DNA from: Bacilli bacterium
Lineage (GTDB): Bacteria; Bacillota_I; Bacilli_A; RFN20; CAG-826
Reading direction: 5' to 3'
NCBI GenBank assembly: GCA_024695235.1
Contig: JAILIP010000003.1
Span: 1-33,582 of the forward strand
Length of the DNA: 33,582 nt
Every line of letters begins with the position of its first letter. Within the stretch, counting starts at the first letter, position 1. Shown in pieces: positions 1 through 33,582 of the stretch. A program made the translations under genes and the position numbers. The notes beneath the pieces were generated by a model. That model did no database searches, had not been told where the DNA came from, and saw only the letters and a list, made by a program, of their open reading frames with translations.

Positions 1-2
1 TC

Positions 3-89
3 ACATCTTTAGAGCATTACATTCAACTGGTAGAAGAATGGATTGCTTTCTATAACTCAACAAGAATAAAAAACAGGAACCTTAACTGA
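3..89 (+). pseudogene. C-terminal fragment of IS3-family transposase (OrfB-like), cut by window edge
   Basis: The frame opening at the window edge reads a 28-residue tail containing EHYIQLVEEW and AFYNSTRIKNR, then stops at TGA 87-89. An E-W-I-x-F-Y-N-x-x-R-x-K pattern is typical of the end of the DDE integrase domain of IS3-family OrfB transposases. The usual following residues (GLSPxxYR-type) are absent, so the gene may end early or be degraded; most of it lies outside the window. The inverted-repeat-like end at 115-141 supports the reading. It does not belong to the operon that follows. Confidence 0.55.
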
Positions 90-112
90 TTCCTGTCTTT
101 GGGTCTTTTTTT
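73..112 (+). terminator. Terminator-like hairpin at IS end
   Basis: ACAGGAA (73-79) pairs with TTCCTGT (91-97) around an 11-nt loop, and a T-rich run (CTTTTTTT, 105-112) follows after 7 nt. It overlaps the transposase fragment's stop and would end its transcript. Confidence 0.4.
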
Positions 113-114
113 GA

Positions 115-141
115 AGTGTGTCCATTTTGGGGTTCACTTCA
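115..141 (+). mobile_element. Right terminal inverted repeat of an IS3-type element
   Basis: The stretch ends GTGTCC...GGGGTTCACTTCA. Read on the minus strand it begins TGAAGTGAACCCC and continues to GGACAC, the usual look of IS3/IS150-group ends (TG..CA termini, GGACAC-like inner part). It directly follows the transposase fragment. The left end is outside the window, so neither the target duplication nor intactness can be judged. Confidence 0.5.
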
Positions 142-168
142 TAATTGACCCTTTCTTTCTATAAGAAT

Positions 169-179
169 TGGTATATAAT
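169..179 (+). promoter_or_regulatory. Promoter -10 region for AbrB/ABC operon
   Basis: TGG followed by TATATA (172-177) makes an extended -10, overlapping TATAAT at 174-179. A TTGACC hexamer at 145-150 lies just inside the IS border, but the spacing (21-23 nt) is too long for a classical -35. The start would be near 186, consistent with translation beginning at 208 and not upstream. Confidence 0.4.
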
Positions 180-207
180 AAGTAAGAAAAGTAAGAAAGA
201 TAAGAAT

Positions 208-402
208 ATGGAACAGAAATTAGATAATCGCTTTATCGTCTCTGTTAAGGTTGGACCTAAAGGTCAAATCACAATCCCTAAAGAAGCAAGGGATATGTTT
301 GACATTAAAGAAGGTGAAACATTAATGGTGATGGGCGATAAAGAAAGAGGTATTGCTTTACTAAAAGCAGATATGTTTTATTCTTTTATGGAGGATAAAT
401 AA
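208..402 (+). CDS. AbrB/SpoVT-type (MazE fold) DNA-binding regulator
   Basis: This 64-residue protein has the swapped-hairpin AbrB signature near residues 14-40: KVGPKGQITIPKEAR, then MFDIKEGETLMV. Such proteins bind DNA as dimers. Here the gene sits directly before an ABC exporter pair (its stop abuts the next ATG), so it probably autoregulates this transporter operon, as GntR/YtrA-type regulators do in analogous operons. The start ATG 208 was chosen because the -10 box at 172-179 would lie inside any longer reading frame from the upstream TTG at 145, and because the family domain starts soon after. No strong Shine-Dalgarno precedes it. The ligand, and whether it represses or activates, are unknown. 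Confidence 0.8.
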   Translation: MEQKLDNRFIVSVKVGPKGQITIPKEARDMFDIKEGETLMVMGDKERGIALLKADMFYSFMEDK

Positions 403-1272
403 ATGCAAGACGTTTTGGTGTTAGAAAATGTTAATAAGAAATATCCTTCTTTTGCCCTAAAAGATGTCTCCTTTAGAGTGAAACCAGGCGAAATAATGGG
501 CTTCATTGGTCGCAATGGAGCAGGTAAGACCACAACCTTAAAAAGCATTATGAATCTTGTTCATGATGATAGTGGTAAGATCTATGCCTTTGATAAGGAT
601 ATGAGTGAAAATGAACTTGAGAACAAGCAAAGAATTGGCTTTGCCTTAAGTGAACTTAACTACTATCCAAATAAGACAATTAGACAATTAGTGAATGTCA
701 CAAAGAAGTTTTATAAAAACTTTGATGAGAAAAAGTTCTTAGAAGTATGTAAACTCTTCAATCTCAACTTGGATAAGAAGTTAGAAGAGTTATCAAGCGG
801 CATGAAAGTTAAATACTCAGTCGCAATTGCATTGTCTCATAAAGCAGAGCTACTCATCTTGGATGAACCAACATCTGGACTTGATCCAGTATCTCGTGAT
901 GAGATTTTGGATATCTTTAGAGAAATCGTTAAAAGTGGTGAACGTGCAATTCTTTTCTCCACTCATATCACAAGTGATCTAGATAAGTGCGCTACTAATA
1001 TCACCTATATCCATGATGGAAGCATCATCTATACAGGCACAAAGAAAGATTTCATCAATTCATATCTTTTTGTCAAAGACAAATCTAAAAATAAATCATT
1101 AGAAAATGAATATATTGCTTCTAAAGAACTAGATGATCATATTGAAGGTCTCATAAGTGCTGATAAGAAAGATATATTCATCAAAAACAAAATAGAACCA
1201 AAGGAACCTGATTTAGAACAAATTATGGTGTACTTAGAAAGGAGTAAGAACAATGAAAGCTTTACTTTATAA
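403..1272 (+). CDS. ABC transporter ATP-binding protein
   Basis: This 289-residue cytoplasmic ATPase subunit shows Walker A GRNGAGKTT (residues 36-44), an LSSGM signature (131-135), Walker B with DEPTSGLDP (from residue 154), and an H-loop STH (186-188). The D-loop and general form match drug/antibiotic or lipid-type exporters (CcmA/YtrB class). About 70 C-terminal residues follow the ATPase core and are charged. The ATG directly abuts the previous stop, with GGAGG at 391-395 as ribosome site. The gene overlaps the next, a membrane permease, by 20 nt, so the two form one exporter. The substrate cannot be told; AbrB control upstream suggests a stress- or envelope-responsive pump. Confidence 0.9.
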   Translation: MQDVLVLENVNKKYPSFALKDVSFRVKPGEIMGFIGRNGAGKTTTLKSIMNLVHDDSGKIYAFDKDMSENELENKQRIGFALSELNYYPNKTIRQLVNVTKKFYKNFDEKKFLEVCKLFNLNLDKKLEELSSGMKVKYSVAIALSHKAELLILDEPTSGLDPVSRDEILDIFREIVKSGERAILFSTHITSDLDKCATNITYIHDGSIIYTGTKKDFINSYLFVKDKSKNKSLENEYIASKELDDHIEGLISADKKDIFIKNKIEPKEPDLEQIMVYLERSKNNESFTL

Positions 1273-1921
1273 AGAATTTAAACTAGCAATGCATCCTATT
1301 TGCTATGTATTTGTTTTCCTTTTCCCAATTATGATTCTTATTCCTTCATATCCTTTAGGAATAGGCTTCATATATGTTCTTACTTGCTATCCTGTTCTTT
1401 TCTTAGGAGCAAATAAGGGTCAACAAAGTAACGATTTACTTTTCTCCACCCTTCTTCCTGTTAGAAAGAAAGACATAGTCTTAGCAAGAATCTTCACAGT
1501 AGCTATCATGCAATTCATCTTTATTGCAGTGATGAGCGCCTTATATCCACTTGCTAGATATTTCCACTCATCTACTGAAACAATCGTTCCAGGTATTACT
1601 TTAGATGGCTATATGACGTTGTTAGCATTCGTTATTATCGGATATGCCGTTGCAGATTTGATCTTCTTCCCAATTTACTACCGCAAAGGTAAATCCATCG
1701 TTGGATCAACACTTGCGACAATCTTAGGATTTGTTGCCTATATCGGTATCACAACAATTGGTCTACCATTTGTTCCAGGCGTTAAAGATGTCTTTACATA
1801 CTTGTATGCACATCAATGGGTACAAGCTATCATTCTAGTAGTAAGTTTTGCTATATACTTTGCGATTCATATTGCTGTATATAAAGTATCCGCGAAAAGA
1901 CTTGAAAAAGTAGACTTTTAG
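1253..1921 (+). CDS. ABC-2 type transporter permease
   Basis: This 222-residue integral membrane protein has about six hydrophobic segments, roughly residues 14-32, 33-50, 80-102, 119-142, 148-174 and 189-213. The N-terminus (MKALLYKEFKLA) is the amphipathic lead typical of ABC-2 permeases that pair with single ATPases. It carries a good ribosome site (AAAGGAG) inside the end of the ATPase gene and overlaps it by 20 nt, so the two are translationally coupled and form the membrane part of the exporter. The gene is short but within the usual range for YtrC/ABC2_membrane families. Nothing indicates substrate. Confidence 0.82.
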   Translation: MKALLYKEFKLAMHPICYVFVFLFPIMILIPSYPLGIGFIYVLTCYPVLFLGANKGQQSNDLLFSTLLPVRKKDIVLARIFTVAIMQFIFIAVMSALYPLARYFHSSTETIVPGITLDGYMTLLAFVIIGYAVADLIFFPIYYRKGKSIVGSTLATILGFVAYIGITTIGLPFVPGVKDVFTYLYAHQWVQAIILVVSFAIYFAIHIAVYKVSAKRLEKVDF

Positions 1922-1947
1922 AAGATACTAATAGTAGAGGTAATCAT

Positions 1948-2451
1948 ATGCAGTTAGCGATTAGAAATAAATGGGTGTCCCTAAGAGGATCATCCGTAGT
2001 TAAAGACTTAGATGAAAAAGACGTCTTAAGAGTCCAAGGAAAGTTTTGGACATGGACTAAAAAGAAATTTGTCCAAACTCTTGAAGGAGAAACTAAATAT
2101 ATTGTCCGTAATAAATTCTGGACCTTATTCTCTCATCAAGGATATATCTATGATAAAGATGGAAAACAAGTCGCTCATATTAGACGTAAAGTATTCTCCG
2201 TCCATGATAGATACTTCATCAAATGTGAATTAGGCGATCTAGAAATATGCGGTAATATCCTTGGATATAACTATCAAGTCAAAGTAAACGGAAAAGAAGT
2301 AGGGCATGTCTCAAGAAAAATCTCATTAAGAGACTCGTTCGTCTTAACAATTGATGATAGCTTTGATTATTATTTCTTTGTTGCTTTAGTGATTGCAATT
2401 GATAACATCACTGATGAACGTAATGAACAAGCCGCTGCAGCAAGCGCATAA
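1948..2451 (+). CDS. LURP-one-related (LOR/YxjI-like) family protein
   Basis: This 167-residue soluble protein is rich in short beta strands: FVQTLEGETKYIVRNKFW, YIYDKDGKQVAHIRRK, GDLEICGNILGYNYQV, then VNGKEVGHVSRK. This alternating strand pattern and the D-x-x-G-K/x-x-R-R turns match the LOR/Tubby-like barrel family, whose bacterial members are membrane-associated or of unknown role. It sits 26 nt after the permease with AGAGG before its ATG and is followed by a strong terminator, so it is the last gene of the ABC operon. The Ala-rich tail (AAAASA) is unusual. Function is not established for the family. Confidence 0.75.
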   Translation: MQLAIRNKWVSLRGSSVVKDLDEKDVLRVQGKFWTWTKKKFVQTLEGETKYIVRNKFWTLFSHQGYIYDKDGKQVAHIRRKVFSVHDRYFIKCELGDLEICGNILGYNYQVKVNGKEVGHVSRKISLRDSFVLTIDDSFDYYFFVALVIAIDNITDERNEQAAAASA

Positions 2452-2472
2452 CTAATTAATTTTTTAAAAAAT

Positions 2473-2498
2473 ATGGAAGCATATGCTTCCATTTTTTT
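2473..2498 (+). terminator. Rho-independent terminator of ABC operon
   Basis: A perfect 20-nt palindrome ATGGAAGCAT/ATGCTTCCAT (2473-2492) is followed by a run of seven T. It lies 21 nt after the LOR gene stop. Confidence 0.85.
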
Positions 2499-2503
2499 GT
2501 ATT

Positions 2504-2534
2504 TTGACACACTTTTGAATTTTTTGACTAGATA
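2504..2534 (+). promoter_or_regulatory. Possible promoter of the small gene at 2555
   Basis: A perfect TTGACA (2504-2509) has weak -10 candidates: TAGATA at 2529-2534 (19-nt spacing) or GATAAA. It stands between the operon terminator and a strong ribosome site (TTAGGAGG), so an independent transcription start is likely here even if the exact -10 is unclear. Confidence 0.4.
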
Positions 2535-2554
2535 AAGGTTAGGAGGTTTACAAA

Positions 2555-2875
2555 ATGACAAAATACAGATTTTTCAAAAACAAAAGAACAAATTACCATC
2601 CATCAATTCAAATCGATGTTTTAGAAGATGGCACCTGGGAGAATATTGAAATCACCCATAGTCCCACCAAAAAAGGAAAATATGAAGAACTCGATGCCAA
2701 TCCAAATCCAGATTCAAATGAAAAGAGTTATTTTCGCAAATATCTTAGAAAAGACAAATTAAGACATAGAGGAAAAGAACTCAAAAAATATAGACTTGTT
2801 GTTTCTGACGAAATAAAAATTGATGTTTACGTATCCTTAATAAAAGACAAAAGAAAAAATGGTGGAAAGCAATAA
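2555..2875 (+). CDS. Small basic protein of unknown function (HP...NPNP...SY type)
   Basis: This 106-residue, highly charged protein is not a family I can name. It contains YHPSIQIDV (residues 13-21), IEITHSPTKKGKY, a NPNPDSNEKSY segment and a lysine-rich middle and tail; it has no signal or membrane segment. It shares an arrangement with the protein at 16984: HP near the start of a beta strand, an I-x-(T/F)-x-S strand, NP-x-x-x...SY, then a hydrophobic strand near the end. This pattern resembles small beta-barrel (SH3/PemK-like) proteins carried as single-gene cassettes, but that is inference. It has a strong TTAGGAGG ribosome site and its own promoter region, and is isolated between convergent neighbours. 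A structured element that recurs near the 16984 gene follows it. Confidence 0.7.
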   Translation: MTKYRFFKNKRTNYHPSIQIDVLEDGTWENIEITHSPTKKGKYEELDANPNPDSNEKSYFRKYLRKDKLRHRGKELKKYRLVVSDEIKIDVYVSLIKDKRKNGGKQ

Positions 2876-2886
2876 GCTTTATCCCC

Positions 2887-2896
2887 AGAGGGGCAC
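2887..2896. other. Short GC hairpin and TATTAAAACAAA copy after small gene
   Basis: CCCC-AG-GGGG-like pairing just after the stop at 2875 (within 2883-2893) is followed at 2911-2922 by TATTAAAACAAA, the same 12-mer that flanks the structured elements at 3010-3021 and 17411-17422. It may be a decayed copy of that element. No T-run follows, so it is not a clear terminator. Confidence 0.3.
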
Positions 2897-2949
2897 ACAC
2901 CATCTAAAAGTATTAAAACAAAGATGTGACTAAATGGCAACAAAATTGT

Positions 2950-3024
2950 AAAAATAAAAATCCGCACAACCCAGTCGTAGTATAACTACAACATCTCTGC
3001 GGACACTTATATTAAAACAAACAG
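2950..3024 (-). terminator. Structured element/terminator for the minus-strand polymerase gene (repeat element copy 1)
   Basis: Read on the minus strand: CTGTTTGTTTTAATATAAG, then a stem TCCGCA/TGCGGA (3003-2998 with 2966-2961) enclosing a branch GTAGT-TAT-ACTAC (2989-2977), then TTTTTATTTTT. The final T-tract and position 5 nt after the minus gene's stop make it a terminator. The interior (about 31 nt) is unusually large, and the leading TTTGTTTTAATATA is shared with copy 2 at 17360-17425. Confidence 0.6.
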
Positions 3025-3028
3025 TAAA

Positions 3029-4453
3029 TTAGTTTACAAGTGACATTATGTTTCTTTTTGGTTTTGCATTTTGGATGTTGAATCCATTGATAAATGCTAA
3101 GGCGATCGTGTAGTTAAGTCCTGGACCAAGGTTAAAGAAGTGACAATCTACTAAAGCAGCTAATAATAAACCAATAATTGAAAGCATTATGAATGTCTTT
3201 TCTTTTGTAGGTCTAGCAAATGCTTCTTTAAAAACTTCGTATCTATGATATATAAATGTGACCGCTCCAAATAATCCTAAAGAAGCTAATACTTGAACAT
3301 AGGTATTATGATATCTAGGAGGAATGAAGTGAAAACTAAAGTTTTTAGCAGTTCCAGCTGTACATTCATACCATCCTACTCCAAAACCAAGATGGGCCAT
3401 AAACTGAGCCATACCATCTTTCCATATTTGCATACGACCATCTTTGAAGATGTTATATGATCCCTCAACACCAGTTAATCTACCAAAATATTCAAGGAGT
3501 TGATTTGGAATGAACACCATTAAGATAACTAGTGTTAAAAACATCGCCCCTATAACAGCAGCACCTTGGATTCTTTGAGCCATACCTCCAAAGATGAACA
3601 AAAGGGCAAATCCTGCTACAAACATAATTAGACCTGCTCCTGCTCCTCCTCTAGAGTTAGTAGAGCCTATACCAAACAAAATGAATATTGAGGCTAAAGA
3701 GTATAACCACGATAACTTCTTCGATGTAATCGCTAAATATATTGGAGCACATATACATAGACACATTTGTCCAGCAATGTTATTTCTAATGCCCCATCCA
3801 GTGGTGATATCATCGCTATGCTTAATAAAAATGATATATAAGACTTCTAAAGCTATAACTATTCCATATGTCATCATCACATAGAAGAAATAGTTCTTTT
3901 TCATCTTTTTCCAATCGATGATATATAGCAGTATGAAATAGCATCCACTTAAAGAGAGCATCTCCACTAAACCGAAGACAAAGTTCTTCTTGGAGTAGAA
4001 TCCTGACATAAGTCCACCAAAGATAAGTGATGCACCAAATAATATGTATCCAATTAGAAGTGAAGGATAAATCCTTCTTCTTTCTTTGATGGTAATCATA
4101 TCAAAGACAAATCTACCTAAGACAAATACCGCTATAAGAGCAATATGAATATATAAATGAGCAAAGTTAGAATATAAGACTCTTCCTTCATCAGCATTGT
4201 TTGAGATGAGTGATACTGATGAATATGTCATTGCAAGTGGAGCAATAGTAGGGGTCATATCTTCTAATATCAAAGAAGGAATAACTCCACCTAAAGCAAT
4301 GACAAGATAATAATCAATCATCTCTAAGCCAAATATGCATGATAAAAGTGTCATCACTCCAATAAGAGCAACATAAACATAGGAGTAATAAAACCACCTA
4401 ATTACTTTATAAAAAAGAGTCTCCCTAAGTGATGGAAAAAACTTTAATAACAT
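3029..4453 (-). CDS. O-antigen ligase/polymerase-like membrane protein
   Basis: This 474-residue protein has about twelve hydrophobic segments and a large outside loop (residues ~310-365) before the last helices, the WaaL/Wzy topology. SxxRGG-type TNSRGGAGAG in the middle, followed by a hydrophobic helix, is the usual signature of PF04932-type proteins. The role would be joining or polymerising surface glycans on the outer face of the membrane. It is 39 nt downstream of an acyltransferase-3 gene in the same direction, suggesting a surface polysaccharide pair. Its ATG lacks a Shine-Dalgarno; a TATCAT box (4460-4465) lies 6 nt before the ATG, so it may also be transcribed as a leaderless message. 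The glycan substrate is unknown. Confidence 0.72.
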   Translation of the reverse strand: MLLKFFPSLRETLFYKVIRWFYYSYVYVALIGVMTLLSCIFGLEMIDYYLVIALGGVIPSLILEDMTPTIAPLAMTYSSVSLISNNADEGRVLYSNFAHLYIHIALIAVFVLGRFVFDMITIKERRRIYPSLLIGYILFGASLIFGGLMSGFYSKKNFVFGLVEMLSLSGCYFILLYIIDWKKMKKNYFFYVMMTYGIVIALEVLYIIFIKHSDDITTGWGIRNNIAGQMCLCICAPIYLAITSKKLSWLYSLASIFILFGIGSTNSRGGAGAGLIMFVAGFALLFIFGGMAQRIQGAAVIGAMFLTLVILMVFIPNQLLEYFGRLTGVEGSYNIFKDGRMQIWKDGMAQFMAHLGFGVGWYECTAGTAKNFSFHFIPPRYHNTYVQVLASLGLFGAVTFIYHRYEVFKEAFARPTKEKTFIMLSIIGLLLAALVDCHFFNLGPGLNYTIALAFINGFNIQNAKPKRNIMSLVN

Positions 4454-4459
4454 ATCAAT

Positions 4460-4465
4460 ATGATA
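4460..4465 (-). promoter_or_regulatory. -10 box giving a possible leaderless message for the polymerase gene
   Basis: TATCAT on the minus strand ends 6 nt before ATG 4453, and no ribosome site is present in the 39-nt gap. A weak -35 (TTTTGT) lies about 17 nt further up. Confidence 0.4.
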
Positions 4466-4492
4466 TCTTAATCAATATAAAAACAAAATAAA

Positions 4493-5611
4493 CTAGTTAT
4501 TCTCTTCTTTTGGAGATAGGAGTCTATCTTCTAAAGAATTGAGATGCTTTTTAATCTTCGTATACTTAAACAATAACTCTCTAGGAATATCAATGATAAT
4601 ACATCCAACGAATATTCCAATGGAGATTGCTAACAAAATTAACGCTCCTAAGAATTGGTTGTAGTTACTAACAAATGTGTATTTATCTCTAATGATTTCA
4701 GAGACCATAAAGTAATGCTCAGTGATTAGATATGCACTAAAGACAGATGGTCCAACAAATCCAATGACTTTTTGAAGTGGTTTGTTTTTAACATCAATCC
4801 TTGAGAATATGAGTATCAACGCAATTGCACTGATAAGAGTGAATGGAGATACATAGTTATGGAAATATGATCCATTCACATCAGCACCCATAATAGTAAA
4901 TCCATGGGCATCAAATAATATTTGAGTGCCAAATATCACTCCAACGGATGCAATATATATCAAAACAAGTATCCAAGTCTTCACCTTGGAGAATAATTCA
5001 AATTTCTTGATAATTGCACCTATGACATAAAGTGACATAAGCCATATAACAGATAATCCAGTCTCTAAACCAAATATATGAGTTCTAACAAATAATACTG
5101 GTAGAACAGAGAATACAAAAGTAAATGCGATAACAATCGCAATACCAGTTCTCTTGTTAATTCTTTCAAGTCCTAAATTAAGAAGGGGAGCAAATAGACA
5201 TAATGCAAAATAGGCTGTCCAATACCACCAGAAGTTAAAGATAGTAGGGAAGAATGACTTGATAAGTCCAATCCAAGTAAACTCTCTAAGTTGAGCAATA
5301 TAGAATATCACAGTGATAATCACGGCATAGTAAAGCACTCTAAGCCATAGATACACCAAATTAGCGAATCTAGCTTTCCTACCATATCCCACATATCCAG
5401 ATACAAGTGCATATATGTTCACACCTGATCCACATATGATTTGTAACACCAAATATGCATATGCTGATGTAGGCACTTGATCAAAGCCATGTAAAACAAG
5501 AGTGCCTTTTCCAATGACATGTAAAACGATGACCATCACCATGGCGATCATTCTAAGAATATCAATACCAAAGTTGCGACCAACTTGCTTCAAAACTGCT
5601 TTTTCTTCCAT
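4493..5611 (-). CDS. Acyltransferase-3 family integral membrane protein
   Basis: This 372-residue protein has about ten membrane segments. It opens with RNFGIDILRMIAMVMVIVLHV, the hallmark of PF01757: the R/D-x-L-R helix followed by a conserved catalytic His, here about residue 37. Members O-acetylate or O-acylate peptidoglycan, wall polymers or exported glycans. The weakly polar C-terminal tail (KYTKIKKHLNSLEDR) is cytoplasmic. It is first in a two-gene unit with the ligase-like polymerase, fitting decoration of a surface polysaccharide. The ATG at 5611 has no Shine-Dalgarno; an extended -10 (TGA-TATTAT, 5618-5626) ends 6 nt before it. Acyl donor and acceptor cannot be read from the sequence. 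Confidence 0.82.
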   Translation of the reverse strand: MEEKAVLKQVGRNFGIDILRMIAMVMVIVLHVIGKGTLVLHGFDQVPTSAYAYLVLQIICGSGVNIYALVSGYVGYGRKARFANLVYLWLRVLYYAVIITVIFYIAQLREFTWIGLIKSFFPTIFNFWWYWTAYFALCLFAPLLNLGLERINKRTGIAIVIAFTFVFSVLPVLFVRTHIFGLETGLSVIWLMSLYVIGAIIKKFELFSKVKTWILVLIYIASVGVIFGTQILFDAHGFTIMGADVNGSYFHNYVSPFTLISAIALILIFSRIDVKNKPLQKVIGFVGPSVFSAYLITEHYFMVSEIIRDKYTFVSNYNQFLGALILLAISIGIFVGCIIIDIPRELLFKYTKIKKHLNSLEDRLLSPKEENN

Positions 5612-5617
5612 GCAAAT

Positions 5618-5626
5618 ATAATATCA
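5618..5626 (-). promoter_or_regulatory. Extended -10 promoter for acyltransferase-3 gene (leaderless start)
   Basis: On the minus strand TGA-TATTAT is followed by six bases and ATG 5611. Transcription would start at or next to the start codon. No good -35 at 16-18 nt, as expected for extended -10 promoters. Confidence 0.55.
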
Positions 5627-5653
5627 CACCAATGTAGTTTCTTTTCAAAAGTG

Positions 5654-5682
5654 TTGAAATCATATGTATATATGCGTATCAT
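5654..5682 (+). promoter_or_regulatory. Promoter of surface protein gene
   Basis: TTGAAA (5654-5659), a 17-nt spacer and TATCAT (5677-5682) give a near-consensus vegetative promoter. Start near 5689, leaving a leader of about 155 nt before ATG 5844. Confidence 0.7.
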
Positions 5683-5687
5683 ATAGG

Positions 5688-5815
5688 TGCATAAAATCAT
5701 TATCAGGGAATCAGATCTTGTTTAGTCGCTAATGGCCAAAGCTCTAAAAGAAAAGTTCATTCCCCTGAATTTTTGCATTTTATGCAAAATGTTCAGCCTT
5801 ACTATCAAAAGATAG
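5688..5815 (+). promoter_or_regulatory. Long structured 5' leader with competing pairings
   Basis: Two exclusive folds are visible. In fold A, TGCATAAAAT (5688-5697) and TCAGGGAAT (5703-5711) pair with ATTTTATGCA (5777-5786) and ATTCCCCTGA (5759-5768), closing a domain of about 45 nt. In fold B, CTGAA (5765-5769)/TTCAG (5792-5796) plus TTTTGCAT/ATGCAAAA (5771-5789) form one local hairpin. A third small hairpin CTATC-AAAA-GATAG is at 5802-5815. No T-run follows, so control (if any) would act on translation, RNA stability or processing. I do not recognise a known riboswitch core. Confidence 0.45.
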
Positions 5816-5843
5816 AAGGTGAAAGGAAAGGGGGAATTTTAAA

Positions 5844-8800
5844 ATGAACAAAATTTTAACAAAGATTACCGGAGCAGTCTTAGGACTCTCTATGGCAGTC
5901 GGAGTAGGTACAGCCGTTGCTGTTAATGCGAAGGAACCTAGCAGGGTTGAGGCTTCGAGTACAGCTAATTGGGCTGCCAATAATATGGGGTTAGGAAATT
6001 CAGAAGTCACAGGAACAGGTTCATATGACTTCGATGATGATACCAATATTACTATTAGTTTTACTAATGGTGGTACCAATACTGCTTATTATACAGATGG
6101 TGGCGTAAGAATTTATAATGGTGGCACATTTACGATTGCTTCATCTGATGGTAACATCACTGGGATTACCTTAACGTATACGTTAAATTCTGGTGCAACG
6201 ATAAGTGCATCGCCAGCTGGTGGTTTTACTAGTGGCGGCACTACTTGGAGTGGTAATTCAAGCAATGTAGTTTTTACAGCAGGAACTAAAAAACATGTTA
6301 GATTAGCGTCTTTGATTGTTACATATTCTTCCTCTGGCAGTTCCACAGTCGACATAACTAGAGCGATTAGTGGTCCTGCTAATTTGAATAAATCTACATC
6401 AGATACTTCATTCGATATCTCTGGAGATATTACTATTCAAGATGAAAGTCCAGCCACCGGCTACACAGTTTCTTCTAGTGATTCTGCAATTGTTAGTGTC
6501 AGTGGAACAACATTAACCCCAGTAGCCGAAGGTAGTGCAACAATCACTATTTCAAAACCATCTTCATCTTCTGAATCGGGCGGTATTACTACAAATATCA
6601 CCTATACTTCTCATACCTTTACGGTTACAGTTTCTGCTCCTGAACCTGCAGATGCGGTTCAATATAGCAAAAGATATTCGGCAGATACCGATATTAATGG
6701 TGTTGAAATTGATAAAACCGATTTCACAGTTACCATGAACAAAGGAACTGGTGGTAATAATCCAAAGTATTTTACGTCCGGCACCGCTGTAAGAGCATAT
6801 GCTGGTAATACAATTGTTGTTTCTTCTTCAACGAAGAAAATTACATCAATTACACTCACCTTTGGTAGTGGTGACGGTTCTAACACTATAACTTCAAGTC
6901 CGGATGGCTTTACATCTCCTACATGGACTGGTGAGGCTATCGAAGTCACATTTACTATTGGCGGTTCAAGTGGAAACCGTCGCATTTCTGCAGTTCAAGT
7001 TACAACTCAAACTGTAACTCCAGAAATAACCGATTTCTCAATAAGCCCTACTTCATGTGATTTAGGTGTTGGTAAAACTACAACAATTACTGCATCTGTT
7101 ACAGGTATTGGAGCTTTTGATGATTCTGTTTCTTGGGAAATAACTTCAGGTGGATCTTTTGCATCTATTGTAAGTTCAGCTGATACACAATGTACTGTAC
7201 GTGGCGACGCAGCTGGTACAGCGGTATTAACAGCCACTGATGCTGATGGTGATGATTTGACTTGTACTATCACAGTTAAAGCTCTTCAAAACGTTACTGC
7301 TACAATTAATTTTGCTAATGAAAACGAAATTATCGGTGAAAAAGGTTCTGAAATAACAACTTGGGGTAAAGATGAGGCTCGTTACGTAGTTGAGAAAAAC
7401 GAATCAACAACCGGAGTTGGAAATGGAACATATTATTCCAACCCATTGAGAATATATTCAAAACAACTTGTCACAATTTCCGCTGGAGGATACGAAATAG
7501 TTTCTGTTACAATTACTGCTTCCAGTGCTGCTAATGCAAGTAATATTGCTAGTGCAACATGGACTGGCGCAACTGCTACATCTAGCGGTTCAACAGTATC
7601 TGTTGCCCCAACTAGTGGTGCTACTACTTTGACATATTGCAACAGCAGTTCTCGTACTGATACATCATCGATTGATATTGTTTACTACGGACCTGCACCT
7701 AGCAGTATTGCATTAAATTCAATTACACTTAGCGAAAGCGCAACTGGAATCGCACAGGGTGATTCAAAAACCTTGACTGTCGCAACTTTTGATCCTTCAA
7801 ATGCAACTAACAAAGATGTTGTTTGGTCATCAGAAGATACATCAATTGCAACGGTCGATGCATCATCAGGTAAAGTCACTGTTGCTAATAATGCAACTGT
7901 TGGCGATACAGTTGATATTATTTGTACGCCAGATGACACACATGCTTCCGCAGTATCGTGTACTGTTACCGTCCTAACTGCTGTAATTAAAAAGGTTGAT
8001 ATGAATGTGGGCCTTAATAATAGCAAAGACAATAGATTAGAATTAACAACAAGCCAAGGTTTATCTTCATGGCCTGCTGGAGCTATTGTCGTAACATATA
8101 CAAATACGCAGACTCTAACTCTTTCATATAACACTTCTGGTGTTGTTTGGTACTACAACAATTCTGACGACACCAATAATGATGTTGAAATCAACGACAT
8201 TTCTTCATTCACTTTTGAAACAACAATGAAAAGAATGAGATTGTCCTATAATGGTGTTTTAGCTGGAAGAACTTATATTACAGTTTCTGAACCTGTTGCT
8301 GGAATTATAGACGGTACCTATGATGGCGTTAATAGTTTCTATTTAGATGATGAAGGATATGTAACATTACAGTGCCCTACAGGTTATACCTATTTTGGCT
8401 ATTCATCTGATAGCGAAGGTATATTTACTACTTATACAACTGGTGTAATTCGTAGTTCTGGTACCGTTAAGGTACCATACTGGACAGCAGATTCCACTGC
8501 ATCGAATGATACATTAACAGTGTGGTTCTACGCGCAGGAAAATAACCCATCTCAATCTACTTCAATTAATATTAATATTAATATTAATAATCCAACAGGC
8601 TTAGCTGCCGCAAGATCTTATGCTGCATTATTGCAAGAATCTTGTGATGCAGGAACTCACGCAGATGATTGGTCAACATTAGCATCTTCATATAATGAAT
8701 TATCATCTGAAGCCAAAGCTTATTTACATGATGCTTTATACACATTGAATGGTGTTAACGTTATCAAAGATCCAACAACACATAAGGAAGTTGCTATTGG

Positions 8801-9014
8801 TGCTGAAATCTATGACCGCTGTGTTTCTGTCCATGGATTATCAAACTTCATGAATAGAACAGTAGTGCCTCATACAGGTATTTCTACAACAAGCAATGGC
8901 TTATTTGCCAATGTTGGTTCTGAAGCAACAGTCTCAATAATCGTTGTTATCTCAGTTATCTCACTCACTACAATCGGAGCATTTGTCTTCGTTCGTAGAA
9001 GAAAAGAAAACTAA
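5844..9014 (+). CDS. Large anchored surface protein with Ig-like (BIG2) repeats
   Basis: This 1056-residue exported protein starts with a signal peptide (residues 1-~30: basic MNKILTKITG, hydrophobic core, then VNAKE). The body alternates beta-rich sandwich modules (about 40-165, 275-390, 485-615 and 655-755; recurring RxYNGGTFTIxS/RIYSKQLVTISAG and SASPxGF patterns) with BIG2-type domains (about 170-265, 395-480 and 620-710; typical SSDSAIVSVSG...EGSATITI and WSSEDTSIATVDASSGKV). A helical domain (about 915-1010, with AARSYAALLQESCDAG, LSSEAKAYL and NFMNRT) precedes a C-terminal membrane helix (VSIIVVISVISLTTIGAF) and RRRKEN. There is no LPXTG. It likely projects from the cell for adhesion or glycan binding. 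The ribosome site is GGAAAGGGGG. A well-formed promoter and a terminator frame it as a single-gene unit. AT repeats encode NINININ at 8566-8590. Confidence 0.85.
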   Translation: MNKILTKITGAVLGLSMAVGVGTAVAVNAKEPSRVEASSTANWAANNMGLGNSEVTGTGSYDFDDDTNITISFTNGGTNTAYYTDGGVRIYNGGTFTIASSDGNITGITLTYTLNSGATISASPAGGFTSGGTTWSGNSSNVVFTAGTKKHVRLASLIVTYSSSGSSTVDITRAISGPANLNKSTSDTSFDISGDITIQDESPATGYTVSSSDSAIVSVSGTTLTPVAEGSATITISKPSSSSESGGITTNITYTSHTFTVTVSAPEPADAVQYSKRYSADTDINGVEIDKTDFTVTMNKGTGGNNPKYFTSGTAVRAYAGNTIVVSSSTKKITSITLTFGSGDGSNTITSSPDGFTSPTWTGEAIEVTFTIGGSSGNRRISAVQVTTQTVTPEITDFSISPTSCDLGVGKTTTITASVTGIGAFDDSVSWEITSGGSFASIVSSADTQCTVRGDAAGTAVLTATDADGDDLTCTITVKALQNVTATINFANENEIIGEKGSEITTWGKDEARYVVEKNESTTGVGNGTYYSNPLRIYSKQLVTISAGGYEIVSVTITASSAANASNIASATWTGATATSSGSTVSVAPTSGATTLTYCNSSSRTDTSSIDIVYYGPAPSSIALNSITLSESATGIAQGDSKTLTVATFDPSNATNKDVVWSSEDTSIATVDASSGKVTVANNATVGDTVDIICTPDDTHASAVSCTVTVLTAVIKKVDMNVGLNNSKDNRLELTTSQGLSSWPAGAIVVTYTNTQTLTLSYNTSGVVWYYNNSDDTNNDVEINDISSFTFETTMKRMRLSYNGVLAGRTYITVSEPVAGIIDGTYDGVNSFYLDDEGYVTLQCPTGYTYFGYSSDSEGIFTTYTTGVIRSSGTVKVPYWTADSTASNDTLTVWFYAQENNPSQSTSININININNPTGLAAARSYAALLQESCDAGTHADDWSTLASSYNELSSEAKAYLHDALYTLNGVNVIKDPTTHKEVAIGAEIYDRCVSVHGLSNFMNRTVVPHTGISTTSNGLFANVGSEATVSIIVVISVISLTTIGAFVFVRRRKEN

Positions 9015-9047
9015 TAACAAAGTTATTAAGACAATTAATTAAAGGCT

Positions 9048-9083
9048 AAGAGGTAGGAATTAAGTTTCTTACCTCTTTTTTCT
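9048..9083 (+). terminator. Terminator of surface protein gene
   Basis: AAGAGGTA (9048-9055) pairs with TACCTCTT (9070-9077), with T-rich sequence continuing to 9083. Confidence 0.8.
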
Positions 9084-9108
9084 TTTTAAGAAAATGTTAA
9101 AATTAAAT

Positions 9109-9179
9109 GAACTTATATATTTGTCTAGAAGATAAGCAGACATGTCTCTACGGGTGGCTTTACAACCTACTATAAGTTC
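9109..9179 (+). promoter_or_regulatory. Purine-riboswitch-family aptamer (probable guanine class)
   Basis: Three-way junction: P1 GAACTTATA (9109-9117) with TATAAGTTC (9171-9179); P2 GTCT/AGAC (9123-9126/9138-9141); P3 GGGT/ACCT (9152-9155/9165-9168). J2/3 is ATGTCTCTAC (9142-9151), matching the purine consensus AAGUUUCUAC at the key bases, with one change at the non-conserved U48 position. J3/1 has C immediately before UAU, the C74 that marks guanine/hypoxanthine binders. Loops L2 (AAGC, 9134-9137) and L3 (GCTT, 9157-9160) can kiss. The loops are 9 nt or more rather than 7, so it is a divergent member. It precedes guanine deaminase by 19 nt; AGGAGG (9185-9190) follows directly, so control may be translational. 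Confidence 0.8.
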
Positions 9180-9198
9180 TCTTTAGGAGGAACTATTT

Positions 9199-10458
9199 AT
9201 GCTTATCTTAAAAGGAAACATTATCTCCTCTCCAAAATTTGGAGAATTATCAATTGTTGAACACGGATATCTTATCTCTGATGTTGAGGGTAAGATTATC
9301 GGTGTTTTTTCTACTCTTCCAAAAGAATATGATGGAAAAGAAGTTAAAGATTATGGTGATAAACTCATCATGCAATCATTCTCTGATATGCATCTTCACG
9401 CTCCACAATATCCAATGTTAGGAATGGGTATGGATCTTCAACTTATTGATTGGCTTAATACATATACATTCCCAACAGAAGCTAACTTCAAAGATAATGA
9501 CCTTGCTAGAAAGATATATCATCGTCTAGCTTTAGAGCTCATTAAAAATGGTACTACTCGTGTAGCGATGTTCTCTTCTCTTCATAAAGAAGCTACGCTC
9601 ATCCTTATGGATGAACTTGAAAAAGCAGGTGTATGTGGATATGTAGGTAAAGTTAATATGGACCGTAATGGTGGAGTTGACTTAGAAGAAACCACTGAGG
9701 AATCTATTAAGTCTACTAATGAATGGCTTAAAGAATGTAAATTTACTCATGTTAAACCAATCATTACACCTAGATTTACTCCTAGCTGCACTAATGAGCT
9801 TATGGAAGAACTTGGGAAGATAGCAAAAGAACATGATTTACCTATCCAATCTCACTTATCTGAAAATACAGGTGAAATAGCATGGGTTAAAGAACTTCAT
9901 CCTGATTGTAAGGAATATTGGGAAACATATAAGAAATATAACCTTTGGAATGATAAGACCTTAATGGCACATTGTGTCCATTCTTCTTTAAAAGAAAGAA
10001 CTGCTATGAAAGATGCTGGAGTGTATGTTGTTCACTGTGCTGCTTCAAACAATAACCTTATCTCTGGAGTTGCTCCTATTAAGCTTATGAAGAAAGAAGG
10101 ACTTAGAGTTGTTTTAGGTAGTGATATCGCTGGAGGCGATCAACTCTCAATGTTTGATGTAGTTGCATCTACCATTAAAGCAAGTAAAAACCGCGATATT
10201 ATGGACAAATGGGAAAGCGGCTTCCTTTCAGTAGAGGAAGCATATTATCTAGGCACAAGCGCTGCTAATAGCTTCTTTAATGAAAAAGAAGGGTTTGCTA
10301 AAGGAAATAAACTTCATTGTCTAGTACTTGATGATAGTGATTTAGTATCTGTTAGACCACTAAGCGTTAAAGAACGCTTTGAAAGAAGCATGTATCTTAG
10401 AGAAAAAGACGCCATCAAAGCAGTAATCAGTGATGGTAGAATTGTTTATAATATATAA
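9199..10458 (+). CDS. guaD: Guanine deaminase
   Basis: This 419-residue cytoplasmic amidohydrolase converts guanine to xanthine and ammonia. The metal-binding motif HLHAPQYP (H65, H67) is diagnostic of guanine deaminase; also seen are RFTPSC, QSHLSEN (H219, E222), AHCVHSS (H258, H261) and GSDIAGG (D309). The length and the complete metal set are normal. It starts at ATG 9199 after AGGAGG. The purine-type aptamer in its leader is a good functional match: purine sensing controls purine salvage or breakdown. It heads a tightly packed run continuing into plsX and acpP. No xanthine dehydrogenase is nearby, so it probably serves base interconversion or nitrogen release. Confidence 0.93.
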   Translation: MLILKGNIISSPKFGELSIVEHGYLISDVEGKIIGVFSTLPKEYDGKEVKDYGDKLIMQSFSDMHLHAPQYPMLGMGMDLQLIDWLNTYTFPTEANFKDNDLARKIYHRLALELIKNGTTRVAMFSSLHKEATLILMDELEKAGVCGYVGKVNMDRNGGVDLEETTEESIKSTNEWLKECKFTHVKPIITPRFTPSCTNELMEELGKIAKEHDLPIQSHLSENTGEIAWVKELHPDCKEYWETYKKYNLWNDKTLMAHCVHSSLKERTAMKDAGVYVVHCAASNNNLISGVAPIKLMKKEGLRVVLGSDIAGGDQLSMFDVVASTIKASKNRDIMDKWESGFLSVEEAYYLGTSAANSFFNEKEGFAKGNKLHCLVLDDSDLVSVRPLSVKERFERSMYLREKDAIKAVISDGRIVYNI

Positions 10459-10472
10459 AAGGAGTTATTTGT

Positions 10473-10949
10473 ATGAAAAAATCAGTATCTCGTGGAATTA
10501 TATTCGCATTTAGTATTGTGGCACTTGTTGCCCTTCCAATTATTGGTTTGCTTTTGCTCTTCGTAGGAGCATTTGCTGAAGCTTTAGTTGTCGCTATGAC
10601 AGCTGGATATGCATCAGCTGATGGAGCTCTTATTGAAATATTTGTTCCATTTGCCATCATTATCTTTGCTACATGGCCATTCTTATTAGCTGCCACTATC
10701 GTTGGCTTCATTAAGAAAGAAAACAAGGCTCTTGCTATTGTTGCAGGCTCTCTATACGGAGCATGTGCTATTGCAATGTTTGTTGGTGTTATCATGGGCA
10801 TTGTTGTTGGTGCCGGCTTAGATGGTGCAGGATTAACCATCTTCACATCAGTTGTATTTGGATTATCCTTCGTTCTTTGTGCCTGTGGAGCACTTTTTAG
10901 AGGATTCCTCCGCTTACTTAAGAAACCAGAACAAGTTGAAAATGCATAA
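10473..10949 (+). CDS. Small four-helix membrane protein, unknown
   Basis: This 158-residue protein has four hydrophobic segments (about residues 10-35, 55-80, 85-118 and 125-148), a short basic start (MKKSVSRG) and a charged cytoplasmic tail (LRLLKKPEQVENA). I do not recognise a family; it is Ala/Gly/Val-rich, like many small Bacillota membrane proteins. The ribosome site AAAGGAG lies 9 nt before its ATG. It starts 14 nt after guaD and its stop overlaps the plsX start (ATGCATAA), so it is in the same operon. A link to purine uptake or to lipid enzymes cannot be judged from sequence. Confidence 0.75.
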   Translation: MKKSVSRGIIFAFSIVALVALPIIGLLLLFVGAFAEALVVAMTAGYASADGALIEIFVPFAIIIFATWPFLLAATIVGFIKKENKALAIVAGSLYGACAIAMFVGVIMGIVVGAGLDGAGLTIFTSVVFGLSFVLCACGALFRGFLRLLKKPEQVENA

Positions 10950-11919
10950 CATTATCATAGATACACTTGGAAGTGATAAAGGAGCTAGCGCTATCATTGA
11001 TGGCGCTAAGCTTATTTTAGACGAATTCCAAAATGTTAAATTAACTCTTGTTGGAGATGAAGAACTCGTTAAAAAGAGTGGTCTAGATCTTTCAAGAGTG
11101 AAAATCATTCATACAACCGAGACGATTACTAACTACGATAATCCAGTTGAAGCTTTCTATAAGAAACCTAATGTATCTATTTTTAAAGCTTTTGAAGAAG
11201 CTAGTAAGGAAGATAATATCGGACTTATATCCGCTGGTAACAGTGGAGCATTAATGGTATCTGCTATTAGATATCTTCTTGATGAAAAGAAAACTAGACC
11301 ATGCATGGCAGCTATTCTTCCTAATATGGCAGGAGGTTTTACTTGTCTAGTAGATACCGGTGCATCAATTGATTGTAGTTCATCTCAATTAGTAGAATTT
11401 GCTCACCTTGGTAGTGACTTCATGAAATATACATACAAGATAGACGCTCCTCGTGTTGGACTTCTTTCAAATGGAGCAGAACCTACCAAAGGTAATAAAC
11501 TTGTCAAAGAAACCCACAAAATTCTAAATGATGATAAATATATCAACTTTGTTGGAAACATCGAAGGAAACGCCGCTTTAAGCGGAAAATGCGATGTTTT
11601 AGTGTGTGATGGCTTTGCTGGAAACCAAGTTTTGAAGAATTCGGAAGGTATGGCCACCAATTTAATAACCGAAATCGTTAAATATGGAAAGAAATCAGGT
11701 GGAGCAAAAGAAGGCGTTGCTATGGAAATAGTGGCTCACCTCATGCAAACATATGATTTTGAATCCTTGGGGGCAGGCATTATGCTAGGCGCACGTAAGA
11801 TGGTTATGAAATGTCGTGGATCAAGCGGCGCTAAAGCAATTAGAAATGCCGCTCATATCTTAGTGAACATTGCTGAAAATAAAACCATCTATGATGGAGA
11901 AGATAAAAGAGGTAACTAG
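10942..11919 (+). CDS. plsX: Phosphate acyltransferase PlsX
   Basis: This 325-residue enzyme makes acyl-phosphate from acyl-ACP, the first step of the PlsX/PlsY phospholipid route. The start reads MHNIIIDTLGSDKGA, a variant of the family's DAMGGD start. GLISAGNSGALM, ILPNMAGGFTCLVDTGA and CDVLVCDGFAGNQVLK are family hallmarks, and the length is normal. ATG 10942 was chosen over upstream starts because family proteins begin here and because it overlaps the previous stop by 8 nt (translational coupling; no clear ribosome site). acpP starts one base after its stop, the standard plsX-acpP neighbourhood. The altered N-terminal motif (D-T-L-G-S-D) is a mild oddity. Confidence 0.92.
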   Translation: MHNIIIDTLGSDKGASAIIDGAKLILDEFQNVKLTLVGDEELVKKSGLDLSRVKIIHTTETITNYDNPVEAFYKKPNVSIFKAFEEASKEDNIGLISAGNSGALMVSAIRYLLDEKKTRPCMAAILPNMAGGFTCLVDTGASIDCSSSQLVEFAHLGSDFMKYTYKIDAPRVGLLSNGAEPTKGNKLVKETHKILNDDKYINFVGNIEGNAALSGKCDVLVCDGFAGNQVLKNSEGMATNLITEIVKYGKKSGGAKEGVAMEIVAHLMQTYDFESLGAGIMLGARKMVMKCRGSSGAKAIRNAAHILVNIAENKTIYDGEDKRGN

Positions 11920-11920
11920 T

Positions 11921-12148
11921 ATGTACGATAGATTACTTAAACTCATCAAAGAACAAATGCCAGATTTAGATATCTCAAAAGCAAGTGAGAATTCTCGTCT
12001 TGTCGAAGATCTTGGCTTTGATTCAATTGGTCTAATGATGCTTGCGATGTCTTTAGAAGATGAATTTGGAGTTCACTTCAATGAAGTCGTGAGATTTGAA
12101 ACTGTTAAAGATGTCATCTCTTTCTTAGAAAAGAATGCATCTAAATAA
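11921..12148 (+). CDS. acpP: Acyl carrier protein
   Basis: This 75-residue acidic helical protein has the phosphopantetheine site at GFDSIGLMM (Ser35). It carries acyl chains for fatty acid and phospholipid synthesis. The start at 11921 follows AAAGAGG and fits the ACP length; the longer reading frame upstream overlaps plsX and has no ribosome site. It lies one base after plsX and 11 nt before degV. The usual DSL is DSI here, as in several divergent ACPs, so it may serve a dedicated path, but the plsX neighbour favours the housekeeping role. Confidence 0.9.
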   Translation: MYDRLLKLIKEQMPDLDISKASENSRLVEDLGFDSIGLMMLAMSLEDEFGVHFNEVVRFETVKDVISFLEKNASK

Positions 12149-12159
12149 GGAGAAATACT

Positions 12160-13029
12160 ATGTATACATTATTTTTCGATAGTGATTGCGATATCACTCC
12201 TGAAATAGCTAAGCACTATGGAGCAAAGCTCATCTCCATGCCGTATGAAGTTGATGGTAAAGAGATATATCCGTATGTAACTGAAAAGACATATAACGCT
12301 CATGAGTTTTTCTCGATGCTTAGAAGTGGAAAGCTTCCAACTACATCAGCCTTATCTCCAGAAGCATATAGAGAATACTTTGAACCGGAGTTTAAAAAAG
12401 GTAATGATATCCTCTATATTCATTTCTCCGCTGCTATGAGTGCAACATTTAACTCCATTCGTTTACTCATGGAAGTACTTAAAAAAGAATATCCTGAACG
12501 TAAACTTGAAATGATTGATACCAAAGGTATTACATTAGGAAGTTACTCCTTATGTAAACAAATGGGTGAACTATATAAACAAGGTAAATCAATTGAAGAA
12601 ATCAAAGAGTGGGCCAGTATCAATGTTGATAAGACCGCTTTCTATTTCTTTGCTGATAACCTAAAGTTCTTCGCTAAAAGTGGTCGTGTCAGTGGTTTCT
12701 CTGCCTTCATGGGTGGACTTATTGGCATTAAACCAATTATCTACATCTCTGAAGAAGGTAAGATGGTGTCCATTGGCAGAGCCAAAGGAAGAAAAAATGC
12801 ATTACAAAAGATTCTTCAATATGTCATCGACTTAGAAGAAGATATCAAAAAATATCCAGTGGTGGTCGCTCATGGTGATGCTCCTGAACTCGTCAAAGAA
12901 TTCGTTTCAATGATGAAAGCTCAATTTGGTGATGATCTCAATATCGAAGTTATTGACATCAACCCAACAGCAGGCTCTCACTGTGGACCTGATACATTAG
13001 GTGTAACATTCCACGCTAAACATAGATAA
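12160..13029 (+). CDS. DegV family fatty-acid-binding protein (FakB-like)
   Basis: This 289-residue protein has two DegV domains. It opens with FFDSDCDITPE (compare V-x-D-S-x-x-D-L), then PTTSALSP (T61-T62-S63; classical TSQPSP), IHFSAAMSATFNS, DTKGITLGS, and late GRAKGRKNALQK. FakB proteins hold a fatty acid while FakA phosphorylates it, giving acyl-phosphate, the same product as PlsX. The placement after plsX-acpP therefore makes metabolic sense. AAGGAG precedes the ATG. A lone FakA-type C-terminal domain occurs at 21879, but no full FakA is in the window. The altered Gln in TSQP is a point to check for lipid binding. Confidence 0.88.
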   Translation: MYTLFFDSDCDITPEIAKHYGAKLISMPYEVDGKEIYPYVTEKTYNAHEFFSMLRSGKLPTTSALSPEAYREYFEPEFKKGNDILYIHFSAAMSATFNSIRLLMEVLKKEYPERKLEMIDTKGITLGSYSLCKQMGELYKQGKSIEEIKEWASINVDKTAFYFFADNLKFFAKSGRVSGFSAFMGGLIGIKPIIYISEEGKMVSIGRAKGRKNALQKILQYVIDLEEDIKKYPVVVAHGDAPELVKEFVSMMKAQFGDDLNIEVIDINPTAGSHCGPDTLGVTFHAKHR

Positions 13030-13031
13030 AA

Positions 13032-14357
13032 ATGAAAAAAGAAAAAGATCTTCACGCTGAACTAGCGAAAAGAAAATATAAAATACCTAATCCTTTAATC
13101 TACTTCATCTATTGGGCAGTTGATACAACGCACCTATTAGGCGGTAAGTATCACCCGCATATTGTCATTCAAGATGATATCAACAAATGCAAAGGTCCAT
13201 GCTTTTTGATTTGGAATCACCAATCAAGAAGAGATCATGCCTTTTTAACACTTGCCACATACCCTAGAAGACTTTCTATTGTTGCCGAATATGTTTCTTT
13301 CTTTAGAGAGCATCTCCATTGGCCATTTAAAATGATGAAGATACTTCCAAAGAAAGTATTTTGTAATGATTTAGTGGGAGTACGCGCTATGCGCGACATC
13401 ATCAAACAAGGTGGATGCGTTGCTTTCTCTCCAGAGGGTACATCTTCTATCTTTGGAGACAATCAACCTATCGTTCCTGGAACAGGTAGATTCCTCCAAG
13501 TATTCAATATTCCAGTATATTCAATGGCCTTAAAAGGTAGTTATCTCACCAATAACAAAGTTAGCATTGATGATAGAATCGGTCAGGTATTTGGAACGTT
13601 GAAGTTATTATTCACTCCTGAAGACTTAAAGAAAATGTCCGCGGATGAAATAGAAGCAAAAATCAATGAAGAATTCCATCATGATGACTATGAATGGAAT
13701 AAAACCGCTCGTATCAAATATAAAGCTAAAGAAGGTATCACTAAGAACCTCAGTGATATTTGTTACAAATGTCCAAAATGCGGTCATGAATTTGTCATGA
13801 AAGATCATGATAATATCATCGAATGTAGCCACTGTGGTAATGGTGCTACGATGGATGAATACTATGATTTCCATCCATTTGATGACACTTGTATCATCCC
13901 AGAGTCTCCATCGTCTTGGGCACATGAAGAAAGACAAGATATCATCGATGAGATAAGAAAAGATAAAAACTACTCATGGTCATTCCATGTCAAATTAGGT
14001 TATATTCCAAAAGATCATTGGATCAAAAAGACCGATATGTCTGAGATATGTGGTGAAGGAATATATACGATAGACCATCAAGGTGTTCACTTCAAAGGCA
14101 CAAAACTTGGTGAGCCGTTCTCATTTGATGTCGACTATAAAACAGTCCAAACCTATCCGATGAGCATTGACTTAAGTGTCTTCTCCTTATTTGTGAATGA
14201 AGTTGAGTATGATTTCTATCCAGATGATAGGATAGTTGCTAAAGCAATCATGGTCACTGAAGAGATGCATCGACTCCATATCAATAAGTGGAAAAACTTC
14301 CCTTGGTTTGACTATATGTACGAGGGAAAAGAACTTGGAATTGATCTCAAAAAATAA
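13032..14357 (+). CDS. PlsC-like acyltransferase with zinc ribbon
   Basis: This 441-residue protein carries a glycerolipid acyltransferase domain: NHQSRRDH gives H63-x4-D68, and SPEGTSS supplies the glycerol-phosphate-binding EGT (135-137). A four-Cys zinc ribbon follows (CPKC at 247-250, CSHC at 265-268), then an extra domain of about 150 residues. Lysophosphatidate acyltransferases are usually ~240 residues, so the ribbon and tail are additions shared with the paralogue at 18488-19732. It is 2 nt after degV, without a ribosome site (coupled), and is the last gene before a strong terminator. The likely role is the second acyl step of phospholipid synthesis, at the membrane inner face. The role of the ribbon is unknown. 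Confidence 0.82.
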   Translation: MKKEKDLHAELAKRKYKIPNPLIYFIYWAVDTTHLLGGKYHPHIVIQDDINKCKGPCFLIWNHQSRRDHAFLTLATYPRRLSIVAEYVSFFREHLHWPFKMMKILPKKVFCNDLVGVRAMRDIIKQGGCVAFSPEGTSSIFGDNQPIVPGTGRFLQVFNIPVYSMALKGSYLTNNKVSIDDRIGQVFGTLKLLFTPEDLKKMSADEIEAKINEEFHHDDYEWNKTARIKYKAKEGITKNLSDICYKCPKCGHEFVMKDHDNIIECSHCGNGATMDEYYDFHPFDDTCIIPESPSSWAHEERQDIIDEIRKDKNYSWSFHVKLGYIPKDHWIKKTDMSEICGEGIYTIDHQGVHFKGTKLGEPFSFDVDYKTVQTYPMSIDLSVFSLFVNEVEYDFYPDDRIVAKAIMVTEEMHRLHINKWKNFPWFDYMYEGKELGIDLKK

Positions 14358-14372
14358 AAATGCGTCGCAAGA

Positions 14373-14414
14373 TGCAACGCAAAGTGGAACAAAAAAATTG
14401 CGTTGCACTTTTTC
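14373..14414 (+). terminator. Terminator of the guaD-plsX operon
   Basis: TGCAACGCAA (14373-14382) pairs with TTGCGTTGCA (14398-14407), followed by CTTTTT. It sits 15 nt after the acyltransferase stop. Confidence 0.85.
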
Positions 14415-14438
14415 TTATTTAGATTTCTAATATTCATG

Positions 14439-14480
14439 ACTCAAAAATATATTTAATTTTGAGTTCAACAATATTATAAT
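14439..14480 (+). promoter_or_regulatory. Aquaporin promoter with palindromic operator candidate
   Basis: ACTCAAAA (14439-14446) and TTTTGAGT (14457-14464) form an inverted repeat with a 10-nt spacer, immediately before TATAAT at 14475-14480. The palindrome covers where a -35 would be, so it may be an operator. It is too far from any T-run to be a terminator. Confidence 0.45.
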
Positions 14481-14503
14481 TTCTAGCAGAAAGGATTATT
14501 GAA

Positions 14504-15226
14504 ATGAAACTTTGGAAAAAATTAGTTGCTGAATGCGTTGGTACTTTTGTCCTCGTATTTGCTGCATGTGGTGTTGCTGCTTTAACAGGTGGTAGCTTAG
14601 TTGCAACAGCTTTAGCTTTCGGTTTAGTTATCGTTGCTATGGCTTACTCTGTTGGTAGAATCTCCGGATGCCACATCAACCCAGCTGTCTCCCTCGGATG
14701 CTTACTTACCAAAAGAATGTCATTGAAGGAATTCTTCCTTTATGTCGCCGCTCAACTAGTTGGTGGCTTTATTGGTGCAGTCGCAATCTTTGGCATTGCC
14801 AAAATGAGTGGACTTCCACTTCTTGGCGATGCTTGCAACGCAATCATCGGTGGACTTACAACTGGACCAGAAGCAAAAGTGAATGTTGGTGGAATGATCG
14901 CATCAATTCTTGTCGAAGCTGTTCTTACATGTATCTTCGTTTACGTTATTCTTAACGTCACAGATGAAAAGAACAACACCGCCAAGAAAGCTGGTTTATT
15001 AATCGGCTTAACATTAACTCTTGTCCACTTAGTGGGTATCCCATTAACTGGTACATCTGTTAACCCAGCAAGAAGTATCGCTACAGCTTTAGGTGCACTT
15101 ATCTTCAATGGTAATGTTGAACCACTTAAAGTCGTCTGGGTATTCGTTGTTGGACCACTCATTGGTGCATGCTTAGCAGTTCTTCTTTTCGTGTTACTTC
15201 ACCAAGAAAAAGAAGAAGCTAAATAA
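14504..15226 (+). CDS. aqpZ: Aquaporin (MIP family, AqpZ-like)
   Basis: This 240-residue channel has six membrane helices and both NPA boxes: HINPAVSLG (N59) and SVNPARSIA (N187, selectivity Arg190). H175 in helix five (LVHLVGIPL) and GRISGCHINPAVS are characteristic of water-selective AqpZ-type rather than GlpF-type channels. The length is right for AqpZ. It has its own promoter and a GAAAGGA ribosome site, and ends at a terminator, so it is a single-gene unit. Substrate (water versus small solutes) is inferred from motif residues only. Confidence 0.88.
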   Translation: MKLWKKLVAECVGTFVLVFAACGVAALTGGSLVATALAFGLVIVAMAYSVGRISGCHINPAVSLGCLLTKRMSLKEFFLYVAAQLVGGFIGAVAIFGIAKMSGLPLLGDACNAIIGGLTTGPEAKVNVGGMIASILVEAVLTCIFVYVILNVTDEKNNTAKKAGLLIGLTLTLVHLVGIPLTGTSVNPARSIATALGALIFNGNVEPLKVVWVFVVGPLIGACLAVLLFVLLHQEKEEAK

Positions 15227-15246
15227 TCTCATTCAGTTTTAGATAT

Positions 15247-15275
15247 AAGAGCATTCCTCGTGGGTGCTCTTTTTC
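15247..15275 (+). terminator. Terminator of aquaporin gene
   Basis: AAGAGCA (15247-15253) pairs with TGCTCTT (15265-15271); inner TCC/GGG adds stability; T-run follows. Confidence 0.8.
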
Positions 15276-15314
15276 TATTGTCTATAGCCTCTAATTGAGA
15301 AATATCGTTATTTT

Positions 15315-15323
15315 TGTTATAAT
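15315..15323 (+). promoter_or_regulatory. Extended -10 promoter, leaderless start for 15333
   Basis: TGT-TATAAT (15315-15323) lies 9 nt before ATG 15333, and no ribosome site is present. Confidence 0.55.
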
Positions 15324-15332
15324 AACGACGTT

Positions 15333-16004
15333 ATGACTGACGCTCAAAAACAACTCATCAAGGAAAAACGTGCCAAAAAAAGAAAAGAACAGCAACGTAT
15401 TTTTAGGAAGAAACTTAATTCCTTGTTTAAGACTGAGTATCGTTATTCTTTGAAGTTTGAAGAAGCTCATCTATATGATGATGGCAAGGCCTATATTAAT
15501 GTTGATCTCACTAAGTGTGAATCACCATTTTCAATGTATTCATACGAAAATAGAATCAACCCTGAAATATATGACTACATCAACCAAGAAACAGAATTCC
15601 TTCCAACAGATATTCCAGTAGTCATCAATTTTGATGATGATGATAAATATGATGAAGCGATGAAAGAGAAGGTTCGCCGCACAGTTATTCGTCACTATTC
15701 TTTAGAGTATGAAGAAGCTAGATATGATCTACATCGTTCTAGAATGTTCGGTTTAATCTCATTGCTTGTTGGTATATTATTCCTTGCTTTATATATCGGC
15801 TTATTCATCGTCTCTCAAAAGTATAGTGCACCTCTATTCATAGAGAAGTCACTCGATATTCTTTACATCACCTCCTGGGTATTTGTTTGGGAAGCGGTGG
15901 ATAGATATTTCGTCACAGGCGTCGATGACGTCCAAGACGTCCTTAACTATGGTCAACTGGCATTGGTCGAAGTTCAGTTTGGTGATCCAATGACAAGAAA
16001 ATAA
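15333..16004 (+). CDS. Membrane protein of unknown function
   Basis: This 223-residue protein starts with a strongly basic segment ([19 protein letters not shown], residues 10-28), has a mixed soluble region, then two hydrophobic helices (about 138-162 and 170-192) and a soluble tail containing [21 protein letters not shown]. Patterns such as [17 protein letters not shown] and [20 protein letters not shown] recur in unnamed Bacillota and spirochaete proteins, but I cannot give a family. The start appears leaderless. Rubrerythrin follows after 14 nt with a good ribosome site, so both share a transcript, which hints at a redox or stress setting. Confidence 0.75.
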
Positions 16005-16018
16005 AAAGGAGAAAACAT

Positions 16019-16558
16019 ATGGAACTAAAAGGAAGTAGAACCGAAAAGAATCTCCAAGCAGCATTTGCTGGAGAATCCCAAGCTAGAAATAAGTATACTT
16101 ATTTTGCTAGCAAAGCTAAAAAGGAAGGTTATGAACAAATAGCCGCTATCTTCTTAGAGACAGCTGAAAACGAAAAAGAACACGCTAAAATGTGGTTCAA
16201 ACACCTTAATGGTGGAGAAATCTCATCAACTGCTGAAAACTTAAAAGCAGCTGCCGAAGGTGAAAACTTTGAATGGACAGACATGTACAAAGAATTCGCT
16301 AAAGTTGCTCGTGAAGAAGGATTCGATCAAATCGCTTTTGAATTCGAAGCAGTCGGTAAGATTGAAAAAGAACACGAAGAAAGATATCTCAAGCTTCTTG
16401 AAAGCGTCAAAGAAGGCAAAGTCTTCATCGCTGAAGATGTTGTCGTTTGGAAGTGCCGTAACTGTGGTCACATTCACGTTGGCAAATTTGCCCCAGAAAT
16501 GTGCCCAGTTTGCAAACATCCAAAAGCATACTTTGAACTGCGTGCTAAAAACTATTAA
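16019..16558 (+). CDS. rbr: Rubrerythrin
   Basis: This 179-residue protein reduces hydrogen peroxide in anaerobes. The N-terminal ferritin-like four-helix domain has the diiron ligands in [25 protein letters not shown] and the second pair [14 protein letters not shown]. The C-terminal rubredoxin-like knuckle is CRNC (C146, C149) with CPVC. The length is slightly short of the ~190 norm but complete. AAAAGGAG precedes the ATG. It is the second gene of a two-gene unit; no clear terminator follows before the tRNA promoter. Electron donors (rubredoxin or NADH route) are not in the window. Confidence 0.95.
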
Positions 16559-16591
16559 TTTATATTAAATTACATTGGCGTTAATATCTTC

Positions 16592-16620
16592 TTGCATTTT
16601 AAAATTGATTAAAGCATAAT
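16592..16620 (+). promoter_or_regulatory. Promoter of tRNA-Asp/tRNA-Phe unit
   Basis: TTGCAT (16592-16597), 17-nt spacer, CATAAT (16615-16620); the tRNA starts 16 nt later. Confidence 0.6.
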
Positions 16621-16635
16621 TATTAACGTCGTAAC

Positions 16636-16711
16636 GGATCATTGGTCTATCGGTTTATGATGCCTCCCTGTCACGGAGGCGAGAGGGGTTCGACTCCCCT
16701 ATGATCCGCCA
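16636..16711 (+). tRNA. tRNA-Asp (GTC)
   Basis: Acceptor GGATCAT/ATGATCC closes the cloverleaf; the anticodon loop CTGTCAC gives GTC; the T-arm AGGGG-TTCGACT-CCCCT is standard; G discriminator and encoded CCA (16709-16711). 76 nt. Confidence 0.95.
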
Positions 16712-16717
16712 TGATGT

Positions 16718-16793
16718 GGCCCGGTAGCTCAGCTGGTAGAGCGGCGGACTGAAAATCCGTACGTCGCCGGATCATCCCCGGCCTGGGCCACCA
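16718..16793 (+). tRNA. tRNA-Phe (GAA) with non-canonical T-loop
   Basis: Acceptor GGCCCGG/CTGGGCC, D-arm GCTC/GAGC, anticodon loop CTGAAAA (GAA), T-stem GCCGG/CCGGC and encoded CCA all fit; total 76 nt. The T-loop reads ATCATCC in place of the near-universal TTCRANN. The T54-A58 pair is thus exchanged for A54-T58 and G57 is A. It lies 6 nt after tRNA-Asp in the same transcript. Confidence 0.88.
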
Positions 16794-16803
16794 TTGATAA
16801 AAT

Positions 16804-16830
16804 ATCCTTGATGAAAATCAGGGATTTTTT
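16804..16830 (+). terminator. Terminator of tRNA unit
   Basis: ATCCTTGAT (16804-16812) pairs with ATCAGGGAT (16817-16825) around GAAA, then six T. Confidence 0.85.
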
Positions 16831-16836
16831 GTTGAG

Positions 16837-16845
16837 TTATCCACA
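16837..16845 (+). other. Single perfect DnaA-box sequence
   Basis: TTATCCACA matches the DnaA consensus exactly. I see no cluster of further boxes or dnaA/dnaN genes, so it is listed only as a possible titration or chance site. Confidence 0.25.
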
Positions 16846-16908
16846 AATTGAGTGCAACTGAATCATTAGAAATTTCGTCTGCTATATATTAATATTTACT
16901 TAAGTAAC

Positions 16909-16916
16909 TGTATAAT
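16909..16916 (+). promoter_or_regulatory. -10 region for small gene 16984
   Basis: TGTATAAT at 16909-16916 in an AT-rich stretch, without a clear -35 at 16-18 nt; the leader to ATG 16984 would be about 60 nt. Confidence 0.4.
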
Positions 16917-16983
16917 ATAAGTAAGGAATTGGAATAGGTTTTTGTGGGATTGAGTAGTTCGATTATCTTTAAGGAGGATCATT

Positions 16984-17358
16984 ATGTCCCAAAATCAACC
17001 TATCAAAAACATTGAAGTAGGCAAATTCTATTTTATTCATGATGGCAGCAAAACCGGCCATCCAGGTTTTGTCGTTTGGAAAGACGATGAAAAAAATCGC
17101 TATTTAGTCATAAGGTTTGATAGCGATAAATATGGCGACATTCCTAAAAAAGAACGCGGTATCAAGCACATTACCAAACTATCAAATCCTACAAATCCAT
17201 CAGTTATGAATTCGTATGTCCATAACAGACCGATGATTTGTAAAAGAAAAGATATAGGTATACTATTAGTCGACCTAATGATTGACAGCAGTGATATTGT
17301 AATTATAGAACGTGTATCGAAACAGACCCCTGAGAAAAGCCCATCTTTAAGAAAATAA
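16984..17358 (+). CDS. Small protein of unknown function, PemK/MazF-like beta pattern
   Basis: This 124-residue soluble protein has IEVGKFYFIHDGSKTGHPGFVV near the start, then NRYLVIRFDS, ITKLSNPTNPSVMNSYVHNRP and, near the end, DLMIDSSDIVIIERV. The VGKFYFI...GHP-x-x-VV order recalls the SH3-like barrel of PemK/MazF-type proteins, and the HP...NP...SY spacing parallels the protein at 2555. No antitoxin-like partner is visible next to it and catalytic residues cannot be assigned, so toxin activity is only a possibility. It has a strong AAGGAGG ribosome site, a promoter and a single-gene layout, and is followed by the repeated structured element. It ends in a polar tail (TPEKSPSLRK). Confidence 0.7.
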   Translation: MSQNQPIKNIEVGKFYFIHDGSKTGHPGFVVWKDDEKNRYLVIRFDSDKYGDIPKKERGIKHITKLSNPTNPSVMNSYVHNRPMICKRKDIGILLVDLMIDSSDIVIIERVSKQTPEKSPSLRK

Positions 17359-17359
17359 A

Positions 17360-17425
17360 AAAATCGCCCCGATTGGCCTATTAAGCACTGAGTACCGGTT
17401 GCGACTTCTATATTAAAACAAATAG
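17360..17425 (-). terminator. Structured element/terminator for the minus-strand hydrolase gene (repeat element copy 2)
   Basis: Minus strand: CTATTTGTTTTAATATAG (17425-17408), AAGTCGC with paired GGGGCGATT, inner CCG/CGG pairing and a ~20-nt loop, then TTTTTTTATTTT. It follows the hydrolase stop by about 25 nt. The same TTTGTTTTAATATA lead and T-ended stem occur at 2950-3024. Confidence 0.55.
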
Positions 17426-17448
17426 CATATGCTATGTCAATATAAAAA

Positions 17449-18495
17449 CTACATTTTGATAAAATCAACAATTGAATCCATCAAATGATAATTCAGTAGA
17501 TTAATATATCTATCATTGTTAACAATTAGATTAAATAGATGTTTCTTGTCTTCAATAGAGGCATCTTTTTTATTTTTGAGGTATTTTCTATATTCATTTG
17601 TGAGTTCTTCGTAGTAGTCTTTTCCACTTTCCGTGCAGTATACACACCCATGGCCTCTATCTTTGAATCTCTTAAAGGAGATCCTGTCTAGCTTCTTGAA
17701 AGTGTTCTTATATAGGTCTAGTCCTATTTTGATTGGAACAGCCTTATCATCTTCTGAATGAATAACAAATATTTCAGTTTTGGAATTTTTAATTCCATCA
17801 ACTACCGATAATGAATGATATTCACCAAATCTAAATTCTTCATATTCATCAAGATATTCGATTGTGGAATCAATCTTATTTCCACCCCATTCAATGCCGT
17901 GTTGTCTAATTAGATCACTAGACGTATTAAATCCTGACATCATGATTGCTTTAGATATATTTGGGAATAGGTTCAAAACACATCCTACAGAGTATGCGCC
18001 CCAAGAATGTCCTATTAATGAAATATCATTTTCTTTATAGTTTTTGCTCTTTTTAACAAAGTTAATTGCACTTTCTAAGTCGATAATACCTTGTGGGAAT
18101 CCAAAGATACCATCTCCATTAGATTCATCAAAGCTAGTAGCGTCATAACCAAAGACATACAGTCCTTGGCTTGCTAGATAGTTAATGATATCTAAGTAGC
18201 GGTGGTGACCATTACCATAACCATGGGCAAATATCACTATCTTTGATTTATCGACATTCTTATATGAGTAGAAATATCCTGTTAAAACATTCTTTCCCGA
18301 TTTAAAAGCTACTCGTTCAGCTTTTAGTTCTGGAAATAATGAATTATCAAAATATGATATAGGTTCACTTTGTGTACGATGATAAAAGACTTTTTTAAAA
18401 GCAATATCAGTGGCGATATATGGTGATGCTTCCATAAGCTTTTTGCCTATGAATCTTCCTACATCACCTAGAACTTGTTTCTTTTTCTCATCCAT
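17449..18495 (-). CDS. Alpha/beta hydrolase (esterase/lipase type)
   Basis: This 348-residue protein has an alpha/beta-hydrolase core: FAHGYGNGHH oxyanion region, nucleophile elbow GHSWG (Ser164), acid in HSEDDKAVP, and His in DRGHGC. It starts without a signal peptide, but the early residues LMEASPYIATDIAFKKVFYHR are semi-hydrophobic and may touch the membrane. Related proteins are annotated as serine aminopeptidase/monoacylglycerol-lipase-like. Its start overlaps the end of the acyltransferase gene by 8 nt (ATGGATGA), so the two are coupled, and it probably cleaves an acyl ester linked to that enzyme's pathway. The exact substrate is unknown. Confidence 0.85.
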   Translation of the reverse strand: MDEKKKQVLGDVGRFIGKKLMEASPYIATDIAFKKVFYHRTQSEPISYFDNSLFPELKAERVAFKSGKNVLTGYFYSYKNVDKSKIVIFAHGYGNGHHRYLDIINYLASQGLYVFGYDATSFDESNGDGIFGFPQGIIDLESAINFVKKSKNYKENDISLIGHSWGAYSVGCVLNLFPNISKAIMMSGFNTSSDLIRQHGIEWGGNKIDSTIEYLDEYEEFRFGEYHSLSVVDGIKNSKTEIFVIHSEDDKAVPIKIGLDLYKNTFKKLDRISFKRFKDRGHGCVYCTESGKDYYEELTNEYRKYLKNKKDASIEDKKHLFNLIVNNDRYINLLNYHLMDSIVDFIKM

Positions 18496-19732
18496 TTTGT
18501 TTCTTTGCTAGGTATTTATATATCTCTTCAGTAGCAAGTGATATCTTTGTGACTGCAAACTTCTCACATTCAGGATATACATATAATGTATCTTCAAGAG
18601 TATTTAGATCAACACAGTCACCAAACTGACCAAGATATTCATATTCAATATGAACACTATAGGTATCTCTAGCAGGGATATCTAATGAGTAATGTTCATC
18701 ATTTTCTTTATAGTAGCCTTCTAGATGGAAGCCGTTCATATCATGGATAAGCTTACCTTTTCCTAGATGGAGGAACTTATCAGCATTTGGCAAAGCATCA
18801 ACGTGTACTTCGCTTTCAAAGTAGTACTTGCCTGCTTCAACTTCTTTTCTAACATTTTCTCTTTCCCATTCATACCAATCAGGGATATGTGAGAATTCTG
18901 TCTCTCCTTCAACGGCTTTAATTTCTCCTAAAGTAGAATATTCCCATTTCTTTCCGCAGTGTTTGCAGAATAGGATATTATCTTTAGAATCCATTTCATA
19001 TTCAGTATGGCAATGAGGACATTGATATAAGACTTTATGAAGTCCTTCAGCACGTCCTTTATATTTAACAACTATGTTGTTATCCTTTTGCCATTTATAT
19101 TCGTCATAGATGTATGCTTCTTGAATGCGTCTATTAACTTCTTCTAACGGAAGAGTATCAACTTCTTCAGCAGTCATAAGACATTTCATCTCTGCACGTA
19201 TTCCTTTTATCTTTCTATTATGAAGATTCCAGAATGGGGAATTGATGTGGTGGCCATGCATCAAAAGCATGACAACAGGTATCTTTAAAAACTTCGCTAG
19301 TTTAGCGACTGATTCAGGAATGATCGCATTGGTTCCACACAAAGAATATCTTGCCTCAGTAAATATTTGAACGATATCGCCATTATTCTTAACTGTGCGT
19401 AGATGTCTAATGAGATTTAGATCATTCGTAAATTTTCTTTTGCAAATACCCCCAACATTACGGAGGAGTTTTTCTCTACCGATGAATCCATCAATCGCGA
19501 TAACATAGTTAACTCTATGAGGGAATGTCGCTAAATTGAGAATATCAACATCCATTAAAGCGTTATGGTTTCCAAGTAAAAGATATGGAGGTTTGATACC
19601 CTTCATATTAATCTTGGTGATTTTACCTCTATGAGACCAAAGAACTGGTAAGGCTTTTAAGTAGCCAATGAATCTAAGTTTTTGCCTTTTTGGAGCTTGC
19701 TTCATATCGAAGCGAGGAATATTTTCAAGCAT
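18488..19732 (-). CDS. PlsC-like acyltransferase with zinc ribbon (paralogue of the 13032 gene)
   Basis: This 414-residue protein has the same architecture as the protein at 13032-14357. Acyltransferase site NHNALMD gives H56-x4-D61, followed by the NLATFPHRVNYV stretch (compare TLATYPRRLSIV). A zinc ribbon CPHC...CKHC is followed by EYEMDSKDNILF (compare EFVMKDHDNIIE), and a C-terminal domain ends in EEIYKYLAKKQNG. The canonical EGT is replaced by TEARYSL, so donor or acceptor use may differ. Start 19732 was chosen because TATAAT at 19739-19744 lies 6 nt before it; longer frames would contain the promoter. No ribosome site: likely leaderless. The stop is TGA. Confidence 0.82.
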   Translation of the reverse strand: MLENIPRFDMKQAPKRQKLRFIGYLKALPVLWSHRGKITKINMKGIKPPYLLLGNHNALMDVDILNLATFPHRVNYVIAIDGFIGREKLLRNVGGICKRKFTNDLNLIRHLRTVKNNGDIVQIFTEARYSLCGTNAIIPESVAKLAKFLKIPVVMLLMHGHHINSPFWNLHNRKIKGIRAEMKCLMTAEEVDTLPLEEVNRRIQEAYIYDEYKWQKDNNIVVKYKGRAEGLHKVLYQCPHCHTEYEMDSKDNILFCKHCGKKWEYSTLGEIKAVEGETEFSHIPDWYEWERENVRKEVEAGKYYFESEVHVDALPNADKFLHLGKGKLIHDMNGFHLEGYYKENDEHYSLDIPARDTYSVHIEYEYLGQFGDCVDLNTLEDTLYVYPECEKFAVTKISLATEEIYKYLAKKQNG

Positions 19733-19738
19733 AGTGTA

Positions 19739-19744
19739 ATTATA
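19739..19744 (-). promoter_or_regulatory. -10 box, leaderless start for acyltransferase/hydrolase unit
   Basis: TATAAT on the minus strand, 6 nt before ATG 19732. The region up to the divergent TATAAT at 19798 is only 53 nt, so the two promoters share control sequence. Confidence 0.55.
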
Positions 19745-19797
19745 GCAAATCATGAAAAGTAACATAAAGTAACAAAGCACGCATTAGATATATGCTC

Positions 19798-19803
19798 TAT
19801 AAT
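19798..19803 (+). promoter_or_regulatory. -10 box, leaderless start for the double-HTH gene
   Basis: TATAAT ends 6 nt before ATG 19810 and no ribosome site exists; an ATG at 19792 would lie upstream of the transcript start. Confidence 0.55.
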
Positions 19804-19809
19804 ATAGCC

Positions 19810-20688
19810 ATGGAATTTAAAGATAGTCTCCGCACAAGAAGAATTGAAAGAGGTTTGACTCAAGAAGCCTTAGCAAAACAGATATATGTTTCGCGTTCTT
19901 TGGTTGCGAAATGGGAAAGCGGCAAAGCCTTACCAAATGAGAATACACTTAAAGTCTTAGAAGAATTCTTTAACAGCACCGATGGACATTTAATAACATT
20001 TAAAGAAAAGTTGGTGAAATATCGTCTTTTAAAAGCTATGTCTCAACAAGAATTGGCGGACAAATTAGATGTTTCTTTAAAGAAAATCATCAAATATGAA
20101 AGCGGTCTTTCCTATCCAAATAATAAAAGGTTTAAAAGAATTGCATCTATATTAGATGTCAAAGAATACGACTTATATGCATATGACTATCTTGCTAAAA
20201 GAAACAAAGACAAAAAGATAATGCGCATATCAATTATATGTGCAGCTGTTGTTGCTACAGTTGCATCATGCATAGCATTCAATGAAATCCTTTATAGAAG
20301 AATGAGGAATGGTAAAACTGTCTCTTTCTCTGCTAAAAAGATTGGAACTGAAGCAGTTAAGACAGCTAAAAGAATAACTATTGAAGGCCATACATTCACA
20401 TACAAAAATGTCAAAAGTAACAAAGATGGTGAATGGATACTAATGGATGAAACATCATATATAGTGAATACTGATATGATCTTTGGTTTTAGATATAAAA
20501 ACGATTTATTTGTAGAAATCAATTCGTATAACGGATCAGAAGAACCTCGACATATGTCTTCTAGCGATAGATATCCTGGATACGCTAATTATCAGGTTTT
20601 TAATGGCTTTATTCTCACAATTAAAAAGGATGCTCAATATTACCCTGAATTAGGAGTCAATATTGGTGTTCTTCAACACTGGTGTTAA
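19810..20688 (+). CDS. Membrane-bound regulator with two XRE-type HTH domains
   Basis: This 292-residue protein has two successive Cro/C1 helix-turn-helix domains. The first is at about residues 3-55 (RRIERGLTQEALAKQIYVSR, SLVAKWESGKALPN). The second is at about 60-120 (LLKAMSQQELADKLDVSLKK, IIKYESGLSYPN). One membrane helix follows (about 136-158), then an extracytoplasmic domain of ~130 residues with an ITIEGHTFTYKNV strand pair. This layout lets an outside signal change DNA binding. It is divergent from the acyltransferase-hydrolase unit with 77 nt between, so that unit is a likely target along with itself. The sensed signal is unknown. Start 19810 was chosen from the -10 box position. Confidence 0.8.
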   Translation: MEFKDSLRTRRIERGLTQEALAKQIYVSRSLVAKWESGKALPNENTLKVLEEFFNSTDGHLITFKEKLVKYRLLKAMSQQELADKLDVSLKKIIKYESGLSYPNNKRFKRIASILDVKEYDLYAYDYLAKRNKDKKIMRISIICAAVVATVASCIAFNEILYRRMRNGKTVSFSAKKIGTEAVKTAKRITIEGHTFTYKNVKSNKDGEWILMDETSYIVNTDMIFGFRYKNDLFVEINSYNGSEEPRHMSSSDRYPGYANYQVFNGFILTIKKDAQYYPELGVNIGVLQHWC

Positions 20689-20707
20689 ACATTTATTATC
20701 TCAATAA

Positions 20708-20735
20708 TTGAGAAAATAATATTCTAGAGTATACT
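20708..20735 (+). promoter_or_regulatory. Promoter, near-leaderless start for 20744
   Basis: TTGAGA (20708-20713), 16-nt spacer, TATACT (20730-20735); ATG 20744 is 8 nt downstream and lacks a ribosome site. Confidence 0.6.
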
Positions 20736-20743
20736 ATTGAAGT

Positions 20744-21877
20744 ATGAATCTTTTAAATTACATTGAAAGCTTTGGAAATGAGACATTCGAAGAAAGACCA
20801 TTCAACAATGTTGATGCGGTCATTCTTTCACAACTTTCATATCTAAACTTCGATATATACGGTAAAAGAGAAGATACAAGTTACATCTACCTAAAAGACA
20901 TTCCTCATGAGATGTTTGAACCTCTTTCCGTTGGAGAATTCACAAAGCGCAAAAATATCAAGCTTTTAACTTTGTTAAAGTCATCACTTAGATTCCGTAA
21001 TATAGGTGTTGGATTCATCCGCAATAACCTATCTGTTAAAGAAGAAGAACAATTCTTTGCAATTACATCTGTTTTACCCAATGGCGATTTCTACATTGCC
21101 TTTAGGGGCACGGACCTAAACATGGTCGGATGGAAAGAAGACGTCAATATGGCCTTCATTGATGTTGTCCCATCCCAATTGTCCGCTCATTTTTATGTCA
21201 ATCACGTCTGTTCTAAACTCAAAGGTAACTTCTACATTGGAGGTCACTCCAAAGGAGGAAACCTTGCTTTCTATTCATATATCAACTTGAATGATAGATT
21301 GCATAAAAGATGTTTACATGCCTATTCATTTGATGGGCCAGGATTCTTCGACGCTCAAAAGGACATACTTCTCAAGTACAAAGATGCCTATGACAAGATG
21401 ACAAAGCTCGTCCCTCAAAATTCAATTGTAGGCATCATGTTATCCACTCTTAAGAACTGTGACATTGTCTATTCAACTTATGTTGGTATCTTCCAACATG
21501 ACCCATATTCATGGCAAATCAATATGGATCGAAAAGACTTTGTCTATCGTAAGAAAAGAAAAAGAGAATCAATCATCCTTGAAAGAGCGCTCTACACTTG
21601 GATTCACTCCATCGATAAAGAAGATAAAGTGTTCGCAGCGAATGCCATATTCGTCATGATGGGAGGCTTAGATCTCACTCTTAAAGATTTCATCAAAAAG
21701 CCTGCTTTAAGAATTAAGAACTTCCATGAAGTTCAAAAGAACGCTACCAAAGAGGAAAAAGAAAAATTCATCAGTATTTTTAAGAGTTTGATATATCATT
21801 ATAGAAGAGCTCGACTCTACTATCTCAAACGCAGAAATATAAACGAAAAAGCTAGACTACAATATAAGGAGAACTAA
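20744..21877 (+). CDS. DUF2974/Mbeg1-like lipase-fold protein
   Basis: This 377-residue protein has an alpha/beta-hydrolase fold with the nucleophile elbow GGHSKGGNLAFY, preceded by FYIAFRGTDLNMVGWKEDVNMAF, the lipase class-3-like strand. YSFDGPGFF follows. This order is that of DUF2974 (Mbeg1-like) proteins, common in gut Bacillota and of unknown substrate. There is no signal peptide; the end is strongly basic (RRARLYYLKRRNINEKARL). The start is near-leaderless. The next gene begins one base after its stop, so both are co-transcribed. Hydrolysis of a lipid or ester is inferred from the fold only. Confidence 0.8.
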   Translation: MNLLNYIESFGNETFEERPFNNVDAVILSQLSYLNFDIYGKREDTSYIYLKDIPHEMFEPLSVGEFTKRKNIKLLTLLKSSLRFRNIGVGFIRNNLSVKEEEQFFAITSVLPNGDFYIAFRGTDLNMVGWKEDVNMAFIDVVPSQLSAHFYVNHVCSKLKGNFYIGGHSKGGNLAFYSYINLNDRLHKRCLHAYSFDGPGFFDAQKDILLKYKDAYDKMTKLVPQNSIVGIMLSTLKNCDIVYSTYVGIFQHDPYSWQINMDRKDFVYRKKRKRESIILERALYTWIHSIDKEDKVFAANAIFVMMGGLDLTLKDFIKKPALRIKNFHEVQKNATKEEKEKFISIFKSLIYHYRRARLYYLKRRNINEKARLQYKEN

Positions 21878-21878
21878 C

Positions 21879-22130
21879 ATGCTTGAATTTAGATATGATA
21901 CCCAACTTCTCATTGAAGGCGAAAACCTTGATGAAGATAAAATCAATGAATGGATCACCAACAATCTTAAAGGTGACTGCTTATTGGCAGTAGGTGATGA
22001 TGAACTAATCAAGATTCACTTCCATACAAATGAACCTTGGGAACTACTTAAATATGCCTCAACTCTTGGAGAGATCTTCGATATTGTTGTAGAAGATATG
22101 GACCGTCAAAGTAGAGGTCTAAAAGGTTAA
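21879..22130 (+). CDS. Stand-alone DAK/FakA C-terminal-type domain (kinase-like small protein)
   Basis: This 83-residue protein matches the start of the C-terminal domain of FakA/YloV (DAK1_2-type): FRYDTQLLIEGENLDEDKIN, then GDCLLAVGDDELIKIHFHTNEPWELLKYA and GEIFDIVVEDMDRQ. The VVGDDxLxKVHxHTNxP motif is conserved in fatty acid kinase. Here it exists alone, without the kinase and middle domains; the ATG has AAGGAGA before it and the protein ends at a terminator, so it looks like a real small gene, not a frameshifted remnant. It may bind FakB/DegV or a fatty acid. The partner kinase is not in the window. Confidence 0.75.
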   Translation: MLEFRYDTQLLIEGENLDEDKINEWITNNLKGDCLLAVGDDELIKIHFHTNEPWELLKYASTLGEIFDIVVEDMDRQSRGLKG

Positions 22131-22134
22131 AATT

Positions 22135-22157
22135 ACGAGCATTTGCTCGTTTTTTTA
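22135..22157 (+). terminator. Terminator after the DAK-domain gene
   Basis: ACGAGCA (22135-22141), TT, TGCTCGT (22144-22150), then seven T. Confidence 0.88.
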
Positions 22158-22178
22158 TACTATTTAACTCAATATATC

Positions 22179-22214
22179 TTGTAAAAAGGGCGAGTATTAT
22201 TATAATAATATTCG
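22179..22214 (+). promoter_or_regulatory. Hydrogenase operon promoter overlapped by a palindrome
   Basis: TTGTAA (22179-22184), 16-nt spacer, TATAAT (22201-22206). The -10 sits inside a palindrome, core TATTATTATAATAATA (22195-22210), flanked by CGA and TCG. It resembles Fur/PerR-type AT-rich operators in form, so repression by a metal- or redox-sensing protein is possible. Confidence 0.55.
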
Positions 22215-22241
22215 TTACTTTATTTTTTATTGGAGGATTTT

Positions 22242-22742
22242 ATGGCGCATTTACAAGCTCACGCTGTCAAGCAAATCACCGAGATTGTTGAACGTTTTAA
22301 AGACGAAGAGACACCTCTTATGATGATTCTTGAAGCTATCCAATCCGAATATGGATATATCCCTCTTGAAGTCCAAGAACTCGTATCCAAACTTACAGGT
22401 ATTCCAGTAGCAGAGATTTATGGAGTTGTTACATTCTACTCATTTTTCTCTCTTACCCCAAAGGGCAAATATGTCATTGGTGTATGTTTAGGAACAGCCT
22501 GCTATGTTAAAGGTTCTCAACTTGTCATGGATAAGTTCAGTGAACTTCTCAATATCAAACCAGGCGAAACAACTGAAGATGGTTTATTCACTTTAGATGC
22601 CTTACGTTGCATTGGTGCATGTGGTATTGCACCAGCTATTTCAATTAACGGTAAGGTGTATCCAAAGATGGATCCAAGTAAAGTTGGGGCAGTCATTAAA
22701 GAATACCATGACTTAGCCGCCAAGGAAGGAGCAGCTCAATAA
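22242..22742 (+). CDS. hydC: NAD-linked [FeFe] hydrogenase subunit C (NuoE-like)
   Basis: This 166-residue protein has a thioredoxin-like [2Fe-2S] fold with four Cys: GVCLGTACYVKG and RCIGACGIAP. It is like NuoE/HoxE and passes electrons between the flavin subunit and the hydrogenase subunit in the cytoplasm. EIYGVVTFYSFFSLTPKGK is a family hallmark. ATG 22242 was chosen because GGAGG sits 6 nt upstream; a TTG four codons earlier lies on the ribosome site. The stop overlaps the next ATG (TAATG). First of three genes hydC-hydB-hydA. Confidence 0.9.
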   Translation: MAHLQAHAVKQITEIVERFKDEETPLMMILEAIQSEYGYIPLEVQELVSKLTGIPVAEIYGVVTFYSFFSLTPKGKYVIGVCLGTACYVKGSQLVMDKFSELLNIKPGETTEDGLFTLDALRCIGACGIAPAISINGKVYPKMDPSKVGAVIKEYHDLAAKEGAAQ

Positions 22743-24613
22743 TGGAAAAGATTCTCACAAAAGAGCAATTACACGCTAAAGTTGAGCATTGCTCAAAATG
22801 TCTTGATGAAAAATTCAATGGTAAAGATGGTAAAAAACATTTAGTTATCTGTGGTGGTACTGGTTGTATTTCATCTCATTCTGATGAGATTCTTAAACAT
22901 TTAGAAGAACTCATTAAAGAAAAGCACCTTGAAGATAAAGCAACAGTCAATAGAGTTGGTTGCTTTGGCTTTTGTTCTCAAGGACCATTCGTTAAAGTTT
23001 TCCCAGAAGATAGACTCTATCGCGCTGTTAAGGTAAGCGATGTTGATCGTATCATTCAAGAAGACATCATCGAAGGAAAATGCATTACTGACCTTCTTTA
23101 TGAAGACCCAGTCACTCATGAGAAAGTTGAACGTCAAGATGATATCAACTTCTATAAGAAACAACAACGTATTGCATTAAATGGTTGTTCAATGATCAAC
23201 CCGGAGCAAATCGAAGAAGCCTTTGGCTTTGGAGCATTCAAAGGACTTGAAAGGGCCCTCAACATGTCTCAACAAGAAGTCGTTGATGAAGTCTTAAAGA
23301 GTGGACTTCGTGGTCGTGGTGGTGCAGGCTTCCCAACAGGAAGAAAATGGCAATTCGCTTTAAATCAACAAAGTGAAGATAAATATGTCATCTGTAATGG
23401 TGATGAAGGCGATCCAGGTGCATTTATGGACCGTTCCATCCTTGAAGGTAACCCAGTCGGAGTTATCGAAGGTATGATGATCGCTGGCTATGCCATCGGT
23501 GCTAAAAACGGTTACTTCTATGTCCGTGCTGAATATCCAATCGCTGTTAAAAGACTCCAAATTGCTATTAAGCAACTCGAAGAAGTCGGTTTACTTGGCG
23601 ATAACATCTTAGGAAGTGGATTCTCCTTTAGATGCCATATCCGTTTAGGCGCAGGCGCATTCGTCTGTGGTGAAGAAACAGCACTTCTTAACTCAATCGA
23701 AGGTAAACGTGGCATGCCACGTCCTCGTCCACCATTCCCTGCTGTAAAGGGACTCTGGGGCAAACCATCCATCATCAACAACGTTGAAACACTTGCTGAT
23801 GTTAGCTGGATTCTCCGTAATGGTGGCGATAAATTTGCCGCTATTGGTACAGAAAAGTCCAAAGGTACAAAAGTCTTTGCTTTAGGTGGCAAGGTCAACA
23901 ACGTTGGTCTAGTTGAAGTACCAATGGGAACTACCCTTAGAGAACTCATCTTTGATATCGGTGGTGGTATCCCAGGTGGCAAGAAGTTCAAAGCTATTCA
24001 AACAGGTGGTCCATCAGGCGGTTGTTTAACCGAAAAGGATCTCGATGTTGAAATCGACTTTGACTCATTAATCGCTAGAGGCTCAATGATGGGCTCTGGT
24101 GGTGCTATTGTCATGGATGAAGATAACTGTATGGTCGACGTCGCTAAATTCTATATGGAATTTATCTGCGATGAATCATGTGGTAAATGTTCACCATGTC
24201 GTATTGGCACAAAGCGCATGCTTGAAATCTTAACTAAGATTTGTGATGGTAAGGGTGAAGAAAAGGATCTTACTGAACTAAAAGAACTTGCAGATATCAC
24301 AAAGACTAACTCACTTTGTGCGTTAGGACAAACTGCTGCAAACCCAATTCTTTCAACAATGAAAAACTTCCCTGAAGAGTATGAAGCTCACGTTAAAGAT
24401 AAAAAGTGTCCTGCTCACGTTTGTAAATCAATGCTCAAATATGTCATTGATCCAGAAAAATGTAAGAAATGCTCTATGTGTGCACGTAATTGCCCAGTTG
24501 GAGCTATCACTGGAGAAGTTGGTAAAACTCCATTTGTCATCGATTCAAGCAAATGTATTAAGTGTGGACTTTGTATGTCAAACTGCCACTTCCACGCTAT
24601 AAGTAAACAATAG
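22742..24613 (+). CDS. hydB: NAD-linked [FeFe] hydrogenase subunit B (NuoF-like flavoprotein)
   Basis: This 623-residue subunit has an N-terminal thioredoxin-like [2Fe-2S] domain (CGGTGCISSHSDE and GCFGFCSQGP). The FMN/NAD site is GRGGAGFPTGRKW near residue 190, with NGDEGDPGAF. SLBB and [4Fe-4S] NuoF motifs include CGKCSPCRIGTKRM (~480). Two C-terminal ferredoxin clusters are CKKCSMCARNCPVGAI (~574) and CIKCGLCMSNCHFHAI (~605). This is the full architecture of HydB of trimeric bifurcating hydrogenases, where NADH and reduced ferredoxin are used together. Translation is coupled to hydC by a one-base overlap. All cluster Cys are present. Confidence 0.93.
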   Translation: MEKILTKEQLHAKVEHCSKCLDEKFNGKDGKKHLVICGGTGCISSHSDEILKHLEELIKEKHLEDKATVNRVGCFGFCSQGPFVKVFPEDRLYRAVKVSDVDRIIQEDIIEGKCITDLLYEDPVTHEKVERQDDINFYKKQQRIALNGCSMINPEQIEEAFGFGAFKGLERALNMSQQEVVDEVLKSGLRGRGGAGFPTGRKWQFALNQQSEDKYVICNGDEGDPGAFMDRSILEGNPVGVIEGMMIAGYAIGAKNGYFYVRAEYPIAVKRLQIAIKQLEEVGLLGDNILGSGFSFRCHIRLGAGAFVCGEETALLNSIEGKRGMPRPRPPFPAVKGLWGKPSIINNVETLADVSWILRNGGDKFAAIGTEKSKGTKVFALGGKVNNVGLVEVPMGTTLRELIFDIGGGIPGGKKFKAIQTGGPSGGCLTEKDLDVEIDFDSLIARGSMMGSGGAIVMDEDNCMVDVAKFYMEFICDESCGKCSPCRIGTKRMLEILTKICDGKGEEKDLTELKELADITKTNSLCALGQTAANPILSTMKNFPEEYEAHVKDKKCPAHVCKSMLKYVIDPEKCKKCSMCARNCPVGAITGEVGKTPFVIDSSKCIKCGLCMSNCHFHAISKQ

Positions 24614-24625
24614 GAGGACGAAACA

Positions 24626-26398
24626 ATGGCTTTAGTAAATATCAAAATTGAAGGTAAATCCTATCAAGTTGAAGACAATTTAACCGTCCTTCAAGCTTGC
24701 CGTAAATGCGGATATCAAATCCCATCGCTATGTTCATATATGGATGGTAAGTGCTCTTTAGCATCATGCCGTGTATGTTTAGTGGAAGTTGTTGGAGCAC
24801 GTGGCCTCGTTGCATCATGTGCCTATCCAGTTAACGAAGGAATGGAAATTATCATTTCCTCTCCAAAAGCAATTGAGGCTAGAAGAAATAGTGTTGAACT
24901 CATTCTTTCTAACCATCAACGCAACTGTCTCCAATGTGAGAAAAATGGTAAATGCGAACTCTTAGAAGTTTCTAAACTCGTCGGAGCTCGTGATAATAAG
25001 TTCATGGGTCAAGTGACCGATGCCACAATTGATGAAGTTGCTCCAGGTATCGTTAGAAATACCGGTAAATGTATTCTCTGCGGTCGTTGTATTGAAGCTT
25101 GTAAGTCAATTCAAGGTATTGGCATCTTAGGATTCGAAAGACGTGGTTTTAAGACTATCGTTGCTCCTGCCCAAAATAGAAGCTTCGCTTCTAGCCCATG
25201 TATGCAATGCGGTCAATGTGTCCTTGTTTGCCCAACAGGCGCCCTCATGGAACATAGTGAAATCGCTAATGTTGATAAAGCAATGAAAGAAGGCAAATTC
25301 GTCGTTTGCCAAGTTGCTCCAGCTGTTCGTGCTGCTATCGCTGAAGAATTCGGTGAAAGAATTGGCACTAACGGAACAAAGAAAATGATTGCCGCACTTC
25401 ATAGACTCGGATTTAATAGAGTCTTCGATGTTAACTTCGGTGCTGACTTAACAATTATGGAAGAAGGAACAGAACTCCTTGAAAGAATCAAAAAAGGAGG
25501 AGTGCTCCCTCAAATTACATCCTGCTCACCAGGATGGATTAACTATATGGAATATTTCTACCCAGAAGTCATTCCAAATATGTCGACATGTAAATCACCT
25601 CATCAAATGCAAGGTGCTATTACAAAGACATACTTTGCTAAATCACATAATTTAGATCCAAAAGACATCTATGTTGTCTCCATCATGCCTTGTACTGCTA
25701 AAAAGTATGAGAAATCTCGTAAAGAGATGGAAGTTGATGGCATTAGAGATGTTGATGCTGTTTTAACTACTAGAGAAATCGCCAAGATGATCAAACGTAG
25801 TGGTATCATTTGGGATAGACTCCCTGAAGATGAAGAGTTTGATCAAGACCTTTTAGGTCAATATAGTGGTGCTGGTGTTATCTTCGGTGTCACAGGTGGA
25901 GTTATGGAAGCAGCCCTTAGAACCGCTTATCATGAACTCACTGGTGAGGATTTCGGAAAGATTAATTTTGAAGCTGTACGTGGCCTTAAAGGCATTCGTG
26001 AAGCAGAAATTGATGTTAAAGGAACAAAGCTTAAAGTCGCAATAGCCTCTGGCATGAACAACGCTAAAGTACTTCTCGATGAAGTAAAAGCTGGTAAATC
26101 ACCATATGCATTCATTGAAATCATGGGTTGCCCAGGTGGATGTATCAATGGTGGTGGTCAACCATATGTCAAACCAATGTTCCTTCCAAAGGAAGATGAT
26201 AATATCTTAGAGACATATCGCGAGAAACGTGCATCAGTCCTATATAGTGAAGATGAACGTCAAGTCATTAGACAATCTCACAATAACCCAGATATCATCA
26301 AACTCTATAAGGAATATCTTGGTCATCCTCTTAGTGAAGAAGCTGAAAGATTGCTTCATACTCACTATGATGCCCATAGAGAAAAATATCCTGATTAA
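24626..26398 (+). CDS. hydA: [FeFe] hydrogenase catalytic subunit
   Basis: This 590-residue protein has an N-terminal [2Fe-2S] domain (CSYMDGKCSLASCRVC), a His/Cys cluster (HQRNCLQCEKNGKC) and two [4Fe-4S] sites (CILCGRCIEAC, CMQCGQCVLVCP). The H-cluster domain has L1 TSCSPGW (298-304), L2 MPCTAKKYE (C356) and L3 MGCPGGCINGGGQP (C502, C506). A C-terminal small-subunit-like tail ends it. It makes or consumes H2, coupled through HydB/HydC to NAD and ferredoxin. L1 has Ser where the classic motif TSCCP has its second Cys. GGAGG precedes the ATG, 12 nt after hydB; a terminator follows. Maturases HydEFG are not in the window. Confidence 0.94.
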   Translation: MALVNIKIEGKSYQVEDNLTVLQACRKCGYQIPSLCSYMDGKCSLASCRVCLVEVVGARGLVASCAYPVNEGMEIIISSPKAIEARRNSVELILSNHQRNCLQCEKNGKCELLEVSKLVGARDNKFMGQVTDATIDEVAPGIVRNTGKCILCGRCIEACKSIQGIGILGFERRGFKTIVAPAQNRSFASSPCMQCGQCVLVCPTGALMEHSEIANVDKAMKEGKFVVCQVAPAVRAAIAEEFGERIGTNGTKKMIAALHRLGFNRVFDVNFGADLTIMEEGTELLERIKKGGVLPQITSCSPGWINYMEYFYPEVIPNMSTCKSPHQMQGAITKTYFAKSHNLDPKDIYVVSIMPCTAKKYEKSRKEMEVDGIRDVDAVLTTREIAKMIKRSGIIWDRLPEDEEFDQDLLGQYSGAGVIFGVTGGVMEAALRTAYHELTGEDFGKINFEAVRGLKGIREAEIDVKGTKLKVAIASGMNNAKVLLDEVKAGKSPYAFIEIMGCPGGCINGGGQPYVKPMFLPKEDDNILETYREKRASVLYSEDERQVIRQSHNNPDIIKLYKEYLGHPLSEEAERLLHTHYDAHREKYPD

Positions 26399-26404
26399 TG
26401 AATG

Positions 26405-26429
26405 GCCCTCAACTGAGGGCTTTTCTTTT
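26405..26429 (+). terminator. Terminator of hydrogenase operon
   Basis: GCCCTCA (26405-26411), AC, TGAGGGC (26414-26420), then TTTTCTTTT. Confidence 0.85.
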
Positions 26430-26439
26430 AGAAAAGATT

Positions 26440-26448
26440 TGATATAAT
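26440..26448 (+). promoter_or_regulatory. Extended -10 promoter of small unit
   Basis: TGA-TATAAT at 26440-26448, just after the hydrogenase terminator; start near 26455. Confidence 0.5.
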
Positions 26449-26474
26449 ATACCTACAAGAAAGGAAGTGAGAAC

Positions 26475-26531
26475 ATGTATACTTATGTTCCATTAACCTT
26501 ATCTTCCGCGATTTATATCGCGTTAATATAA
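26475..26531 (+). CDS. Putative 18-residue hydrophobic peptide or small RNA
   Basis: ATG 26475 follows AAGGAAGTGAGAAC (good ribosome site at 26461-26466) and opens MYTYVPLTLSSAIYIALI, ended by TAA. The frame contains a perfect hairpin CGCGAT-TTAT-ATCGCG (26507-26522). With its own extended -10 and terminator, the unit would be a ~105-nt RNA. It may be a type-I-toxin-like membrane peptide, a leader peptide or simply an sRNA. The hydrophobic composition is suggestive, but such a short frame can arise by chance. Confidence 0.35.
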   Translation: MYTYVPLTLSSAIYIALI

Positions 26532-26532
26532 A

Positions 26533-26560
26533 AAGAACTGGACGTCACTTCCAGTTCTTT
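26533..26560. terminator. Bidirectional terminator between small unit and minus-strand gene
   Basis: AAGAACTGGA pairs with TCCAGTTCTT around CGTCACT; T-run (TTTTC) on the plus side and an A-run on the other side, which gives T's on the minus strand. Confidence 0.8.
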
Positions 26561-26569
26561 TCTTTTATA

Positions 26570-28213
26570 TTATCCGAGGATATAAACTAGTTTACCTTCA
26601 TCGTTAACGGTGTCACCGACAACTTGATGGGTGAAGCCATAAGCATCAATCTTAGCTTTTTGAGTTTCATTGAATGCTTCTTCGATGGAGAACACTAAGT
26701 TATTAGTCTTTTTATCAAAGGAACAAACCTTATCATCTTTTAAGGCTTCAAAGATCATGTTTGAGACTTCATTGCCAAATGATTCAGAAACTCTCTTTTC
26801 ACCATAATAGATTTCGTTCACATTAAATGTGAAGTTGTATTTATCAGCGTTCACGTATTTAGCACCGATACAAATGTATGTTTCATACCCATTGATGTTA
26901 AAACCAATAGTGAGTTTGATGGAATTATCATAGATATTCGCGTACATGTTATCGATTGTGAATGTACATACTGTGTATTTACCATTACTTGAACGATGTG
27001 ACATGAGGTATGGAATACCAATTGAATCAGATGTTGCTAAAGTAGCACTTAGATCCTTTTCATTAATAAGAGTGATTTCTCTTCCTGAATATGCAGGATC
27101 TTTTGGTAATGTGACATCATCGAGATTGACATCGATATCGTGATCAACTAAATCAAAGATTTCTTTCTCTGGGTGGACAATACAACCTGGGTGTTCAAGT
27201 CCATCGTAAGGAAGAAGAATTCCAGAATATGTAGTAGGATCATCAATGCCAATGCTTTCTAATGAAAGATTTTGAATGAATTCTTTATCATCGGCGTCAA
27301 CTTTATCAAATCCATAGATGAGATAGTTATATAGCATGATACCTTCATCATCGGTTAAATCAGATGATTCAAGGATTGTTTTTGTTTTCTCTTTGAGTGA
27401 ATCCCAGTCAGCATCATTTTCATATATTGGAGTGACATAGTTTTCATTTGTGTGTAATGGCTTTAGGTTAACAGTGCCATTAAGACCATTCTTATCAAGA
27501 GAAACATCAAATAGTTCTTGGTTATAGAACTCTCCTATGACTGTGTCATAGAATGAGTTAGCTTCCTTGGATTGGAAGATATCCAAGTCTTTTTGGACTG
27601 ATGATTTTGGATAGTAAATGCGATTGTTCTTTTCAACATCACTAACAAAGGAGAATCCTGTTTGTTGAAGCATTGAAGTTAAAAAGTCATCATGAAGAAC
27701 TTTTTGAACAGTGGAGTTATCACTTTTTACGTTAACTCTTCCTAATTTGATGTTTTTGATTGTGAACACGAGTGATTCTTCGTCGTTAATAGTTTCTTTA
27801 GAAAGGGTGGTATAGAATTTGATTCTTGTCTTAAAGACATTTGCGACTTTAGCACTGGCAGCGAACATATATTCTTCATCGCCAGTTTGGATGTTAGCGC
27901 CCATATAGAATTTCTTTAAAGTAGGGAAGGCATTGGTAATTGTGTCATTTGCTTCTAGAAGCATTTGATTTAGATCGTTTTCAGAGATATTGAAAACTAA
28001 AGCTTCTTTATCCTTAACTTCTTCTAATGCACGGACTGCACTATCTTGAAGCATATGTGAAGCATTGAATTCCGGATCTTTTTTAACAGCTTTCGCTCCA
28101 TTATCGTAGAAACAGATATATAAAGCGATGAATGGTGACGCTATAACAAGCGCAACAACAGCTAAAGTAATTACTAGTCGGATAATCCAACTTCCTCTTT
28201 TTTGTTCACCCAT
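26570..28213 (-). CDS. Membrane-anchored extracellular protein, unknown
   Basis: This 547-residue protein has one N-terminal membrane helix (about residues 12-34: IIRLVITLAVVALVIASPFIALYI) after a short basic start, so the rest lies outside the cell. The large domain is acidic and mixed alpha/beta, with KEALVFNISENDLNQMLLEA near residue 70; a late part repeats a similar idea (YTCxxTIDNMYANIYDN, TIGFNINGYETYICIG). I do not recognise a family; YpmS/LPS-transport-like lipid-binding folds share this look, but that is speculation. AAAGGAG precedes the ATG; the promoter -10 TATAAT (28253-28258, minus) fits a 32-nt leader. Single-gene unit. Confidence 0.75.
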   Translation of the reverse strand: MGEQKRGSWIIRLVITLAVVALVIASPFIALYICFYDNGAKAVKKDPEFNASHMLQDSAVRALEEVKDKEALVFNISENDLNQMLLEANDTITNAFPTLKKFYMGANIQTGDEEYMFAASAKVANVFKTRIKFYTTLSKETINDEESLVFTIKNIKLGRVNVKSDNSTVQKVLHDDFLTSMLQQTGFSFVSDVEKNNRIYYPKSSVQKDLDIFQSKEANSFYDTVIGEFYNQELFDVSLDKNGLNGTVNLKPLHTNENYVTPIYENDADWDSLKEKTKTILESSDLTDDEGIMLYNYLIYGFDKVDADDKEFIQNLSLESIGIDDPTTYSGILLPYDGLEHPGCIVHPEKEIFDLVDHDIDVNLDDVTLPKDPAYSGREITLINEKDLSATLATSDSIGIPYLMSHRSSNGKYTVCTFTIDNMYANIYDNSIKLTIGFNINGYETYICIGAKYVNADKYNFTFNVNEIYYGEKRVSESFGNEVSNMIFEALKDDKVCSFDKKTNNLVFSIEEAFNETQKAKIDAYGFTHQVVGDTVNDEGKLVYILG

Positions 28214-28252
28214 AACTTACTCCTTTATCACTAAAGCGATAATCTTTATTTA

Positions 28253-28292
28253 ATTATAAAATATTTACAGATATTTCACATACAAATATGTG
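28253..28292. promoter_or_regulatory. Divergent intergenic control region
   Basis: Contains TATAAT on the minus strand (28253-28258) for the 28213 gene and a palindrome CACATA-CAAA-TATGTG (28277-28292) between the two divergent genes. It could be an operator for one or both. No clear plus-strand -35/-10 pair could be assigned. Confidence 0.35.
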
Positions 28293-28373
28293 TGGGAGTA
28301 AATATTCTTTCTACATATTTAAAAAATATGGTAAAGTATTTTTAGAAATAGATCTTTCAGAAAGGATAACTTT

Positions 28374-29273
28374 ATGAAAAAACAATTCAAAAAAAGCCTT
28401 GTATCATTATTCGTCCTTGGTTGCAGTGCAACTCTTTTGAGTGCATGTAATAAAACCCCTAATTTTGATGGAATGTCAGGCTCTGAACTTTTAATCGCCC
28501 TTCATGAGCAAATGTTAAAAGATCACACAACATATATTAAATATACTGATTTCCAAAAATACTGTGTTGGCTCAAATAAACTCTACTCAATCGATAGAAA
28601 GAGTGAATCAGATAAGAGTTTAGTTGGTTTCTACACCGGTAAACTTCAATCAGGTTATTCTGGTTTTACCAGAGAACACGTTTGGGCATGTGCTAACTCA
28701 AGTGGTTTATGGGTTCACGGCAATAACAAACCAGTTGACACAAAATATAACGTCGATAACTCAGCATATAAAGGTGGGGGAAGTGATTTATATCATATCC
28801 GTCCATGCACAAGTGCAATTAACACCAAACGTGGTAGTGCAAAACTTTATGTTTTCCCAGCTACAGCTGTCAAAGATTCAACATACTATGAACACACTGA
28901 TGGTGGACCATACATCATCAAAACTGATACCGATGGTGACTACGCCAACAAGTTCGAACCAGCCAATGAGAATAAAGGCGATATGGCTCGTATCTTAATG
29001 TATGTCTACACACATTACTCATCAATCGGAGATAACTCTGAAGTTGATGAAGAAGTTCGTGGATATTTAGGTGCTCTTAACCTTAGAGATGTCTTTAACT
29101 CAGGTTACAGCCTCAAAGAAGTTCAAGATATCATCGTTGAATGGAATGAACTTGATCCACCAGATGAAACTGAAAAGTTAAGAAACGACACAGTTGAAAA
29201 GATTCAAGGTAATCGTAACCCATTCGTCGATCACCCAGAATATATCAAAAAGATTTTCCAAGAAGAGGAATAA
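28374..29273 (+). CDS. Endonuclease I family lipoprotein nuclease
   Basis: This 299-residue secreted nuclease has a signal peptide and lipobox LLSAC (lipidated Cys25). The catalytic beta-beta-alpha/metal region reads FTREHVWACAN, then GSDLYHIRPCTSAINTKRGS, which matches the N-R-E-H-x-W-P...S-D-L-H-H-x-x-P...N-x-x-R-G pattern of PF04231 (Vvn/NucM type). It degrades DNA or RNA outside the cell, likely for nucleotide salvage or biofilm DNA. GAAAGGA precedes the ATG. It ends at a strong terminator, so it stands alone. The classic Pro of WPxS is Ala here, but the essential His and Asn/Arg appear present. Confidence 0.87.
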   Translation: MKKQFKKSLVSLFVLGCSATLLSACNKTPNFDGMSGSELLIALHEQMLKDHTTYIKYTDFQKYCVGSNKLYSIDRKSESDKSLVGFYTGKLQSGYSGFTREHVWACANSSGLWVHGNNKPVDTKYNVDNSAYKGGGSDLYHIRPCTSAINTKRGSAKLYVFPATAVKDSTYYEHTDGGPYIIKTDTDGDYANKFEPANENKGDMARILMYVYTHYSSIGDNSEVDEEVRGYLGALNLRDVFNSGYSLKEVQDIIVEWNELDPPDETEKLRNDTVEKIQGNRNPFVDHPEYIKKIFQEEE

Positions 29274-29285
29274 AATTAAACTTAG

Positions 29286-29308
29286 AGCCTCTAATAAGAG
29301 GCTTTTTG
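29286..29308 (+). terminator. Terminator of endonuclease gene
   Basis: AGCCTCT (29286-29292), AATA, AGAGGCT (29297-29303), five T. Confidence 0.85.
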
Positions 29309-29317
29309 TTATAAATT

Positions 29318-30610
29318 ATGTATAAAGTAGGTTTAATTTCTTTAGGATGTGCTAAAAATCTCGTCGATAGTGAGATCATTTTAGGCATGCTAAAAAACTC
29401 CAACTTTGAAATAGTCAACACCATTGAAGAAAGTGATGTCATCATCGTTAACACCTGTGGCTTCATTGAAGATAGCAAGAAGGAGTCAATTGAGAATATC
29501 CTTGATGTTATCTCATACGGCAAAAAAGTCGTCGTTACAGGTTGCCTTGTTGAAAGGTATAAAGATGAACTTGCTAAATCCATTCCAGAAGTGGATCTTT
29601 GGGTCGGAATTAAAGACTATTATCGCTTCAATGAATTGCTTGAAGGACTTCTTAGAGAAGTCGAGATTGAAAAATTCAACCCATTCGTGAGACTATTGTC
29701 CACCCCAAATTTCATGGCCTATCTTCGTATCTCAGAAGGCTGTAATAACTGCTGTGCTTACTGTGCGATTCCTCTTATCCGTGGGCACTTCCGTTCTAGA
29801 GCAAAAGAAGATGTTTTGTTTGAGGCTAAACTTCTTGCTGAAAAGGGCATCAAAGAACTCGTGCTCATCTCTCAAGATACAACTAGATACGGTACAGATT
29901 TCAAAGAGAAATATGACATCGTCGATTTACTTAAAGAACTCGTGAAGTTTGATGAGTTTAAATCGATTAGGCTACTTTATCTATATCCAGATGAAATCAC
30001 TGATGAATTCATCGACTTTGTCGCAAATAACGAGAAAGTCGCTCCATATTTTGATATTCCTTTCCAGCATAGTGCTAACCCAGTTTTAAAAGGTATGCTT
30101 AGACGTGGAACTAAGGAAGATTATCAAACTCTTATCGATAAGATTAGAGCCAAAATTCCTAACGCAGTTATTAGAACAACCTACATTGTAGGTTTCCCAG
30201 GCGAAAGTGATGATGATTTTGTTGATTTGGTGGCGTTCACTAAAAAGAATCACTTTGATCATATGGGTGCATTCAAATATTCTCGTGAAGATGGCACGAA
30301 AGCATATGATTATCCTAACCAAGTTGATGAACGTCTAAAAGAAGCTAGACTCAACAAAATCATGGATGTTCAAAAGAAAATATCCTATGAGAATAATAAG
30401 AAGCGTATCGGAGAAGTGATGGAAGGAATCATCACCTCAGCTGATAAAGAACATAACATCTATAATATTCGCACCTATTGGAACGCTCCTGATGATATTG
30501 ATGGAACAATATCGTTTAAAGATGATGCTCCTCATAAAGTAGGGGATATTGTCAAAGTTAAAATCACATCTGCGTTCGTCTATGATCTATTCGCTGAAAT
30601 AGTGAAATAG
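29318..30610 (+). CDS. rimO: Ribosomal protein S12 methylthiotransferase
   Basis: This 430-residue radical-SAM enzyme adds a methylthio group to an Asp of ribosomal protein S12. The N-terminal UPF0004 domain has three Fe-S Cys (SLGCAKNLVDSE, C11; NTCGFIEDSK; TGCLVERY). The radical-SAM motif SEGCNNCCAYCAIPLIRG has C-x3-C-x2-C near 142-149. A C-terminal TRAM domain ends at FVYDLFAEIVK. Length and motifs favour RimO over MiaB (LGCAKNLVDSE). The start MYKVGL fits the family. An extended -10 (TGT-TATAAA, 29307-29315) ends only 2 nt before the ATG, so the real promoter may be upstream, reading through the terminator. Confidence 0.95.
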   Translation: MYKVGLISLGCAKNLVDSEIILGMLKNSNFEIVNTIEESDVIIVNTCGFIEDSKKESIENILDVISYGKKVVVTGCLVERYKDELAKSIPEVDLWVGIKDYYRFNELLEGLLREVEIEKFNPFVRLLSTPNFMAYLRISEGCNNCCAYCAIPLIRGHFRSRAKEDVLFEAKLLAEKGIKELVLISQDTTRYGTDFKEKYDIVDLLKELVKFDEFKSIRLLYLYPDEITDEFIDFVANNEKVAPYFDIPFQHSANPVLKGMLRRGTKEDYQTLIDKIRAKIPNAVIRTTYIVGFPGESDDDFVDLVAFTKKNHFDHMGAFKYSREDGTKAYDYPNQVDERLKEARLNKIMDVQKKISYENNKKRIGEVMEGIITSADKEHNIYNIRTYWNAPDDIDGTISFKDDAPHKVGDIVKVKITSAFVYDLFAEIVK

Positions 30611-30613
30611 TAA

Positions 30614-30643
30614 TTGCAAAAAGAGTATATCTAAGTATATACT
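30614..30643 (+). promoter_or_regulatory. Promoter of tRNA-Thr
   Basis: TTGCAA (30614-30619), 18-nt spacer, TATACT (30638-30643), 9 nt before the tRNA. Confidence 0.6.
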
Positions 30644-30652
30644 TATTGCGTT

Positions 30653-30726
30653 GCCTCCATAGTTAAGTGGTATAACGGATCCATGGTAAGGATCAATTCG
30701 TAGTTCGATTCTGCGTGGAGGCACCA
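30653..30726 (+). tRNA. tRNA-Thr (GGT)
   Basis: Acceptor GCCTCCA/TGGAGGC, D-stem GTTA/TAAC, anticodon stem GATCC/GGATC with loop ATGGTAA (GGT), a 4-nt variable loop, T-arm CGTAG-TTCGATT-CTGCG, A discriminator, encoded CCA. G1-C72 and C2-G71 agree with Thr identity. Confidence 0.9.
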
Positions 30727-30737
30727 TTAATAAAATT

Positions 30738-30763
30738 TAAGATACTATGTATCTTATTTTTTT
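30738..30763 (+). terminator. Terminator of tRNA-Thr
   Basis: TAAGATAC, TAT, GTATCTTA followed by seven T. Confidence 0.85.
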
Positions 30764-30779
30764 ATGTCATTGGCACTCT

Positions 30780-30794
30780 AGCACTATAAGTGCT
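30780..30794. repeat. Short inverted repeat before accessory genes
   Basis: AGCACT-ATA-AGTGCT, perfect 6-bp arms, between the tRNA-Thr terminator and the accessory pair; possible operator or hairpin. No T-run. Confidence 0.35.
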
Positions 30795-30841
30795 TGCATC
30801 CCTTTCTCTCTATCTTTAGAATTAATTTAGGAGTTTTTAAG

Positions 30842-31600
30842 ATGAGAGTAACTGTAAAAGAGTTTTCAAATTTTGGTATTTTAACTAAAAGATTAAATTT
30901 GGTTTTAAATAGCGGGATGCTTTTATATTGTGTTTCAAGGTTGACGTGCGCAAAGAAAACCAACTTTTGGAAAGCAGCAGAACGATGTTATAATGTGAGA
31001 AATGGTGTAGTTATTTCTAATAGAAATACGACTCGTGTTTTATCGTTTGCATATTTGATGAAGACATATGACTTAAATCAGTGTTTACCTATCCCATTTG
31101 GCCACGAGCCAGTTACTTATATGGCATTGAATTTTCTAACAAACGACAGGGCGCTTTTTAATATTTCTGAGTCCCCTTTAACCACATTAAAATTGAACAA
31201 AAGGACAATCACCAAACGTTTAAATTGCTTAAATTGTTCTAAAGGATATGCTTGCTGTTTTGATATAGCAACAAATGAACTTGGTCTTCACGATCCATAT
31301 ATGGAATTAAATGAAAAGTCTTGCTCTGATTTTCAAAATCAAATAATTGAATTTTATCAAAAATTGAAAAACGACATGCTTGAACTAAATAATCATCACT
31401 TACTCAATGTAAAAGAAAGAGATTATTGTGTTAAAAAATCTGGAAATCTTTGCTTAGGACTTGATTCAAAAATTATGAAAGCAGATGTAATTAATAAAAA
31501 GTTACTTGATGAAGTTTTTCACGTTAGTTTTGATGAAGAACAAATGTTTATTAAAGACGGTATATTTATTCAAATAAGGAGAAACAATTATGAAAAATAA
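30842..31600 (+). CDS. Cys-rich protein of unknown function
   Basis: This 252-residue protein has no signal peptide; I recognise no family. Notable are a middle Cys group LNCLNCSKGYACCFD, which could bind a metal, the segments TRVLSFAYLMKTYDL and CLPIPFGHEPVTYMALNFLT, and a late short strand FDEEQMFIKDGIFIQIRRN. It uses many TTA/AAT/ATT codons, unlike the CTC/CTT/ATC-rich core genes nearby, which suggests recent arrival. The start at 30842 follows TTAGGAG. Its end overlaps the lipoprotein gene start by 11 nt, so both are one unit. Partner function with the lipoprotein is possible but not shown. Confidence 0.7.
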   Translation: MRVTVKEFSNFGILTKRLNLVLNSGMLLYCVSRLTCAKKTNFWKAAERCYNVRNGVVISNRNTTRVLSFAYLMKTYDLNQCLPIPFGHEPVTYMALNFLTNDRALFNISESPLTTLKLNKRTITKRLNCLNCSKGYACCFDIATNELGLHDPYMELNEKSCSDFQNQIIEFYQKLKNDMLELNNHHLLNVKERDYCVKKSGNLCLGLDSKIMKADVINKKLLDEVFHVSFDEEQMFIKDGIFIQIRRNNYEK

Positions 31601-33110
31601 ACGCTTGCATTTAGCCTTTTTGCTATTGGCTTCACTTTTATCAGCTTGCAATGCATCATCTTCTATTAATTCTAGTACAGAAACAAATGGTTCAGCCTCA
31701 GAGAAAGTTGAAGAAAATAAAACGTATACAGTTACATGGATGAATTATGATGGAAAAGTTTTAGAAACTGATACTGATGTTGAATATGGTTCTGTGCCAT
31801 CCTTTGACAGTGATGTTCCTACAAAAAGTACCAATGCAGGCTACTTATATTCATTTGATGGGTGGTATCCGAATATTGTCCCAGTCGTAAGTGATATTAC
31901 ATATAAAGCACAATTTAGCGAAGCATTAAATAGTTATACTATTACTTGGAAAAACTATGATGGTTCCGTTTTAAAAATTGATAAAAATGTTAAACATGGT
32001 GATATACCATTTTACGAAGGCCCGAATCCAACAAAACCGACTACAAACGAATTTGCTTTTAATTGGTGTGGATGGGAACCTGCTATTGTCGAGACAACGG
32101 AAGATAAAGAATATACTGCTATATTTACTAATGATGGAAGTCTTGGCCTACAATTAGAGCTTTCAAATGATGGTGAATATTATTCTATATTGGGACCTGG
32201 CACATATAATTTATCAACGCTTTCCATTCCTACTAGTTACAACGAAAAACCTATTAAGAAAATATGCAGCTATGCATTTGAAAAATGTTCTTTCTTACGA
32301 GAAGTTGTGATTCCTAATAGTATTGAAACAATTGGCTCTTTTGCTTTTGAAAATTGTTACAAATTAAATAGGTTTGAAACAAAAGGCAACATCAATGATA
32401 TTGGTGCTACCATTCTCCATGGATGTTCAAGTGTAGAAGAAATGGTGCTATATTCTTGCAAACAGCAGATATACAAGTATTTTGATTCATTATCACAATA
32501 TGATTTATATTTATACGAAGATGGTACGGAAGCCTATTCTTCCGACTTAGTCGCTTATTTGCCTAAGGATGTTTCTGGGTATTTGACGATTTTTTATTCT
32601 TGTGAAACAATAATTGGCGGTTCACACACTTACGAACGCATTGGTGGATTTTATTATCATCTTCCTGAATCATTTAAGCGATTAGAAATAAAAAGTGGTG
32701 CTATACCAGATTATTGTTGTTACGTGGCCAAAAACACAAACATCCGATATTCACCTTTGAAGGAACTTGTATTAGGCGATGATGTAACTAGTATAGGCGA
32801 GTATGCCTTTGCAGGTTGTAAATTCAAAACAAAGATTAAACTTGGCAATGGTATCAGATTCATTCATGAATATGCTTTCTTTGATTGTGGTCCTAATGCT
32901 GGATGGAACTTACTTCTTCCAGCTTCCTTAGAAGATATTGGTGCATATTCATTAGCATTTACTTCAATGTCTTTTGAATTAAATTATTCAGGAACTATAA
33001 GTCAATTTGGCGCAATTTTAAAGAGATACTATTGGAATAAACATCCTGAAGAATCTGGTACGATAATTAGCGTTGTTCACTGCTCTGATGGCGATTATAC
33101 GGTTAGCTAA
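31590..33110 (+). CDS. Surface lipoprotein with InlB-type and BspA-type repeats
   Basis: This 506-residue exported lipoprotein has lipobox LLSAC (Cys20) and a Ser/Asn-rich linker. Two InlB B-repeat-like domains (Flg_new type) begin YTVTWMNYDGKVLETDTDVEYG and YTITWKNYDGSVLKIDKNVKHG (about residues 46-110 and 112-178). The rest is a BspA-type leucine-rich fold: KKICSYAFEKCSFLREVVIPNSIETIGSFAFENC, VTSIGEYAFAGCKFKTKIKLG, then ending VHCSDGDYTVS, a usual BspA end. It binds host or matrix ligands at the cell surface by analogy. AAGGAGA lies before the ATG. It overlaps the Cys-rich gene and shares its AT-rich codon choice. Confidence 0.88.
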   Translation: MKNKRLHLAFLLLASLLSACNASSSINSSTETNGSASEKVEENKTYTVTWMNYDGKVLETDTDVEYGSVPSFDSDVPTKSTNAGYLYSFDGWYPNIVPVVSDITYKAQFSEALNSYTITWKNYDGSVLKIDKNVKHGDIPFYEGPNPTKPTTNEFAFNWCGWEPAIVETTEDKEYTAIFTNDGSLGLQLELSNDGEYYSILGPGTYNLSTLSIPTSYNEKPIKKICSYAFEKCSFLREVVIPNSIETIGSFAFENCYKLNRFETKGNINDIGATILHGCSSVEEMVLYSCKQQIYKYFDSLSQYDLYLYEDGTEAYSSDLVAYLPKDVSGYLTIFYSCETIIGGSHTYERIGGFYYHLPESFKRLEIKSGAIPDYCCYVAKNTNIRYSPLKELVLGDDVTSIGEYAFAGCKFKTKIKLGNGIRFIHEYAFFDCGPNAGWNLLLPASLEDIGAYSLAFTSMSFELNYSGTISQFGAILKRYYWNKHPEESGTIISVVHCSDGDYTVS

Positions 33111-33269
33111 ATTTGTTAATTGATTCAAGTGGGTTTTCGCTATAGTTATCAAATTAATATATATTGCTTTTTTATTAAACCGTTGAGCTTGCTTTATCCT
33201 GAAGATATGAAGCTGGTCTTATATAAATCTTAGATGGGTTTAATAAATTAAGATCTTTCAAGTTGACAT
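33111..33269. other. AT-rich non-coding stretch, no recognised content
   Basis: No reading frame of note on either strand and no strong hairpin. Together with the remnant at 33270 and the following sequence to 33447 it forms more than 300 bases without an intact gene. Confidence 0.5.
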
Positions 33270-33368
33270 TCAAAATTTACAACATTTATTGATAAAGTGG
33301 TAGCCTACAACGATTTGTCTCTTGAATTCCATTTTGTAACCGGCCAGGCAATTAAAATTAAAATTTAA
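33270..33368 (+). pseudogene. Probable C-terminal remnant of a serine recombinase
   Basis: A 32-codon open frame reads FIDKVVAYNDLSLEFHF, then VTGQAIKIKI and TAA (33366-33368). The pattern F-I-x-K-V-x-V/A-Y-x-x-x-x-x-E-F-x-F-x-x-G-x-x-I resembles the end of large site-specific recombinases of Bacillota. It has no start codon or ribosome site and an in-frame stop (33264-33266) lies just upstream. A worn end of a mobile element is the best reading, but short matches can mislead. Confidence 0.35.
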
Positions 33369-33447
33369 CAATTCGAAACTCGAGTATACTTCCAATTCAA
33401 AATGTCTTTTGTATCAAATGTTTGTAACGAAGACACTTAAAAAACGA

Positions 33448-33479
33448 GACATTCCCACAACATTGGGATGTCTTTTTTC
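33448..33479 (+). terminator. Terminator
   Basis: GACATTCCCA (33448-33457), CAACAT, TGGGATGTC (33464-33472) with one bulged T, then six T. It lies 340 nt after the lipoprotein stop and may belong to the lost recombinase gene. Confidence 0.75.
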
Positions 33480-33510
33480 TTATAAGTGTAAAAGTAAAGT
33501 GTTTTTAAAA

Positions 33511-33542
33511 AAGAGTGAATTTTTTCACTCTTAATGTATAAT
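33511..33542. promoter_or_regulatory. Palindrome and -10 box ahead of the last gene
   Basis: AAGAGTGAA-TTTT-TTCACTCTT (33511-33532) is preceded by an A-run that gives T's on the minus strand (minus-strand terminator or operator). It abuts TATAAT at 33537-33542, 7 nt before ATG 33550. Confidence 0.45.
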
Positions 33543-33549
33543 ACTAGAT

Positions 33550-33582
33550 ATGAATATAGAACGTGAAATATTTGCGAGTTAT
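33550..33582 (+). CDS. Start of a gene cut by the window end
   Basis: ATG 33550 opens MNIEREIFASY and runs off the window. The TATAAT box 7 nt before it and lack of a ribosome site match the leaderless pattern of other genes here. Function unknown. Confidence 0.45.
   Translation, partial: MNIEREIFASY

Follow-up and report, generated by a model that had tools for sequence, protein, structure and literature searches.

A Bacilli tRNA-Phe with A54 and T58 in place of the T54-A58 pair: a probable compensated change of the elbow

The tRNA-Phe gene in the 33,582 nt stretch of Bacilli DNA analysed here (the window) carries the T-loop ATCATCC. Judged from its sequence and from that of its relatives, the gene probably encodes a working, apparently sole tRNA-Phe of a gut-type bacterium, with an elbow altered by a compensated swap of T54-A58 for A54-T58. 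T54-A58, a near-universal pair, counts as a constant element of the tRNA fold, and TTCRA is the canonical T-loop consensus, with any purine at position 57 and a variable position 59. From this consensus ATCATCC departs in A54 and T58 only, and with these two bases it falls outside the definition of a canonical T-loop by T54 and A58. The first-pass annotation of this DNA had rightly named A54 and T58 as replaced and the T54-A58 pair as absent, but its inclusion of A57 and C59 did not hold, an allowed purine and a variable position. A54 and T58 preclude both the modification m5U54 and the standard T54-A58 pair. The arms are normal, as had been described, and so is the tRNA-Asp in tandem (Table 1): the T-stem pairs fully, the predicted fold is the standard cloverleaf, and the GAA anticodon, A73 and the CCA end are present. 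A slid T-stem helix (GGA/TCC), permitted by ATCATCC, was rejected, being broken by the Deinococcales loop ATCATGC; the fold prediction gave the standard 7-nt loop.

Table 1 Features of the tRNA-Asp/tRNA-Phe locus in the window
Feature	Position	Strand	Basis
Rubrerythrin gene, 5' of Asp-Phe	16019..16558	+	Pfam Rubrerythrin 3e-26
tRNA-Asp(GTC), normal TTCGA T-loop	16636..16711	+	ARAGORN and Rfam; 6 nt 5' of tRNA-Phe
tRNA-Phe(GAA), encoded CCA	16718..16793	+	ARAGORN and Rfam RF00005, 61 bits (gathering 29)
D-loop G18 G19, canonical partners of U55 and C56, kept	16735..16736	+	sequence
T-arm GCCGG-ATCATCC-CCGGC, all stem pairs formed	16766..16782	+	hairpin -7.9 kcal/mol, 7-nt loop
T-stem strands GCCGG / CCGGC	16766-16770 / 16778-16782	+	sequence
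T-loop ATCATCC, positions 54-60	16771..16777	+	sequence; same class in relatives
Probable intrinsic terminator	16804..16831	+	ATCCTTGAT-GAAA-ATCAGGGAT followed by a T run, read from sequence

A loss of the position-57 stack and of the elbow contacts to G18/G19 had also been proposed. Neither was borne out: the gene keeps T55, C56, a purine at position 57, the G53-C61 pair, G18 and G19, and all relatives with a loop of the ATCRT type have R57 as well. Since U55, C56, R57, G18 and G19 are kept, the outer face of the elbow (G19-C56) survives.

It is highly improbable that the loop reflects a mistake in sequencing or assembly, or that the gene is a pseudogene with a canonical tRNA-Phe located elsewhere in the genome. 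The first-pass annotation had considered that TTCGA might be found at these bases and had proposed a comparison with relatives, which revealed that the relatives with this gene mostly lack TTCGA there and that most species of the genus share the loop class ATC[AG]T[CT]C. Eighteen genomes of the genus, that of the window included, have ATCATCC, ATCGTCC or ATCATTC; 17 of the 18 other members with a detected tRNA-Phe share the class, the exception being G013 with TTCAATT. The relatives are represented by assemblies, mostly metagenomic, and those named are Bacilli, many from the rumen and the horse gut, including Candidatus Fiminaster equi. A rubrerythrin gene lies directly upstream of the Asp-Phe tandem in 20 or more relatives with canonical and non-canonical loops alike; this shared gene order marks the tRNA-Phe genes of the relatives as orthologues, in which the loop was exchanged in situ. 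Chance or a sequencing slip is excluded, as assemblies made independently for most species of the genus, and for other genera, have ATC[AG]T[CT]C at the orthologous locus. Dozens of independent assemblies show this loop, all stems are intact with compensatory changes, the variants are limited to two loop classes and a canonical copy was not found, so signs of a pseudo-tRNA are absent. On the comparison of these loci the ATCATCC loop is real, neither an error nor a decaying copy.

tRNA-Phe was not detected in six congeners (G002, G004, G011, G014, G022, G023) in searches with the anticodon pattern, the neighbouring tRNA-Asp, a tRNA-Phe covariance model and the 5' half of the gene, in three of them also by reading all tRNAs. 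Short BLAST matches limited to the 5' half were tRNA-Lys. An intron or extreme divergence was rejected as explanation: in G004 the contig ends within the rubrerythrin anchor, and the other five assemblies lack this gene, hence the locus is unassembled rather than shown to be lost. The missing or cut locus in these six assemblies is probably an assembly problem.

The host assembly of 0.99 Mb is 69.6 % complete, which favours a pseudogene insofar as the missing part could hold a second tRNA-Phe. None was found in the assembled genome, against the suggestion that a second canonical tRNA-Phe would mark this gene as a decaying copy. Thirty-six distinct tRNAs of the host were read, one for Phe and 35 others, all with T54/A58. 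The tRNA-Pro anticodon is AGG (A34) in the window's genome and GGG in the relatives G022 and G023. Against a pseudogene stand sole copies elsewhere: near-complete Bacilli (90-99 %) have one tRNA-Phe per genome in a DNA search (E <= 0.001), and an Aeriscardovia genome (G060) with 45 tRNAs covering all 20 amino acids has a sole tRNA-Phe with ATCGTTC, every other tRNA being T54/A58. A tRNA-Leu of this genome flagged as odd was an end-offset artefact, with TTCGA visibly present. The restriction of the 54/58 change to Phe refers to the genomes whose full tRNA sets were read.

A survey of 279 genomes of the order, with a pattern that required only a base other than T at position 54, G53 and C61, matched in 46 genomes; all tRNAs among the matches had ATC[AG]T[CT]C or CGCGC[TA]C, and neither intermediates such as ATCRA nor random decay were found in the 279 genomes. 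A second match in G030, at C20, was no tRNA. The CGCGC[TA]C loop belongs to a second altered tRNA-Phe of related Bacilli, in which A18 replaces G18. All 32 named ATCRT genomes have G18, all 21 named CGCGC genomes A18. Position 18 normally contacts U55, and in the CGCGC type U55 is changed to G alongside G18 to A (18/55 A/G), while positions 54/58 are C/C; C56 and G19 are unchanged throughout the compared set. A matched change of the tertiary partners 18 and 55 is what compensation predicts, and the elbow contacts thus appear to change in matched sets. Against a compensated swap it counts that C54/C58 of the CGCGC type suggests no obvious pair, and that the genomes are nearly all metagenome assemblies, the host's being incomplete. 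Among the CGCGC loci (L047, L094, L095, L183-L233) the main form of this tRNA-Phe has the same 76 nt in many that differ in spacers, terminators, flanks and tRNA-Asp. A tRNA-Phe of the CGCGC type was also observed in G042, a member of a different family of the order (L226/L417), as a candidate for horizontal transfer.

On the PheS tree the three loop states require at least five changes, and the ATCRT genomes, taken together with the unknown-loop genomes nesting inside and without G013, do not form one clade (p-AU 9e-5). The tRNA-Phe genes were also out of step with their neighbours: in CGCGC pairs with rubrerythrins 60-75 % identical, tRNA-Phe was identical in 63 %, with tRNA-Asp differing by about 24 nt, while some pairs with rubrerythrins 90-95 % identical and identical tRNA-Asp had tRNA-Phe genes differing by about 8 nt. 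This pattern suggests that either the tRNA gene itself was replaced horizontally or the whole molecule is under strong constraint. One possible, though doubtful, cause is an attacker or user of the T-arm specific to tRNA-Phe, i.e., a tRNA-cleaving toxin, a defense nuclease or an integrating element with its attB in the T-arm, with the variant genes spreading horizontally or by gene replacement. Such an agent would name a cause and is compatible with a compensated elbow. It would account for changes in Phe only, patchy within the genus and in two states without intermediates, for CGCGC tRNA-Phe genes 100 % identical across loci with differing flanks and tRNA-Asp, for the divergence out of step with rubrerythrin and tRNA-Asp, and for the scattered ATCRT genomes on the PheS tree. 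However, no candidate attacker was found: neither T-arm was present on viral contigs, where the exact T-arm was absent and four pattern matches included no tRNA, and the five genes tested downstream of the tRNA in the window have no integrase-like domain.

Stacking is the means by which the elbow is recognised by T-boxes, RNase P and the 23S L1 stalk alike (PMC4810234). Of 13 ATCRT genomes tested, 12, that of the window among them, have a pheS T-box with full stem I and UUC specifier, with hits below the gathering score counted. Stem I docks on the elbow, and its retention is a further argument against the elbow loss proposed earlier. With an elbow read by stacking and the T-box kept, the ATCRT tRNA probably still presents its elbow in the normal way. 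The T-box was also present in all five canonical family members, in G028 as the core only, its contig starting there. No phe T-box was found upstream of pheS in three CGCGC genomes (G027, G029, G186; L304, L299, L433:17500-17920). The CGCGC elbow may, on these three genomes, be unsuited to the T-box. A clean split of T-boxes by T-loop was a threshold effect, as the ATCRT genomes have T-boxes below the gathering score. A co-evolution of the distal loop of stem I with the tRNA was also discarded, the distal sequence being identical in the canonical G013 and its ATCRT congeners. The one ATCRT genome without a T-box, G007, has a near-identical relative with one, G015; in the leader upstream of its pheS (L311) an unrelated, transposon-like sequence occupies the place of the T-box, which seems to have been lost through an insertion. 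For G182, a canonical sister of the CGCGC genome G186, pheS was not found in the sampled sequence. The absence in the three CGCGC genomes, against presence in the canonical and ATCRT genomes, would fit a relaxed constraint, in which the T-loop became free to drift once an elbow-binding partner, for instance the phe T-box, was lost. We regard this as quite unlikely, since ATCRT genomes, among them that of the window, retain the T-box, two discrete loop classes are seen instead of drift, and ribosome and RNase P still use the elbow. Somewhat better, but still unlikely, is a co-evolution with PheRS, in which the loop drifted along with an enzyme reading U59 and using its coiled coil. It would explain the change in Phe only; the bacterial Phe determinants include U20, U45 and U59 (PMC9976931), and the N-terminal coiled coil of PheRS is involved in tRNA binding (PMC3275996). 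This explanation is disfavoured because the PheS of the canonical G013 has, by eye, no fixed coiled-coil difference from its ATCRT congeners; moreover, the ATCRT loop is found with widely diverged PheRS in several genera and phyla.

When 84,980 prokaryote species were scanned for tRNA-Phe with a base other than T at position 54, C56, R57 and Y58, 56 places matched: Bacilli, three Deinococcales, six Aeriscardovia, one Pirellulaceae and one chance match, the last in an Acetobacteraceae sequence (L201) that is not a tRNA. Outside the Bacilli the loops are ATCATGC in Deinococcales, ATCGTTC in Aeriscardovia and ATCATTC in Pirellulaceae; T58 is present in all ATCRT members. One Deinococcales genome also has a tRNA array with a divergent tRNA-Phe with canonical T-loop, so the variant is not the sole tRNA-Phe there. 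The array observed in G059 (L385, G059:C92:1-6000) is dense, with at least 21 tRNA genes, and the Asp-linked tRNA-Phe of this genome has ATCATGC. Between the four ATCRT groups the tRNA-Phe genes have 10-20 differences over 73 nt, which fits an independent origin better than recent transfer. The occurrence of ATCRT in four unrelated groups points to convergent evolution, with the independence of the occurrences deduced from these distances.

In the compensated elbow A54 and U58 would pair, as their joint change suggests, probably in a flipped Hoogsteen-type version of the T54-A58 trans pair. The flipped pair would still close the loop on G53-C61, with U55 and C56 available for docking on G18/G19, and a tRNA-Phe with ATCRT would be charged and used normally. 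Related genera have a sister solution, in which two contacts are altered jointly: 54/58 become C/C and 18/55 become A/G. The ATCRT tRNA-Phe, a presumably essential elongator tRNA, can be seen as a natural experiment on what the elbow needs, the pair having apparently been exchanged several times, in each case in tRNA-Phe and with matched partner changes. It bears on whether m5U54 and pseudouridine 55 can be dispensed with and on how altered elbows are accommodated by T-boxes, RNase P and the ribosome, and it hints at a Phe-specific selective force. More speculatively, tRNA-Phe of at least four bacterial phyla might be under a recurring, Phe-specific pressure to abandon T54-A58, with only two coordinated solutions, the flipped A54-U58 or A18/G55 with C54/C58; this would reveal alternative elbow architectures and an agent that tells tRNA-Phe by its T-loop.

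Targeted searches of the open-access literature returned no ATCRT or CGCGC T-loops, an earlier notice elsewhere being possible, and the searched passages of reviews on non-canonical tRNAs and the elbow do not mention them. The gene resembles a bacterial elongator tRNA-Phe in its cloverleaf, GAA anticodon, A73, CCA, G18/G19, U55, C56, R57 and the tandem with tRNA-Asp, but positions 54 and 58 are exchanged. A54-A58 occurs in eukaryotic initiator tRNA-Met and AGC-tRNA-Ala (PMC7566577, PMC7912444), and according to PMC7566577 bacterial and archaeal tRNAs do not show the unusual pairs that it describes. Those tRNAs share with the present one the A54, a non-canonical 54-58 pair and the restriction to a tRNA type, however they keep A58, whereas here U58 occurs, in bacteria and in tRNA-Phe. 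tRNA-Pyl and type II mitochondrial tRNAs lack G18G19/T-psi-C (PMC7609411) and are functional despite departures from conserved nucleotides of the D- and T-loops; in the tRNA-Phe, by comparison, the cloverleaf geometry and most elbow nucleotides are intact, and only matched contact pairs are exchanged.
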